DNA from: Candidatus Methanophagales archaeon
GTDB lineage: Archaea; Halobacteriota; Syntropharchaeia; Alkanophagales; Methanospirareceae
Direction of reading: 5' to 3'
Assembly: GCA_030602585.1 (NCBI GenBank)
Contig: JAUVZJ010000001.1
Location: 37,755 to 101,754 of the forward strand
Length of the DNA: 64,000 nucleotides
The translations under genes and the position numbers were made by a program. Shown piece by piece: positions 1-64,000 of the stretch (the stretch's first letter is position 1; every line of letters begins with the position of its first letter). The notes below the pieces were generated by a model. That model was given only the letters and a program-made list of their open reading frames with translations. It searched no databases and was not told the DNA's origin.

Positions 1-599
1 TTCTCGCCCGGACCTTCTGCTACGTATCCACTGTTGTCGAGCATTATCGCCTCGTCAAATCCTCTTTCCTTTGCGTCCTGCACTGCTAACATCGAATTCA
101 AATAATGCCCCGTAGCTTTTGCCGTAACAGCCAATGTGTTTGGGTCTATCCTCCGCCAGGGGGATAAAGTGCATCTTATACCGCTCTCTAACGCCTCCGC
201 GCCAAGATAAGTACCCCACCGCCATACTGCAATTGCACAATCCACAGGGCAGCCTGCCGGGTTCACACCTAAATGATGATAGCCATAGAAAGCGATTGGT
301 CTTATATAGCACGCATCAAGTCCGTTTATACGAATCGTTTCTTTCGCTGCTTCTTTCACTTCTTCCTTCGAGTACGGTATTTCCATTTTATACAACTTCG
401 CAGACCGATACATCCTATCCACGTGTTCCTTCAACCTGAAGATAAACGAGCCTTTCTCCGTTGCATAGCACCGTATCCCCTCGAAAACGCCAGACCCGTA
501 ATGCAAACCATGCGAGAGAACGTGCACTTTCGCTTCCTTCCAATCCACAAACTCACCGTTATACCATATTTTCCCTTCTTCCGGGAGTCCACCCACCAT
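1..599 (-). CDS. ilvE: Branched-chain amino acid aminotransferase, N-terminal part (runs off window start)
   Basis: Minus-strand translation from ATG at 599: [62 protein letters not shown]..., and near the window edge [28 protein letters not shown]. Missing from the ORF track because it has no stop inside the window. Confidence 0.93.
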
Positions 600-661
600 T
601 GTTATCACCTCTCTATTATAAACAAAGTCTAATTATTACCTTACTTAAGTTCATTTCTATT

Positions 662-1015
662 TTATCTTCTCATTCTATACCTTCCCAATTCAACAATGGT
701 TACTGCATTCTCTAACTCTTTTACATCAAGAGAAGATAGGAATTCTCTCAGAGCATTATTTATTTGTTTTGCAGTGAAGTAAAATGGCAATCTCAGAACT
801 ATTACTCCAGAATGTGAATTCAATGGATATAAAAGAACATTGGCAAACTCCAAATCCTTAGTAACAAGAATCGCTTTGTGTTCTAATGCATGTTCAATAA
901 TCTCTCTATCTATTGCTCTTGCCAGACCAACATCTTTTGCATGGTTTACATGACCAAATTTTTTGAATACTTCCTTAGAAGAATAAGGCATATTTGCATC
1001 AAGAAGGAATCTCAT
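662..1015 (-). CDS. DUF5615-type PIN-like protein (putative toxin)
   Basis: MRFLLDANMPYSSKEVFKKFGHVNHAKDVGLARAIDREIIEHALEHKAILVTKDLEF; PIN-like acidic motifs; overlaps the DUF433 ORF. Confidence 0.8.
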   Translation of the reverse strand: MRFLLDANMPYSSKEVFKKFGHVNHAKDVGLARAIDREIIEHALEHKAILVTKDLEFANVLLYPLNSHSGVIVLRLPFYFTAKQINNALREFLSSLDVKELENAVTIVELGRYRMRR

Positions 1016-1251
1016 GCTTTTATACCCAAAGGTCTAATTTCCTCGCCTCTAACAAAAGAAGCTGTATACTCTATTACAGCAAGTATATCTCCCTTTTCTA
1101 TTCCATACTCACTCTCAATTTCCTCGTAATTCATACCACCTATTAGAGCCCCCAAAACTTCATCTACCGTTATTCTTGTTCCCTTAATAATTGGTTTTCC
1201 ATGTCTTATTCTGTCATCAATAACTACCCTTGCTTTAACTTTCTCTTCCAT
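1012..1251 (-). CDS. DUF433 domain protein (putative antitoxin)
   Basis: RVVIDDRIRHGKPIIKGTRITVDEVLGALIGGMNYEEIESEYGI is typical DUF433; 4-nt overlap with the PIN-like ORF. Confidence 0.85.
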   Translation of the reverse strand: MEEKVKARVVIDDRIRHGKPIIKGTRITVDEVLGALIGGMNYEEIESEYGIEKGDILAVIEYTASFVRGEEIRPLGIKA

Positions 1252-1354
1252 CTTTTCTTCTCACCTTAATATATATAATTTGGTTTTTGTTATTTAAAAC
1301 ATCTCCTGTCATATTCCAACTTGCTGGCTTCTCATCAACATAAAAAATAAAAAA

Positions 1355-2458
1355 TCAAAACTTCACAACTTCCCCTTCATATATTATCGCCGCTATGTCA
1401 TTACGTGTTGCTCTTCTCACCACGCCTTTTATCGGATTCCTCACGTTTCTCATATTTAGTGTGTCGTTTCTAATCACCACTAAATTCGCCTTTTTACCTT
1501 CCTCTATTGAGCCAGCGAATTTTTCCGCATTCAGCACCTTTGCGGAATTAAGCGTGCACATCTTCAGCACTTCTCGTTCTTCGATGTGAAAAATCTTCGA
1601 GATGAACTCCATTTCAGAAAATATGTCAGGCGAGTTGAGCATTACGTTATCTGTGCCGGCACCCACGGTTAATCCCGATTCGAGCATCTGACGTAAAGGA
1701 GGCAATCCCAATCCGGTCATCAGGTTGGAGCGAATGCAAACGACAGCCGCTATGTTCTTATCATGCATTTTCTCGAACTCCTGCTGCGATGCTTTTGTAA
1801 GGTGCACGATAAAATCCGGCTCAAGTTCTATCGCACCTGCTATGTCTTCCGCATTTCTTTCACCTGCATGAAGTGCGAACATTTTTCCCCTCCTTTTCGC
1901 CTCTTCCGCTAAAAATTTCAGGTCTTCCTGCGGATGGTCTGCGACACTGCTCATGCCTATTCCATCTACCGATTCAAAAAGCACGTCAATATCTTCAGTT
2001 CCAGTTCTATCAGCAGGTCTGCCAAATATACTTACGCTTAAATTCTCTCGCACCTTCGTTTCCGTCAAACTCAAAGCTTCTTTCAACGCTCTCACACCAG
2101 AAACACCACCTTCCCGAAAATCTGCAAATATTTGTGTCCCTGTGGCAAAAATGTCCTCTATAGTATCCTTCATCGAGGAAACAAGCACTTCGTAAGAAGT
2201 TTCAGCCAATAAATTATGCTTGAAGCCACCCGGACCCACTAATTTCTCCAAGGGCATAAAATCAGGCTCTTTTGCCACTGAATCGCCGACGTGCGTATGT
2301 GCATTGACGAACGAGGGAATTATGATGCCCCCCACCGCTGCTTCTATCTTTTCCGCACCAATTTCTTTTATCTTACCTTGCTCAATTACTACATACCCTT
2401 CCTTCTCTTCAAATTCATCGCCATATACAATTGTCCCTGAAAGCGTTTGTTCGTTCAT
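1355..2458 (-). CDS. Amidohydrolase / cytosine deaminase-like metal-dependent hydrolase
   Basis: PSFVNAHTHVGDS, ALHAGE, GAGTDNVMLNSPD motifs; 367 aa. Confidence 0.85.
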   Translation of the reverse strand: MNEQTLSGTIVYGDEFEEKEGYVVIEQGKIKEIGAEKIEAAVGGIIIPSFVNAHTHVGDSVAKEPDFMPLEKLVGPGGFKHNLLAETSYEVLVSSMKDTIEDIFATGTQIFADFREGGVSGVRALKEALSLTETKVRENLSVSIFGRPADRTGTEDIDVLFESVDGIGMSSVADHPQEDLKFLAEEAKRRGKMFALHAGERNAEDIAGAIELEPDFIVHLTKASQQEFEKMHDKNIAAVVCIRSNLMTGLGLPPLRQMLESGLTVGAGTDNVMLNSPDIFSEMEFISKIFHIEEREVLKMCTLNSAKVLNAEKFAGSIEEGKKANLVVIRNDTLNMRNVRNPIKGVVRRATRNDIAAIIYEGEVVKF

Positions 2459-2502
2459 TTGCGTATTATGCCTTTAGGGCTTTTCATTCATAAATTTATA
2501 AG

Positions 2503-2784
2503 ATGGCACTATTGAAGAGTAGAATACCTGAAATGAAGAAGCGTGATTGGGAAGAGGGATGGATAGAAGTGGAAGGTGAGGTAGGAGAGATAACCTGCTG
2601 TCCAAGGTGTGGGTCGAGGATAGAGAGAAAGAAACTTGACGTTGATTTCCTGGACGGGAAAATTACCGTTCATGGTTTTGAGCAGATGCAATGTACTAAA
2701 TGTGGATTTGTATTCATGAATTCCGAGCAGGCTCAGTTATATGAGGATTTGTATAAACATTTTAGCAGATTCTACGAAGAGTAA
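2503..2784 (+). CDS. Zinc-ribbon protein, YgiT/MqsA N-terminal-like
   Basis: Two CxxC pairs: CCPRCGSRIERKK...MQCTKCGFVFMNSEQ. Confidence 0.6.
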   Translation: MALLKSRIPEMKKRDWEEGWIEVEGEVGEITCCPRCGSRIERKKLDVDFLDGKITVHGFEQMQCTKCGFVFMNSEQAQLYEDLYKHFSRFYEE

Positions 2785-2809
2785 AACATGAATTAAGAGA
2801 GGTGGAAGA

Positions 2810-2929
2810 ATGGGTGAAGAAAAGCGTGAAATCGAAATAAAGCACATAAAAGACAAAAAATCGAAGAGATTGTTAAAAGAATCAATGGAAGAGAATATCG
2901 AGTTATTGAAGGAGCTGGCGAAGTATTAA
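2810..2929 (+). CDS. Small VapB-like antitoxin (39 aa)
   Basis: Hand-read ORF MGEEKREIEIKHIKDKKSKRLLKESMEENIELLKELAKY* preceded by gagaggtgg; followed 14 nt later by a PIN N-terminus-like remnant. Confidence 0.45.
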   Translation: MGEEKREIEIKHIKDKKSKRLLKESMEENIELLKELAKY

Positions 2930-2943
2930 TAAAATGCTTTATA

Positions 2944-3021
2944 ATGGCGATAATATGCGCTGTAGAAATCTGTTTAGACACTGATGTGTCTATAATGTTG
3001 ATGTCTAACAGTACTCTATGA
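2944..3021 (+). pseudogene. Truncated PIN-domain (VapC-like) N-terminus
   Basis: MAIICAVEICLDTDVSIMLMSNSTL*; resembles the VapC start xICLDTDVLI, then stops. Confidence 0.4.
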
Positions 3022-3238
3022 CCACAGGATTTAAAGAAGAAGGATTTTAGCTGTGCTTGGCTGCCGAAGAAGTGGATGTTCCCACAAGCAACGATTCATC
3101 TACGTCCACGCTTCCTGTTGCGAGTAATTCTGATTTTAGGTCTGCGTTCAGTTCGGTCATTTATTTCCTCTATGTGACGCAACCCCTAGCTGAAGCCACG
3201 AGGTATCATCCACTGAATTCTATGTTGTTTAAACAGTT

Positions 3239-3781
3239 TCAGAATAGATTTCTTTCTATAGCTTTCAATGTGGATAAGATTATCGTTGAACAAGATAACA
3301 ATACTTCTCTGTTCCCATACTCGGGATTATCATAGGTTTTGCCCCCATGAAAAACCCTATTTCTTATCTTTTCCACCAAGATGATCAGTTCTATCCATGC
3401 ATCGCGGCATTTACCTTCCTGATGAGCTTTGCGATATTTCTCTTTATATGGCTTATAGTACGTATTAGTGGTTTTTTCCAGAATTACATCAATGTTTGAG
3501 CTGCATTCATTGAGAAGCCCTCTTGCTTTGCTTTCTGTCAATGTTTGAGATAAGACATGCCAAATCTTGTCAGTTTCGTACTGATTCTGCTTTTTCCCAT
3601 TATTGCTCAAATATCTAGCTCCATAGTAGACATTGAACGCAATCCAACAAAATATCATCTTCTTAAAAAAGTCATTGTCTGTTATATTACAAGCCTCGTT
3701 GAGCCAACTCTTGATTCTCTTGATATCGCCACCAGTCAAATCGTCAAGCATTCTATCATCCCCTAAAGAATTCAGACCCAT
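3239..3781 (-). CDS. HEPN-like protein, putative RNase (180 aa)
   Basis: All-helical; C-terminal EKIRNRVFHGGKTYDNPE contains an R-x4-H HEPN motif. Confidence 0.55.
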   Translation of the reverse strand: MGLNSLGDDRMLDDLTGGDIKRIKSWLNEACNITDNDFFKKMIFCWIAFNVYYGARYLSNNGKKQNQYETDKIWHVLSQTLTESKARGLLNECSSNIDVILEKTTNTYYKPYKEKYRKAHQEGKCRDAWIELIILVEKIRNRVFHGGKTYDNPEYGNREVLLSCSTIILSTLKAIERNLF

Positions 3782-4192
3782 ACATAACCCCCATATTTAG
3801 CATATGGAGCCTCTACCTACATAAAGTTTACTATCCTAAATCCGTATGCCAAACAGAGTAGCCGCATTCTTTACCAGCAGATTGTCTCCAGTACATAGGG
3901 TTCATAAGAAAATCTTCCGAACTCCTCTCCTCCTAATTAACCACAGATTACACAGATTTTCACGAGAAAACTTTTCTTAGAAAAGCTTTACCAACAAACT
4001 TCCTTTGCAAAACGCATTGTATGAATCAACATCTTAAAATATTTTTCAATTATTCATCAACAAAACTACAAATATCTGTTAAAAAAATTCAATATATCCC
4101 AACCTTTTTTATCCAACACCTTATATCAACATCAATACGCGCAATACAAATACCAAAAATTAACCGAAAGATAAGTCAAAGGTGTAAAAAAT

Positions 4193-5911
4193 ATGTTTGA
4201 ATCTGGCAAGGTAAGAACAGAATTAACTTGGACAGGGAAAAAGAAAAAAAATGGGAGATTACCAAAATTGCCATTTCAAACCGTTGAAATTGTCAACGAG
4301 ACAAGAAAAAGGGCTTTAGATACTTATACAAGTTCTCCGCCACCCGATGAGCACAATCTGCTAATATGGGGTGATAATAAGTTCGTTATGAACTCCTTAT
4401 TAAAAGATTTTGAGGGAAAAATAAACCTGATTTACATTGACCCTCCATTTGCCACCGGTGCCGATTTTAAAATGCCTATTAAAATTAATGGTGATAGAAT
4501 TATAAAAGAGCCTTCTGGAATTGAGATAAAAGCATATAGGGATACCTGGGGGCAGGGTTTGGCTTCATATCTGCAGATGATGTATGACCGCTTGGTTCTG
4601 ATGAGGCGATTATTAGCCGAGAATGGCTCTATTTATGTGCACATGGATTGGCATGTAGGGCATTATGTTAAGATAATCATGGATGAGATTTTTGGGAAAG
4701 AGAATTTCATCAACGAAATAATATACCACTATGACCAAGGAGCTCGGCCTAAAACGGCTTTCGGACACAAGCATGATTCAGTGTATAGATACTCAAAATC
4801 ACAAGAGAACTGGATATTTAATTATGAAGAAATCCTTGTTCCTTTTGAAAGTGGCATGACTAAATGGCGTTACACAAGAGGCGGACAAAGAGATAAAGAA
4901 ATGCCAAAAGGGAAGGTTCCCTCTGATGTTTGGGATATAAAGCTAAATGCAATGGCACACGAGCATCTTAGTTTTCCTACACAAAAGCCTGAAGCCCTTC
5001 TTGAACGCATCATAAAAGCATCTTCTGACACTGATAAAAATAATCTAATCGCAGATTTCTTCTGTGGCTCTGGAACAACATTAGCAGTTGCAGAAAAACT
5101 TGGAAGAAGATGGATTGGCTGTGACCTCTCAAAATATGCGGTTCACGTAACAAAGAAAAGATTGCTCGACTTACCGGGTTGCAAACCATTCAAAATCCGT
5201 AATTTGGGAAAGTATCAGAAGCGCAAGCTAATAGAGAACGGAATAAAGGATTACTTTGAGTTCATCCTACAACTCTATGGTGCTTCATCCGTATCTGGTT
5301 ATGCACACATACACGGCAGAATTGGAGGAAAACTTGTTCACGTTGGCACGCCAGACAGTTTTGTGACGGAAAGGGAAGTTAAAAGAGCTTTAGAAGAATG
5401 CCGAAGTGCTAATTCATCATATCTTGATGTGCTGGGCTGGGAATTTGAAATGGGCTTATACGAATTGATTGAGGATATTGGAATGGATTATGGAGTAAAT
5501 GTAAAATTAAAACAAATACCAATTGACATCTTAGATATGAGAGAAAGAGAGTTTAATGGTGTCAAATTCTTCGATTTGAACTACTTAGACCTGGATTCAA
5601 AAGTGAAAGACAGAAAAGTCACGATTGTCATAGACCGATTTGTTCTCGCAAATCCTGAGTATATACCAGATGAAATGAAGTTAAAGGATTTTTCTTCTTA
5701 CATTGATTATTGGGCTGTGGATTTTGATTATAAAGGTAACGGGGATGCTTTCCATAACGTGAGACAGGAATATAGGACCAGAGAGCACAAAAATCTCAAC
5801 ACAAAAATATCGTATGAGTATGATAAACTTGGAGAATATGACATTTTGGTTAAAGTTGTTGATATTTTAGGAAACGATACGACCAAGAAGCTTCAGGTAA
5901 AGGCAGGATAA
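4193..5911 (+). CDS. Type III restriction-modification system DNA methyltransferase (Mod)
   Basis: NLLIWGDNKFVMNSLL..INLIYIDPPFATGADF (DPPF) and ADFFCGSGTTLAVAEKLGRRWIGCDLSKYAV. Confidence 0.93.
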   Translation: MFESGKVRTELTWTGKKKKNGRLPKLPFQTVEIVNETRKRALDTYTSSPPPDEHNLLIWGDNKFVMNSLLKDFEGKINLIYIDPPFATGADFKMPIKINGDRIIKEPSGIEIKAYRDTWGQGLASYLQMMYDRLVLMRRLLAENGSIYVHMDWHVGHYVKIIMDEIFGKENFINEIIYHYDQGARPKTAFGHKHDSVYRYSKSQENWIFNYEEILVPFESGMTKWRYTRGGQRDKEMPKGKVPSDVWDIKLNAMAHEHLSFPTQKPEALLERIIKASSDTDKNNLIADFFCGSGTTLAVAEKLGRRWIGCDLSKYAVHVTKKRLLDLPGCKPFKIRNLGKYQKRKLIENGIKDYFEFILQLYGASSVSGYAHIHGRIGGKLVHVGTPDSFVTEREVKRALEECRSANSSYLDVLGWEFEMGLYELIEDIGMDYGVNVKLKQIPIDILDMREREFNGVKFFDLNYLDLDSKVKDRKVTIVIDRFVLANPEYIPDEMKLKDFSSYIDYWAVDFDYKGNGDAFHNVRQEYRTREHKNLNTKISYEYDKLGEYDILVKVVDILGNDTTKKLQVKAG

Positions 5912-8424
5912 ATGCCTCAAAAAACGCTGAATGGGGAAGAGAAAAGACCAAAGATTGAACTGGCTGAGAATATAAAAAGTGCTGTAAACGAATGGGGAGA
6001 AGGGGGATATAAAGGTGCAACGGACACTACCAAAAGATTGTTAGAATACTGGTTCTGTGAAGACCATGTTGTTGATGGAAAACCATTTGAATTCTGGACA
6101 TGTCAAAAAGAAGCTATGGAGGCTTTAATATATGTTTATGAGGTTAGCAAATTGCATAGACTTTCTGATTTAAAGAGGAGTTTTACTGTTGCTCTCCCAA
6201 ATATAGAAGACTTATGGTCAAAATATTGCTTTAAAATGGCTACTGGTTCCGGGAAAACATTTGTAATGGAGCTTGCAATGGTATGGCAATATTTTAACAA
6301 GTTGCGTGAGGCAAACGGGAGATATAGTAGCCATTTCTTAATAATAACGCCAAATATCATTGTTTTTGATAGACTGAAAGAATCTTTTCAAAATGCCAAT
6401 GAGATGAAAAAATATCCTTTTATTCCTCCTGAATGGAGAGATGACTTTGATTTACAAACTGTTCTCAGGGGAGAGGAAAGAACTTCAAAGTATAGTGAAG
6501 GTCTGTTATTTTTAACAAATATCTAGCAACTTTATCCAAGAGAAGAGATATTTGCAAATCCGGTAGATAAGCAGTTTGGTTCAAAACCAAAGAAAGAAGA
6601 TGACCCACTGGCAACATGGGAATTTTGGTTCACCTCTTTAGTTGAATATGACGATTTGATGATAATAAATGACGAGGCACATCATGCTCATACCGACGAC
6701 CTGAAATGGAATCAGACAATAGGCAAGATAAATGATACACTACACGAGAAGTATGAAAATCCTTTACTCATGCAATTAGATTTTACTGCTACTCCAAAAG
6801 ACCCAAAAGGGAGATATTTACCGCATATTATATACGATTATCCTCTTGCTTTTGCAATTCAGGATAAACATGTAAAAAATGTGCACATTGGCTTACTGGA
6901 AAATGTTCCAGAACCACCGACTAATGATTTTGTGTTAAAACACAAAGCACAGATAGATGCAGGAGTGGAAAAACTAAAATGGTTCAAGTCCAAACTATCT
7001 TCTTCAGGAAAAAAGCCAGTGCTGTTTGTAGTTGCGGATTACAACAAACACGCAGATGAAGTGGGAGAATATCTTAAAAGGGAGTTTCCAAACAAGGTGC
7101 TCATTATCCATACAGATACAAAAGGAAATATAACAAAGAAGGAGTTGCAATATCTAAGAGAAGCAGCAAGGAATATTGATACAAACCAATACGAAGCGAT
7201 AGTTAGTGTTATGATGCTCAAAGAGGGCTGGGATGTCAAGAGTGTAGTAGTTATTGTTCCACTTAGACCAGCAAAAGCTCCTACTTTACCAGAACAAATT
7301 TTAGGAAGAGGGTTAAGAAGAATGGAACCATTTAACGAGGACTGGCAAGAAACTTTAGTTGTCGTGGACCATCCAAGATTTAGAGAATTATGGGATGCAG
7401 AAATTAAAAAAGGAGAATTGTATGCAAAAATCGAATCTGTTAAAGTCAAGCCCAAAATACATAGCATTATGGTGGACGAAAGCAAACTCGAATACGATTT
7501 TGAAATTCCAATGGTTGAAGGAGGGATAACATCAAGAGTGCCAGAAATATCCAAGCTTGATGTTGATCTGTTGCCTTCTTGTGTATTCAAATTATCAGAA
7601 ATTGAGCCACCGAAGGTAATGTGGAGAGAAAAAGACCTTTTAACAAAAAAGATTGTAGAAGAGAAAGAATTAGCATTTAGTTATGTTGATACCTTCGAAG
7701 AATATTTATCCTATATAACAAAAGCAATAATAGCAAAATCCAAAACACCGTCTTATTTCTTTCCTGAACTTGTTCCAAAAGTTGAAGAGTATATCCTCAA
7801 ATTCTTATTTGAGGATACCTTCGACATAAACAATAGAGAAGAAATTAAGAAATTGAATTGGCCCCCGATACGAAAAACAATTGTGGAATCCTTTAATAAA
7901 GAAATACTCAAACTTTCCACGAAAGAGGAAGAAACCTATGTTATAAGCCAGTATAAATTAAGCAACACGCCCATACCTCAAAAAGTGAAGATATGCTGTA
8001 TGAGCCAAATAAGTGCATTTTCAATATCCTACCCGCAGATAGCTATCTTGAAATTGAGTTTATGAGATATTTAGATTTACAACCAGAAGTTTTGGCATTT
8101 ACAAAAGTTTTAAGATATTGGGTTCCTCTGCGCATAAGATATTACGACCATTATGGATACTTACGGTACTATATCCCTGATTTTGTTGTTAAAACTGAAA
8201 ATTGCTTTTATTTAATAGAAACCAAAGGGAAAGAGGACATAGATGTTAGATATAAAGACAAAGCAGCCACAGAATGGTGTAAATCCACTACGAAAGGAAC
8301 AGGATTTCCATGGATTTATGTTAAAATAATGGCAGACGATTTTAATGAATTTTCCACTCTCAATTTATCGCAACTTATTAAAAATGTTGGATACACCCAA
8401 TTTGCATTGGATGAAATTCATTAA
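5912..8424 (+). pseudogene. Type III restriction enzyme Res subunit (DEAD helicase plus PD-(D/E)xK nuclease), split into 3 ORFs by an in-frame TAG (6524-6526) and a frameshift (~7980-7990)
   Basis: ORF1 5912-6526 has Walker A MATGSGKT. ORF2 6656-8065, same frame, has INDEAHHA and LRPAKAPTLPEQILGRGLRR. ORF3 7993-8424 has YIPDFVVKTENCFYLIETKGKED. Homology continues across both breaks. Confidence 0.88.
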
Positions 8425-8443
8425 TAAAATTTCGCTATAACAA

Positions 8444-9769
8444 TTACAAACTTTCCACCACTCCCTCATAAATCCTCTCCAAAATCTCCATATCCGAAGG
8501 ATACTCGCAATCCACGATTTTATCAAGCTTCAAAGGAAGACCATCCATCCTGTATGCTATCGCGTCCGTTTCGACACCCGTAATCGCAGTAGGAATCGCA
8601 ACCGAAGAAAATATCGTAGTTGGACTCTCAAATGGATCTATTACAATTAAAGGAATATCGCACAATTTCCTCACTTTATCGCGAGGAAACGAAGAATAAG
8701 GGTCTGCACCTACGATTAACGCAGCATCCACCTCTCCTCGCTCTATCACGTCCAGAACCGTAGTCTTACCGGGCACGAAGATTCTGTCACGAGAAAAATC
8801 CACGCCATAAGGATACCCGGTCTCTCGTAACAAAAGCTGCACCGCACCGACCACGTTAAAATGCCCCTTCATTGGAAACAGCACGAATTTCACGCCCTCT
8901 TTGTTAAGCGCATCAACCAGCGATAAAATAGCTTCTACTTTTTTCGATGCGTTTTCACTTGAAAATACACCAAGACCAACGAAAATAACACCGTAAAACG
9001 CTTTCTTCAACCTGTCTGCTATTTTTACTACGGTATCAAGGTCTATTCCGCCCTCTACAAGTTCTCCTAACCCATTCGTCTCTCCTTTTACCAACCGCGT
9101 CATAATCTCTGCTATTTTAGCATCGCCTCCTCCCGCGCCGGGGTTCACCCGCAAGAACCAACTCGATAGTTTCTTCAATTCGCTATCAACCACGTCAATA
9201 GTAATCATTTCCCTATCCAGTACTCCTCTCATTGCATATCTACCAACCGGATATACTGCGAACCTGGAAAGATGTCTTGGATGCGATTCAACGGGATTAG
9301 AGCCCCAGTAAATGATGGTGTTGGCGTTGTCGCGTATCTCATCCAGCAGAGCATAGTAAAACGGTTTTTTTCCTTTTCGCAACTCCGGATACAGAAGATT
9401 ATGGCAAATTGATTCCGTAATGTCATATACACCCTTCTTCTGCTTTGCTATTTCTAACGCGACACGCTGAGCGTTGTATCCGCTATTGCTCAGCCCATAG
9501 ACAAGCGGCTTCTTCGCTTTTCTTAGTATCTCCACCGCTTTTCCTATTGCACGTTCGTAATCGGTTTCTTTACCATCTACCACTGGCTTTTTTAGCCTTC
9601 CCTCATTTTGTGGCGAAAGGAACTTTTTCACACCGAACTTACATGCGTTTCTTACCTCTTTTATCTTGTTCCCCTCTACATCTACGGAAATAACCACGTC
9701 ATCGCATAGACATGCGCAGAAAGGGCATACCGCAGCTTCTATTATCTTCTCTTTCTCTTCTTCTTCCAT
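8444..9769 (-). CDS. fwdB: Formylmethanofuran dehydrogenase subunit B (Cys-type active site)
   Basis: AAVCPFCACLCDDVVISVDVEGNKIKEVRNACKFG...DITESICHNLLYPELRKG..IIYWGSNPVESHPRH. Confidence 0.93.
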   Translation of the reverse strand: MEEEEKEKIIEAAVCPFCACLCDDVVISVDVEGNKIKEVRNACKFGVKKFLSPQNEGRLKKPVVDGKETDYERAIGKAVEILRKAKKPLVYGLSNSGYNAQRVALEIAKQKKGVYDITESICHNLLYPELRKGKKPFYYALLDEIRDNANTIIYWGSNPVESHPRHLSRFAVYPVGRYAMRGVLDREMITIDVVDSELKKLSSWFLRVNPGAGGGDAKIAEIMTRLVKGETNGLGELVEGGIDLDTVVKIADRLKKAFYGVIFVGLGVFSSENASKKVEAILSLVDALNKEGVKFVLFPMKGHFNVVGAVQLLLRETGYPYGVDFSRDRIFVPGKTTVLDVIERGEVDAALIVGADPYSSFPRDKVRKLCDIPLIVIDPFESPTTIFSSVAIPTAITGVETDAIAYRMDGLPLKLDKIVDCEYPSDMEILERIYEGVVESL

Positions 9770-9779
9770 TTCTAATAGG

Positions 9780-10949
9780 TTATTCCTTTGTCACATCTTC
9801 TAACTGGTATCTCAAAAACGTTGAAATTAAAATATTCGTCAACACGAGACATATACATACAAAGATGATTCCTTTTAGACCATACACCAAATAAACAGGT
9901 AAGGTCGCCACAGGCGCTAAGCCATAGCCAAAAAAACGGAAGCTATTATATATGGACGAAATCGCTCCTCTTGATTCGGGCACGCACTCAACGACCATCG
10001 TGTTAAGCGAGATAAATACCGTTGCACCTCCAATACCCATAATCAAGACCGGAATGAAAAAAGTCCTATATGTATTCACCTGCATAAATATCAAAAACGC
10101 ACCGAGCATGATAACCAACCCGATAAGCAACGTCTTCCTTCTACCGATAAAATCCGTAAGATAACCAGCAATCGGCGCTGTCGCAATCCCCATGAATCCA
10201 ACTGTGGAAATCAAAATACCTATCTTATCCTCGCTCACGGACATCGTCAGTGTATCTGCTAAGAACATCATCGCTGCGATATTTCCAAAGAATACGAGCA
10301 GTCCAACCATACAAAGCCGTAAAGCATCTTTATTCTTGAATACACCGCTTATCAGCCAAAATACATCCTTTAATTCGCCTTCACCTTTTGATGCATCGAA
10401 ATAAAAGAGGTAAATAAAGCCGAGCAGCCCCGCGAAGAGGAACAACGTCAGGAATACAAGCCTCCAATCAATTATTGCAAGAAATCCACCAACTAACGGA
10501 CCAAATGCGATTCCCGCTTGTGTTGCTGCTCCATATCCACCCATTACCCTACCACGCTCCTTGTATGAAAAGACGTCGCCGATGGTCGCCATGATGATAG
10601 GGGCTATGAATGCACTTCCAAGCCCCTGTAATGCCCTTGCACCGAGGAATAACCCGACATTATTCGATGATGCACATAATAGCGATGCAAATGAAAACGT
10701 AAATAATCCAAAAAGAATGGCGCTCTTTCTACCATAAATATCTGAAAGCGCACCTGAAAAGAGCTGAACGAATGCAAATGGAATCATGTAAATCGCAATA
10801 GATACTGGTATAAACCAGGGCTCGTCAATGAAGAATTCTTTAAGTGATTTAATCAACGCAAACACAGTACTTCCTCCAAAAGGTCCAAGAAGTACTGAAG
10901 AATACAATAAAATGAGAAGATGCTTTTTTGACAGTCCCTTCTTTTTCAT
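9780..10949 (-). CDS. MFS transporter
   Basis: ~12 hydrophobic segments; GALSDIYGRKSAI motif; ARALQGLGSAFIAPI. Confidence 0.9.
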   Translation of the reverse strand: MKKKGLSKKHLLILLYSSVLLGPFGGSTVFALIKSLKEFFIDEPWFIPVSIAIYMIPFAFVQLFSGALSDIYGRKSAILFGLFTFSFASLLCASSNNVGLFLGARALQGLGSAFIAPIIMATIGDVFSYKERGRVMGGYGAATQAGIAFGPLVGGFLAIIDWRLVFLTLFLFAGLLGFIYLFYFDASKGEGELKDVFWLISGVFKNKDALRLCMVGLLVFFGNIAAMMFLADTLTMSVSEDKIGILISTVGFMGIATAPIAGYLTDFIGRRKTLLIGLVIMLGAFLIFMQVNTYRTFFIPVLIMGIGGATVFISLNTMVVECVPESRGAISSIYNSFRFFGYGLAPVATLPVYLVYGLKGIIFVCICLVLTNILISTFLRYQLEDVTKE

Positions 10950-10961
10950 AAATAGTATTAT

Positions 10962-11687
10962 CTATCTTCTTGACCTCATCTTCTCGGTCATCCGTTCAAA
11001 CTTCTCAGACCGCTCTGCCCTGCCTGCGGTGCTGAAATCAACCGCTTCTGCAATACCTCTTATCCGCTCCCACGGGATTGATGCGGTCATAATCCCCGGG
11101 TCCCACCTCTCCATCCTCCTTGCACTTATGTCGCCAACCGAGAGGTTGAAGTTCCCTGATACAAGTGGGTAGGTTATCATGCTCCAGCAGAGAGCTCCTC
11201 TCATCTCGATAGATGGCGTTTTTCCATCCCAGAACTGATTTAAGGTGATGAGCCTTGATGCCTGCTCCGCGTTTACAAGCAAGAGGATAAGGTCCGGCTG
11301 AAAAAGACCTGTTCTTACAGGATAAAGAAATACCTTCTTCGAAAGACCAAAGGGTGGTTTTGCAATCCTTTCAACCGCTACGCTCGACCTTACCGCTGTT
11401 TTAACGTCAACCCAGAGCTTCTCGCCCTCAACCAGCATCTTCCACGGTATTTCTCGTCTCTGTGTAAGACCAAGATGGCTCTTTCCTCCGAAACAGGCAC
11501 ATTTATCTTCTGAAAGCAATATGACTTTCCCTTCAGAAGCCTCCAGTATCGCTCCACACACGGTATAACTCCCTATTTCAATCTCAACTTCAGGGTCTTC
11601 ATCTGTGTACTTTACCCCGACTGGCTCTTTTTCTATACTTAATGCATCCACAATATTTTTAACGTTCTCGATATATTCTTCCTTCAT
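10962..11687 (-). CDS. DUF169 family protein
   Basis: KEPVGVKYTDEDP...CGAILEASEGKVILLSEDKCACFGGKSHLGL. Confidence 0.8.
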   Translation of the reverse strand: MKEEYIENVKNIVDALSIEKEPVGVKYTDEDPEVEIEIGSYTVCGAILEASEGKVILLSEDKCACFGGKSHLGLTQRREIPWKMLVEGEKLWVDVKTAVRSSVAVERIAKPPFGLSKKVFLYPVRTGLFQPDLILLLVNAEQASRLITLNQFWDGKTPSIEMRGALCWSMITYPLVSGNFNLSVGDISARRMERWDPGIMTASIPWERIRGIAEAVDFSTAGRAERSEKFERMTEKMRSRR

Positions 11688-11875
11688 CTATACCATCTCC
11701 TTTAACAGATAACACATTTATTAAAGGTGACGAAATAATTTGACTTTGTCAAAATAAAAACATTTCGATTTTTTTTTCGATATCTCATTTTTGAGAGGGG
11801 ACTTCCCCTCCATAAAAAAATTAGCATAAAGAGTTATATAACCAGTCTTGAGCGCTTTTTCTTTTTCCTCATCTA

Positions 11876-12676
11876 TTACAACTTACAACTACCGGTATGG
11901 CACCCGCACAAAATCTTCTCTTTAATCGTATTTATACGCTCAACCGCTTCTCCTCCTACGTCTATCGGCGCTTTACTCTCCATATCCGCTTTTATCAACG
12001 CCTGCTCATAAGGAATGAGTTCCAGCAGAGGAACATTCATCTCAGCCAATTTAGCCGCTATCTTTTTTACCAACTCGAAATCCGTAACTTTGTTTATTAC
12101 CGCCACCATATTTTTTATTCCTATGTCCTCACCAAGCTTCTTTATTCTGCCTACGGTCTCTACCGACCTCATCCCGGGCTCTACCACGGTAAGCATCAAG
12201 TCAACGCCTTTCGCAGTTCCTCGTCCTAAATGCTCTATTCCTGCTTCCATGTCCATTATAACCGTATTTTCCTTGAATAACACGTGTCGCAGCAAAGAGC
12301 GAAGGAATGCATTTTCCGGGCATGTGCATCCTGACCCTCCTTTCTCTACCGTTCCCATCACCAGCAATGTTACACCATCAGGTCCTTTTACTCCGTATCC
12401 TCCGATTATATCATCCACCTTAGGGTTCAATTTATAGATGCCCGCCCCGGTATAAGCACCAGTCCGTTCAAAAATCAAGTCTTTTAGTTCTGATACAGGT
12501 GCAGGGTTCTCTTTTATGCCCAATGTAAATTTCAAGTTCATTGCGGGGTCTGCATCTATTGCGATTACGGTATGCCCATCTCTCGCAAGGAGTCGAGCAA
12601 GCGTGCCTGCAATGGTTGTTTTACCCACGCCACCTTTTCCCGCAACTGCTATCTTTATTTTATCTTTATCTGTCAC
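11876..12676 (-). CDS. cooC: CooC-like P-loop ATPase (CO dehydrogenase nickel-insertion accessory protein)
   Basis: IAVAGKGGVGKTTIAGTLARLLARDGHTVIAIDADPAMNLKFTLGI; C-terminal CGCHTGSC. Confidence 0.85.
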   Translation of the reverse strand: MTDKDKIKIAVAGKGGVGKTTIAGTLARLLARDGHTVIAIDADPAMNLKFTLGIKENPAPVSELKDLIFERTGAYTGAGIYKLNPKVDDIIGGYGVKGPDGVTLLVMGTVEKGGSGCTCPENAFLRSLLRHVLFKENTVIMDMEAGIEHLGRGTAKGVDLMLTVVEPGMRSVETVGRIKKLGEDIGIKNMVAVINKVTDFELVKKIAAKLAEMNVPLLELIPYEQALIKADMESKAPIDVGGEAVERINTIKEKILCGCHTGSCKL

Positions 12677-12703
12677 TTTTCTTGATTTTTTGTTTTATTG
12701 TAC

Positions 12704-12802
12704 TTGTTTACCGCGGAGCCCGCAGAGAACACAGAGAGTCAGTCAGAAAAATCATTTATCCCATCTCATTTCAGCGCTCTCCGTGATCTCGGCGGTAAAC
12801 AA
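12704..12802. repeat. ~99-bp intergenic repeat with terminal inverted repeats (family 1, copy A)
   Basis: TTGTTTACCGCGGAG...CTCGGCGGTAAACAA; near-identical copies at 32413 and 38931. Confidence 0.9.
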
Positions 12803-12824
12803 ATATGTTTTATTAATTTCATGT

Positions 12825-14018
12825 TTATATATTTCTCTTCTTACCCTTAAACTCCTTATATACCTCCCGCTGCACAATAAACCGCATTATCTCGTTTGTT
12901 CCCGCAGGTATCATTGACAACCTCGCCATTCTGAACGCCCATTCCGCAGGATACTCATCGCTTAGCCCTCTGCCGCCCAATATCTGCACCGTGTTATGCG
13001 CCACCTCGTAGAACGCTTCTGATGCAATAAGTTTTGACATCGCAGATTCCTTCTCTGCATCGAACCCCGTATCAATCAACCTCGTTGTATGATAAACCAT
13101 CAACTTAGCCGCTTCTAACCTCGTCACCATATCCGCTATTTTGAAACTTATTCCTTCAAAACGGCTTATAGACGTTCCAAACTGCTCGCGCTCCATTGAA
13201 TAGCCTACCGCAAGCTCAAGCACTGGTCTCGCTTCTCCCACCAGCATCGCTGCATATAACAATCTCTCAACCGAAAGCTCATCGAACAGTATTCGCGCTC
13301 CCTTATTCGCTCCACCAAGCATATTCTCCGCTGGCACGCGCATCTCATCAAACCTGAGATGAGAATTCACAGTTCCCGGAAAGCCACCCAACAACTTATA
13401 ATCCTCTATCACTTCAAATCCTTCTTCAGAGCCTCGCTCCACGATAAACACGCTCATTCCCTCCACAGGGTCAACTTCTGGATTCGTTATCGTCCATATC
13501 AGGAGCACATCAGCCTGGCTACCATTTGTTATGTTCCTTTTCTCGCCTGTTATCACGTATGCATCGCCTTTCTGTTCTGCCCTCGTATTGATACGCATCA
13601 CATCGCTTCCCGCTTCAGGCTCGGTTATAGCAATCGCACCTATCTTAGCACCTCTTTTCAGCGCAGGCAAATATCTACTCTTCTGCTCCTCGCTACCGTA
13701 TCTTGCAATCGTTGCGTATGCATAAGAGGAAGTGGAATGTATCCATGCAAGTGGCACGCAGGCGGCACCAAGTTCCTCTGCCACTATCGCTTCATATACC
13801 AATTTCCCCCTGCCGCCGTATTCTATCGGCAACACCGGAGCTAAGAAACCTTCTTCTCCAAGCTTTCCGTAGAGTTCCCTCGGATAAAAGTCCCGTTCAT
13901 ATATCTCCTGCTCTACCTTTTTCGCATCCTCTCTCTCAAGAAATGCTCTTAGCGCTTCTCTGAATTTGTTCTCATCCACAGAGAAAAGAATCTCTTCTTT
14001 GTTCTTCTTCTTCATCAC
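12825..14018 (-). CDS. Acyl-CoA dehydrogenase
   Basis: GAIAITEPEAGSDVMRINTRAEQKGDAYVITGEKRNITNG..; YEVAHNTVQILGGRGLSDEYPAEWAFRMARL. Confidence 0.93.
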   Translation of the reverse strand: MMKKKNKEEILFSVDENKFREALRAFLEREDAKKVEQEIYERDFYPRELYGKLGEEGFLAPVLPIEYGGRGKLVYEAIVAEELGAACVPLAWIHSTSSYAYATIARYGSEEQKSRYLPALKRGAKIGAIAITEPEAGSDVMRINTRAEQKGDAYVITGEKRNITNGSQADVLLIWTITNPEVDPVEGMSVFIVERGSEEGFEVIEDYKLLGGFPGTVNSHLRFDEMRVPAENMLGGANKGARILFDELSVERLLYAAMLVGEARPVLELAVGYSMEREQFGTSISRFEGISFKIADMVTRLEAAKLMVYHTTRLIDTGFDAEKESAMSKLIASEAFYEVAHNTVQILGGRGLSDEYPAEWAFRMARLSMIPAGTNEIMRFIVQREVYKEFKGKKRNI

Positions 14019-14025
14019 GATTCAC

Positions 14026-14934
14026 TCACACGAATTTAGCAACAAGTTCCCCCCTTTTCACACGCATGCTACTCGCTACCGGCTCGCATTTCGCCCTAAA
14101 AACGTATATCAACCTGCCTTTCAGCCCTAACTCTTTTCTCCCTTCAAATTCCGAGATCGCCTCGTAGTTCCCCATCCCTTTCGCTATCACCAAATATCTC
14201 TCATCGCAGAACGTCTTCAAGAACTCCTCCGCCGCCTCTTCTAATGAGACTCCTATGTATGCACCACTTGGAATTATCCTGCATTTCGCATCTAAAGATG
14301 AACTTGAAATACCCGCTTCCTTCAGGTCTTCTATCGTAGCATCGTTTATAACAGGTGCGCTCTTCGGCGACACGACCACCTCCTTACCCATTTTTATCAA
14401 CTCCCTTAGCACAAACACGTCAAAAAATATCTCACCTGCATTGTCCGTCAAATATAAAATCTTGTCTCGAGTCTTTATCGCGGATATTATCGAATCCCTA
14501 TCCCAATTAAGTTCCTCGTTTAACGTATGCACGAACTCACTCTTAAAAAGGTCGTCGGTGTATGAATACCCTTTTATGCCATATTCCATAGAATTCGCCG
14601 CCGCTGCTATCCGTATCAACGCTTCTATTTTATCAGTTGCCGCATCGTAAAATTTATATGCCTCAGGAAGCAATCCTTTCGCTACTTCGTTACTTATCCT
14701 TTTTACATGCTCGTGAGGGTCTTTCGCACCACTTCGCCTTTTTATTATCCTCTCCCTTTCAGTGCCAAAAAAAATAGGCGGGTTCAGTTCATCGCTGAGA
14801 TTTAGATGCTCAAGAAGAAAGGCAATAATTTCCTTCAGCGCAATAATTTTTTCCCTATCCTCGTTAAATACAATATCACACTCATATTTTGCTCGTTCTA
14901 CCAAACAAGGGATGCAATCGGATTTTAGCTTCAT
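14026..14934 (-). CDS. DUF89 / ARMT1-like metal-dependent phosphatase family protein
   Basis: MKLKSDCIPCLVERAKYECDIVF..; YLTDNAGEIFFDVFVLREL; AKGMGNYEAISE. Internal Met at 14934 chosen because family similarity starts there (the ORF extends to 14976). Confidence 0.88.
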   Translation of the reverse strand: MKLKSDCIPCLVERAKYECDIVFNEDREKIIALKEIIAFLLEHLNLSDELNPPIFFGTERERIIKRRSGAKDPHEHVKRISNEVAKGLLPEAYKFYDAATDKIEALIRIAAAANSMEYGIKGYSYTDDLFKSEFVHTLNEELNWDRDSIISAIKTRDKILYLTDNAGEIFFDVFVLRELIKMGKEVVVSPKSAPVINDATIEDLKEAGISSSSLDAKCRIIPSGAYIGVSLEEAAEEFLKTFCDERYLVIAKGMGNYEAISEFEGRKELGLKGRLIYVFRAKCEPVASSMRVKRGELVAKFV

Positions 14935-15091
14935 TTGCGGTCTGTTTAAATTTAAAAAGTGTCCTATTAATACCACATACCATAAAATAGATAAGATAGT
15001 AAATAAATAAATAAATAAGATATAAGTCAGTAAATAATATAAGATAGTTCATAGATTGTAAGTTAGAAGAAAAAATAGGAGGAAATGAAAA

Positions 15092-16357
15092 ATGGCAGAG
15101 AAAGAACACATGAATCTGGCAATGATAGGTCATATAGACCACGGTAAGTCAACGCTGTTGGGAAGGCTGCTGACGGAGACGGGAGTGATAGACCCACATG
15201 TAGTGGATGAGTACAGGAAGAAGGCAGAAGCGATGGGAAAAGCGACTTTCGAGTTCGCATGGGTGATGGATACTTTGAAGGATGAAAGAGAGAGGGGCAT
15301 TACCATAGATGTTGCTCATCAGAGGTTTGATACTAAGAAGTATTATTATACGATTGTGGATTGCCCCGGTCACAGGGATTTCGTAAAAAATATGATTACA
15401 GGGACATCGCAGGCGGATGCAGCGGTGTTGGTAGTGGATGCCAAGGATGGAATAATGGCACAGACAAAGGAGCACGTATTCTTAGCCAGAACCCTGGGAG
15501 TAACACAGCTAATTATCGCTATAAACAAGATGGACCGCGTGAATTTCGACCAGAAACGATACGAAGAGTTGAAGAAGGAGCTTTTAGACCTTTTGAAGGT
15601 CGTGGGATACAAGGAAGCGAACGTGGTGTTTATTCCTGTTTCTGCACTTGAGGGAGAGAATATAACGAAGCAGAGTGATAAACTGAAATGGTTCGATGGA
15701 ACCACCTTTTTGGCATCGCTGGACCTCATGAAGGTGCCGGAGAAGCCTGTTGAGCTTCCGCTTAGAATACCGGTGCAGGATGTGTACACAATAACAGGTG
15801 TTGGCACCGTTCCAGTAGGAAGAGTGGAGACCGGAAAGTTAAAGAAAGGTGATTCCGTGATTTTCAACCCGCCCGGTACGCAAGGAGAGGTGAAAACAAT
15901 AGAGATGCATCATGAAGAGATTGCAGAAGCGATTCCGGGCGACAATATCGGCTGGAATGTTCGTGGGATAAGCAGGACTGATATAAGGAGAGGAGATGTT
16001 TGTGGACATGTAGATAACCCGCCAACGATTGCAGACGAGTTTACCGCACAGATTGTTGTGCTCCAGCACCCGACTGCAATTACTGTTGGATATACTCCTG
16101 TTTTCCATTGCCACACCGCTCAGGTTGCCTCTACGGTAACAGAAATATCAAAGAAACTGGACCCAAAGACTGGTGCGACGTTAGAAGAAAACCCGGACTT
16201 TATAAAAGCAGGCGATGCCGCTATCATAAAGGTAAAACCGACAAGACCCTTGGTTATCGAGCGTGTAAAGGAGATACCACATCTTGGCAGGTTTGCCGTC
16301 CGTGACATGGGGCAAACCGTTGCCGCTGGCATGGTGATGGACATAAAGGAGAAGTAA
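15092..16357 (+). CDS. tuf: Translation elongation factor EF-1 alpha
   Basis: [53 protein letters not shown]. Confidence 0.98.
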
Positions 16358-16414
16358 AACAAAGCAAAGCAACCCAATCATAACATAAGCAAGCAGAAAG
16401 GAAGAGGGAAAGAA

Positions 16415-16726
16415 ATGGACCAAAAGGCACGGATAAAACTATCGAGCACTGACCATAAGAAATTGGAAGAGATATGTCAGCAGGTGAAAAAAATCGTTGA
16501 GACTACTGGCGTTAGAATGTCAGGACCCATCCCTCTCCCTACAAAGCGGCTTGTCGTGCCTTGTAGGAAGAGTCCTGATGGCGAAGGGTCTCCTACATGG
16601 GACCATTGGGAAATGCGCATATACAAGCGGTTGATAGATCTGGAAGCGGACGAAAGAGCTCTGCGACAACTTATGCGCATACCAATACCCAAGGATGTTC
16701 ACATAGAAATCGTGTTGAAAGGATAA
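16415..16726 (+). CDS. rpsJ: 30S ribosomal protein S10
   Basis: [43 protein letters not shown]; directly downstream of EF-1alpha. Confidence 0.97.
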
Positions 16727-16809
16727 GATAAAATAGAAAAATATAAATATGGGTGTTATCCTATACCCATACAAACAAGTCATAACATAAATGGGGGTAG
16801 TAAGATAAA

Positions 16810-17034
16810 ATGAGTGTAGTACCGGATGAAGCAATAAAAGAAAAGGATGAGGAAATAGCGGCGCTCATGAAGGGAATAGGCGATTTAGTGAACGAACTCA
16901 AAAGCGCAGCGGAAGAGGAGCAGAAAACGGAAATAATAAATAAAATAACGGAAAAGGAGAAGGATTTGCGTGCCGTGAGGCAGAAAAAAGGACAATTCAA
17001 GGCTGTGTTACCGCGACCTACAAAACTCTGGTAG
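16810..17034 (+). CDS. Small coiled-coil protein of unknown function (74 aa)
   Basis: ATG ORF after rpsJ, ggggg-rich upstream region, charged helical composition. Confidence 0.6.
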   Translation: MSVVPDEAIKEKDEEIAALMKGIGDLVNELKSAAEEEQKTEIINKITEKEKDLRAVRQKKGQFKAVLPRPTKLW

Positions 17035-17093
17035 TTCAGTTCAAAATCAAAAAGAAAAAAAAGAGAAAAGATTTAAATTTTTTCTTTTCTTTT

Positions 17094-17984
17094 CTATTTT
17101 AGTATTTTCTCGGGTATCGTAGTAGTTTGTTTGTCTAATCCTACTTCTTCCTGGCTGAGCCCCAGTGCGAGACCCATAAACTGCGTGGCGAATAGGATGG
17201 GGAAATTGAAGAATATACCGAAAGCTTGTTCCATCTCTGTTTGCCCACGGTCAAGCTGTAAATGACAGAACGCACAGGGGTGAACCATGCAGTCACATCC
17301 CGATTCTATCGCACTCACCAATTTCTGACGCATCCATTCCAGGGATTGAACACTGTCGGCAGTTCGGTTTCCACCGCCAGCACCGCAGCACATCAATTTG
17401 TCTTTATACTCGGGAATCTTCGCACCGGTTACCTTCATAAGGTCCTCCAGAATGTAAGGAGTTTCGGAAGAGCCATGTCCTCTTACCTCTCGTGGTTTGA
17501 GAAAATGGCAGCCATAATGCACCGCTACGTTCACATCGTTCATCGGCTTCTTTATCTGCTCCTTTATCCGGTCCAACCCAATAACGTCGTGAAGAACCAC
17601 GATTATATGGCTCACCGTTGTAGTTCCCTTGAATTCTCTTCCGAATTTACCTAATATCTCATTAGTCTCTTCTCTTAACTTTGGGTGCTCTTTCAGTAAA
17701 TGGTCGGCTTCCTGAAGTGAGCCGTAACAACCATTACACGACACGACTATATCCAGATCCATCTCCTCTGCAATAGCGAGATTCCGTGCTGCAATCGGAA
17801 GCCACGTATGCATGTCAAAAGAGCCAAAGACACCCGGTGCGGGGCAACAGGAAGCACCCACCATCTCCTTTGTCTCTATCTCAAACCCCTTAAGTATCTT
17901 CTTCGTTGACGCTTCTATTCCCGGAAACCTGTTCGGCGTGATACAGCCGAGGAAATAAGCGTATGTTTTCGAATCTTCCGTCAT
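17094..17984 (-). CDS. hdrB: Heterodisulfide reductase subunit B (CCG domains)
   Basis: YAYFLGCITPNRFPGIEAS, GASCCPAPGVFGSF, CNGCYGSL, LMCCGAGGGNR, HPCAFCHLQLD. Confidence 0.95.
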   Translation of the reverse strand: MTEDSKTYAYFLGCITPNRFPGIEASTKKILKGFEIETKEMVGASCCPAPGVFGSFDMHTWLPIAARNLAIAEEMDLDIVVSCNGCYGSLQEADHLLKEHPKLREETNEILGKFGREFKGTTTVSHIIVVLHDVIGLDRIKEQIKKPMNDVNVAVHYGCHFLKPREVRGHGSSETPYILEDLMKVTGAKIPEYKDKLMCCGAGGGNRTADSVQSLEWMRQKLVSAIESGCDCMVHPCAFCHLQLDRGQTEMEQAFGIFFNFPILFATQFMGLALGLSQEEVGLDKQTTTIPEKILK

Positions 17985-18541
17985 TTCTTACCTCCTTTTT
18001 TCTCCATTCCCTTTAAAGTCATCGCATCCCAATTAAAATCAATCATCGCATCATATCCCGTTTCTCTGAATATTGTCTGCACCTGTTCCAGTTGGTCTTT
18101 ATGTTTCTGCGTGGTTGGCGGCTGTGACTCGAGACCTACCGCCTCCCTCAGCTTCATCTGGTCCGGACCTATCGGGACTGCGTGACCTGTTTTCAGCACA
18201 TAAACACCAATCATCCTGTGTGGAACAGACATGTGTCCCTCCCTCGCTGCTAAGTTCCTTATCGTCCTTATTATATCGGTTGTTTTCACTCCCTTTGGAC
18301 ATCTCTCATAGCAGGTGTAACATGTCGTGCAGAACCACAGCTCAGGAGAGTTAAAAATCTCCTCACGCAAATCTACCAGAGCCATCTGAAATAACGTTCT
18401 CGTCCGTAACGCCGTGTTCCTTCCCGATGGACAGCTTCCTGTACACTTACCGCATTGAACGCACTCCCTGAGCGTCTCCATGTGCTCCTCGCCAAAAACT
18501 TCTCCTCCACGAGCAACTATGTCTTCATATAACGTTCCCAT
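17981..18541 (-). CDS. hdrC: Heterodisulfide reductase subunit C
   Basis: CVQCGKCTGSCPSGRNTALRTR...FCTTCYTCYERCPKGVKTTDIIRTIRNLA; overlaps hdrB. Confidence 0.95.
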   Translation of the reverse strand: MGTLYEDIVARGGEVFGEEHMETLRECVQCGKCTGSCPSGRNTALRTRTLFQMALVDLREEIFNSPELWFCTTCYTCYERCPKGVKTTDIIRTIRNLAAREGHMSVPHRMIGVYVLKTGHAVPIGPDQMKLREAVGLESQPPTTQKHKDQLEQVQTIFRETGYDAMIDFNWDAMTLKGMEKKGGKK

Positions 18542-18712
18542 TTGTGTATTCCTCCTTATCCACTATTGCTTATCTCTTTCCTTTTACATGACTTAACATT
18601 TCCATTATAAATAATTTGCGATTTTTTCATGCGCATTTTGCAATTTTTCAATCATCGTGCTAACGTTATAGTATATTTTATATGTCTGCGAAGGATAAAA
18701 ATAAATAAATAG

Positions 18713-19954
18713 ATGGCATATTCATCCGTAAGACGAAAATACACCATCGTTGGCATAGACCCCGGCACTACGATAGGAGTTGCCATAATTGACCTTAACG
18801 GAAACGCAATAGAAGTGTTCAGTTCAAAGAATTATTCGGTCTCCGATGCGATAGCACGGATAATATCGCTTGGAAAACCATTGATAGTCGCTTCTGACGT
18901 TACTCCCACGCCCTCGATGGTAAAGAAGATAAGCAGTATTTTCGCTTCCCCGGTTCACGAATTAGACGAATCGTTGTCAACGGAAGAGAAGATTGCACTG
19001 ACGAAGGGCGAGGGCTACGAATATAAAAATGTACATGAGCGGGATGCATTAGCCGCCTGCGTTAATGCGTTCCGGCGGTATAAGAAAAAATTCGCACAGG
19101 TGCAGAAGAAGACGCCAGCAGGAGTGGATGTAGAAGAAGTGAAAGCATTGGTGGTTAGAGGTGTGTCCATAAGTGCGGCTATAAACAGATTAATCAGTGC
19201 TGAAGAGGAGAAAAAAAGGGTTACGGAAGAGGAGAAGCAGGAAGCGAAAAAGGGCGGTGAAGAAGGAGAAAGCGAAAATATTCGCAGATTACGCAGAATC
19301 ATGAAGGGTAAAGCCGAGAAAATAGATATGCTGGAGGGGCTCACTACGGATTTAAAGGCGAGGTTGGAGGAAAAAGAACTTGAAATAAGAAGTTTAGCGC
19401 ATAAACTCGATTCTATGCGGTCAGAGAGAAAGAGGGAGATAGAAGAAGCAGAAGAGATAAGGAAGAGGGGCAAGGAGATAGAAAGGCTGAGAGAGGAAGT
19501 AAAAGCGAGGGAGGAGGAGAATGCAGAACTGAGGGAAATCACAGAAAGACTGAAAGGAAAAGGGAAAAGAGAAGTGAAAGGTGGAAAAAGGATAAAAATG
19601 ATAAAATCTTTCAGTCGGGATGCGATATTGGATACGGACAGGAAATACGGGCTAAAAAAAGGTGACGTCGTGTTCCTCGAGGACGGCAGTGGAGGAGGAG
19701 CAAGCACCGCGGAACTATTAGCGAAAAAGGGCGTTGCTGCGGTAATATATGGTAAAGAGTTATCGCATTTCGCTGCTGATAAGTTCTTTGAATTTGATAT
19801 TCCCGCTTTTTCCACCGATGAAATACCTTTGCTATTAAAGGAAGAAGAGGAAGGTGATTTCGCTTTTGCTTTTGTAGACCAACATATTCTAAACGAGAAG
19901 ATAGAAGAATGGGAGCGTGAAAGGAAGAGAAAAAAGGTAATACTACACAGGTAA
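18713..19954 (+). CDS. DUF460 family archaeal RNase H-like protein
   Basis: YTIVGIDPGTTIGVAIIDLNGN...HELDESLSTEEKIALTKGEGYEYKNVHERDALAACVNAFRRYKKKFAQV; coiled-coil middle. Confidence 0.88.
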   Translation: MAYSSVRRKYTIVGIDPGTTIGVAIIDLNGNAIEVFSSKNYSVSDAIARIISLGKPLIVASDVTPTPSMVKKISSIFASPVHELDESLSTEEKIALTKGEGYEYKNVHERDALAACVNAFRRYKKKFAQVQKKTPAGVDVEEVKALVVRGVSISAAINRLISAEEEKKRVTEEEKQEAKKGGEEGESENIRRLRRIMKGKAEKIDMLEGLTTDLKARLEEKELEIRSLAHKLDSMRSERKREIEEAEEIRKRGKEIERLREEVKAREEENAELREITERLKGKGKREVKGGKRIKMIKSFSRDAILDTDRKYGLKKGDVVFLEDGSGGGASTAELLAKKGVAAVIYGKELSHFAADKFFEFDIPAFSTDEIPLLLKEEEEGDFAFAFVDQHILNEKIEEWERERKRKKVILHR

Positions 19955-19989
19955 CGGAATCCACAATATTTTGAGCGATTACAGGCTTT

Positions 19990-21576
19990 TTACTTAAAAT
20001 CTTTTATAACCTTCGGAATATTCTCAATCAAGTCCGTAGCGAGCAACCCATAGCCTTTATCCTCCAATGCGAGGTCTCCCGCAGCGCCATTTACGAACGC
20101 AGCAGCAGTTACTGCTTTGAAAGAGTCAGAAGTGATAGCAAAGAACGCCCCTACCAGACCTGCTAACACATCACCAGTGCCGCCAACCGTCATTCCTGCA
20201 TTTCCTTTATTGTTTATCTTCACACGAACACCATCTGATACAATATCAGTCGGACCCTTCATCAAAGTAACAACCTTATTTAGCCGTGAAAAATACTCTA
20301 CGAAATCCATCCGCTCTTCCATCATATCTTCTGGAGGCACTTTTACGCTCCGTGTTTTACCGCCGATATTCATCTTCGAGAATTCACCTGCATGAGGCGT
20401 TACGATAACGAGCTTATCTTCTATTTCTACTGGCAAATGTAACCCGTAGAATCCATCCGCATCTACTACCACTTTCTTACTTGCATCATCTTCAATTATC
20501 ATTCTCGTTGCTTTTTTCGTCTCCGCTTCTGCACCCAGGCCCATGCCTATCACCACTACATCATGCTTTTTTATCAAATTTGATACCACTGGCACGTCCT
20601 TCTCTACCAATATCTCTGAAGAAAGAGGTTGGACAATTAAATTGGGCGATAAAGAAGAGATAATGGCAGAAACGCTTTTAGGTGCCGCTATTGTTACCCA
20701 GTCCGCACCAGCGTGTAGCGAAGCGAGAGCGGCTAAAGTAGGCGCGCCAAAAAAAGGCCCGCCGCCGACTATTAACACACGCCCATTATCTCCTTTATGG
20801 CTACTTGCTTTTCTCTTCAATACCATTCTCACATCTCCGGGACCTGCTAACTTCTCCAGTCCATCAGGAATGCCTATATCTGCAACCACCAATTCACCGA
20901 CATAATCCACAGCATTTAACAAGCCTTTTTTCGCTTTATGAAACGAGACAGTGAGATTAGCTCGAACTGCTTTTTCCGCTTCGCCAGTATCGGAGTCCAA
21001 CCCGGAAGGGACGTCCACCGCAACAATAAACGCTGAGTTTGCATCATTTATCAAATCTATCGCAGTTACCTCCGGTTCTCTTATTTTACCGCTTACACCA
21101 GTGCCGAAAATCGCATCTATTATCACATCCGAACTGTTTAAGAGCGTTTTTATCGCTTTGAGTTCTGAAGAATCGGTTATTTCTTCTGTGTCGTATCCAC
21201 TCGCGTTTAAAATTTGCCAGTTTCGCATTGTCTCTTCTGTTCTCAAGTCTTTTGAACGCCCGATTAATATTATTTTCACGTCAAATTTTTCCTTTCTCAA
21301 ATGCCTCGCAGCAGCAAAAGCATCGCCGCCGTTATTTCCTTTACCTGCCATTATCGTGACTTTCACGCTTCCCTCGCTACTGATTCTTTTATCCGGGAAT
21401 TTCTTTTTCACCACTTTCGTAACTTCAGCACCTGCATTTTCCATGAGTTGTAGAGGCGAAAGCCCGAAGAATTTGCAGTTCTCGTCCAGAGCAGCCATTT
21501 CCTCTGATGTTATGTAAGCCCTTACAGGGCTTGCGGGGTCGTGGGGCGGAGCCCCACATTCTTCAGTATTTTTCAT
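19990..21576 (-). CDS. nnr: Bifunctional NAD(P)H-hydrate epimerase / ADP-dependent (S)-NAD(P)H-hydrate dehydratase
   Basis: VTIMAGKGNNGGDAFAAARHLR; IDAIFGTGVSGKIREP; VIVTPHAGEFSKM; NKGNAGMTVGGTGDVLAGLVGAFFA. Confidence 0.95.
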   Translation of the reverse strand: MKNTEECGAPPHDPASPVRAYITSEEMAALDENCKFFGLSPLQLMENAGAEVTKVVKKKFPDKRISSEGSVKVTIMAGKGNNGGDAFAAARHLRKEKFDVKIILIGRSKDLRTEETMRNWQILNASGYDTEEITDSSELKAIKTLLNSSDVIIDAIFGTGVSGKIREPEVTAIDLINDANSAFIVAVDVPSGLDSDTGEAEKAVRANLTVSFHKAKKGLLNAVDYVGELVVADIGIPDGLEKLAGPGDVRMVLKRKASSHKGDNGRVLIVGGGPFFGAPTLAALASLHAGADWVTIAAPKSVSAIISSLSPNLIVQPLSSEILVEKDVPVVSNLIKKHDVVVIGMGLGAEAETKKATRMIIEDDASKKVVVDADGFYGLHLPVEIEDKLVIVTPHAGEFSKMNIGGKTRSVKVPPEDMMEERMDFVEYFSRLNKVVTLMKGPTDIVSDGVRVKINNKGNAGMTVGGTGDVLAGLVGAFFAITSDSFKAVTAAAFVNGAAGDLALEDKGYGLLATDLIENIPKVIKDFK

Positions 21577-21667
21577 TTTTATTTACTTCTTTGAGTTTTC
21601 TTAGCTCGTGTAATCATTATATAATCCTTATATATTGGTATTGTCTTAAGGAAGATATAAAAGGAAG

Positions 21668-22087
21668 GTGTTGAAAATGGCATTAATCATAGAAGCACTT
21701 TTATCAACAGGTCCTCTTCCCACGCCGCCGGAAAGAGCAGTAAGGGCATGTTTAGTAGTGAAAAAAATCAATCTCTCACAGGCATACGAATTGCCGGATG
21801 AGACGATTGTTACTGGAGTAATATTGGAGATTACAGGTGGAGGATTGACAGACGAAGAGAGAGAAATCGTAAAGGAAATAGAGGGGAAGGAGATAGAATT
21901 TATATTATGGGTATCTGCTCTTGGAAGTGTGGATTTGCTGTATATTTCCAGGAATTCCTGGCTTATCTTTAGAGATTATGCGATACTTCCAGGGATGGGA
22001 TACACGATTAAAGTGAAATTGGTCGAGGCGAAATATGATGAAGAAACTGTGGAAATATTCCCGAAGAGGGATGTTATAGAAGGATGA
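21668..22087 (+). CDS. Hypothetical protein (139 aa) upstream of PaREP1-like protein
   Basis: Intact ORF overlapping the next ORF by 4 nt. Confidence 0.65.
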   Translation: MLKMALIIEALLSTGPLPTPPERAVRACLVVKKINLSQAYELPDETIVTGVILEITGGGLTDEEREIVKEIEGKEIEFILWVSALGSVDLLYISRNSWLIFRDYAILPGMGYTIKVKLVEAKYDEETVEIFPKRDVIEG

Positions 22088-22488
22088 AAATTGATGAAGA
22101 AGTTATTTTAGAAATTGAAAAAAGAAGAAAACTTGCTGATCACTACTATGACAATTTCAGGAAGTATTACGAGAATAAAAATTATTCTAAAGCTTCCGAG
22201 TTCCTATGGGGATCGTTGAATGCGCTTGTCTATGCCATTGGATTGCTTCACGAGGAAAAGGTAAGCGACCATGGAAAGGTTGTAGATTTTATAAAAGAGT
22301 TAGCGGATGTATATAGTGACAAAGAAATAGAGGGATGTTTGGCATCCGCACAAACTATTCATGCAAATTTCTTCCACGATTTCATGGACGAATTGATGTT
22401 TGAAGACAATAGAAAAAGAACCGAAAAACTGTTAGAGAAGTTGGTGAAAATTCTGGATGCGGAACTTAAAGCAGGTTTAAAGAAATGA
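22084..22488 (+). CDS. PaREP1/HEPN-like helical protein
   Basis: RRKLADHYYDNFRKYYENKNYSKASEFLWGSLNALVYAIGLLHEEKVSDHG resembles PaREP1. Confidence 0.65.
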   Translation: MKIDEEVILEIEKRRKLADHYYDNFRKYYENKNYSKASEFLWGSLNALVYAIGLLHEEKVSDHGKVVDFIKELADVYSDKEIEGCLASAQTIHANFFHDFMDELMFEDNRKRTEKLLEKLVKILDAELKAGLKK

Positions 22489-22529
22489 AAGGAATAAGGG
22501 ATAAGTCAGAACTGATAAACAGATTATTT

Positions 22530-22622
22530 TCATTCCGTGGTTGAAGATATGGAGGTTCGTAATATCTTCTTTCTTTTTTCGAAATTCATGCCGAAGTCCA
22601 AGAATACACGGTTTTCGTTCAT
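22530..22622 (-). pseudogene. Fragment of MBL-fold (RNase J-like) N-terminus
   Basis: MNENRVFLDFGMNFEKRKKILRTSISSTTE*; duplicates the ENRVFLDxGxNFxKxKK segment of the fragment at 23145-23315. Confidence 0.6.
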
Positions 22623-22864
22623 CACCTCTTAGAAGCCTCCAATACGGTTATTCCCACAAGTTCATCATCCTTATATCTGAGCAAGATGCCGTTCTCCAGC
22701 ATTTCCGAATCTGTTGCTTTTTGCGGTCTTTTGAAACTGATGTAAAGAACATCCGCTTCTTTGTCGTAGTCTATCCACATCTTACCGACCGGGAATTTCA
22801 GAAGATGCGGTGTCGCTTTAAAAACCTCTTCCAATACTTCCTCTTGTGCTATTCCTTTCGCCAT
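22622..22864 (-). CDS. DUF2283 protein (putative antitoxin)
   Basis: MWIDYDKEADVLYISFKRPQKATDSEMLENGILLRYKDDELVGITVLEASKR. Confidence 0.85.
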   Translation of the reverse strand: MAKGIAQEEVLEEVFKATPHLLKFPVGKMWIDYDKEADVLYISFKRPQKATDSEMLENGILLRYKDDELVGITVLEASKR

Positions 22865-23154
22865 AGTATCGCCTCCTTTTCTAATTTTATCTTGCTTGCA
22901 AAATATGAGGTTACTATAAATCCATCTTCTTTACTAATTTCTTTGTACACTGTCGCTAAAAACTTATCCTTCTCAAGCTCTTTCAATGCAATAAACGCCG
23001 CTTTGTAACCCTTTATAATATAATCGGGCTCTTCAATTGCATTAAGCGCATTATCATAATAGCCGGCTAAATCATCGTGGTTTTCAATAATGTGAAGCCA
23101 TCTTTCCGCTGTTAGTCTAATGGGAACGCCATTTTTTGACATTATTATATCCAT
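22849..23154 (-). CDS. PBECR-like (barnase/EndoU/ColE5-type) putative toxin
   Basis: VPIRLTAERWLHIIENHDDLAGYYDNALNAIEEPDYIIKG...; overlaps the DUF2283 gene. Confidence 0.65.
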   Translation of the reverse strand: MDIIMSKNGVPIRLTAERWLHIIENHDDLAGYYDNALNAIEEPDYIIKGYKAAFIALKELEKDKFLATVYKEISKEDGFIVTSYFASKIKLEKEAILWRKE

Positions 23155-23315
23155 TTTTCAACTCCCTTTAAATCTCTCAATCTCATTTCCATTATTTTCT
23201 TTCCTTTTTTGAAATTCGCCCCGGGGTCCAGAAATACACGGTTTTCTTTATCTGTCCGCAGAGTTTTGTTTCCTCCTATTTCACCTACGCCGCCATAAAC
23301 AGTTAAAGTGGTCAT
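23145..23315 (-). pseudogene. Truncated MBL-fold hydrolase (RNase J/beta-CASP-like) N-terminus, 56 aa
   Basis: Hand-read: MTTLTVYGGVGEIGGNKTLRTDKENRVFLDPGANFKKGKKIMEMRLRDLKGVEKWI*; VYGGVGEIGGNKxLxxDKxxRVFLDFG is a typical MBL N-terminus. Confidence 0.65.
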
Positions 23316-23321
23316 TTTTTC

Positions 23322-26300
23322 TCAATCTACATTTATATCAATTATTTTTGAATCAGGCATTATTTCAGCTAACAAATTAACACTTTCAGGATGGCATGTG
23401 AAGTAAAGAATTTGATTGGTTTTTGCTAATTCTTTGATAGCTTCACATGCTGCTCGGAATCTTTTAGGGTCAAAATTTACAAGAATGTCATCGAAAACAA
23501 TAGGTAAGGATTCCGCTCTTTTACTAAATTCACGAACGAAACCAAATCTCAACGATAAATAGAGTTGTTCCGCGGTTCCTCTACTCAAATCCTGAATATC
23601 TTTTCGTCTGCCATCTTTATCCTCGACATAGATTTTCGCTTCGTCTAATGGTGCATAAATCCGTGAATACCTCCCAAGGGTCATTTTTGAAAAGAAAGAT
23701 TGTGCTTCCTTAATAACTCCAGGTTGCCTCTCCTGTTCGTATTTTTCAATCGCTTTTCCCATGATAGTTCTTGCCAACGTAAGTATTGACCATTCATCAG
23801 AGTTTTTCTTCAGTTTTTGCATCTTCACGGTTTTTTCCATTCGCAAAAAAGAGCCTTCCTCCCCCCGCTCTATTTGTTCGATTTCTTTAGCAATACCACC
23901 TCGTTTTTCTCTGAGTTCTGAAAGATTATTTTCTATCTCTTCAAGTCTCTCCTTTAGCTGTAATTCCTTTTCTTCCAAGTCCTCAGGAGATGTCTCCTCC
24001 AGTTCGTTGATGAAATCAAAATAGGGTTTTCCATCACCGCTAATTCTCTTAATATTTTGTTCTCCCTGGAGAATTTCATCCATTAGTTTATTACGCTCTT
24101 CCCAGTTTCTTGCGTTCTCTCTAAATTCAGTTTCAGATTCAGCAAAACCTTGAGATAAGAGCTCGGAAACTGTTCTCTGTCGCTCTTCAAGTTTTATTTC
24201 TAAATTCCGAAGTTCAAGTTTCAGACTTTCTTCGTCTATATCCAGTTGTTCCAAGGTTTTGCTATCCTCTATGGCTTGATTCAATTCCTCTGTTATTTTC
24301 TCCAATTCCACGATTACATTTATCTCTTCCTTTTTTCTATTACAGTCTTCTAGAACAGAAGAGACTTTGGTTTCGTATTTCTCAATGGATTGTTGAATTG
24401 AGTTAATTCGCACCTTAATTTCCTCGATTGATTTTTGCTTTTCAATGCACGTCTTAATTGTTGCAAAGATATCAATCGTTCCCTCGGGCGTTAGTTCTGA
24501 GTCTAAACCTCTTTCAGTGAGCCAGTTTCTCCATTCCTTTTGAGCTTTTTCTTCTTCTTTTCTTAGTGCTTCCAGTTTCTTTTTTACAGTATTTGCTTCC
24601 TCGCTGAGTTTTACCAACTTTTGATCCAGCGTTTCCTGTTGTTTCTTCAATTCATTTAATTTTAACTGGTTTTCAGAAGCTGCCCGGAGTTCTGAATCTT
24701 TATTTTCTATTTGTTGGGGGTCTGGAATGTCCTCAAAATCGCATATCTGAGCATTTGATAGTATTTCATTTTTGATTTTTTGCAGCGCAGATTCAAGCTT
24801 GTTTCTCCGTTCAGACAAGTCCCTCGATCTTTCGATTAAATCTTCAGCCTCTTTGTCTTCGAATCCTTCTGGTGTAGTTGTTGAAAGTTCTTTTCTGCTT
24901 AAAATAATATAAAAGGTGGCAGATATAGACAAGATTGCGAGAATACTGATGCCTATCACCCAGTTATTCCCAAAAATTGATAGTATCAAGGAAACGATTC
25001 CAGCAGCAATAAGCATAAGTGCAGGCCAAAGGGGTAGCTTTGGAAGGGGCTCTGCTCGATGTGGTTTGAGAATAGTGAACAGTTCTTCTTTTTCTTCGAG
25101 ATTGCGCATGTCAACTTCCTTTTCTTTTAAATTGGGGTATTTTATTCGCAGGAGTTGTAGAGATTTTCTTTCTTGTTCCAATTTTTTTTCGTCTATTTGC
25201 TGAAGCGACTGGGTTTTGAGATGTTTATTTACTTTCTCTATCTCCTCTTCGATATTTTTAATGTTTTGCTCGATTCCTTGAACTTCTTTTTCAGTATCAC
25301 GATTTTTTTCTTTCGCCTCTTCCAATGTGTTATGTTTTCTTCTTACTGTTTCCTTAGTGGGTATGGAGATATCAAATTTGGATAGTTTCTCCTCATCCCA
25401 ATCAGGTCCTATTTCATGTAGTGAACCCTTTAGCCCCTCTTTGTCTCTTTTTAGGTTTTCTTCTAACGTTGGCAGGCCTTTTGTAGCAGAGATATATTTA
25501 TCCTGTCCCTTTTGAAGTTCAAGGATTTTATCCTTATTACCGATTAGCTTTTCATCTATTTTTGTCACCGATTTTTGGATTTTGATTTTTTTGAGTCCCT
25601 CATTCTTTTCAGAAATACTCTCGTTTAATTCATCGATTTTTTCTATGTTTCTTTCCAACAGTTCTATGCCGTTTTCAGGAAAGTTCTCTATCTCAGGGAT
25701 TTTTTGTAGACGCTCTTTAGCTTCTTGTATTTTCCTCCAATCATCCCAAACTCTAATCAAGTTTGTAGTGTGGTTGAATTTGGTTCTTATTTGATTTCGT
25801 TCTTGTTCGACATTTGCAATCTCCTTAGTTATCTCTTCTAACTCATTGTGGAGACGATCAAAATTTTGGGTGTCTTTTTCTATTTCGCGGAGTCTTGAAT
25901 CTATACTTTTAATTTCATTGAATAGAGCATTAATTTCTGGTTTGCTCCCACGCTCCTTAAAAAAACTGCCAGCTTCTGTTTCCAGATTTTTTTGCACTTC
26001 TGAGAGGGAAACAGCACCTATTCCTGTTCCTGCGCTGTAGATTCGCCCTTTGACTGCCTCACTGTTGAGTGTTTCAAAATCCTGGAGTTCGGTGAGTCCA
26101 AATGCGTAGATGTTCTCGAAAATGTCTTTGTTGGCATGTCCGAGGAGGTTAGAGAGTTCTGTGGTTCCACCTGTTGAACCATCGGGAAAAATTACCTTTA
26201 CATTATGGGTCCCCTTAGAATAGCGTTCAATTGTATATCTTGTATTATCGGCATTTGATATGATTAATCTACCGCCGTGATTGCCACCAGCAAGGGGTGG

Positions 26301-26483
26301 ATAAAGATTGAGTCCACTGCGTCTGTCAGGGAAACCGAAGAGGATTCGCTTTTGGAAAGACAGAATAGTTGATTTCCCAGCTTCATTAGGTCCAATAAAG
26401 ATGGTGAGACCCGGGGTTAAATTCTTTATGTGATAATTGTGAAATATTCCAAAACCGTCAATATAAATTTCTTCAAACTTCAT
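23322..26483 (-). CDS. YhaN-like Rad50/SbcC-type AAA ATPase with internal transmembrane hairpin
   Basis: Walker A FIGPNEAGKSTIL; long coiled coils; central LWPALMLIAAGIVSLILSIFGNNWVIGISILAILSISATFYIIL; C-terminal LSRGTAEQLYLSLRFGFVREF...PIVFDDILVNFDPKR. Confidence 0.9.
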   Translation of the reverse strand: MKFEEIYIDGFGIFHNYHIKNLTPGLTIFIGPNEAGKSTILSFQKRILFGFPDRRSGLNLYPPLAGGNHGGRLIISNADNTRYTIERYSKGTHNVKVIFPDGSTGGTTELSNLLGHANKDIFENIYAFGLTELQDFETLNSEAVKGRIYSAGTGIGAVSLSEVQKNLETEAGSFFKERGSKPEINALFNEIKSIDSRLREIEKDTQNFDRLHNELEEITKEIANVEQERNQIRTKFNHTTNLIRVWDDWRKIQEAKERLQKIPEIENFPENGIELLERNIEKIDELNESISEKNEGLKKIKIQKSVTKIDEKLIGNKDKILELQKGQDKYISATKGLPTLEENLKRDKEGLKGSLHEIGPDWDEEKLSKFDISIPTKETVRRKHNTLEEAKEKNRDTEKEVQGIEQNIKNIEEEIEKVNKHLKTQSLQQIDEKKLEQERKSLQLLRIKYPNLKEKEVDMRNLEEKEELFTILKPHRAEPLPKLPLWPALMLIAAGIVSLILSIFGNNWVIGISILAILSISATFYIILSRKELSTTTPEGFEDKEAEDLIERSRDLSERRNKLESALQKIKNEILSNAQICDFEDIPDPQQIENKDSELRAASENQLKLNELKKQQETLDQKLVKLSEEANTVKKKLEALRKEEEKAQKEWRNWLTERGLDSELTPEGTIDIFATIKTCIEKQKSIEEIKVRINSIQQSIEKYETKVSSVLEDCNRKKEEINVIVELEKITEELNQAIEDSKTLEQLDIDEESLKLELRNLEIKLEERQRTVSELLSQGFAESETEFRENARNWEERNKLMDEILQGEQNIKRISGDGKPYFDFINELEETSPEDLEEKELQLKERLEEIENNLSELREKRGGIAKEIEQIERGEEGSFLRMEKTVKMQKLKKNSDEWSILTLARTIMGKAIEKYEQERQPGVIKEAQSFFSKMTLGRYSRIYAPLDEAKIYVEDKDGRRKDIQDLSRGTAEQLYLSLRFGFVREFSKRAESLPIVFDDILVNFDPKRFRAACEAIKELAKTNQILYFTCHPESVNLLAEIMPDSKIIDINVD

Positions 26484-27757
26484 GTGAATTTGCCCCCAAT
26501 AAGTTTATCCAGGCAGAGTGCTTCTGCCTTTTTTATTAAATAACGAAAATGTTCGTCATCAATGGATTCAAGAAGTTTTCTCCCACTTGGAGATGTAAAT
26601 AATGGGTCGAGGCTATCTTTAAGTTCAGCCATCTTATTTTCATCATGCGAAAATTCTTCAAACAGCTTGACCAAATCACCGATAAAGTCCTTGCGCTCCA
26701 ACAGTGATTTCCAATCGATTTCAGGATTCGTATAGTCCTCAATACTTTCAATCCAAACGAATTGTTTTTCCCCTTCTTCATTCTCCCTTATGTCTTTGAG
26801 GACGTCATCTAAAACACCTTTTCGAGCGATAGATGAGTGCAGGGCACCTCTACCGGTAAGGATAATTCTACAAATTGATGGGCGTCCCATTGCTTCTTTC
26901 CGGATCTTTTCGATGTAGTTGTGTAATTTTGAGATTAGTTCCTGTTCTGTGTGGAGGGCGTCAATTGATAGCTCTTCTACAAACCATCTCATGGAATCAA
27001 CTTCGATAAATTCGGCAGTTGGTTCCCCTTTTTCATCGACATTGACCAGAAAACAGCCTCTAGCACCTGTCTCCCTGGGATGAAGACCCTGAGGATTGCC
27101 CGGATAAATTACCAGCGGATTATCCTCATTTATAATAGCCTTTTTGTGGACATGACCGAGAGCCCAATAATCGAAATTTCGGATGATTAAGTCCTGTAAT
27201 GTGCAAGGTGCATAAGGTTCGTGTTCTGTGTTAGTTCCAACATTGCAATGTAACATACCAATGGAGAACAGAGCTTTTTTTGATTGTGACATTTTAGGGT
27301 ATTTGTTAGTAAGATTTGTTTTTATCTCTCGATTGTGAAAACTAATGCCATAGATTTGGGCAATTTCCTCGCCATCTTTTTCGACCGAGACCTTCTCCAC
27401 AGATTTTCCCTTGAAGATATGAACATTTTTTGGCCAGTCCAAGTTGACTGACCACCCATCTAATGGGTCATGGTTTCCGTGTACAATAAATGCTTTTATT
27501 CCCGCATCAGATAATCTTTTCAGACCATCTCGAAATCGAAGTTGTGCTCGCAAGCTTCTATCGCCCCCATCATAAATATCCCCTGCAATTAATAGGAAAT
27601 CAATTTGTTTTTCAATACCAAGATCAATTATTTTATTGAATGCTTTAAATGTTGCTTCTGTTAATTCTGAACTTATTTCTTCATTTACTTCGGAAATCCC
27701 CTTAAAGGGGCTATCTAAATGTAGGTCTGCTGTATGTATAAAACTAAAAGGTTTCAT
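26480..27757 (-). CDS. YhaO-like Mre11/SbcD-type metallophosphoesterase
   Basis: FIHTADLHLDSPFKG, LLIAGDIYDGGDRS, VHGNHDPLDG, ALGHVHKK; overlaps the ATPase gene. Confidence 0.92.
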   Translation of the reverse strand: MKPFSFIHTADLHLDSPFKGISEVNEEISSELTEATFKAFNKIIDLGIEKQIDFLLIAGDIYDGGDRSLRAQLRFRDGLKRLSDAGIKAFIVHGNHDPLDGWSVNLDWPKNVHIFKGKSVEKVSVEKDGEEIAQIYGISFHNREIKTNLTNKYPKMSQSKKALFSIGMLHCNVGTNTEHEPYAPCTLQDLIIRNFDYWALGHVHKKAIINEDNPLVIYPGNPQGLHPRETGARGCFLVNVDEKGEPTAEFIEVDSMRWFVEELSIDALHTEQELISKLHNYIEKIRKEAMGRPSICRIILTGRGALHSSIARKGVLDDVLKDIRENEEGEKQFVWIESIEDYTNPEIDWKSLLERKDFIGDLVKLFEEFSHDENKMAELKDSLDPLFTSPSGRKLLESIDDEHFRYLIKKAEALCLDKLIGGKFT

Positions 27758-27925
27758 TATTTGGCTCCTTTATCATATATTCTTACTTCTTTAGTCACGA
27801 TATGATTCATCACACCTAAGTAGGGCAGGGGCAAAATTCCCCTATTCATCTTTTTTATTACCCTCCCTTATTCACCTCGCACATCTTTTACCTATGTTAA
27901 ATCATATATTAATTCTTTACTGCCC

Positions 27926-29140
27926 TCACTTCAACATCTCCCTAACCACATCCACATCAGCATCCACCTCCTTTGGCGGTTCGCATATCCTTATCACGCG
28001 TTCCGGATCTTTCAATAAATGCCCTGTAGTAATGCACACAATCCTCTCATCCCTTTCTATTTCGCCCATCTGAACCAATTTCTTCAACCCTGCGAATGAA
28101 GCCGCACTTGCAGGCTCTACACCTATGCCTTCCAGTCTTGCGAGCATGAGCTGCGCTTCCGTTATCTCATCGTCAGTCACCGATTCCGCAACACCACCTG
28201 AGTCCCTTATAGCGGTTAAAGCCTTTGCGGCATTCACCGGATTCCCTATCCGTATCGCAGACGCAATCGTTTCCGGTTTATCCTCCGGTATTATCTCCGA
28301 GTTACCTTCTTTAAAAGCGTTCACTATTGGTTTCGCACCCTCTGCTTGAATACCGGTCATCTTTGGAACTGAATCAGCAATGCCCAAAGTCTTCAACTCC
28401 GAAAAACCTTTAAATATCGCACTTATGTTCCCTGCATTCCCGACCGGCAGAATAACCCTATCAGGAACTTCCCAGTCGAGTTTTTCCGCAACCTCAAACG
28501 CTATTGTCTTCTGACCTTCCAACCGGTAAGGATTCACGGAATTCAACAAGTAAAGTTTCTCTTCCTCGCATAACACGCGAACAACGCGTAAAGCATCGTC
28601 AAAATTACCTTTTAGCGAGAATACCTTTGCACCGTGCATCATCGCCTGTGCTACTTTCCCTAATGCCACTTTTCCCTTTGGTAGCAGAACGTAGCACGGA
28701 AAACCTACTTTTGCCGCAAAGATGGCAAGTGATGCGGAAGTATTGCCCGTAGATGCACATGCTACGCCTTTCACACCCAATTCCACCGCTTTCGTCACTC
28801 CTACGGTCATTCCACGGTCTTTAAACGAACCAGAAGGGTTCAGTCCCTCGTGCTTCACCCACAAATCATCAATGCCGATGGATTTAGCAAGTCTATCGCA
28901 CCTGTACAAAGGTGTGTTCCCTTCGTTTATCGTTACAGGTTTTGTTTCTTGATCGAAAGGCAATAAAACACGATACTTCCACACGCCTTCTCCTTTCGCT
29001 TTAACCACTCGCTCCGTATCTATTTCCGAATAATCGTATTTTATATCCAGCAAACCGTCGCATTTTCTGCACGTATATACTATGTCGTCCTTAGAGTAGC
29101 GTGCCCCGCATCTTATGCATTCTACTTCGTATTCTCGCAT
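27926..29140 (-). CDS. thrC: Threonine synthase
   Basis: MREYEVECIRCGARYSKDDIVYTCRKCDGLLDIKYDY; HEGLNPSGSFKDRGMTVGVTKAVELG. Internal Met at 29140 is the likely start (the ORF extends to 29245). Confidence 0.95.
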   Translation of the reverse strand: MREYEVECIRCGARYSKDDIVYTCRKCDGLLDIKYDYSEIDTERVVKAKGEGVWKYRVLLPFDQETKPVTINEGNTPLYRCDRLAKSIGIDDLWVKHEGLNPSGSFKDRGMTVGVTKAVELGVKGVACASTGNTSASLAIFAAKVGFPCYVLLPKGKVALGKVAQAMMHGAKVFSLKGNFDDALRVVRVLCEEEKLYLLNSVNPYRLEGQKTIAFEVAEKLDWEVPDRVILPVGNAGNISAIFKGFSELKTLGIADSVPKMTGIQAEGAKPIVNAFKEGNSEIIPEDKPETIASAIRIGNPVNAAKALTAIRDSGGVAESVTDDEITEAQLMLARLEGIGVEPASAASFAGLKKLVQMGEIERDERIVCITTGHLLKDPERVIRICEPPKEVDADVDVVREMLK

Positions 29141-29266
29141 GACAAAACTCCCTATCAATGGTATTAACAGAGATGTAATAAGAATATAAAGGAAGTTTTT
29201 AAATAAAAATCGAAAACGAGTTATAGAGAAAAGTGGGGACGTCATAGTTAAGGAGGAATAACGGAT

Positions 29267-30400
29267 ATGAAACTGGAAAGAGAAGAGATTCTAAGTGCAA
29301 TATATCATTGTGTGAAATGTAAGCTGTGCAGTATTTCGAGTTTTCATCCAACCGAGGAGTGGTTACCTTTATGCCCCAGCGGGCGATTTTATGGCTATCA
29401 GGCATTCTATGCACCCGGTAGATTGGAGATTTTTAGAGAAATATTGGAAGGTGAGCTATCAGAGCCTACGGAAGGATTATTGAATGCGGTCTATGCATGC
29501 ACGCTATGCGGGGCGTGTTATGAGAAATGCAAGCAGATAACAAGTGTGGAAATACGGTTGCCGGAACTGTTTGAGGAGCTGAGGGGAGTGCTGGTAAATA
29601 AAGGGTGGTTTCTTGACACCCATAGAAAGATTGCGGAAAAGATAAAAGAAACGAGAAATGCGTATGGCGAGAAAGATAAGTATAAATACGAATACGAAGC
29701 GAAATCGCTCTATGGGACGGATGTTCTCTACTATATCGGCTGCACTGCTCGCTACCGCGTGCCGGAGATTGCCGATTCTATGCTGCAAATCTTTGATAAG
29801 TTAGGGATAAAATACCAGGTAATGGAAGACGAATGGTGCTGTGGCTCGGTTTTACTCAGAACAGGACAGGTAGAAGATGCGAAGGTGCTTATGGAACACA
29901 ACATAGAGGAGATAAAGAGGAGTGGTGCGAAGACCGTTGTTTTCACCTGCCCTGGATGTTTAAAGACGTTCGAGAAGGATTATCCCGATATGGCTGTCGA
30001 ACTGGTGCATTCCACGCAATTATTAACACGATTGGGGAATATGAAGGTGAAGAGGTTGGGTATGGAAGTGGCTTATCACGACCCCTGCCATCTGGGTAGG
30101 GATTTGGGCATATACGAAGAGCCGAGGGCGGTTTTAAAAGAAGTGGCGGATGTGAAGGCAATGAAAAGGGAAAGGGAGCAAGCGTGGTGTTGTGGCTCCG
30201 GCGGTGGTGTTAAATCCGCTTATGGCGAGTTTGCGTTGTGGAGTGCCGGCGAACGAATAAAAGAAGCGAAGGGGGCGGGTGTTGAAGCGATTGTGAGTGC
30301 ATGCCCGTTCTGTAAAAGGAACTTGAGGGAAGCCGCAGAGAATGAAGGAATGAAAGTATATGATGTTGTAGAACTTGTAAACAGGAGTCTGGAGGGTTGA
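29267..30400 (+). CDS. HdrD/GlcF-like iron-sulfur oxidoreductase (2x[4Fe-4S] plus CCG domains)
   Basis: CTLCGACYEKCKQ; YYIGCTARYRVPEIADS; DEWCCGS; YHDPCHLGRDLGIYEEPR; AWCCGSGGGVK. Confidence 0.92.
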   Translation: MKLEREEILSAIYHCVKCKLCSISSFHPTEEWLPLCPSGRFYGYQAFYAPGRLEIFREILEGELSEPTEGLLNAVYACTLCGACYEKCKQITSVEIRLPELFEELRGVLVNKGWFLDTHRKIAEKIKETRNAYGEKDKYKYEYEAKSLYGTDVLYYIGCTARYRVPEIADSMLQIFDKLGIKYQVMEDEWCCGSVLLRTGQVEDAKVLMEHNIEEIKRSGAKTVVFTCPGCLKTFEKDYPDMAVELVHSTQLLTRLGNMKVKRLGMEVAYHDPCHLGRDLGIYEEPRAVLKEVADVKAMKREREQAWCCGSGGGVKSAYGEFALWSAGERIKEAKGAGVEAIVSACPFCKRNLREAAENEGMKVYDVVELVNRSLEG

Positions 30401-31818
30401 TGAACATGAATCAAAATTTCTTAAAGTTTGTGCATGCGATGGTAGGAGAAGAGAACGCAACAGACGACAGGGCAATCTGCGCTTCTTATTCGAGAGACCA
30501 GCACTGGCACTTCGTTCCTGCAAGGAATCCGGCTTATGTCGTGCGACCTGCGAACAAAGAAGAAGTGAAGAAGGTTTTAATGCTCGCAAACGAAGAGAAA
30601 ATACCGGTGATACCTTACAGCACGGGCATAAATGTAAGGGGATTGACAATCCCTGTCCACGAAGGCAGTATTCTGTTAGACCTCTCAAGGATGAACCGCA
30701 TACTGGAAATAAATCCTGCGATGAAGACTGCGACGGTGGAGCCGGGCGTGACTTTCGGGATGCTGCTTGAAAAGACTAAGGAATACAAATTGCGACCCGC
30801 ATTCCCGGATGCGCCGCTTACAGTAAGCGTATTGGTAAATTATTACTTGCGTGGGATATATCAAACTGCGGCGGCGGATGGTCATGACCACACATTGTCG
30901 TATGAGATGGTTCTTCCTAACGGTGAGATAATAAAAACAGGGTCACGGTCTCTTTCCGAGATGCCTTATTTCCGATATGGTGTGGGTCCTGACTTCACCG
31001 GTGTTTTCTGCGCTCATCCCGGCACGTGCGGCGTGGTGACCGAATTGACAGCAAAGCTTTACAGGTTGTATGATAACAAAAAAGTCTATTTCATTGGTTT
31101 TGACGACGTGAGCGCATCAACGAAATTTATTTACAATTTGATGCATGACGAATTAGCTGCGAGTATCAGGTTAGTGGACAATCAGAGCTGGTTGAAAGGG
31201 ATATGCGGCACTTTTGATTATCGTTATGAGGAGCTACCGAAGTTCGTGTTGTGCATGTTGGTGGAAGGAGTGGATGGCATATTCGAGGCGAAGGATAAGT
31301 TAGTGGTCGAATATATAAAAGAATCTCGCGGAAAGGTGTTGGAATTCCCGGAGGAGTTCAAAAGGACCTTCGAGGAAGAGAGTTTAGGTGGTGCGGAGAA
31401 GAGCTGCATGGTGTTTGGCTTACGTGGTAATTACCATTGCATAGGGTTCTACGGACCTTTGACGCTGGCTGCGAGATATTATGAGCTGCATGAAGCGACT
31501 GCATTGGAGGTTGGAATACCAGAGGACCACGTTCATTTCTATCTCGACCCGATATACAATTTTCACGGGCAGCTTTGTTACGTTGAGCTTGATATATTTT
31601 ACGATGGCAGCGATTTGGAATTCGGTGAGAAGCTGCGGAATTATAATGAGATACAATTCCAGCGGTTGCTTGACCTGGGTATCTATGGCTGGTTCAGACC
31701 TTATGCGGGGATAATACAGCCGACAGTGGAGAGAATAGGGTATCTTGCAGAGGTCTGGAAGAAGTTCCTCAAGGTTTTGGACCCGAATGAGATAATGAAC
31801 AGAGGAAAACTATTCTAA
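30397..31818 (+). CDS. GlcD-like FAD-linked oxidoreductase (D-lactate/glycolate dehydrogenase family)
   Basis: VVRPANKEEVKKVLMLANEEKIPVIPYSTGINVRGLTIPVHEGSILLDLSRMNRILEINPAMKTATVEPGVTFGML; overlaps the HdrD-like gene. Confidence 0.9.
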   Translation: MMNMNQNFLKFVHAMVGEENATDDRAICASYSRDQHWHFVPARNPAYVVRPANKEEVKKVLMLANEEKIPVIPYSTGINVRGLTIPVHEGSILLDLSRMNRILEINPAMKTATVEPGVTFGMLLEKTKEYKLRPAFPDAPLTVSVLVNYYLRGIYQTAAADGHDHTLSYEMVLPNGEIIKTGSRSLSEMPYFRYGVGPDFTGVFCAHPGTCGVVTELTAKLYRLYDNKKVYFIGFDDVSASTKFIYNLMHDELAASIRLVDNQSWLKGICGTFDYRYEELPKFVLCMLVEGVDGIFEAKDKLVVEYIKESRGKVLEFPEEFKRTFEEESLGGAEKSCMVFGLRGNYHCIGFYGPLTLAARYYELHEATALEVGIPEDHVHFYLDPIYNFHGQLCYVELDIFYDGSDLEFGEKLRNYNEIQFQRLLDLGIYGWFRPYAGIIQPTVERIGYLAEVWKKFLKVLDPNEIMNRGKLF

Positions 31819-31819
31819 C

Positions 31820-31856
31820 AAACTTTCTTTGAAAAAGAAAGTTTGATCAAAGAAAC
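31820..31856. terminator. Hairpin just downstream of glcD-like gene
   Basis: caaactttctttgaaaaagaaagtttg inverted repeat immediately after the stop codon; related sequence at 61618-61690. Confidence 0.5.
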
Positions 31857-31932
31857 ATTTAGAATAGTTTTTCTTTTCCGTAAACGCTTTTCTTTTTTAA
31901 AGAAAAGGGTTTAGTAGAAGTGAGAATCAGTT

Positions 31933-32394
31933 ATGCACGAGCTGAGGATAAGGAAAGCAGTAGATGCGGATTTGCAGGAGATTATACGGGTATGGAAGAG
32001 TAACATAAAAACGATAAATACAGCTTCGGATATCGCTGATTTGTTCCATTCATTCAAGAAATATTTCTTTGTACTAGTTGCTACGTCGGCGGGCATGGGC
32101 TTTGAGAATAATGTTATTGGTTTTGCCGGTGGCGCTATAAGAGGCGGGCATGGGCATATATCGGGGATTGCCGTGGATGAAGAATATAGAATGAAAGGAA
32201 TTGGAAAGGATTTGTTAAAAACAGTAGAACACGAATTTATCGCTAAGGGGTTCGATAAAGTCACGTTGGAGGTCAGGAAAAGTAACAGGGGTGCAATAGG
32301 ATTTTATGAAAAACAAGGCTACAAATGGCAATATATCGTAAAAGGCTATTATGCGGATGGTGAGGATGCAATGGTATATGAGAAGAAGATTTGA
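31933..32394 (+). CDS. GNAT family N-acetyltransferase (RimI-like)
   Basis: ISGIAVDEEYRMKGIGKDLLKTVEHEF..KVTLEVRKSNRGAIGFYEKQGYK. Confidence 0.92.
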   Translation: MHELRIRKAVDADLQEIIRVWKSNIKTINTASDIADLFHSFKKYFFVLVATSAGMGFENNVIGFAGGAIRGGHGHISGIAVDEEYRMKGIGKDLLKTVEHEFIAKGFDKVTLEVRKSNRGAIGFYEKQGYKWQYIVKGYYADGEDAMVYEKKI

Positions 32395-32412
32395 GCTTAA
32401 GAAAAAAGATAC

Positions 32413-32502
32413 TTGTTTACCGCTGAGCCCGCAGAGAACACAGAGAATCAGAAAAAACATTTATCTCATCTCAGCGCTCTCCGTAATCTCGGCGGTAAAC
32501 AA
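32413..32502. repeat. TIR repeat family 1, copy B (90 bp)
   Basis: TTGTTTACCGCTGAG...CTCGGCGGTAAACAA. Confidence 0.9.
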
Positions 32503-32543
32503 ATACGAAAAAAGTTATATAGGGATAATATAAATTAAAGAAT

Positions 32544-32765
32544 GTGATTGGAAAAATGTCAGAAGAAGTTACATATAGGGGTAGATACACTCGAACCTTT
32601 ATGGGTGGAGGAACAGGAGCTCTAATTGGTGCGATATTAGGTGGGCCTTTAGGGGCGGTTATTGGTGGAGCAATAGGAGGAGGGCTCGGAGTAGCAGCTG
32701 ATACCGCTATAGAGCAGCAGAGAACAAAAGCACTTGAAGAAAAGAGAGAAGAGCTTGGGGAGTAA
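32544..32765 (+). CDS. Small glycine-zipper protein
   Basis: GGGTGALIGAILGGPLGAVIGGAIGGGLGVAADT. Confidence 0.6.
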   Translation: MIGKMSEEVTYRGRYTRTFMGGGTGALIGAILGGPLGAVIGGAIGGGLGVAADTAIEQQRTKALEEKREELGE

Positions 32766-32768
32766 TAG

Positions 32769-32978
32769 GTGGAGCAAGAGCTAACCGCTTGGATTATATT
32801 GATCATAGGTATTTCTATCTATCTCTTAGAAACTCTCTTGGAGATATACGCGGCACGCAGAAGAAGATCACCTACTGTTATCAGAATAGGTCCGTTAGAA
32901 ATAACAACCGATTATGTTGGTGCTCTTAGCATTATCCTTGTAGTACACGCATCACTCAGATTGTTAGGCGTGATCTAG
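32769..32978 (+). CDS. Small membrane protein (69 aa, GTG start)
   Basis: Two hydrophobic segments; 3 nt after the previous ORF. Confidence 0.5.
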   Translation: MEQELTAWIILIIGISIYLLETLLEIYAARRRRSPTVIRIGPLEITTDYVGALSIILVVHASLRLLGVI

Positions 32979-33151
32979 ATACTCTCCAGCTCCAGCGCAC
33001 CCACGGGGCAGATGTTCACACAAGCTTTACAGCTATCGCATTCGTCATCCTTTATCTCTATCCACATCCCTATTAAATTCATTGCCTCCGTGGGACATAC
33101 TGTAACGCATGCACCACAATATCCACAGCGGTATCTATCTATTTTCATCAT
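32975..33151 (-). CDS. 2[4Fe-4S] ferredoxin (58 aa)
   Basis: Hand-read: MMKIDRYRCGYCGACVTVCPTEAMNLIGMWIEIKDDECDSCKACVNICPVGALELESI*; two CxxCxxCxxxCP motifs. Below the ORF-track cutoff. Confidence 0.95.
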   Translation of the reverse strand: MMKIDRYRCGYCGACVTVCPTEAMNLIGMWIEIKDDECDSCKACVNICPVGALELESI

Positions 33152-33153
33152 CG

Positions 33154-33750
33154 TTACCTCTCCTCCTCAAATATCTGTCCCTCAAATGTGCTGACCTCAG
33201 TATCTTCCTCCAGCCATGCGTCCTGTGGCAAGCCTGCTTTCCAGCATGTCTGGCATAGAAACTCCTCCGACGACCAATTATTCTCGGTAGCCACCTGAGG
33301 GAGCAAAAGCCCTTGATATATTCCCCTCTTTACAATTAATCCATGCTTGCCTACTTCTATTTTCTCTGGCAAGTCTTTTGGCTTCTCTTTTAACGCGTGA
33401 GGCATTGTGAGTATCGTGAGCTCAATGGTTACATCCTTAAACTCCTCCATCGTTACAGGTGGAAACCGGGGGTCGCTAACAGCCGCGGATACCGCCGCAT
33501 CTATAATTGCATCTTTCAGCTTAAATACAGGATATGGATAGCCAATACAGCCACGTAGATTTTCGTGTTTATTCAACGTGACAAAGACACCTCTTTTTTC
33601 TTCAAAGAGCGCAGGCAAGTCATCAGGCGCTTTTAACTTGGCGTTCTCTCTTAAGCGTTTCTCTATTGCAGTTCTTGCAAGCTTTAATCCCTCTTTTCCT
33701 TCTTCCTCCGTTAGCATTGACATAGCATGCTTTTTCATTGTCGTTTTCAA
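33154..33750 (-). CDS. AMMECR1 domain protein
   Basis: RGVFVTLNKHENLRGCIGYPYP..DAAVSAAVSDPRFPPVTMEEFKDVTIELTILT. Confidence 0.95.
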   Translation of the reverse strand: MKTTMKKHAMSMLTEEEGKEGLKLARTAIEKRLRENAKLKAPDDLPALFEEKRGVFVTLNKHENLRGCIGYPYPVFKLKDAIIDAAVSAAVSDPRFPPVTMEEFKDVTIELTILTMPHALKEKPKDLPEKIEVGKHGLIVKRGIYQGLLLPQVATENNWSSEEFLCQTCWKAGLPQDAWLEEDTEVSTFEGQIFEEER

Positions 33751-33780
33751 TTTAAATAGTTTATGAATTTGGTAAAATCA

Positions 33781-33863
33781 TGCGGAGGGCAGGATTCGAA
33801 CCTGCGAACCCCTACGGGAACAGATCTTGAGTCTGCCACCTTTGTCCACTCGGTAACCCCCGC
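33781..33863 (-). tRNA. tRNA-Leu (anticodon CAA)
   Basis: Reverse complement GCGGGGGTTACCGAGTGGACAAAGGTGGCAGACTCAAGATCTGTTCCCGTAGGGGTTCGCAGGTTCGAATCCTGCCCTCCGCA folds as class II tRNA with acceptor stem, long variable arm and GGTTCGAATCC T-arm; anticodon loop CTCAAGA. Confidence 0.93.
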
Positions 33864-33912
33864 TTCGCTATATGCTATAATATAGATATTACCTATTTAT
33901 TTTTAAGAAATT

Positions 33913-35847
33913 ATGAAAGAATCAATGAGCAGTGTGGACATAGCAGCTATCGTTATCGAACTACAAGAGCTATTAGGGGCAAGAGTCGTGAAAGCATATC
34001 AACCGGGAAAAGAAGAAATAAGGCTAAAACTGCATCATAAAGAAAAAGGCGGGCTTGATTTGATTATCGAAGCCGGGAGAAGAATTCACATCACTAAATA
34101 TAAGCGGGCATCACCGCGAATGCCTTCTAATTTCGCAATGTACCTCAGAAAACATCTCGGCGGTGGTAGGATAGCACAAATACGGCAACTCGACTTCGAC
34201 AGGATAGTAGAGATAACGATAGAAAGGTGGGATAAAAAACTCAGGTTGATAGCTGAGCTGCTTCCGAGGGGAAACATTGTGATTATTGACGAAACTGAGA
34301 AAATCACGCTGCCGTTGAAGCGAAGGAGCTTTTCGTCAAGGAAAATAAAAGTAGGTGAGACGTATGAGCGACCACCTTCAAGAGTGAATCCATTGGAAAT
34401 GAGCGAGTATGATTTAACGAATCTCTGCAAACAGGAGGATAAAGACGTGGTCAGGGTTCTTGCATCAGAGCTGAGTTTAGGCGGATTATACGCGGAAGAA
34501 GTCTGTGAAAAGGCGGGGATAGCCAAAAAAAAGAAGTCTGATGAACTCGCCGCAAGCGAAATAAAAGCCATTCACGAGGCAATACTCGCTATATTTGAGC
34601 CTATAATAACGAATGATAAATCCAGGCTGAGAGCGCACATCGTGATAGAAGGAAAAGAAAAAGTGGACGTTCTTCCTTTTGAGTTGAGCAGCTATGCGAG
34701 CAAAGAAAAAGTGCCTTTCTCCTCTTTTAATGACGCGGCTGACGATTTTTTCACCACGCAAATAGCAGAAGAGGTGGAAGAGAAAGCGAAGACCGAACAC
34801 GAGAAGGAGGTCGGGAAGTATGAACGGATTTTGAAAGAGCAACTCGATGCGCTTCACCAATTCCAGCTAAAAGAGGCGGAGTGCATAAAAAAGGGCGAGT
34901 TGATTTACGCACGATATACCGAGATAGAGGAGAGACTGCTGGAGATGGATAAAAAAAGAAAAGTCGTCACATTGACGCTACCCGATACCAATCTTCAGCT
35001 TGATATTGATACTTCGGGTTCTCTACACAAGAATGCGGGTGCGTATTATGAGAAGGCGAAGGTGTTCAGGAAGAAAAGAGAAGGAGTGGAACGTGCGATA
35101 GATACGACGAAGGAGAAGATAAGAACGGAAAAGGAGAAAGAGGTTAGGGTGGAGGATGCGTTGATACCGAAGAGGAAAGAAGTCAGGAGAGAAAAGGGGG
35201 AGTGGTATGAGAAGTTTAGATGGTTTGAGACTTCAGATGGGTTTCTTGTGGTAGGCGGAAAAGACGCAACGACAAATGAAATAGTGGTGAAGAAGTATAT
35301 GGACGCCAATGACCTTTTTTTCCATACGCAGGCGGAGGGTGCACCGGCGGTAATAGCGAAAACAGCCGGTAAGGACGTTTCAGAGGATTGTCTGAGGGAA
35401 ATAGCGCAATTCGCCGCTTCTTATTCTAATCTCTGGAAATACGGGTTCTACGAGGGCGAATGTTATTGCGTTACCGGCGAGCAGGTGAGTAAGACACCGC
35501 CGTCCGGGGAGTATATAAAGAAAGGAAGTTTTATGGTACGCGGCAAGCGGAAGTATTTCAAAGCGGCGTTAGGGTTGTGTATAGGTATTGAAAAGGATAA
35601 AAGCAGGCTGGTTGCATGCCCTTCTTCTGATTCGCAAAAGAACAGGCGGGATATTTTCGTCGAGCTCGAACCCGGTGGCGATTTGGAAAAGAACGAGCTT
35701 TCAAAGGAAATTGTGAATTTCTTTCTTGATAGTGCGAAAGAGGAAAAGAAAGAGGAAATTAAGCAAATAGTAACACAAGAGAAGGTATTGAGCCTTCTGC
35801 CGCCTGGGAAGTCAAGGATAAAAGGGGTTTATCCACTTCGGAAATAG
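33913..35847 (+). CDS. rqcH: RqcH/NEMF (FbpA/Rqc2-like) ribosome quality-control protein
   Basis: MSSVDIAAIVIELQELLGARVVKAYQPGKEEIRLKLHH; WYEKFRWFETSDGFLVVGGKDATTNEIVVKKYMDANDLFFHTQAEGAPAVI. Confidence 0.95.
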   Translation: MKESMSSVDIAAIVIELQELLGARVVKAYQPGKEEIRLKLHHKEKGGLDLIIEAGRRIHITKYKRASPRMPSNFAMYLRKHLGGGRIAQIRQLDFDRIVEITIERWDKKLRLIAELLPRGNIVIIDETEKITLPLKRRSFSSRKIKVGETYERPPSRVNPLEMSEYDLTNLCKQEDKDVVRVLASELSLGGLYAEEVCEKAGIAKKKKSDELAASEIKAIHEAILAIFEPIITNDKSRLRAHIVIEGKEKVDVLPFELSSYASKEKVPFSSFNDAADDFFTTQIAEEVEEKAKTEHEKEVGKYERILKEQLDALHQFQLKEAECIKKGELIYARYTEIEERLLEMDKKRKVVTLTLPDTNLQLDIDTSGSLHKNAGAYYEKAKVFRKKREGVERAIDTTKEKIRTEKEKEVRVEDALIPKRKEVRREKGEWYEKFRWFETSDGFLVVGGKDATTNEIVVKKYMDANDLFFHTQAEGAPAVIAKTAGKDVSEDCLREIAQFAASYSNLWKYGFYEGECYCVTGEQVSKTPPSGEYIKKGSFMVRGKRKYFKAALGLCIGIEKDKSRLVACPSSDSQKNRRDIFVELEPGGDLEKNELSKEIVNFFLDSAKEEKKEEIKQIVTQEKVLSLLPPGKSRIKGVYPLRK

Positions 35848-35989
35848 AATTTACTTAAAGAAGCGTATAGATTGAGCTTGGACGAGCTGGAATATGAGAT
35901 TTGCAGGATTTGAAAGAATGGGTTGGCATCCTATCCGGCGACCAGGTGAACATCACGTGCCGATGTCGTAGGTTGTGTAAATGAACTTG

Positions 35990-36253
35990 TCACACATACA
36001 TACTATCAACATGCTCAGGCGCATCAGGGTGCAATATATTATTCAGACACCACTCACAATATTGCACAGACCATCTCGATTCAACCGTACACGGTCTCCC
36101 AAACTTGTCACGACCGTTATAATATACCAACGCCGTAACCTGTATGACATGACCCTCCTCATTACACCGGATGCATTGCCCTTCCCCCGGGTCTAATTTG
36201 AACCCCACTTTTTTTATTAATTCTTCAACTTCTTCAGGTGGCTCTTCACACAT
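35990..36253 (-). CDS. Small Cys-rich (zinc-binding) hypothetical protein
   Basis: CIRCNEEGH...VQYCEWCLNNILH; four Cys in CxxC pairs. Confidence 0.6.
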   Translation of the reverse strand: MCEEPPEEVEELIKKVGFKLDPGEGQCIRCNEEGHVIQVTALVYYNGRDKFGRPCTVESRWSVQYCEWCLNNILHPDAPEHVDSMYV

Positions 36254-36351
36254 CTTAAAATGTCCTCTTCCGAAAGGTTGGAATGGAGATGAACCTTACA
36301 TCAAAAGTTACAGTATAAAAAGCTTTCGGTCAATTATATATATTATAAAAG

Positions 36352-36528
36352 ATGCCAAGTCGAAAAATCAAAATACCTCTCCCGCCAGACCCTTTAGGTC
36401 TTTTTGGAAGTAAAGAAGTGGTTGAGTTCCTTGTCCCTGACTTCCCCATCCCTCTCCCCTTCCACGGCGAAGAAGAAGCGGAAGCGAAAGAAGAAGAACA
36501 TGCGCGGAAGGGTATGGCTTGGTGTTGA
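36352..36528 (+). CDS. Small hypothetical protein (58 aa)
   Basis: Hand-read MPSRKIKIPLPPDPLGLFGSKEVVEFLVPDFPIPLPFHGEEEAEAKEEEHARKGMAWC*; below ORF-track cutoff. Confidence 0.3.
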   Translation: MPSRKIKIPLPPDPLGLFGSKEVVEFLVPDFPIPLPFHGEEEAEAKEEEHARKGMAWC

Positions 36529-36711
36529 AGGGAAGAAGAAAAAGAAGGACTTGTAGAAACCTTGCTATCTAAAGGTCGAGTTAGCGTGTGGATGACATCC
36601 TCTCAATATATCTCTTCAACATCCTATCCTGCAAAGCACTATATTTAAAAAGATAACTTCTAATAATCACCCACAGAAGTAAAAAAGTATAATGAAGGGG
36701 GGAAAAGAGAA

Positions 36712-38436
36712 GTGGCAAGAGTGAAGTTGAGCGGTGCGGAGATCGTGGTGGAGGAGTTGAAGAATGAAGGAGTGGAAGTAGCTTTTGGAATACCCGGAGG
36801 AGTTTTATTAGATTTATACGACGTGCTCTACGAGGAGAAGGAAATAAGGCATATATTGATGAGGCATGAGCAATGCGCGGCGCACGCGGCTGACGGCTAT
36901 GCGAGGGTGTCAGGGGAAACGGGCGTTTGTATCGCCACTTCAGGTCCCGGTGCCACGAACCTCGTTACCGGTCTGGCGAATGCGAGTATGGATTCATCTC
37001 CCGTAGTGGCATTGACAGGGCAGGTGCCAACTGCTGCGATAGGAAGCAATGCATTCCAGGAAGCCAGCACCTTCACCATAACCATGCCAATCACGAAACA
37101 CAATTTCCTCGTAAAGAGAACGGCGGATTTACCCAAGGTCATCCATAATGCGTTTTATATTGCTAATACCGGAAGGAAAGGAGTTGTTTTGATTGACCTC
37201 CCCAAGGACGTTTTGGCAGATGTAACGGAGGTGAATTTACATCCAAAGGAGACTTTCGCCGGCTATAAACCAAATATAAAACCGAATCAGGTACAGACAA
37301 AGAGGGCAGCGGAAGTCTTAGCAAATGCGGATAGACCGCTCATATTGGCAGGAGGAGGTGTTATCATCGCGGGTGCTGCGGAAGAGTTACGTTATTTAGC
37401 GGAATTCCTCGGCGCACCCGTAGTAACAACGCTTATGGGTAAAGGAGCGATTCCGGAGGGTCATCCATTCTGCTTAGGCATGGCAGGGATGCACGGGCAT
37501 ATATACGCAAACAGAGCGATTAACGAATGCGATGCAATGCTTGCTGTGGGGACGAGGTTCAGCGATAGAACTACGGGTTGGCAATTAGACCAGTTCGCTC
37601 CTGACGCAACATTGATACACGTGGATATAGATGCGGCTGAGATAAACAAGAACATACAGGTGGACATACCAATTGTGGGCGATGTAAAGCTTGCGCTTTC
37701 AGATATGATAAAATGGCTGGAGAAGAATAAAAAAACGGAGGGTAGTAGCAAGAGCGTGTGGGTGCAGAGGATAAGAGAGATGCATTCGGCGTGTGAGGAA
37801 TGCATAAAAGACGTAAGGAGGGAGGGGTCATCAAAGTCGGATAGATTAATAAAAACGATTAGTGGAATACTGGATGACGATGCAATAGTTACAACGGAAG
37901 TGGGGCAGTGTCAGATGTTTGCAGCGCATTATTATATGACGAAGAAACCTCGCACTTTTATATCCTCCGGTGGGCTGGGGACGATGGGATTTGGATTTCC
38001 CGCGGCGATAGGAGCAAAAGTTGCAGCACCGGATAAGAAAGTAGTGGACATAGCAGGTGACGGAAGTTTCCTGATGACCTGCCAGGACCTGGCGACCTGC
38101 GTTGAGAATGATATTCCGGTTGTGGTATGCATCTTCCACAACAGGTATCTGGGCATGGTAAGGCAGTGGCAGGAGCTGTTCTTCGATAAGAAATACTCGC
38201 ATACAGGTTTGGGAATGACGCCGGACTTTGTTATGTTGGCGGAAGCGTTTGGGTGTTACGGTGAGCGAGTAGAAAAACCGGAAGAGTTGAAAGACGCTTT
38301 AAATAATGCATTCGAGTCAGGAAAACCAGCGGTTATTGATATGATTGTGGGTACGGAGGATAAGATATTGCCAATGATTCCGCCGGGTGGTGGTCTAACA
38401 GGAATGATAGGAACGGAAAAATGCAAACACGTATAA
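36712..38436 (+). CDS. ilvB: Acetolactate synthase large subunit
   Basis: GIPGGVLLDLYDVLY..RHEQCAAHAADGYARVSGETGVCIATSGPGATNLVTGLANA; GDGSFLMTCQDLAT. Confidence 0.97.
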   Translation: MARVKLSGAEIVVEELKNEGVEVAFGIPGGVLLDLYDVLYEEKEIRHILMRHEQCAAHAADGYARVSGETGVCIATSGPGATNLVTGLANASMDSSPVVALTGQVPTAAIGSNAFQEASTFTITMPITKHNFLVKRTADLPKVIHNAFYIANTGRKGVVLIDLPKDVLADVTEVNLHPKETFAGYKPNIKPNQVQTKRAAEVLANADRPLILAGGGVIIAGAAEELRYLAEFLGAPVVTTLMGKGAIPEGHPFCLGMAGMHGHIYANRAINECDAMLAVGTRFSDRTTGWQLDQFAPDATLIHVDIDAAEINKNIQVDIPIVGDVKLALSDMIKWLEKNKKTEGSSKSVWVQRIREMHSACEECIKDVRREGSSKSDRLIKTISGILDDDAIVTTEVGQCQMFAAHYYMTKKPRTFISSGGLGTMGFGFPAAIGAKVAAPDKKVVDIAGDGSFLMTCQDLATCVENDIPVVVCIFHNRYLGMVRQWQELFFDKKYSHTGLGMTPDFVMLAEAFGCYGERVEKPEELKDALNNAFESGKPAVIDMIVGTEDKILPMIPPGGGLTGMIGTEKCKHV

Positions 38437-38900
38437 TTTCGTTATTGGTGGAGGATAATCCGGGAGTGCTTACGAGAATGTCGGGCATGTTCACGATGCG
38501 AGGAATCAATATCACCTCACTTACGGTTTCACCATGCGAGCAGGAAGGGTTATCAAGGATGACGGTGGCGCTATATGGCTCAGAGAGTGAGTTGGAGAAG
38601 GTGCGGAAGCAGCTCAGTAACCTGATAGAAGTGGTAAAAGTGGTAGATTTGGAAGAGAGAGCGACGATTATCCGCGATTTATGCCTTATGAAGGTTCATG
38701 TGAAGGATTCAAAATCGCGGTCTGAAGTGATGCAGCTTGCGGAATCTTACGGTGCGGAAATAGCGGATGCTACTCTGGATTCAGTAATACTCGAACTTAC
38801 GGAAGAGCCTGAGAAGATAGACCGGTTTGTAGAGTTGATGAAACATTTTGGTGTGAAGCAGTTGTTCAGGACGGGAATTACTGCGATAGGGCGAGATTAA
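38421..38900 (+). CDS. ilvN: Acetolactate synthase small subunit
   Basis: IISLLVEDNPGVLTRMSGMFTMRGINITSLTVSPCEQEGLSRMTVAL; overlaps ilvB. Confidence 0.96.
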   Translation: MQTRIISLLVEDNPGVLTRMSGMFTMRGINITSLTVSPCEQEGLSRMTVALYGSESELEKVRKQLSNLIEVVKVVDLEERATIIRDLCLMKVHVKDSKSRSEVMQLAESYGAEIADATLDSVILELTEEPEKIDRFVELMKHFGVKQLFRTGITAIGRD

Positions 38901-38930
38901 GATGAGCATGGAAGAAAAGAAAAAATGTAC

Positions 38931-39025
38931 TTGTTTACCGCTGAGCCCGCAGAGAACACAGAGAATCAGAAAAATCATTTATCTCATCTCATCTCAGCGC
39001 TCTCCGTGATCTCGGCGGTAAATAA
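38931..39025. repeat. TIR repeat family 1, copy C (95 bp)
   Basis: TTGTTTACCGCTGAG...CTCGGCGGTAAATAA. Confidence 0.9.
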
Positions 39026-39038
39026 ACACAAATAAAAA

Positions 39039-39662
39039 ATGTCGCTTTCTTTTTTAACGCAGAAACCAACGAAGATTGTTTTAGTAGGTCTCAATTATAA
39101 AGACCACGCTAAAGAGCTTGGCATGCCGCTGCCATCGGAACCAATACTATTTATGAAGCCAGTTACTGCATTGATAGGTCATGAGGATAGTATTATGTAC
39201 CCGGCGCAGGCTACACGCGTTGATTATGAGGCGGAATTAGCCATTATCATAAAAAATGTGTGCAAAGACATTGAACCTGAAGAGGTTATGGAGCATGTGG
39301 AAGGCTTTACATGTTTGAACGATGTGACAGCTCGCGATTTGCAGAAGAGAGATGGGCAGTGGACACGGGCTAAGAGCTTTGATACGTTCTGCCCAGTCGG
39401 GCCAAGGATCGTTAACGGTATTGATCCCAATAATCTCAAGATTCAGAGTTATCTTAACGGCGAGCTGAGGCAGGATTCGAACACTTCTAATTTTATTTTT
39501 AATGCGGAGGAGCTGGTTTCGTTCGCATCGCACGTGATGACTCTGATGCCCGGGGACATAATCGCAACGGGCACGCCAAGTGGGATTGGCGCGATGAAAA
39601 AGGGTGATACAATAGAAATAAAAATAGAAGGGATAGGGACATTGAGGAATTATGTGGAATAG
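39039..39662 (+). CDS. Fumarylacetoacetate hydrolase (FAH) family protein
   Basis: KIVLVGLNYKDHAKELGMPLPSEPILFMKPVTALIG; DYEAELAIII; ITPGDIIATGTPSGIG-like ending. Confidence 0.95.
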   Translation: MSLSFLTQKPTKIVLVGLNYKDHAKELGMPLPSEPILFMKPVTALIGHEDSIMYPAQATRVDYEAELAIIIKNVCKDIEPEEVMEHVEGFTCLNDVTARDLQKRDGQWTRAKSFDTFCPVGPRIVNGIDPNNLKIQSYLNGELRQDSNTSNFIFNAEELVSFASHVMTLMPGDIIATGTPSGIGAMKKGDTIEIKIEGIGTLRNYVE

Positions 39663-39817
39663 AATGAGGTGAGCACCAAATAACAGAAGAGACTATTATT
39701 CTCAGAATCAGACGGTGCCACTCACTCTAAAACCGCATCATGCAGCTATCTGAACACCTATTCAAAACGCACTGACAACAAAGTTCAAAATCTTCAGACA
39801 ATTACAAATTAAAAAAG

Positions 39818-40798
39818 ATGAAAAGAATTATTTCGATATCCCGTAGAACGGACATTCCCGCATTTTACGGGGACTGGTTTATGAACAGGTTGAAAGAAGG
39901 TTTTGCTGGTTATATCAATCCTTATGGGGGACAAAAATATATTGTATCTCTTAAGCCTGAAGATGTAGTATGCTTTGTTTTCTGGTCTAAAAATTACGCA
40001 CCGTTCATCGATAAATTAAAGACTATTGAGGACATGGGTTATAAATTCTATTTTAACTATACTATAACTGGATTATCCGAGATATTTGAATGTAATGTAA
40101 CATGGGCTATCAATACCTTGAAATTATTAAGCAGAATGTATACACCAAAACAAATAAATTGGAGATACGATCCAATTCTGATTTCAGATTATACAAATTA
40201 TGATTTTCATGTTGAAAGATTTGAATATATTGCCTCTAAATTAGAAGGATATGTCGAGCGCTGCTATTTTAGTTTTGCGATTCAATATGGTAAAGTCAAA
40301 AGCAACTTCGAAAAATTTCAAAAAAACTATGATCTAAAAATTACGGATCCGAATAAAGATTTTAGAATTAAACTCGCAAACGAACTGGCTGGGATTGCTG
40401 CCGGATATGGAATTAAAATGTTTTCATGTTGTGGAGATTATCTGATCGGTCCAAAAATAGAGAAAGCTCATTGTATTAGTGGAAAGATAATCGAAGAATT
40501 ATTCTATAAAAGTGGATTTGAACATCGCGAAAAGCCTACGAGAAAAGAATGTGGTTGTACAGAGAGCACAGATATAGGAACTTATGATACATGCCCAAAC
40601 GGTTGTATTTACTGCTATGCTAACGTGAATAAAATAAGGGCATATAAACAATTTAACAAGCATGATAAAGACGCAACGTTTTTGGGTTACAGCAAAGTGG
40701 AATCCGACGAATGGATAGAAATGGCGAATAATAGGAATAATAAAAGAGATCGCTTTCAAAAGCGTGAGATAGATAAGTTTCAAAGGAAACTGTTTTAA
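39818..40798 (+). CDS. DUF1848 family protein
   Basis: IISISRRTDIPAFYGDWFMNRLKEGF..VVCFVFWSKNYAPF; C-terminal TCPNGCIYCYAN (Cx3Cx2C). Confidence 0.9.
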   Translation: MKRIISISRRTDIPAFYGDWFMNRLKEGFAGYINPYGGQKYIVSLKPEDVVCFVFWSKNYAPFIDKLKTIEDMGYKFYFNYTITGLSEIFECNVTWAINTLKLLSRMYTPKQINWRYDPILISDYTNYDFHVERFEYIASKLEGYVERCYFSFAIQYGKVKSNFEKFQKNYDLKITDPNKDFRIKLANELAGIAAGYGIKMFSCCGDYLIGPKIEKAHCISGKIIEELFYKSGFEHREKPTRKECGCTESTDIGTYDTCPNGCIYCYANVNKIRAYKQFNKHDKDATFLGYSKVESDEWIEMANNRNNKRDRFQKREIDKFQRKLF

Positions 40799-40844
40799 AT
40801 ACTTGAAATAATTCTACATAAGAGAAAATCTCGTAGAAGAACGG

Positions 40845-43826
40845 ATGCGTCTTAATAATAAAATTCTTGAGGAAATTAAGTCCGTATACAGCGACGAAGG
40901 TGTTCTTACACTTTCTGAAGATATCGAGCAGAGTTATTCGTATGCTCTGAATCACATGAGTGGATGTGCAGAATATAATGGCTTCATAGAGGGGTTGAGG
41001 AAGCCCAGTCCTGAGCACATAAACTCCTCTCTGGCAGCTGCAAAAAATATGTATTGTACCCTACCCACGCAATCAAATTTCTTCACGCTCTATTGAATCA
41101 CGAAAGCGAACTTTCTGTTGAGCCAGAAAGAGTATATCATTCTTTTTTAGCCCAGCGGGAACTTCAAATAATAGATATAGGTTCTGGCTATGGAACTATT
41201 CCTTCTGTAGCTATCGATTTCGCCATTCAACATCAGAAGATTCGGAAATCATTAAAATACCCACTTTTTCCCATGAGCATCACGTATATGCCTATTGACC
41301 CTAATTTTGCTCCTCTACAAGTAGGGGATATACTTTTAAAACCCTTAATCCAAACTGCTCATGATTATCTTATCAAAGTAGAAAAAAGCAAAGAGATAAC
41401 TTTACCTTTTCCTGACAATTCATGTATCTCACGTATTGAAGGATCAATGTGTCCTGATTTAGTGAATTATATCACTATGTCAAATGTATTAACTTGGATA
41501 ACCGATGGGATGTACACAACAGAGAAAGCTCAGTAAATTGCGGTGGCTCTTCTTAAAATTTGTAAAAATAATACAAAGCACGAGCAAAATTTAATCTTTA
41601 TAGAACCTAAGCGGGATATGAACAGATCCAATTTTATCACTCGAATTTGTGATTTTTTCCGCGCTCGCGTTTCAAAAATTTTCTTTCCAACTCAGTATTT
41701 CACAAAGCAATTGATATCAATAATAAAGAATTCTGCTCAACAAGTAGTGCGTACTAAATGCGGTTTTGAAAAAGTCACTTTTCGCAATCTCGAGGACTCG
41801 CCATTTAGACAAAAACGTAAACATAAAATAGCCAAAACAGAATTTGCTTATGGTTGGACAGAAATTCCCTCTAAAGGACGTATAATTGGTAAAATATTAG
41901 ATCCAGAAAATATAAGATTGGCTTGGGCCAAAGCTCGGTGGGATAGTTACCGTGAAGATATTCCTATGTTGTTCGAATCAAAGCTATTTGAAGGAAACAT
42001 AGATGAAATGCAATTTTTTGAAGCTAATTTAGACAATATTGCATGCATTTTAGCACATCCTAGTGAGAGAACTTTAAAACTTAGAAGAATTCCTTATCAG
42101 ATACCTAAACGCAAAGGTAAGTTGCGCACTCGCACTATAACTTCACTAGAAGAAAAGATAATTTCTCAAGCCGTTTTAAACATAATAGGCCCCCTAATAG
42201 AAGCAGAGTTTGATAAGCTAGGAGAAAAAGGAGAAACTCAGGATGGCGTGAGCTTTGGATATAGACTTAATTGTCGTGACAAGAAGATTCATCCTTCTGA
42301 ATGGATATTTCGTCCACCTATTTACCGATATAAAAAGCGTATTCAAAATCTTTCCGATAGAATTGAAAGTGCCCCTGATGACTCAGTTGTCCTATTAACA
42401 GACATTGAAAAATTTTACGATTATACCTCAAGAGGAATTATTATCCTTCTTAAAGGATACGTTAAATAAGATTATCCCCAATGAAGAGTCAGAAGTTTAT
42501 AATATATTAGAATTATTAATTTCAACTGACAAAGGGATCGGCATTCCCCAAAGTTCACCATTGCCGCATTTTCTTGCAAATATATATCTTCACAATAAAC
42601 TAGATAAAAAAATTATCAACGACGATCATGTAATGTATTATTCTCGATATGTGGATGATATAGTGGTCATTACTACTAAAAACAGTTTGGCTGATATAAA
42701 GGATAAAATTAAAAATTGGCTATCGCCTTTAAAACTTAATGAGGATGATAAAACTGATGAACTTAATAAAAGGGAGTTCATCGATAAATTAAAAACAGAA
42801 AAGCAAGGTGATCTTAATGAAACGAGTGAAGAGGTTAGAAAAATCATAAAGAAACTATATGTATTACCATTTGGGCTGTATAAAGATTATAAAAAGAATC
42901 CCAATGATTTTTCTATGCGGTATTCGCAAGCTTTATCTTTAATCGGGGTTAATCTCCAAGCAAAATGGTTAAAAAGAAAGTTGAATATTGGAATAATGAA
43001 ATCGGCATGGATATCATTTCGTAAAAAAAGCATGATTAGGAAACTACCTGAAGATGGTAAGGAGGATCAGTGGGCTTCTGAATTCAATAATAGAAACAGC
43101 GAATGGTTAGATAGAAAAAACAAAGTTACGAATAAATCAATCCAAATTTTAGAAGAGGCTGAGGAAAAACTAAGTAGTCACGGTGAAGATAAGATTATGG
43201 AAAGAAGAGCACGATTTGCAATTTATCGTTTAGGCCTTTTAACTAATCCGAGAGTACTCGACCTTATTTTTAAGCTTATTAGGAAGTCTAGCATAGCGCC
43301 AACCGCATTAAGAGCACTTGAAGCATATCCTGAAGCTAGAGCCTTTCTCCAAGATTACATAAAATCTAAACCTTTGCCGTACTTTTCATCCTTGGCGCTC
43401 TTATCGCTAACATGCATAGACAAAGATGCCGCAGCTAAAGAAGCATTTTCAATATTGAACTCGAATAATTTACCAGCATTTCAAAAATATGTTGTTGCAG
43501 AAACACTTTTGAATACACTGACACATCCTGAAAAAGGTGCTATATCCACTATTTACCAAATATGGCATTCTAATAAGACTCCCTCAATAGCTCCTTTTAC
43601 TTCACTTTTATCTGATAAAGAAAAATACAAAAGAGATATAGAAAATAGGGCATTTGATTTAGACGAGGGTTCTTTTGTTAGGTTGTCCTGTCAATTTAGC
43701 TTTTATTATCCTGGAAAAAATCCTTTAGATTTACCTGAAATTGATCCTCCCAATTATAAATCAGAATACTATCCAGTTTTACCACCCATAGGTGGTTATT
43801 ACTATTATGGTGGTTTATTCTCTTAA
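40845..43826 (+). pseudogene. Methyltransferase-like domain + reverse transcriptase + C-terminal helical-repeat fusion, interrupted by a frameshift (~41050), in-frame TAA (41534-41536) and a frameshift (~42421)
   Basis: ORF pieces 40845-41096, 41054-41536, 41543-42469, 42405-43826. SAM-MTase motif LQIIDIGSGYGTIPSVAIDFA and MSNVLTWI..NLIFIEPKRD. RT motifs RRIPYQIPKRKGKLRTRTITSLEEKIISQAVLNIIGP, TDIEKFYD(fs)IPQEE, GIGIPQSSPLPHFLANIYLHNKLD, YSRYVDDIVVI. Helical-repeat-like C-terminus. Confidence 0.85.
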
Positions 43827-44001
43827 GTTCACTTACGCTAACTCGGTCCCAAACGGAGCACGATTGGCTATTAAAGATCAGCCCTATTTATGATACAGTT
43901 ATGTAATTTATGGTGGCATTATTCTGCTCGTGGTACAGGAATGGAAGAGATTGAAATGATAGTTTGTTCGTAAGGTTAGTGCTTTGCAAGTTCCTTTAGA
44001 T

Positions 44002-44046
44002 AGCTGGTTGGAAAATATACCGAAGTATTTATAAGGTACTTCGCTA
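44002..44046. repeat. Palindromic direct repeat, left copy bracketing the R-M cassette
   Basis: AGCTGGTTGGAAAATATACCGAAGTATTTATAAGGTACTTCGCTA; near-identical to 47318-47361. Confidence 0.85.
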
Positions 44047-44225
44047 TTATTTCAATTATGTTCAATGAAGGATTGATTAAAGCGGACCTCGAAGTTCTAC
44101 GACTACTCCTTTATGAAAAGATGAATATATCTCAGATTTTATAGTCCGAAATTGGATAATGTGCAACTTCTTTTATCCGCGAAACGTTATATAAAATTCC
44201 GAACCCGCTTTAAAGAGGTGCGAAG

Positions 44226-44486
44226 ATGAGTAAAGAAAACAAAAAATCAGAAGCAATTAAACGTTTACAATCCTTGCGGAATATTGGTCCAGTTACAGCA
44301 GAGAGACTTTATTCAATCGGGATTGAAACACCAGAACAAATGAAACGTTCTGACCCGGAAGAAATATACGAAAACTTAAAGAAAACGGAAGGTGGGAAAC
44401 TGGATAAATGTGTATTGTATCAACTTCAGGGATCAGTTTTAGAAGTTTGTGGAGCTTCAGAGGGGGTATTGGGAGAGGCGACATGA
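44226..44486 (+). CDS. Helix-hairpin-helix protein (Cdd1/TfoX-C-like)
   Basis: LQSLRNIGPVTAERLYSIGIETPEQMKRSDPEEIYENLKKTEGGKLDKCVLYQLQGSV. Confidence 0.75.
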   Translation: MSKENKKSEAIKRLQSLRNIGPVTAERLYSIGIETPEQMKRSDPEEIYENLKKTEGGKLDKCVLYQLQGSVLEVCGASEGVLGEAT

Positions 44487-44543
44487 GTGTGAGATATTGG
44501 TAAAAAGCAACAATATCTTTAATCTCTAACTTAATCTTTTATT

Positions 44544-45488
44544 ATGGACCTGTTTGAAAATATCTTGTCGGTTTCAGTTGAAGAGATTGAACTAGAATTG
44601 AGAGGTTTTTCAAAAATACCCTGGTTCGATTATTGGTTGAACCCTAGAAGGTTAAGAGGAAGCGACTTTTTGATGAGATGGTCACAAGGAGTCTGGAGTG
44701 AACATAGATTGGAACAAGCTGTGAACGAAACGGGAAAATACTATGCAGTTCCTTATGGACCAAGTGGAGTTGCACCAACAGACGATGTTAGAGAATTTGA
44801 ATTATATTTTGAACGGTTAGATAAAGCAGGACACGGTAATATTAAACGGCCAGATCTTTTGATTTTCAAAAAAAGCGATCAAAACATAATTGATAGTTTT
44901 ATAAGGGATTTAGGAGGAATTGAAGAACTACCATTTATTGAAGAAGAAAAGTTAAACATCTTATTAGATAAATCTTTGATTGCAGTAGAGTGTGAAAATA
45001 GTCTTTGGAAGGCTGAAAAAATGCCCGATTTCAACTCTGAACTTAAACCCTATAAACGGTTAGGAGGAAAATTAGGATTGAAAAAAAACGCTGTCCTCCC
45101 TACTGTTATACTAAAAGAAGAAGATAGAGGACCTCTTTTTGATTGGCAAAATAGTAACGGTATTAAAATCCATATCTGGCACGTTTTCTATGACAGAGCT
45201 TATGGACTGTCACTAGATGACGCCCAGAGATTAATTGATGAAGGTTTAATTGAAACAACAATCCAAATCTTTCAAGCTCCCGGTGGAGCAACAACGAAAA
45301 AGGGCATCTATAAAATTTATTATCACTACGCATACCCAGTAGGCGTTTCAGAAGAAGAACCAGAGCTAGAATCAGCATATATAGAAGATAAAAATGGTCA
45401 CATCTTACCCTACGTGAAATTTAAAGGAGGAAAACTGAAACTTCTCTCCGAAGCATTAAAAGTTTTAGAGGAAGCAAACACTAGATAA
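44544..45488 (+). CDS. Restriction endonuclease, AccI-like
   Basis: WFDYWLNPRRLRGSDFLMRWSQGVWSEHRL...; PD-(D/E)xK-like KRPDLLIF..IAVECENSLWKAEKM; directly precedes an N6-MTase gene. Confidence 0.65.
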   Translation: MDLFENILSVSVEEIELELRGFSKIPWFDYWLNPRRLRGSDFLMRWSQGVWSEHRLEQAVNETGKYYAVPYGPSGVAPTDDVREFELYFERLDKAGHGNIKRPDLLIFKKSDQNIIDSFIRDLGGIEELPFIEEEKLNILLDKSLIAVECENSLWKAEKMPDFNSELKPYKRLGGKLGLKKNAVLPTVILKEEDRGPLFDWQNSNGIKIHIWHVFYDRAYGLSLDDAQRLIDEGLIETTIQIFQAPGGATTKKGIYKIYYHYAYPVGVSEEEPELESAYIEDKNGHILPYVKFKGGKLKLLSEALKVLEEANTR

Positions 45489-45489
45489 A

Positions 45490-47022
45490 ATGAATGTAAC
45501 CCAAAAACTACACCAAAAACTCCCTCAAAACTGGGACGAAAGAGAAAAGCTACGAGAGAAAGGACAATTCTGGACACCTAAATGGGTTGCAGAAGCTATG
45601 ATTGCTTATTTAGTTGAGGATACAGATTTGATTTTTGACCCTGCAGTGGGTAATGGAGCTTTTTATAATGCATTAAAAAACCTACAACCTAAATCAAATA
45701 AAAAAATAACATTTTATGGTAATGATGTAGACGAAAATGTAATTAAAGAAGGTATAGAGGAGGGCATATTTGATTCAGATTTTATATTTGAACTGAATGA
45801 TTTTATCATCTCACCACCTAATAGACAATTCAAAGCCATAGTTGCAAATCCGCCATATATACGCCATCATAGATTACCTTTACATATAAAAAATAAATTG
45901 AAAAAAATAAGTCTAAAAATTATGGGATTTACACTTGACGGACGTGCTGGGTTGCATATTTATTTTTTAATTCGAGCACTTGACCTATTAGAGCCAAACG
46001 GTAGGTTAGCTTTTATTATGCCTGCAGATACTTGTGAAGGTATATTTGCAAAAAAGCTTTGGAATTGGATTGCAAATAAGTATTGTTTAGAATCGGTGGT
46101 CACTTTTTTACCCGAAGCTACTCCTTTCCCAAAGGTTGATACCAATGCTGTGGTATTTTTGGTCAAAAATAAAAAAGCATCTAAAACTTTTTTTTGGGTT
46201 AGATGTGAACAAGTTTATTCAAATGACCTAAAAGAGTTTATCCTATCTGGATTTGAAGAGAAAGACTTTCAGACTTTAACTATCATAAAGCGAGATCTAG
46301 ATGAGGCATTGATAACGGGATTATCTAGATACCCCAACAACGAAACATATTCAAAATATCGTTTAATAGATTTTGCTGAAGTAATGCGTGGTATCGCAAC
46401 TGGCTCGAATGAGTTTTTCTTTTTAACAAAAAAACGAGCTGAAGAGTTAGAAATACCTGAGGAATTTTTGATCCCTGCAATAGGTAGAACAAGAGATGTA
46501 AATGGAGTCACAATAACTAAACAAACTTTGTTAGAATTAGAAAAAAAAGGCCGACCCACTTTATTATTTTCTCCTGATGGAAGAAGACTTAAAGATTTTC
46601 CAATTAAAGTTCAGGAATATTTATTAAATGGAGAAAAACAAGGAATTAACAAAAAAACATTAATTGCTACCAGAAAACCTTGGTATAAAATGGAACAAAG
46701 GGAAATTCCAAAATTTTTATTTGCATATTTAGGTCGAAGAAACGCACGATTTATAAAAAATGAGGCGGGGGTTGTTCCTTTAACTGGTTTTTTATGTGTA
46801 TATCCCAAATCAAACGATACAGGATATGTTGAGAAATTGGGGGAGATATTAAAACATCCAGACACCGTGGAAAATTTATCATTAGTCGGTAAAAGTTATG
46901 GTGGTGGTGCAATTAAAGTTGAACCACGGGCATTAGAAAATCTACCAATCCCCGAATATATTATCAAAAAATTTGACCTTACTCTAGAACACACATCAAT
47001 ACAAACGTTTTTGCCTCTTTGA
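45490..47022 (+). CDS. N6-adenine DNA methyltransferase (type II, Eco57I/TaqI-like)
   Basis: REKGQFWTPKWVAEAMIAYLVE..IFDPAVGNGAFYNAL; AIVANPPYIRHHRL. Confidence 0.92.
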   Translation: MNVTQKLHQKLPQNWDEREKLREKGQFWTPKWVAEAMIAYLVEDTDLIFDPAVGNGAFYNALKNLQPKSNKKITFYGNDVDENVIKEGIEEGIFDSDFIFELNDFIISPPNRQFKAIVANPPYIRHHRLPLHIKNKLKKISLKIMGFTLDGRAGLHIYFLIRALDLLEPNGRLAFIMPADTCEGIFAKKLWNWIANKYCLESVVTFLPEATPFPKVDTNAVVFLVKNKKASKTFFWVRCEQVYSNDLKEFILSGFEEKDFQTLTIIKRDLDEALITGLSRYPNNETYSKYRLIDFAEVMRGIATGSNEFFFLTKKRAEELEIPEEFLIPAIGRTRDVNGVTITKQTLLELEKKGRPTLLFSPDGRRLKDFPIKVQEYLLNGEKQGINKKTLIATRKPWYKMEQREIPKFLFAYLGRRNARFIKNEAGVVPLTGFLCVYPKSNDTGYVEKLGEILKHPDTVENLSLVGKSYGGGAIKVEPRALENLPIPEYIIKKFDLTLEHTSIQTFLPL

Positions 47023-47317
47023 ATAATCGGGCAGGGGAGTTAAGCTTCTCGACTTAAACTCCTAACGTGTTACACACAAGACCGAACCTTTATATCCTTT
47101 ATAACCAGTAAAGGTAAGATATGAACATAAGTGGAAAGCCGAAAACCTTCTGGACTTGCTTGGTTTTATTTGTTGTCGGCGTTGTGATTGCAGTAAATAC
47201 TTGCCATTATCCTTAGCTGCTTAAAATTAATTCAAATGTTCCTCTATTCAGCTCTACTCCTTTATTGCTCTGCATTTCTGAGAATTTACGAAATAAAGCG
47301 AATGTTATAGGTATTAT

Positions 47318-47361
47318 GAGCTGTTGGAAAATATACCGAAGTATTTATATAGTACTTCGCT
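47318..47361. repeat. Palindromic direct repeat, right copy bracketing the R-M cassette
   Basis: AGCTGTTGGAAAATATACCGAAGTATTTATATAGTACTTCGCTA. Confidence 0.85.
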
Positions 47362-47454
47362 AGAATCAGATGATGGCTGCAGATTTGACATATTTATGAA
47401 TAAGGTTTGTAATAGCTTAGATATCCTAATATAACACTCAGTGTTCAAAGATAC

Positions 47455-47467
47455 CTATCACTGATAG
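47455..47467. promoter_or_regulatory. Palindrome CTATCA-C-TGATAG upstream of ilvD, possible regulator site
   Basis: Perfect odd palindrome; second TATCA-N8-TGATA at 47479-47496. Confidence 0.35.
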
Positions 47468-47656
47468 TTATATATACGTATCACTTTATACTGATAATTG
47501 GAACGTATTCCTGATAATCTTGATGCATTAACAAAATACGGAAAAATGGGCCGAGAAACAGCACATGAAACCTGTAATAAGCTATTGTTATTATTATAAT
47601 AGCCATAACACTGACTATCACAACTATTTATAGCACGTGTTGCTTTTTAATCTTGG

Positions 47657-49306
47657 GTGATGATTATGCATTCAGACATATTAAAACAAAACATCGAGAC
47701 TTTGCCGCACCGCGCTTTATTAATGTCCGCAGGCGTAAAAGAAGAAGATTTTGACTTAGACAAACCTTTTATCGGTGTTGCAAATAGTTATAACAACATT
47801 ATTCCGGGGCATATTCACCTGAATGAACTAACGCGTGAGGTAAAGAGAGGAATTAGAGATGCAGGCGGAGTTCCATTAGAATGGGGCGTCCCTGGTGTCT
47901 GTGATGGCATCGCAATGTTTGTAGAAATGAGATTGTCTCTCCCAAGCAGAGAGCATATTGCAGATAACATCGAAATAATGACATTATCGCATTCTATGGA
48001 TGGCTGGGTTGGCGTAACAAATTGCGATAAAATTACGCCCGGGATGTTAATGGCTGCGGGTCGTCTTAATTTACCGGCAATTATGCTTACCGGTGGACCG
48101 ATGAAAGCAAATATCGTAGAAGGAAAGAAGCACCATCCCATTGAAGGCTTTGGTGTCGTTGGTCAGGTTAAAGGAGGTGTGATAAGTGCGGAAGAAGCGG
48201 AAAAAATGCTTCCGCTTATGGTTTGCGGTGCAGGTTCTTGTGTCGGACTTTTTACTGCAAATACCATGGCTGTTGTTACTGAGGTATTGGGCATGTCACT
48301 GACGAAATGCGCAACGACCCTGGCGATAGACCCGGTGAAGAAAAAACAAGCGTATGAATCAGGAAGAAGAATCGTAGAACTGGTTAAAGAAGATATTAAG
48401 CCACGCGATATAATGACAAAAAATGCATTCGAGAATGCAATAAGGGTTGATATGACGATGGGTGGGTCAACAAATACTGTTTTACATATCCCCGCGGTAG
48501 CCAGAGAAGCGGGCGTTGATATAAACGTAGATATGTTCGATGAGATATCAAGCGAGACGCCGAATTTATGTAAGATAATCCCAGTGGGGACTCATGAGAT
48601 GGCAGACGTTGACAGAGCAGGTGGCATTCCCGCAGTTCTTAACCGCTTAAAGGATATGATAAACGATTCACCAACGGTAAATGGAAAATCAATAAAGGAG
48701 ATAGCAGAAGAAGGAAAAGTGCTGGATGACGATGTTATCCGAACTTTGGATAACGCATACTTTTCTGAAGGCGGTATAGCGGTATTAAAAGGAAACATTG
48801 CGAACAGCGCAGTAATAAAGCAAACCGCGGTTGACAAAGAGATGATGGTTCATTCAGGTCATGCTAAGGTGTTCTACACTGAAAAAGATTTGTTAGATGC
48901 GATAGAAGCGAAAAGGATTGTTGAAGGTGATGTTATCGTGCTACCATTCCAGGGCCCAGCGGGTGCACCGGGAATGCCGGAAATGCTGACGCCAACCGAT
49001 GCGATAATGGGTGCAGGCTATAAAAGGGTGGCGCTAATCACTGACGGCAGATTCTCAGGTGCTACCACCGGTCCTTGTATTGGGCACGTTGAGATGGAAG
49101 CGTATAATGGTGGTGCAATCGCCGCAATAAAAGATGGTGATATCGTTGAGATTGATATTCCAAACAGAACGCTTGATGTAAAATTAAGCGATGCTGAAAT
49201 TGAAGAGCGGTTGAAGCATGTTAAAGCACCAGAACGAAAACTTACGCCGTTATTAGAATCATACCGGAAGAAGTTTACTGGCGTTAATTGTTATGGTAAA
49301 AAGTAA
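47657..49306 (+). CDS. ilvD: Dihydroxy-acid dehydratase
   Basis: HRALLMSAGVKEEDF..KPFIGVANSYNNIIPGHIHL; MGGSTNTVLHIPA; LITDGRFSGATTGPCIGHVEMEAYNGGAIAAIKDGD. Confidence 0.97.
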   Translation: MMIMHSDILKQNIETLPHRALLMSAGVKEEDFDLDKPFIGVANSYNNIIPGHIHLNELTREVKRGIRDAGGVPLEWGVPGVCDGIAMFVEMRLSLPSREHIADNIEIMTLSHSMDGWVGVTNCDKITPGMLMAAGRLNLPAIMLTGGPMKANIVEGKKHHPIEGFGVVGQVKGGVISAEEAEKMLPLMVCGAGSCVGLFTANTMAVVTEVLGMSLTKCATTLAIDPVKKKQAYESGRRIVELVKEDIKPRDIMTKNAFENAIRVDMTMGGSTNTVLHIPAVAREAGVDINVDMFDEISSETPNLCKIIPVGTHEMADVDRAGGIPAVLNRLKDMINDSPTVNGKSIKEIAEEGKVLDDDVIRTLDNAYFSEGGIAVLKGNIANSAVIKQTAVDKEMMVHSGHAKVFYTEKDLLDAIEAKRIVEGDVIVLPFQGPAGAPGMPEMLTPTDAIMGAGYKRVALITDGRFSGATTGPCIGHVEMEAYNGGAIAAIKDGDIVEIDIPNRTLDVKLSDAEIEERLKHVKAPERKLTPLLESYRKKFTGVNCYGKK

Positions 49307-49426
49307 AGTTTACAAATTTTTGCCATTCAGAAGTGGGTGTGTTCAGAACTCTGACTAAATCAAAAAGCTTTTATACCTGTTAGAATAACTGAGGTGATAA
49401 GTAAGAATTCACGTCAGGTGAGGTAT

Positions 49427-50413
49427 ATGAAGCGACTAATAATCATCGCACTCATGTTAATTCTGCTCTTGCCTCCTGTTCAGGCATTGCAGATGCTATC
49501 TGGGGATCAGGTATCGATTGATTCCCCGATAGATGATGATGTTTTCGCATCAGGTGGTACGGTAACTATCAATGCTCCGGTTGCGGGAGCTGTAATTGCA
49601 GGCGGCACTATTATTATCAATGCACCGGTAAGCGGGGATGTTTTTGTTGCTGGTGGACAAATAGTACTTAATTCTGATGTTGAAGGAAAAATTGTGGCTG
49701 CCGGTGGAGATATAGATTTGAGAGGTGATGCAAAAAATGCGGTCATTGCAGGAGGAAACGTTAATATCCACTCTACCGCGGTTATTAGCAGGGATGCTGT
49801 CATTGCTGGTGATACTGTTTCCAATGCTGGTACGATTATAGGCAACTTAACCGTAAGAGCCGAGGATTTCCAGAATACAGGAAGTGCGGGCAGTGTAGAT
49901 TTTAAGAAAAGTGAAGGTCTGCAAGGTTTACAACAAGTAATGAATATATTTAGTATTCTCGCGACTGTTGGATTCCTGATAATCGGTATAATCTTGCTCA
50001 AGTTGTTCCCGGCACAATTCTTTAGCGTTGAAGAGGAAGTAAGGAAATCTCCTGTGAAAAATACCTTAGTAGGATTTGTTCTTATAATCGCATCGGTAAT
50101 TTTGATATTCTTGCTTGCTGTAACCCTTATCGGTTTTCCTGTTGCATTAATTATGGGAATGCTCTTTATCATAGCATTGATGCTCTCCGGTCTTTTCGTA
50201 TCATTCGCCGTCGGCAGGAAGATTATTGACGTGTTTAAAGTTAAGACCAGCGATATACTGATTTTTCTCCTCGGCTTCGTCATTTTAAGCCTGCTCGTCA
50301 GAATTCCATACGCAGGTGCGTTAATAGGTATTGTAGCAATTAGTTTGGGATTTGGTGCGATTATTTATGCATTGCGTAAGAACTGGCAGAGCATAACTAC
50401 CAGTTTTACCTGA
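49427..50413 (+). CDS. Membrane-anchored polymer-forming (bactofilin-like beta-repeat) protein
   Basis: Signal-like MKRLIIIALMLILLLPPVQA; repeats xxGGTVTINAPVAGAVIAGGTIIINAPVSGDVFVAGGQIVLNSDVEGKIVAAGGDIDL; several C-terminal TM segments. Confidence 0.75.
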   Translation: MKRLIIIALMLILLLPPVQALQMLSGDQVSIDSPIDDDVFASGGTVTINAPVAGAVIAGGTIIINAPVSGDVFVAGGQIVLNSDVEGKIVAAGGDIDLRGDAKNAVIAGGNVNIHSTAVISRDAVIAGDTVSNAGTIIGNLTVRAEDFQNTGSAGSVDFKKSEGLQGLQQVMNIFSILATVGFLIIGIILLKLFPAQFFSVEEEVRKSPVKNTLVGFVLIIASVILIFLLAVTLIGFPVALIMGMLFIIALMLSGLFVSFAVGRKIIDVFKVKTSDILIFLLGFVILSLLVRIPYAGALIGIVAISLGFGAIIYALRKNWQSITTSFT

Positions 50414-50470
50414 ATTTAAATATGGAAAGGGAGAAGGATGTTAGCTTGATGTAGTTCCGTTAACGATATT

Positions 50471-50953
50471 TTACCGCATCAACCGCCCGAATAAGCTGTT
50501 CAGCCCTCTTCTGCGCTGTTTAGCCACCATCTCTTCCCACTCTTCCACCGCTTTTTTCTCTTTGTCGCCAGTATAACCTGCTTCTGATTTTTCCTTTAAT
50601 CTGTCTAACTCACCGTAATCTAACCACGCTCCATGACAGCCAAGACAGACATCTATTTCTACATCTTCAGCATATTCTAAGTCCATCAATCCGCCGCAAC
50701 GAGGGCATACCAGTTTACTTTCACTTTGCGTGCCTATCCGCTTTGTCAGGTAATTGGCAAGTTTTCTGTCGCCAAGTATCTTTTTGAGTTCGTTATTGTC
50801 AAACCATATACCCTGACATTTGGGACAGACATCTATGATAACATTAGGACCTAATACATCCACTTCCACCTTCTTCATCTCCACCCAGCATCTTGGGCAC
50901 TCTCTGGTTTTTTCCATCGGTTTCTTGTTATACATACATTCATAATAGCACAC
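50471..50953 (-). CDS. Double TFIIB-type zinc-ribbon protein
   Basis: CPRCWVEMKKVEVDVLGPNVIIDVCPKCQGIWFDNNELKKIL..VCPRCGGLMDLEYAEDVEIDVCLGCHGAWLDYGELD. Confidence 0.85.
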   Translation of the reverse strand: MCYYECMYNKKPMEKTRECPRCWVEMKKVEVDVLGPNVIIDVCPKCQGIWFDNNELKKILGDRKLANYLTKRIGTQSESKLVCPRCGGLMDLEYAEDVEIDVCLGCHGAWLDYGELDRLKEKSEAGYTGDKEKKAVEEWEEMVAKQRRRGLNSLFGRLMR

Positions 50954-51033
50954 TGCATTAATAAATGTTGTTCAAGGTCTAAAGAGACCACAGATACCGG
51001 CTTATTCATACAACACGGTTAGCTTAGTAACCT

Positions 51034-51162
51034 ATGAGTAGAGAATGGAATAGGCATGAACAAAAAGAGATGACTGTGGAAGCATTTAATGGCGGTGCAA
51101 TCGGTGCATTACAAGACGGTGATATAATAGAGATTAAAAATAAGAATATAAGATTTTCCACA
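51034..51162 (+). pseudogene. Fragment of an ilvD paralogue C-terminal region
   Basis: EMTVEAFNGGAIGALQDGDIIEIKNKNIRFS matches intact IlvD [33 protein letters not shown]. Confidence 0.65.
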
Positions 51163-51199
51163 TACAGAATTTCTTCCATTTTTACCAAATATGTTCCTA

Positions 51200-52231
51200 T
51201 TATTTATTTTTCTTTTTTACGTAACGCACTGCCATGCATATCACTGCTATCCCTACCCCCGCTATTAACACTCCAAATATAGCATAGTACACAAACAGAT
51301 CCTTTTCTATGGGCGTTGATTCAATTGTTGGAATTACAACTACTTTTGGCACTGCTAACAGCGCGAAGACAGAGAAGTGATCTACTCTTGTGGTTGCTTT
51401 ATTCTTGTCCCAATCAACAGTTGTATCAAGTGCCTTCCATTCGTCATCTTCATAGGTATGGATTTCCAGAAAAATACTAACTATCTTCTCTTCTCCCTCT
51501 GTTTCCTCTTCGGATGCAAGCTCTACCTTGAGTTCTTCAATTATCTCAAAAAGCAGGTCTTTTTCCATCTCAAATAGTTCTGCAAGGAGCTCTTCTTCTG
51601 CCATTGGTTCTCCAGACAGATCAGACGCGGGCACTGCTAAAAGAGTTTCAAATAGCTCTGCACCTTCAAAAACTTTATATTCTACTATTTCATCGAAATA
51701 TATTGAAATTTCCACTGTTTTATCAAATCTCGCACCTGATAGCTCGAAGTTATATGCCTTTTCCATACTCCAAATAGCATTTGATGGTGCCACTTCAGGT
51801 AGATCTGAAGTAGAAGTGATTGTAACTGATGTAACTGGATCCACAGATTCACCAGTAGCATCCCTTAGAGTTGTTTCCTCACTCATTGCCAAAGAAGCTC
51901 TCTTATCTAATGACTCAGCTATGGTTACAAGAGATTCCAACACTTCGATTGAACATTTATACGTGACCCAATCAGGATTAACACCCTTCTCAATTGCAAT
52001 CTCTCTTACCTTAACTTCAACCATATCATATATTTCATTATCTGTCATCAATGTATCTTCTAATGTATATGTATAACTCCCTTCATACAAAGTTATTCCA
52101 ATCTTCTTTACCGTGTAATCTACCGTTATATCAACTGTTCTAACTGCTGATTTTACCTCTGGAATAGAAGATACTATTGGAATCAATGACAGCACTATCA
52201 ATATACTTAGTAAAATAGCTATTGTTCTCAT
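51200..52231 (-). CDS. Secreted/anchored protein with signal peptide and C-terminal TM helix
   Basis: MRTIAILLSILIVLSLIPIVSS start; C-terminal LFVYYAIFGVLIAGVGIAVICMAVRYVKKKNK; ATTRVDHFSVFALLA. Confidence 0.7.
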   Translation of the reverse strand: MRTIAILLSILIVLSLIPIVSSIPEVKSAVRTVDITVDYTVKKIGITLYEGSYTYTLEDTLMTDNEIYDMVEVKVREIAIEKGVNPDWVTYKCSIEVLESLVTIAESLDKRASLAMSEETTLRDATGESVDPVTSVTITSTSDLPEVAPSNAIWSMEKAYNFELSGARFDKTVEISIYFDEIVEYKVFEGAELFETLLAVPASDLSGEPMAEEELLAELFEMEKDLLFEIIEELKVELASEEETEGEEKIVSIFLEIHTYEDDEWKALDTTVDWDKNKATTRVDHFSVFALLAVPKVVVIPTIESTPIEKDLFVYYAIFGVLIAGVGIAVICMAVRYVKKKNK

Positions 52232-52322
52232 GATTTTTTCACCTCTAACATTATTAGGCTTTGTTAGTAATTTAAAGGTATTGCTATGCCAGTGATTAAC
52301 TACCTTCACCGTTCAGTTAAAG

Positions 52323-52985
52323 CTATTTTACCAGTTGCAGTTTAAAGATAACCCCCTTATCAACCACGTTCTTTCGAGAAAAGCCTATTCCCGGCGAAGA
52401 AAGAATCTCTTCAATCTCACGCAATGTCAGAGAAGAGTGAGCCCGGACTATGTTGAGGAAAAGAAAAGATAAAAACCAGCCATACCGGCTTCTTACCTCT
52501 GCGTTTATTTCTTTTGTGGTGTCACGCCTTATATCATAAATCCAGGCTTCGCCATTCTTTTTAAGAACACGATGGATCTCCTTTATGCATTCGGCGGGTC
52601 TTAACCAGTGGTGTAAGCTGAGCGTGCTTACTACGAGGTCAAAATATCCATCTTCAAAAGGTATATTTGCCGCATCGGCACGTTGAAACCGCACGCCGCG
52701 GTCAGAGAATCCCTTATTTTCTGCATTTTTACGCGCTATCTCCACCATAGCTGGCGAGATGTCAATACCGATTATTTCTAAACCCGGGGCTCTCTTAACA
52801 ATCTCGAGGGGAAGATAGCCCGGACCTGTTCCTGCATCGAGTATTCTTCCAGAAGCTATCGTTGTGGTGACCTCTTCTGCTACCACTTTACACAAATCTC
52901 TTAACGGCGGGCTTTTTCGCGCAAGCCATGAATATACCCGCGCTCCAGGGTTAGGGATGCTTTCAATTTTTAACCGTTTTTTCAT
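52323..52985 (-). CDS. SAM-dependent class I methyltransferase
   Basis: GRILDAGTGPGYLPLEIVKRAPGLEIIGIDISPAMVEIARKNAENKG. Confidence 0.9.
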   Translation of the reverse strand: MKKRLKIESIPNPGARVYSWLARKSPPLRDLCKVVAEEVTTTIASGRILDAGTGPGYLPLEIVKRAPGLEIIGIDISPAMVEIARKNAENKGFSDRGVRFQRADAANIPFEDGYFDLVVSTLSLHHWLRPAECIKEIHRVLKKNGEAWIYDIRRDTTKEINAEVRSRYGWFLSFLFLNIVRAHSSLTLREIEEILSSPGIGFSRKNVVDKGVIFKLQLVK

Positions 52986-53136
52986 GATACTGATTTTTAG
53001 ACTATAAAAACGCTATTCCAGAATGATGATTAAATATATTACAGAAAGTTGGAAAATAATATATATCATACCAGCAATAAAATTATAAAGTATCGGAAAA
53101 AAAGACAATTCTTTAGTAAATATATATATAAATATT

Positions 53137-54501
53137 TTGGGCAATATGAAGGGCATAAAATTTGAGGGAGAAGAAGAAAAATACAAAATTACGGTAATGG
53201 CTCTCCTTTTAGTTGGCGCTTGCCTTCTCACGTATTATTTTCATGCGGTGCTTGGAACCGGCACTGTTTTTACCCACTTCTTTTATATTCCAATTATTTT
53301 AGCATGTCTTTGGTGGAGAAGAAAAGGTTTGGTGGTGGCGATATTTTTAGCGGCAATGCTGCTTTTCAGCCACATTTTTATTAGAGAAGATGTGGTGGCT
53401 ATTAATGAGTATCTTCGAGCTCTTATGTTTATATTTATTGCCTTTGTAGTTGCTACGTTAAGTGAGCAGATTGCGAAGGCGTATGGGGAGATAAAAAGGG
53501 AGAAGAAATTTTCGGAAAATATAATAGCTACCATCTCGGATTCTTTGCTTGTTCTCGATAATGATTTGAGAATAAAGAGAGCAAATCGCACCTTCTATGA
53601 AACGTTTCAAACAGAGCCCGAAAAGGTAATAGGCAGCAGCATAACCGACATAACGGGAGATAAAGATGGAAAACTCAGCACTGATCTAACCAAACTATTT
53701 GGAACCGAAGATATACTGGAGAACTTTGAGTTGCATTATCCGTCAGAAAAACTGGATGAACGGATATTCAATATCACGGCGCGAGGAATAATAGTTGCAG
53801 AAGAAGAAGAAGAAGAAGAATTGCTCGTAATAGAAGACATCACCGAGCGTAAGCGAGCGGAGGAAGCGCTGCGAAAAGCACATGACGAACTGGAACTTCG
53901 GGTAGAGGAACGAACCACCGAACTGGTGCAAGCAAACGAAGAACTGAAGCGAGAAATCAGCGAGCGTGAACATGCGGAAAAAAGAGTAAAAAACCTCGAG
54001 CTACCTGCGTTGCATAGATTATTCAAGCAAGGAAAATGCTATTTAATCACAGAGGAAAAACCAGATATGAGTTTCAAATTGTTCGGTAAACTGATCGAAT
54101 ACAGGTTTAAAGGGCTGCTCATTTCACGGATTCATCCTTCGCACATTCAAGAGGAATACAATATAAAGGATGTGGATGTCCCGATAATCTGGCTAACACA
54201 TATCCAGGAAGAAAAATGTATTGTTCCAACAAATATAACACAGTTGAGCATAGCAGTAAAAGAATTTGTGGAAAATGACATTGAGAGCGTAATCATGCTG
54301 GAAGGTTTAGAATATTTCATTGACCAGAACGGATTTGAGGTTGTTCTTCGGTTCGTCGAATCGCTGGCAGACTTCGTCACGACAAGCAAGTGTCGCTTGA
54401 TAATGCCATTCGATACGCTAACATTGAGTGGAGTTGAGTTGCATCAGTTGGAGCGAGAGACAAATGTGATGAGTGCTAAAGAGGTGGCGGTGCTTATTTA
54501 G
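53137..54501 (+). CDS. Membrane PAS-coiled coil-DUF835 signalling protein
   Basis: N-terminal TM helices; PAS SENIIATISDSLLVLDNDLRIKRANRTFYETF; C-terminal DUF835 GKCYLITEEKPDMSFKLFGKLIEYRFKGLLISRIHPSHI; no histidine kinase domain. Confidence 0.85.
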   Translation: MGNMKGIKFEGEEEKYKITVMALLLVGACLLTYYFHAVLGTGTVFTHFFYIPIILACLWWRRKGLVVAIFLAAMLLFSHIFIREDVVAINEYLRALMFIFIAFVVATLSEQIAKAYGEIKREKKFSENIIATISDSLLVLDNDLRIKRANRTFYETFQTEPEKVIGSSITDITGDKDGKLSTDLTKLFGTEDILENFELHYPSEKLDERIFNITARGIIVAEEEEEEELLVIEDITERKRAEEALRKAHDELELRVEERTTELVQANEELKREISEREHAEKRVKNLELPALHRLFKQGKCYLITEEKPDMSFKLFGKLIEYRFKGLLISRIHPSHIQEEYNIKDVDVPIIWLTHIQEEKCIVPTNITQLSIAVKEFVENDIESVIMLEGLEYFIDQNGFEVVLRFVESLADFVTTSKCRLIMPFDTLTLSGVELHQLERETNVMSAKEVAVLI

Positions 54502-54589
54502 TAATTGCTCAAAAAATTGTTCGATATTTGCAATAAAGATTGAAATAGAGCAACACTTTTATATTAACGTTACGAATTATAAATAATTA

Positions 54590-55042
54590 ATGATAAATAA
54601 TTCCCCTCCCCGGCATACAGACTCGATGCCGATACGAGTTTTGCATGTGGATGACGAGCCGGCGCAGCTGGAGATAACGCGAGTATTCGTGAAAAGGGTA
54701 GTGAAAGGCGATTTTGATATTGTCAGCGTGGTTTCGGCAGAGGAAGCACTGGAAAAACTTGAAACAGAGGAGTTCGATGTCGTTGTTTCCGATTACAAGA
54801 TGCCGGGGATGGATGGAATAGAACTTTTGGATGCTGTAAGAAAAGGAGACAAATATGCGGATACGCCTTTTATCATTTTCACTGGTAAGGGTGGAGCAGA
54901 AGTAGCAAAAGAAGCTTTAAAGAAGGGCGCGGAGCGATACATCACGAAGATAGGGAACCCTTTAACTCAGTGCCGTGCACTGACACGTGCTATATACGAA
55001 TTGGCGCTGGAGAAGAAGAAAAAGGGAAAGGAGAAGGAATAA
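54590..55042 (+). CDS. Response regulator receiver domain protein
   Basis: IRVLHVDDEPAQLEITRVFVKR..FDVVVSDYKMPGMDGIELLDAVRK..FIIFTGKGG. Confidence 0.93.
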   Translation: MINNSPPRHTDSMPIRVLHVDDEPAQLEITRVFVKRVVKGDFDIVSVVSAEEALEKLETEEFDVVVSDYKMPGMDGIELLDAVRKGDKYADTPFIIFTGKGGAEVAKEALKKGAERYITKIGNPLTQCRALTRAIYELALEKKKKGKEKE

Positions 55043-55157
55043 AGGTAGAAGTGTGCAATAAATGCGATAAAAAGCTACAAAATCATGATGCCTTTTGTAA
55101 GTCAAGTCCGAAGAAATAAGTATGCAAAAGAGGTGGAGGTGCTTATTCTGGATTAAA

Positions 55158-55190
55158 ACTTTTTAGAAAAAAGTTTATCAAAAATAGTTG
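55158..55190. terminator. Hairpin between convergent response-regulator and ATPase genes
   Basis: aaaactttttagaaaaaagttta inverted repeat; related to 61705-61735. Confidence 0.45.
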
Positions 55191-55207
55191 TTGTGATTTT
55201 CCACACT

Positions 55208-56539
55208 TTATTGAGCACGTTCCAATAGCCACTTCCAGAGAGGCAAGAATCTTACTCTTCTACCATTTTTTTCCTCTTCTTCTTCCTCTTCATAATCCCA
55301 GGTGATAACGAGCAAATTATTGCAGTTTAACTCTTCGCTTGCTTTTAGCAATCCCTTTATTTCCCTTCTTTCTATATCGTCTCTACCAGAGGAATAGGTC
55401 ACCTGAATTAACTGTCTTATCTCCAACTCTTCCTTCAAAACGAAATCCACCTCTCTTTGCTGATGGTCCTTCCAGTAATAGATTTCTAAAGCGGAATTCG
55501 TGGATTTCCTTCTTAACAACTCTATTACAACGAGATTTTCCATCAATTTGCCAATATTCTCTGAGAACCGGAAACCCTTCACATAATAGAATCCCGTATC
55601 TATAATATATACTTTTCTTACGGAACGGATTTGCTCAAAAGCAGAGTATCCGAACTTTTTTAAGAATATGAACATCCTTGCGAGTTCCAAATATTTTGAG
55701 TGCCTTTCCACTGTGTCCAAACTGACACCCAATAAGTTCTTCAGTCTGTTAAAGGATTGAAAAGAAGAAATACCGGTGATATACGCACCAACGAGATTTT
55801 CCAATTTTTCTATCTCCCTTATCGAGAATCTCCTTACTACGTCTTTTGCAGTTATATCCACAAAATAATTGATTAAGAGCTCTTTTTTTCTTGTCGGTGA
55901 ATCGGACAGAACCACTTCGGGAAATCCACCGTATTTTAAATAGAGGTCAAACAGGCTCCGTATTTTTATTCTGCTTTTAATAACGTCCAGAAAACTTCTC
56001 AATTTCAAACCGTTAAATGCGAGAAATTCGTTAAAATCTAAAGGGAACACCTCTATATCCACATGACGTCCTGTAAGGGCGGTTGATATCTCTTTGCTCA
56101 TCAGTTTAGAGGACGAGCCTGTAACAATTGTTTTTACTTTCTTTGATTCAATTAAGTATCGCACGAATTTCTCCCAGCCTCGAACATTTTGCACTTCATC
56201 CAGAACAACTAAATGGTCGGCGGAAGGGCTTAAATTTTTCAAGTATGTCTCGTATATTTTAAACAAATCTTTAACATCCAGCCCGGCTGTGAATCTTGGG
56301 TCTTCGAAATTAACGATTAGCGTTTCGTTAGCCTCAAACTCTTTCATTAAATCTTTAACGAACAAATAAGCGATGGATGATTTCCCTGCTCTCCTCACGC
56401 CAGATAAAACAAGTGCTACTCTGGCACCAAATAAACTTTTCATTCTGGTCTGATATGCGGGTCTATCAACCAGTTTTTCATCGAAATTCCCCCAGAAGTT
56501 CCAATCTGCTAATATTTCCAATATCTCTCTTTCGTTCAT
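55208..56539 (-). CDS. AAA ATPase with DUF4143 domain
   Basis: RVALVLSGVRRAGKSSIAYLFVKDL; HLVVLDEVQNVRGWEKFVRYLIES; YYWKDHQQREVDFVL. Confidence 0.92.
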   Translation of the reverse strand: MNEREILEILADWNFWGNFDEKLVDRPAYQTRMKSLFGARVALVLSGVRRAGKSSIAYLFVKDLMKEFEANETLIVNFEDPRFTAGLDVKDLFKIYETYLKNLSPSADHLVVLDEVQNVRGWEKFVRYLIESKKVKTIVTGSSSKLMSKEISTALTGRHVDIEVFPLDFNEFLAFNGLKLRSFLDVIKSRIKIRSLFDLYLKYGGFPEVVLSDSPTRKKELLINYFVDITAKDVVRRFSIREIEKLENLVGAYITGISSFQSFNRLKNLLGVSLDTVERHSKYLELARMFIFLKKFGYSAFEQIRSVRKVYIIDTGFYYVKGFRFSENIGKLMENLVVIELLRRKSTNSALEIYYWKDHQQREVDFVLKEELEIRQLIQVTYSSGRDDIERREIKGLLKASEELNCNNLLVITWDYEEEEEEEKNGRRVRFLPLWKWLLERAQ

Positions 56540-56651
56540 ACTAATAATATTTACACTGAAATAGTTAAAGTTTATCGGTTAAATTTAATAAAAACTTACC
56601 GATGTGTTGACATTTATAACCACAAGATTAGATTACACAGATTGTATTTGT

Positions 56652-56795
56652 TTATCGCGGAGAGCGCGGAGATGACGAAAAATCTTCCAGCTCACGTTTG
56701 AGCGACCTTCTCACGACTAATTGCCAATCGACATTCGGCAATTCTTTCATCTCTTCTCTCAACTCTTCAGGGATTTCTATTACAAATTTAGCCAT
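56652..56795 (-). CDS. Small VapB-like antitoxin, apparently orphan
   Basis: Hand-read MAKFVIEIPEELREEMKELPNVDWQLVVRRSLKRELEDFSSSPRSPR*; C-terminus and stop lie in a repeat-like GTTTATCGCGGAGAGCGCGGAG sequence. Confidence 0.6.
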   Translation of the reverse strand: MAKFVIEIPEELREEMKELPNVDWQLVVRRSLKRELEDFSSSPRSPR

Positions 56796-57103
56796 ACTTC
56801 TCACTGATAATACTGTTGGCAATGGGTATATAAATAACTTCCTATTTCCTGGTGCTTGGAACCTGAGATTGTTAGAAAGGGGACAAAATTTTTGACGCTT
56901 TATTCAGGTACAGGTGAGCGTATCCACCTCACCTCATCTCAACTTCACATTCGATGAATAAAAAATGCACATTATTCCAATTTTTGTTTCAAATATATAT
57001 CAGTAAAATTGCAAACGATTGACAAAAAAATTCATCATTACGGAAAGTTTTTAAGGTAAGTTTAGAATATTTTTACGTGGGTAAGGCAAAAAAACAATAG
57101 GAG

Positions 57104-59256
57104 GTGAATGTAAAAAAAATGAACTTGGGAAACATGAAAGTTGGACCGAAATTGTTTGGGGGCTTTGGCGTCGTGCTGATATTGACGGCAGCACTGGGAA
57201 TAGTTGCATTTATGCAAATAAACACCATGCAAGAGCAAACCGATTTGATGGAAAAATCGGCAGACCTGAAGGTGGAAATGAAAACAGTCAGACAACAGGA
57301 AAAGAACTACGTAATAAGAATGGACCAAGCGAGTATTGACAATACCAACGCCGCCGTGACGAAAGTAAAGGCTCTGACGACAGAGCTTGGAGCAATGGTG
57401 CAAACCGTGGAAGGCAGAGCGGCAATAGATGAAGCCAAGTCAGAGATTCCGAAGTATGAGAGTGCCTTTGACGAGCTTCAGACACTTACAAAGCAGAAAG
57501 ACGACCAATTAGCGACCGTTGAAAATGATGCACGGGCTATAGAGACTGTGATAAAAGGCAGTTCCGCAGACCAGGCGACCGAAGATAAACTGATGATTAA
57601 TCTGTTAATTATCAGGCGAGCGGAAAAGAACTACGTTGCAAGGGAAGACGACCAATACGTTACTCAGGTAGCGGACGAGGTAAACATGTTGAAGGCAGAT
57701 GCCGATGCAGCAGCGATTACGGGAGCGGAAAAGAGCGCAATAAAAAGTGCGGCAGATACGTATCTGAAGGACTTCAATGCATTCGTGAGCACGACGCACG
57801 ACTTTGAGGATATCCAGTCAACTGACGGTCCGTTGGTACAATCAGGACGTGCTATAGATGCTGCGTCAACCAGTCTGCTTGGGACTGCAAAGGCAGAAGC
57901 GGCAAAGGCAGCTTCAAATGCCATTATGTTCGTGGTAGTATTCATTATCGCAGCGATCGCAGTCGGTGTAGGAATCGCAGTTATCGTTACCAGGTCAATC
58001 GTCGGACCAGTTACTGACGTGGTAAGGGTAGTGAAGGACTTCGCGGTTGGTAAACTCGGCAGCCGAGCGGAAACAAAAGCATCTGGTGAACTCATGGAAA
58101 TGCGCGACACCTTGAACCAGTTCGGAGAGGAGTTGCAGGGTATTGTCAAAGACGTCAGTAACGTAACAGGGAGCATGGCTGCGGGGGACTTAGGCGCAGA
58201 TTTCACCGCCAAGACACCCGGGGAGTTCAATGCGATAAAGGACAACCTCAACAAGGCTAACGAGAGTTTATCGGATTTGATCTCAGAGCTACGAGGCGCA
58301 GTGGATAACGTCGCAGCGGTAAGCAAAGAATCTTCTTCTTCCGTACAGCAGGTGAATTCCGGTATGCAGCAGATTTCATCAGCATCGCAGCAGATTTCAA
58401 AGGGTGCGCAGGAAACTTCGAGCACCGTTGGTGAAGCGGCGAAGGAGGTTAAGGAGACGAACGCAGTGTTACAGCAGATGCAGTCGAATGCCGAGGAATC
58501 AAATAAGTACGCCGATGAGAGTTCGGAAAGCGCAAAAGAGATGAGCGAAGTGTCTATAAAATCGTCAGAAGGGATGAAGGAGATACAGGATGCGATCGCA
58601 GGTGCGACGGAGGTAATAAAAACCTGGGCGGTTCGATAGAGCAAATAGGACAGACTACGGAGATGATAGAGAGCATTGCAGACCAGACGAATCTATTGGC
58701 ACTGAATGCCGCGATAGAAGCGGCACGTGCCGGAGAACATGGACGTGGCTTTGCCGTCGTTGCCGAAGAAGTACGAAAACTGGCTGAGAACTCGAAGAAG
58801 TCAACCGCAGAGATAGATACAATGATAAAGACCTTGCAAGAGGAGATGGAGAAAGTGATGAATGCCACAGAAGCCATCACGCAGCGTGCCGAGGTAGGTC
58901 GTGAAGACCTCGAAAAGGTGGTATCGAGCGTAGAGAAAACCTCAGGCATGATTGATGACATCAAGAGCAGGATGGGGCAAATTACAGAGGGTGCGAGAAA
59001 AGGTGCGGAGAGCATGGGAAGAGTATCGAAGGGCGTGGACGAGATTGCAAGTTCGTCAGAAGAGGCGGCATCGTCGGCAGAAGAAAGTTCTTCCGCAGTA
59101 GAAGAGCAAACGGCAGCCGTAGAACAGCTCAGCGGTGGTATCCAGAAACTTTCGGAGATTTCTGAACAAGCAGCAGCGATGATTGCGAAATTTAAATTGA
59201 AGGGAGGAGCAGGTAAGAAAGAAGAAGTTGCAAACTCAGCAGCAAAAGTAGAGTAA
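57104..59256 (+). pseudogene. Methyl-accepting chemotaxis protein, split by one frameshift at an A5 run (58618-58622)
   Basis: ORF 57104-58639 (TM, HAMP) and 58663-59256 (signalling tip [35 protein letters not shown]). A -1 shift gives continuous [31 protein letters not shown]. Confidence 0.88.
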
Positions 59257-59409
59257 AGAGGCGGTAAGTCTCATTGAGAAATTCTTTCTCGAAACCGTAG
59301 CGGCAATGGGTAGGAGCGAAGGAAAAGGAAAAAGGAACTGAAGATAATCTTGTGACTGCGATGTATATACGATAAGAAGTAACTGCTCAATCTTCAGTTG
59401 ACTTATAGA

Positions 59410-59498
59410 TTCCAAATGGGTGCATTACGCGTTTCTTATTGGGTTGCCTTACCCACAGGCTCCTTGTTTGCCTCCTCAGTAATGCACCCTTTGGAATT
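59410..59498. repeat. 89-bp inverted-repeat element / hairpin
   Basis: ATTCCAAATGGGTGCATTAC (59410-59429) and GTAATGCACCCTTTGGAAT (59480-59498) are inverted copies differing by one inserted T. Confidence 0.8.
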
Positions 59499-59662
59499 TT
59501 TCGATACAGTATTTTTGAGGAGTTGCTTATTGTAAAGGGGGGGGCATCTACTCCCTTTTTGAACCTGTTTATTAGTAAAAATAGAAGAAGAAAAAACGTG
59601 GGCTTGGCTAATGCCGAGCGGGAAAATATATAAGGTGATGACAAATCCAGAAGGATGGGGAA

Positions 59663-60136
59663 ATGAGCTTGGATGCGATTTTAAAACGGGGTCAAAGCTA
59701 TTTGATCGAGGAGGGAAAACCTGATACGAGTTTCAAATTGTTCAGCAAACTGATTGAATACGGGTTTAAAGGGCTGCTCATCTCAAGGACTCATCCTTCG
59801 CACGTTCACGAGGAATACAATGTAAAGGATGTACCAATAATCTGGCTGACACATGTCAGAGGAGAAAACCATGTTGTTCCGACAAATATAGCACAATTGA
59901 GCATAGCAGTAAAGGATTTTTCGGAAAAGGGGGTTGAGAGTGTAATCATGTTGGAAGGTTTAGAATATCTCATTGCCCGGAACGGATTTGAGGTCGCTCT
60001 CCGGTTTGTCGAATTAATGGTGGATATTGTCACGATAAGCAAGTGCCGTTTGATTATACCTTTCAATGCGCAAACATTAAGCGAGGTTGAGTTGCATCGG
60101 TTGGAACGAGAACTAAATGTAATCAGAACCATATAA
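59663..60136 (+). CDS. Stand-alone DUF835 protein
   Basis: LKRGQSYLIEEGKPDTSFKLFSKLIEYGFKGLLISRTHPSHVHEEYNVKDVPIIWLTHV; close paralogue of the C-terminus of 53137-54501. Confidence 0.85.
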   Translation: MSLDAILKRGQSYLIEEGKPDTSFKLFSKLIEYGFKGLLISRTHPSHVHEEYNVKDVPIIWLTHVRGENHVVPTNIAQLSIAVKDFSEKGVESVIMLEGLEYLIARNGFEVALRFVELMVDIVTISKCRLIIPFNAQTLSEVELHRLERELNVIRTI

Positions 60137-60327
60137 ACCAACCAATTTTTATGGGAGGTGAAACGATCGCTTCTTAAACATCTGAGAAATAAGACTTATA
60201 TACAAAAAATTTATAATCCATTTTATAATACAAGCTGTGAAGATATGCCGAATTGTTTAGTGTATTTTAAAAATAAAAACACTCTTAATCATGTGTTGAT
60301 GAATAGAATCAACGAGATGAAAAAGAG

Positions 60328-61494
60328 ATGTATGCAACGAGAATAAGTTCCCTGCCCCCGTATCTTTTCGCGGAAATAGACGAGAGGAAGAATGAAGCTA
60401 AGAAGAAGGGTGTGGATATAATAGACTTAGGCGTAGGTGACCCTGATTTGCCAACGCCTCAGCACGTAGTAGATGCGATTTGCCACGCAGCAAAAGACCC
60501 TTTGAATCACAGGTATCCCTCTTACGAAGGAATGCGCTCTTTCCGTGAAGCAGTAGCCGCATGGTATAAGCAGAGGAAGCAAGTGAGTTTAGACGCAGAG
60601 GATGAAGTTCTAACTTTGATAGGGTCGAAGGAAGGGATAGCACATTCAGCATTCGCTTTTTTAGACCCGGGCGATATTGCTCTTGTCCCTGACCCTGCAT
60701 ATCCGGTATATAAAAATGCAACGATATTGGCGAATTCGATACCGCATTCAGTTCCTTTAACGGAAGAGAACGAATTTAAGCCAGACCTGGAAAGCATAGA
60801 TAGCGAGGTGGCGAGAAAAGCAAAAATCATGTTCTTAAATTATCCGAATAATCCCACTGCCGCAACGGTTGAAAAATCGTTCTTTAAAGAAGTTGTGGAT
60901 TTCGCTCTCGACCACGACATCATAGTTCTTCATGATAACCCTTACTCTGAGCTGACTTTCGATGGATATGAAGCGCCGAGTTTTATGGCTGTTGATGCCG
61001 CAAAGGAGGTGGGCATCGAATTTAACTCGCTATCCAAGACATATAACATGACCGGGTGGCGAATAGGCTTCGCAGTAGGTAATTCCGAAATATTAAGGGG
61101 TCTGAGGCTTGTGAAAACCAACGTAGATTCCGGGGCATTCCAGGCAGTTCAGGTAGCGGGAATAACTGCGTTAACAGGTTCTCAAGAATGTGTAAAGAGT
61201 AACGTGGAGGTTTATAGAGAAAGAAGAGATATTCTAATTGATGGGTTGAGGTCTGCGGGACTGGAAGTGAAAAAGCCAAAAGCTACTTTCTATCTCTGGG
61301 CAAAGGTTCCCAAAGTTAGAAAAATCTCCTCCTCTATTCAGTTCTCTATGTTCTTGCTGGAACGTGCAGGAGTAGTTGTAACACCGGGAATAGGGTTCGG
61401 TGAGGAAGGAGAAGGTTTTGTTCGGTTTTCTCTTTGTGTGAGTGCGGAAAGGATAAAGGAAGCGTGTGAAAGGATTAAAGGACTTGATTTATGA
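60328..61494 (+). CDS. dapL: LL-diaminopimelate aminotransferase-like class I aminotransferase
   Basis: [83 protein letters not shown]. Confidence 0.88.
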
Positions 61495-61591
61495 TATAGA
61501 ATCCTACTGACAGAATAGAATTTCTTCTTTAATTCAAAAAGAGGCAACTGCTTATTTTTTATGTGATTAAGTTATATGCATTTGTTTAGCT

Positions 61592-61760
61592 AACCACAAG
61601 ATTACACAGATTTTCACACAAACTTTCTTTTGAAAATCGTGTGCTCCGCCCACATCCCCGCAAGCCCCGAAGGGGCTTAGTTTGATCAAAGAAACTTCTG
61701 TTTTTTGATAAAACTTTTTTCTAAAAAGTTTTAGTGTTAATCTCGTGAAATCTCGTGGTT
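61592..61760. repeat. Inverted-repeat-bounded element (AACCACaAGATT...AATCTCGTGGTT)
   Basis: AACCACAAGATTACACAGATTTTCAC at left, GTTAATCTCGTGAAATCTCGTGGTT at right; left-end relatives at ~3938 and ~56620. Confidence 0.7.
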
Positions 61761-61774
61761 TTTTACATTGGCTA
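61701..61774. repeat. ~74-bp direct repeat, left copy bracketing MNT/HEPN pair
   Basis: gtttttgataaaacttttttctaaaaagttttagtgttaatctcgtgaaatctcgtggttttttacattggcta; identical to 62575-62648. Confidence 0.9.
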
Positions 61775-61864
61775 TACAAATACCAAACATTTAAATATAT
61801 ATAGAATCTGGTATAAAACATAGGAACGATTACCGTAAATGTTAAGGATGACGTAGAAATAGAG

Positions 61865-62185
61865 ATGAATATTCAAGAGCGATACCGAAAACCGATTGAA
61901 GAATTTGTGAGAAGGGTATTGGAAAGATACAGGGATGAGATAGAAGGCGTCATCCTCTTCGGCTCTGTTGCGAGGGGAGAGGGAAAAGAAGATTCCGACA
62001 TGGATATTTTGGTCATATGGAAAGGAGATGAGGCAGAAGGATGGAGAGCTATGACCGGATTGGCATTTGATGTATTATTAGATGAGGAAGAATATATTTC
62101 GGTAAAAGTTCTCGGATTAGATGATTTAAAAGCAGAAAAACCGTTTATAAAAAATGTGATGAAGGAGGGCGTAAAGATTGCATAA
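61865..62185 (+). CDS. Nucleotidyltransferase (MNT) domain antitoxin
   Basis: VILFGSVARGEGKEDSDMDILVIW. Confidence 0.92.
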   Translation: MNIQERYRKPIEEFVRRVLERYRDEIEGVILFGSVARGEGKEDSDMDILVIWKGDEAEGWRAMTGLAFDVLLDEEEYISVKVLGLDDLKAEKPFIKNVMKEGVKIA

Positions 62186-62555
62186 AAGATATATTGAAAA
62201 TGCAGAAGAGAAGTTAGAAGCGGCGGAATATCTTCTTGAAGGTGGATTCTACAATGATGCAGCTAGCAGAGCTTATTATTCGATGTTTTATTCTGCGCAG
62301 GCGCTGTTATCTCTAAAAGAGATATATCCAAAGGCGCATAAAGGTGTCATCTCAAATTTTGGTCTTGAATTCGTGAAGAAAGGGTTTGTAGAGGAGGTTT
62401 ATGGTCGTGCTTTGAGCCATGCAAAGGATAGAAGAGAAGTTGCGGATTATGACATCGAAAAGAATATTAGTAAAGAAGAAGCCGAATCCATTGTTGAAGA
62501 TGCGGAGAAGTTTTTAGAGCGGATTAAAGAAGCGATAAAGGAGATTGCAAAGTGA
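62178..62555 (+). CDS. HEPN domain protein (toxin partner of MNT)
   Basis: ENAEEKLEAAEYLLEGGFYNDAASRAYYSMFYSAQALLSLKEIYPKAHKGVISNF..HAKDRREVADYDI. Confidence 0.92.
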   Translation: MHKRYIENAEEKLEAAEYLLEGGFYNDAASRAYYSMFYSAQALLSLKEIYPKAHKGVISNFGLEFVKKGFVEEVYGRALSHAKDRREVADYDIEKNISKEEAESIVEDAEKFLERIKEAIKEIAK

Positions 62556-62574
62556 GCAGGTTTTCTTCACCGAT

Positions 62575-62648
62575 GTTTTTGATAAAACTTTTTTCTAAAA
62601 AGTTTTAGTGTTAATCTCGTGAAATCTCGTGGTTTTTTACATTGGCTA
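62575..62648. repeat. ~74-bp direct repeat, right copy bracketing MNT/HEPN pair
   Basis: Same sequence as 61701-61774. Confidence 0.9.
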
Positions 62649-62759
62649 GTAACTACAAATACCCACAAAGTTTTTTCCCCTCGACATCGAGAAATCCGAA
62701 AAGTTTTTATATAGGAAAAAATCGAAAAGCTTTTACACTCTGTTGAATATTCATATTGC

Positions 62760-63128
62760 ATGTTAATACAATGTTTAAGCTATGAAGAGCTTTTCGCGAA
62801 TTTCAAGAAAGGGTTGAGGAATGGGAATTGGAGAAAGCTCCGCCGGAAGGAGAAAGCTCTTTATCGTGCAGCACTGGCGTATATGAAGCCGAAGAAGAGT
62901 GGGGGAATGGCGAGGGATATAGTGAATAGAATGCTTCTGGAGAAGCTTTTGACGCTTGTTGAAAGGCTAAAGGAGACGAAAGGTATGAGAATATTTAAGA
63001 GAGGATTTAAGAAAGCAGTTGAAATGTTAGAAAATGGTGAAGAGAATGGTGTGTTCGCATGGGCGCCAGGACTAAGGAATTGGCTTAAAGACCCTGATTA
63101 TATCTTCTGGCTGGGGACGGTGCGGTGA
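62760..63128 (+). CDS. Hypothetical basic helical protein (122 aa)
   Basis: Intact ORF overlapping the GT2 ORF by 4 nt. Confidence 0.65.
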   Translation: MLIQCLSYEELFANFKKGLRNGNWRKLRRKEKALYRAALAYMKPKKSGGMARDIVNRMLLEKLLTLVERLKETKGMRIFKRGFKKAVEMLENGEENGVFAWAPGLRNWLKDPDYIFWLGTVR

Positions 63129-63871
63129 AAAGCGATGAGGAAATGAGCGAACAGGAACAAAAGAGAAGAACGAAATATGACCCTTCGCAGCTCACTACAA
63201 AAGTGAAGAAAACGATTGTCGGTATACCTGCCTATAACAAAGAAAATACTATCGGTAGCATAATACACGGTGCAGAAGATTACGTAGATGAGATTGTCGT
63301 TATGGATGACGGAAGTGTTGATCGAACGTCAAAGTTTGCACGAAAAACTAATGCAACGGTAATCAGCCATGAAACGAACCAGGGAAAGGCAGCAGCGGTT
63401 CAAATGCTAATAAAGGAGGCGATAAAGATGGATGCGGATGTGCTTGTTCTGTTAGATGCAGACTTCCAGCATGACCCTGATGAAATACCATTGCTCATAA
63501 AACCTATTTTGGAAGATGGATACGACTTAATTCTCGGCTCAAGAAAGTTAAGAGAATCAAAAAGAAGGAGTAAGGGTAAAATCCCGTTCTACCGACCCTG
63601 GGGACAGTTTGTGCTGATGATATGTTCATACACTATCGCTAAGAGGAGGTATAGCGACCCAGAAAGTGGATTCAGGGCACTTTCAAGACGTGCAATGGAA
63701 GCAATGAAATTCGAGAAGGAGGGGTTTTTTGTAGAGACCGAGATGTTATATTTAGTGGAGAAGAAAGGCTTAAAGGCGACAGAAGTACCAATCACGGAGA
63801 TTTATACGGAGAATGGTTCTACGCTCAACCCGTTAAAGTATGGATTTGGTAATTTAGGAGTATGTGTTTAG
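63125..63871 (+). CDS. Family 2 glycosyltransferase (dolichol-phosphate mannosyltransferase-like), probably 3'-truncated by an IS
   Basis: VGIPAYNKENTIGSIIHGAEDYVDEIVVMDDGSVDRTSKFAR..VLVLLDADFQHDPDEIPLLI..SDPESGFRALSRRA; ends NPLKYGFGNLGVCV* at the IS boundary. Confidence 0.88.
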   Translation: MKSDEEMSEQEQKRRTKYDPSQLTTKVKKTIVGIPAYNKENTIGSIIHGAEDYVDEIVVMDDGSVDRTSKFARKTNATVISHETNQGKAAAVQMLIKEAIKMDADVLVLLDADFQHDPDEIPLLIKPILEDGYDLILGSRKLRESKRRSKGKIPFYRPWGQFVLMICSYTIAKRRYSDPESGFRALSRRAMEAMKFEKEGFFVETEMLYLVEKKGLKATEVPITEIYTENGSTLNPLKYGFGNLGVCV

Positions 63872-64000
63872 CCACTCAGCCTCAACTTCGACCTCAACAT
63901 CTGAAAGCTGTTGAGCCCTTGCTGCGCCCACGTTGTCAATACGGTCATGATCCTTTCATGGATGGACGTGCCCTTCTCATTACGCAGTGTTCCGATGATC
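63868..64000 (-). mobile_element. C-terminal end of a transposase (IS66-like?), runs off window end
   Basis: Minus-strand reading ...IIGTLRNEKGTSIHERIMTVLTTWAQQGLNSFQMLRSKLRLSG*; resembles transposase C-termini. Confidence 0.65.

Follow-up and report, generated by a model that had tools for sequence, protein, structure and literature searches.

What was the run of four open reading frames (ORFs) at 40845-43826 in this 64,000-nucleotide stretch of a Candidatus Methanophagales genome (hereafter the window), and what might it once have done together with its neighbors? An initial annotation took the pieces to be a single protein, a methyltransferase fused to a reverse transcriptase (RT) and a helical repeat region, and proposed it as a candidate undescribed system whose surroundings fit a role in defense. 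The reading favored here, at a probability of roughly 0.7, is that the locus is a decayed two-gene module and a candidate defense system, consisting of a UG35/UG25-type RT with a SAM-methyltransferase-like domain and a DUF1848 protein.

The broken fusion gene and its family

All four ORFs were confirmed on the forward strand (40845-41096, 41054-41536, 41543-42469 and 42405-43826). The gene that they span carries two frame changes, near 41053-41057 and near 42424, and one in-frame TAA at 41534-41536, which is all that divides the second and third pieces, since these share a frame. Read through, with an X placed at each break (994 letters), it specifies a product of about 990 aa leading from a SAM-methyltransferase-like N-terminus through a reverse transcriptase to a helical C-terminus. 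The features of the locus are:

39818..40798, + strand: DUF1848 partner gene, intact, 326 aa, with a radical-SAM-like CxxxCxxC near the C-terminus (PF08902, 293 bits; RTasDUF1848, 208 bits)
40845..41053, + strand: RT gene, N-terminal helical region (a 76-aa relic in genome G004 is 42% identical); frame change follows, near 41053-41057
41057..41533, + strand: RT gene, class I SAM-methyltransferase-like domain with DIGSGYGT, IDPN and MSNVLTWI (RT_UG25 E 1.4e-3 for this piece alone; homologue alignment)
41534..41536, + strand: in-frame TAA within the RT gene (ORF and frame reading)
41537..42424, + strand: RT gene, last part of the methyltransferase-like domain, then the N-terminal half of the RT up to and including motif A, TDIEKFYD (RT_UG35, 75.9 bits); frame change follows
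42423..43826, + strand: RT gene, C-terminal half of the RT with YVDD, and helical, HEAT-like C-terminus (RT_UG35, 130 bits; RVT_1 weak)
44226..44486, + strand: small helix-hairpin-helix protein, Cdd1/TfoX_C-like (the same interval of G004 has a copy about 89% identical)
44544..47022, + strand: Type II restriction-modification (R-M) cassette, AccI-like endonuclease and Eco57I-like methylase (Eco57I/N6), in the same GC-poor island

The read-through protein is matched collinearly across the breaks by one profile, RT_UG35 of PADLOC (PDLC03774; residues 43-821 against positions 30-768 of 938, 238 bits, E 4.7e-71), which shows that the pieces are one gene, as had been proposed, rather than a chance succession; the C-terminus alone still scores 36 bits. 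RT_UG25 (PDLC03763) comes second (residues 23-843, 171 bits), 67 bits lower for this copy. The remaining PADLOC models reach at most 72 bits, the score of the best of them, Drt3a, and the lead of UG35 over every RT model except UG25 exceeds 160 bits. The NCBIfam equivalogs for Drt2 and Drt3a were not reached (46.5 vs 390 and 58.6 vs 200 bits).

The intact homologues to be sought for this fusion were found in Bacillota_A, the phylum of Candidatus Borkfalkia: loci L179 (929 aa) and L180 (940 aa) have unbroken RT genes with the same N-terminal domain and an adjoining DUF1848 gene. The junction between the methyltransferase-like domain and the RT is genuine, and both of these proteins have it. In tblastn searches the window protein is covered over residues 99-847 in L179 and 99-832 in L180, so the homology extends through the methyltransferase-like region. 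The first 240-290 residues of L178, L179 and L180, taken alone, match both RT_UG25 (E 1.1e-16, 4.6e-29 and 5.6e-24) and RT_UG35 (E 1.7e-13, 4.2e-16 and 8.1e-11), indicating that both models contain this domain and that the fusion belongs to these catalogued families. RT_UG25 is the best model for L179 and L180, and the two score nearly equally for L178.

The novelty of the architecture consequently falls away: the PADLOC models already cover the N-terminal domain, and a model exists for the DUF1848 partner as well. The initial annotation had itself named a known DRT class of the same architecture as the finding that would count against it, and UG35/UG25 in PADLOC are such a class.

The motifs quoted for the protein are present in the window, and TDIEKFYD, YVDD, DIGSGYGT and MSNxxxW are conserved among homologues. 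The “Rossmann SAM-methyltransferase” label for the N-terminus holds in part. In the alignment of the archaeal and Bacillota_A proteins the common elements are DxGxGxGT, an acidic residue-P pair beyond the second strand, and a downstream M-x-N-x3-W, and one homologue, L179, passes the curated Methyltransf_28 cut-off (24.6 vs 23.3 bits), with L178, L180 and L222 matching below it; the window copy itself has no support from a Pfam methyltransferase family. A profile of the domain scores 36 against the window's unrelated UbiE-like methyltransferase, compared with a maximum of 22.7 in 100 shuffles of another sequence. The N-terminal domain had no significant match among solved structures in the PDB, and a single-sequence AlphaFold model of the window copy was without confidence (pLDDT 37). 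The domain is called methyltransferase-like here, and it is probably SAM-binding. At the other end of the protein, the description of a HEAT-like helical C-terminus stands as to “helical”; HEAT matches lie below threshold everywhere (best 23.8 vs 27.7 bits).

The DUF1848 partner and its surroundings

The gene at 39818-40798 was overlooked in the initial annotation. Its end and the start of the RT gene are 46 bases apart, and its product covers the whole of the PADLOC profile RTasDUF1848 (PDLC03815), which PADLOC files under DRT. The CxxxCxxC motif is invariant among eight DUF1848 homologues, and it is here that the homologues weakly match the beginning of the Radical_SAM profile. An AlphaFold model built with 14 sequences is of moderate confidence (pLDDT 78, pTM 0.80); its best structural matches are barrel-type enzymes, weak and without significance, and none of the leading matches is a radical SAM enzyme.

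DUF1848 adjoins the RT in five of the six Bacillota_A homologues, and in 6/6 evaluable RT loci when the archaeon is counted; the sixth Bacillota_A homologue, L181, lacks one flank, and the other flank is without DUF1848. The gene lies directly upstream of the RT in L180, L222 and the window, and directly downstream in L177, L178 and L179. It is also found without the RT: no RT of the UG25/UG35 kind was near any of 15 DUF1848 loci on viral contigs. In the archaeal family, only six of 51 genomes have a DUF1848 gene (E <= 1e-50).

The proposed defense-like context is borne out: the neighboring R-M cassette was identified as an AccI-like endonuclease with an Eco57I/N6 methylase, and the segment from DUF1848 to this cassette is GC-poor (34% vs 41%). 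Third-position GC is 0.26 in the main RT pieces and 0.26-0.30 in most coding pieces of the island (outliers: the methylase, 0.22, and the short first RT piece, 0.41), and about 0.5 in the flanking ilvB, ilvN and FAH genes. The Cdd1/TfoX_C-like protein between the RT gene and the cassette is probably outside the RT system. The island is located between FAH and ilvD, an interval that carries other genes in genomes G001 and G004 and is thus a variable site. The intervals compared were 39662-47657 of the window, L249:6226-9769 and L250:3708-9250; the window holds R-M and RT genes here, and G001 a radical SAM-like protein and others.

Distribution and decay of the RT gene

RT homologues were found in five of 339 Bacillota_A genomes (E <= 1e-25), with one further homologue in the order of G1444. 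No other full-length copy was found in the sampled genomes of the source family and phylum, nor by UG35 searches of 397 Halobacteriota genomes, 399 Pseudomonadota genomes (strict E <= 1e-30) or 349 Chloroflexota genomes (strict E <= 1e-22; one UG19-type RT was found). Plasmid, phage and viral-contig searches gave unrelated RTs only, an apparent long-N-terminus match at L105 proved spurious, and a motif scan of genome contigs, with a motif that was over-specific, returned nine chance matches only. Among the plasmid sequences, p355 of Bacillus toyonensis encodes a reverse transcriptase of the UG10_large type, 1879 aa long and PrimPol-like at its N-terminus (L044:2627-8266).

Of the seven further copies that were found, L179 and L180 alone are full-length and unbroken. 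Breaks interrupt the gene in the window and in L178, L222 and L181, and in L177 it is truncated at the 5' end by a deletion relative to L178; the two loci are 90% identical in DNA, and about 1.4 kb of the 5' part of the gene is missing from L177. In G004, which represents another genus of the archaeal family, 76 residues of the RT N-terminus are left behind the same DUF1848 gene, and the outer neighbors of this pair differ from those in the window. DUF1848 genes stay open where RT genes break. Programmed frameshifting was considered and dropped, because the position of the breaks varies from genome to genome. Single broken cases may be draft-genome errors, and such frequent loss of the RT fits a costly, abortive-type gene.

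In the window the catalytic residues DIEKF and YVDD are both present, in different frames of the broken gene. With motif A and motif C so divided, RT activity is very unlikely, and judging from the reading frames the RT of this archaeon is almost certainly inactive, leaving DUF1848 as the only part that could still act.

RT-free loci, alternative readings and known systems

In two ANME-1-like relatives (L185:5703-7540 in G286, L186:599-2433 in G295) the DUF1848 gene follows, with an overlap, a free-standing methyltransferase-like gene of about 290 aa, and there is no RT. A methyltransferase model of PADLOC recognizes the 290-aa protein (E 4e-5 to 8e-5). Its alignment score against the RT N-terminal domain is 41.6, where an unrelated methyltransferase scores 36, so a specific homology between the two is only suggestive. 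DUF1848 may accordingly act together with a methyltransferase, whether joined to an RT or separate, and these gene pairs could represent the module in a form that lacks the RT. Elsewhere, in G014 (L184:1-850), DUF1848 is preceded by what seem to be only short end pieces of that same methyltransferase gene, with the middle as if deleted, and in G022, G295 and G004 (L182, L183, L187) it directly follows the GMP synthase gene guaA.

Several other readings of the window locus have to be weighed. That the RT derives from a group II intron or a retron, with a chance upstream domain, is hardly credible: the RT core gives group II maturase matches of 24-35 bits, far under the 300-bit cut-off of group_II_RT_mat, there is no maturase or endonuclease Pfam domain (as the initial annotation had stated), and both the UG35/UG25 placement and an N-terminal domain common to intact homologues speak directly against it. 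Little more can be said for the RT and DUF1848 being mere neighbors in a defense island, with DUF1848 a housekeeping or otherwise separate gene; DUF1848 does occur alone, and the pair is seen in both gene orders, but direct adjacency in all six evaluable RT loci and the absence of the RT from all 15 control DUF1848 loci make this very improbable. Assembly errors in a gene that is functional in this archaeon would be more natural in a draft genome such as this one (2.05 Mb, 89 contigs); against them stand three lesions within one gene among open neighbors, independent breaks at different sites in several relatives and the reduction to 76 aa in G004, so that this too is distinctly unlikely.

Another possibility is that the module serves genome maintenance, with nucleic acid that is damaged or modified as the substrate of DUF1848 and the methyltransferase domain, and the RT filling in or copying it. 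The overlapping DUF1848-methyltransferase pairs without an RT, together with the guaA neighbors in three other relatives, do mean that the role of DUF1848 need not be defense, and its gene remains open where the RT is broken; but the patchy distribution, the GC-poor island adjoining R-M genes and the PADLOC filing under DRT point the other way, and loss this frequent would not be expected of a repair gene, making maintenance an unlikely purpose for the whole. Somewhat less doubtful, though still speculative, is a new form of RT immunity in which the fused methyltransferase and a radical-SAM partner modify the DNA, its template or its primer, and in which the pair works without the RT as well.

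Under the favored reading, that of a decayed defense module, the RT of the intact relatives would make DNA in response to infection, held or gated by the helical C-terminus as in other UG/Abi enzymes. The presence of two SAM-type domains suggests nucleic-acid modification: their target might be that DNA, the RNA template or a priming protein, and the outcome could be an anti-phage or abortive response. How would synthesis start? A search for a shared non-coding RNA was negative, and Abi-type class 1 RTs are reported to carry out protein-primed, untemplated DNA synthesis (PMC12632851); by analogy, a protein primer would be our guess at the likelier starting point. A literature search found no published experiment on UG25, UG35 or DUF1848, so the assignment to defense rests on family membership and context.

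With the claim of an undescribed architecture removed, what is left is a catalogued family whose mechanism is without explanation, and a little-studied module that pairs an RT/methyltransferase-like fusion with a radical-SAM-like protein and occurs in both an archaeon and Bacillota_A. Direct tests are within reach, given the unbroken operons of Bacillota_A and the methyltransferase-DUF1848 pairs that have no RT.

Among known systems, PADLOC's RT_UG35 is like the window protein in its N-terminal domain, RT and helical C-terminus, in collinear order; the window protein differs in being distant from the profile (238 bits over 938 positions), broken and unmatched at its extreme C-terminus. RT_UG25 likewise matches the methyltransferase-like domain alone in three homologues, although the window copy prefers UG35. 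The RTasDUF1848 pairing is reproduced here with the partner upstream of the RT, where some relatives have it downstream. The class 1 Abi RTs (AbiK/AbiA) share with the window protein an RT with a helical C-terminus; to our knowledge they have neither the methyltransferase-like domain nor a DUF1848 partner, and we know of no DRT mechanism that uses methylation or radical SAM chemistry.
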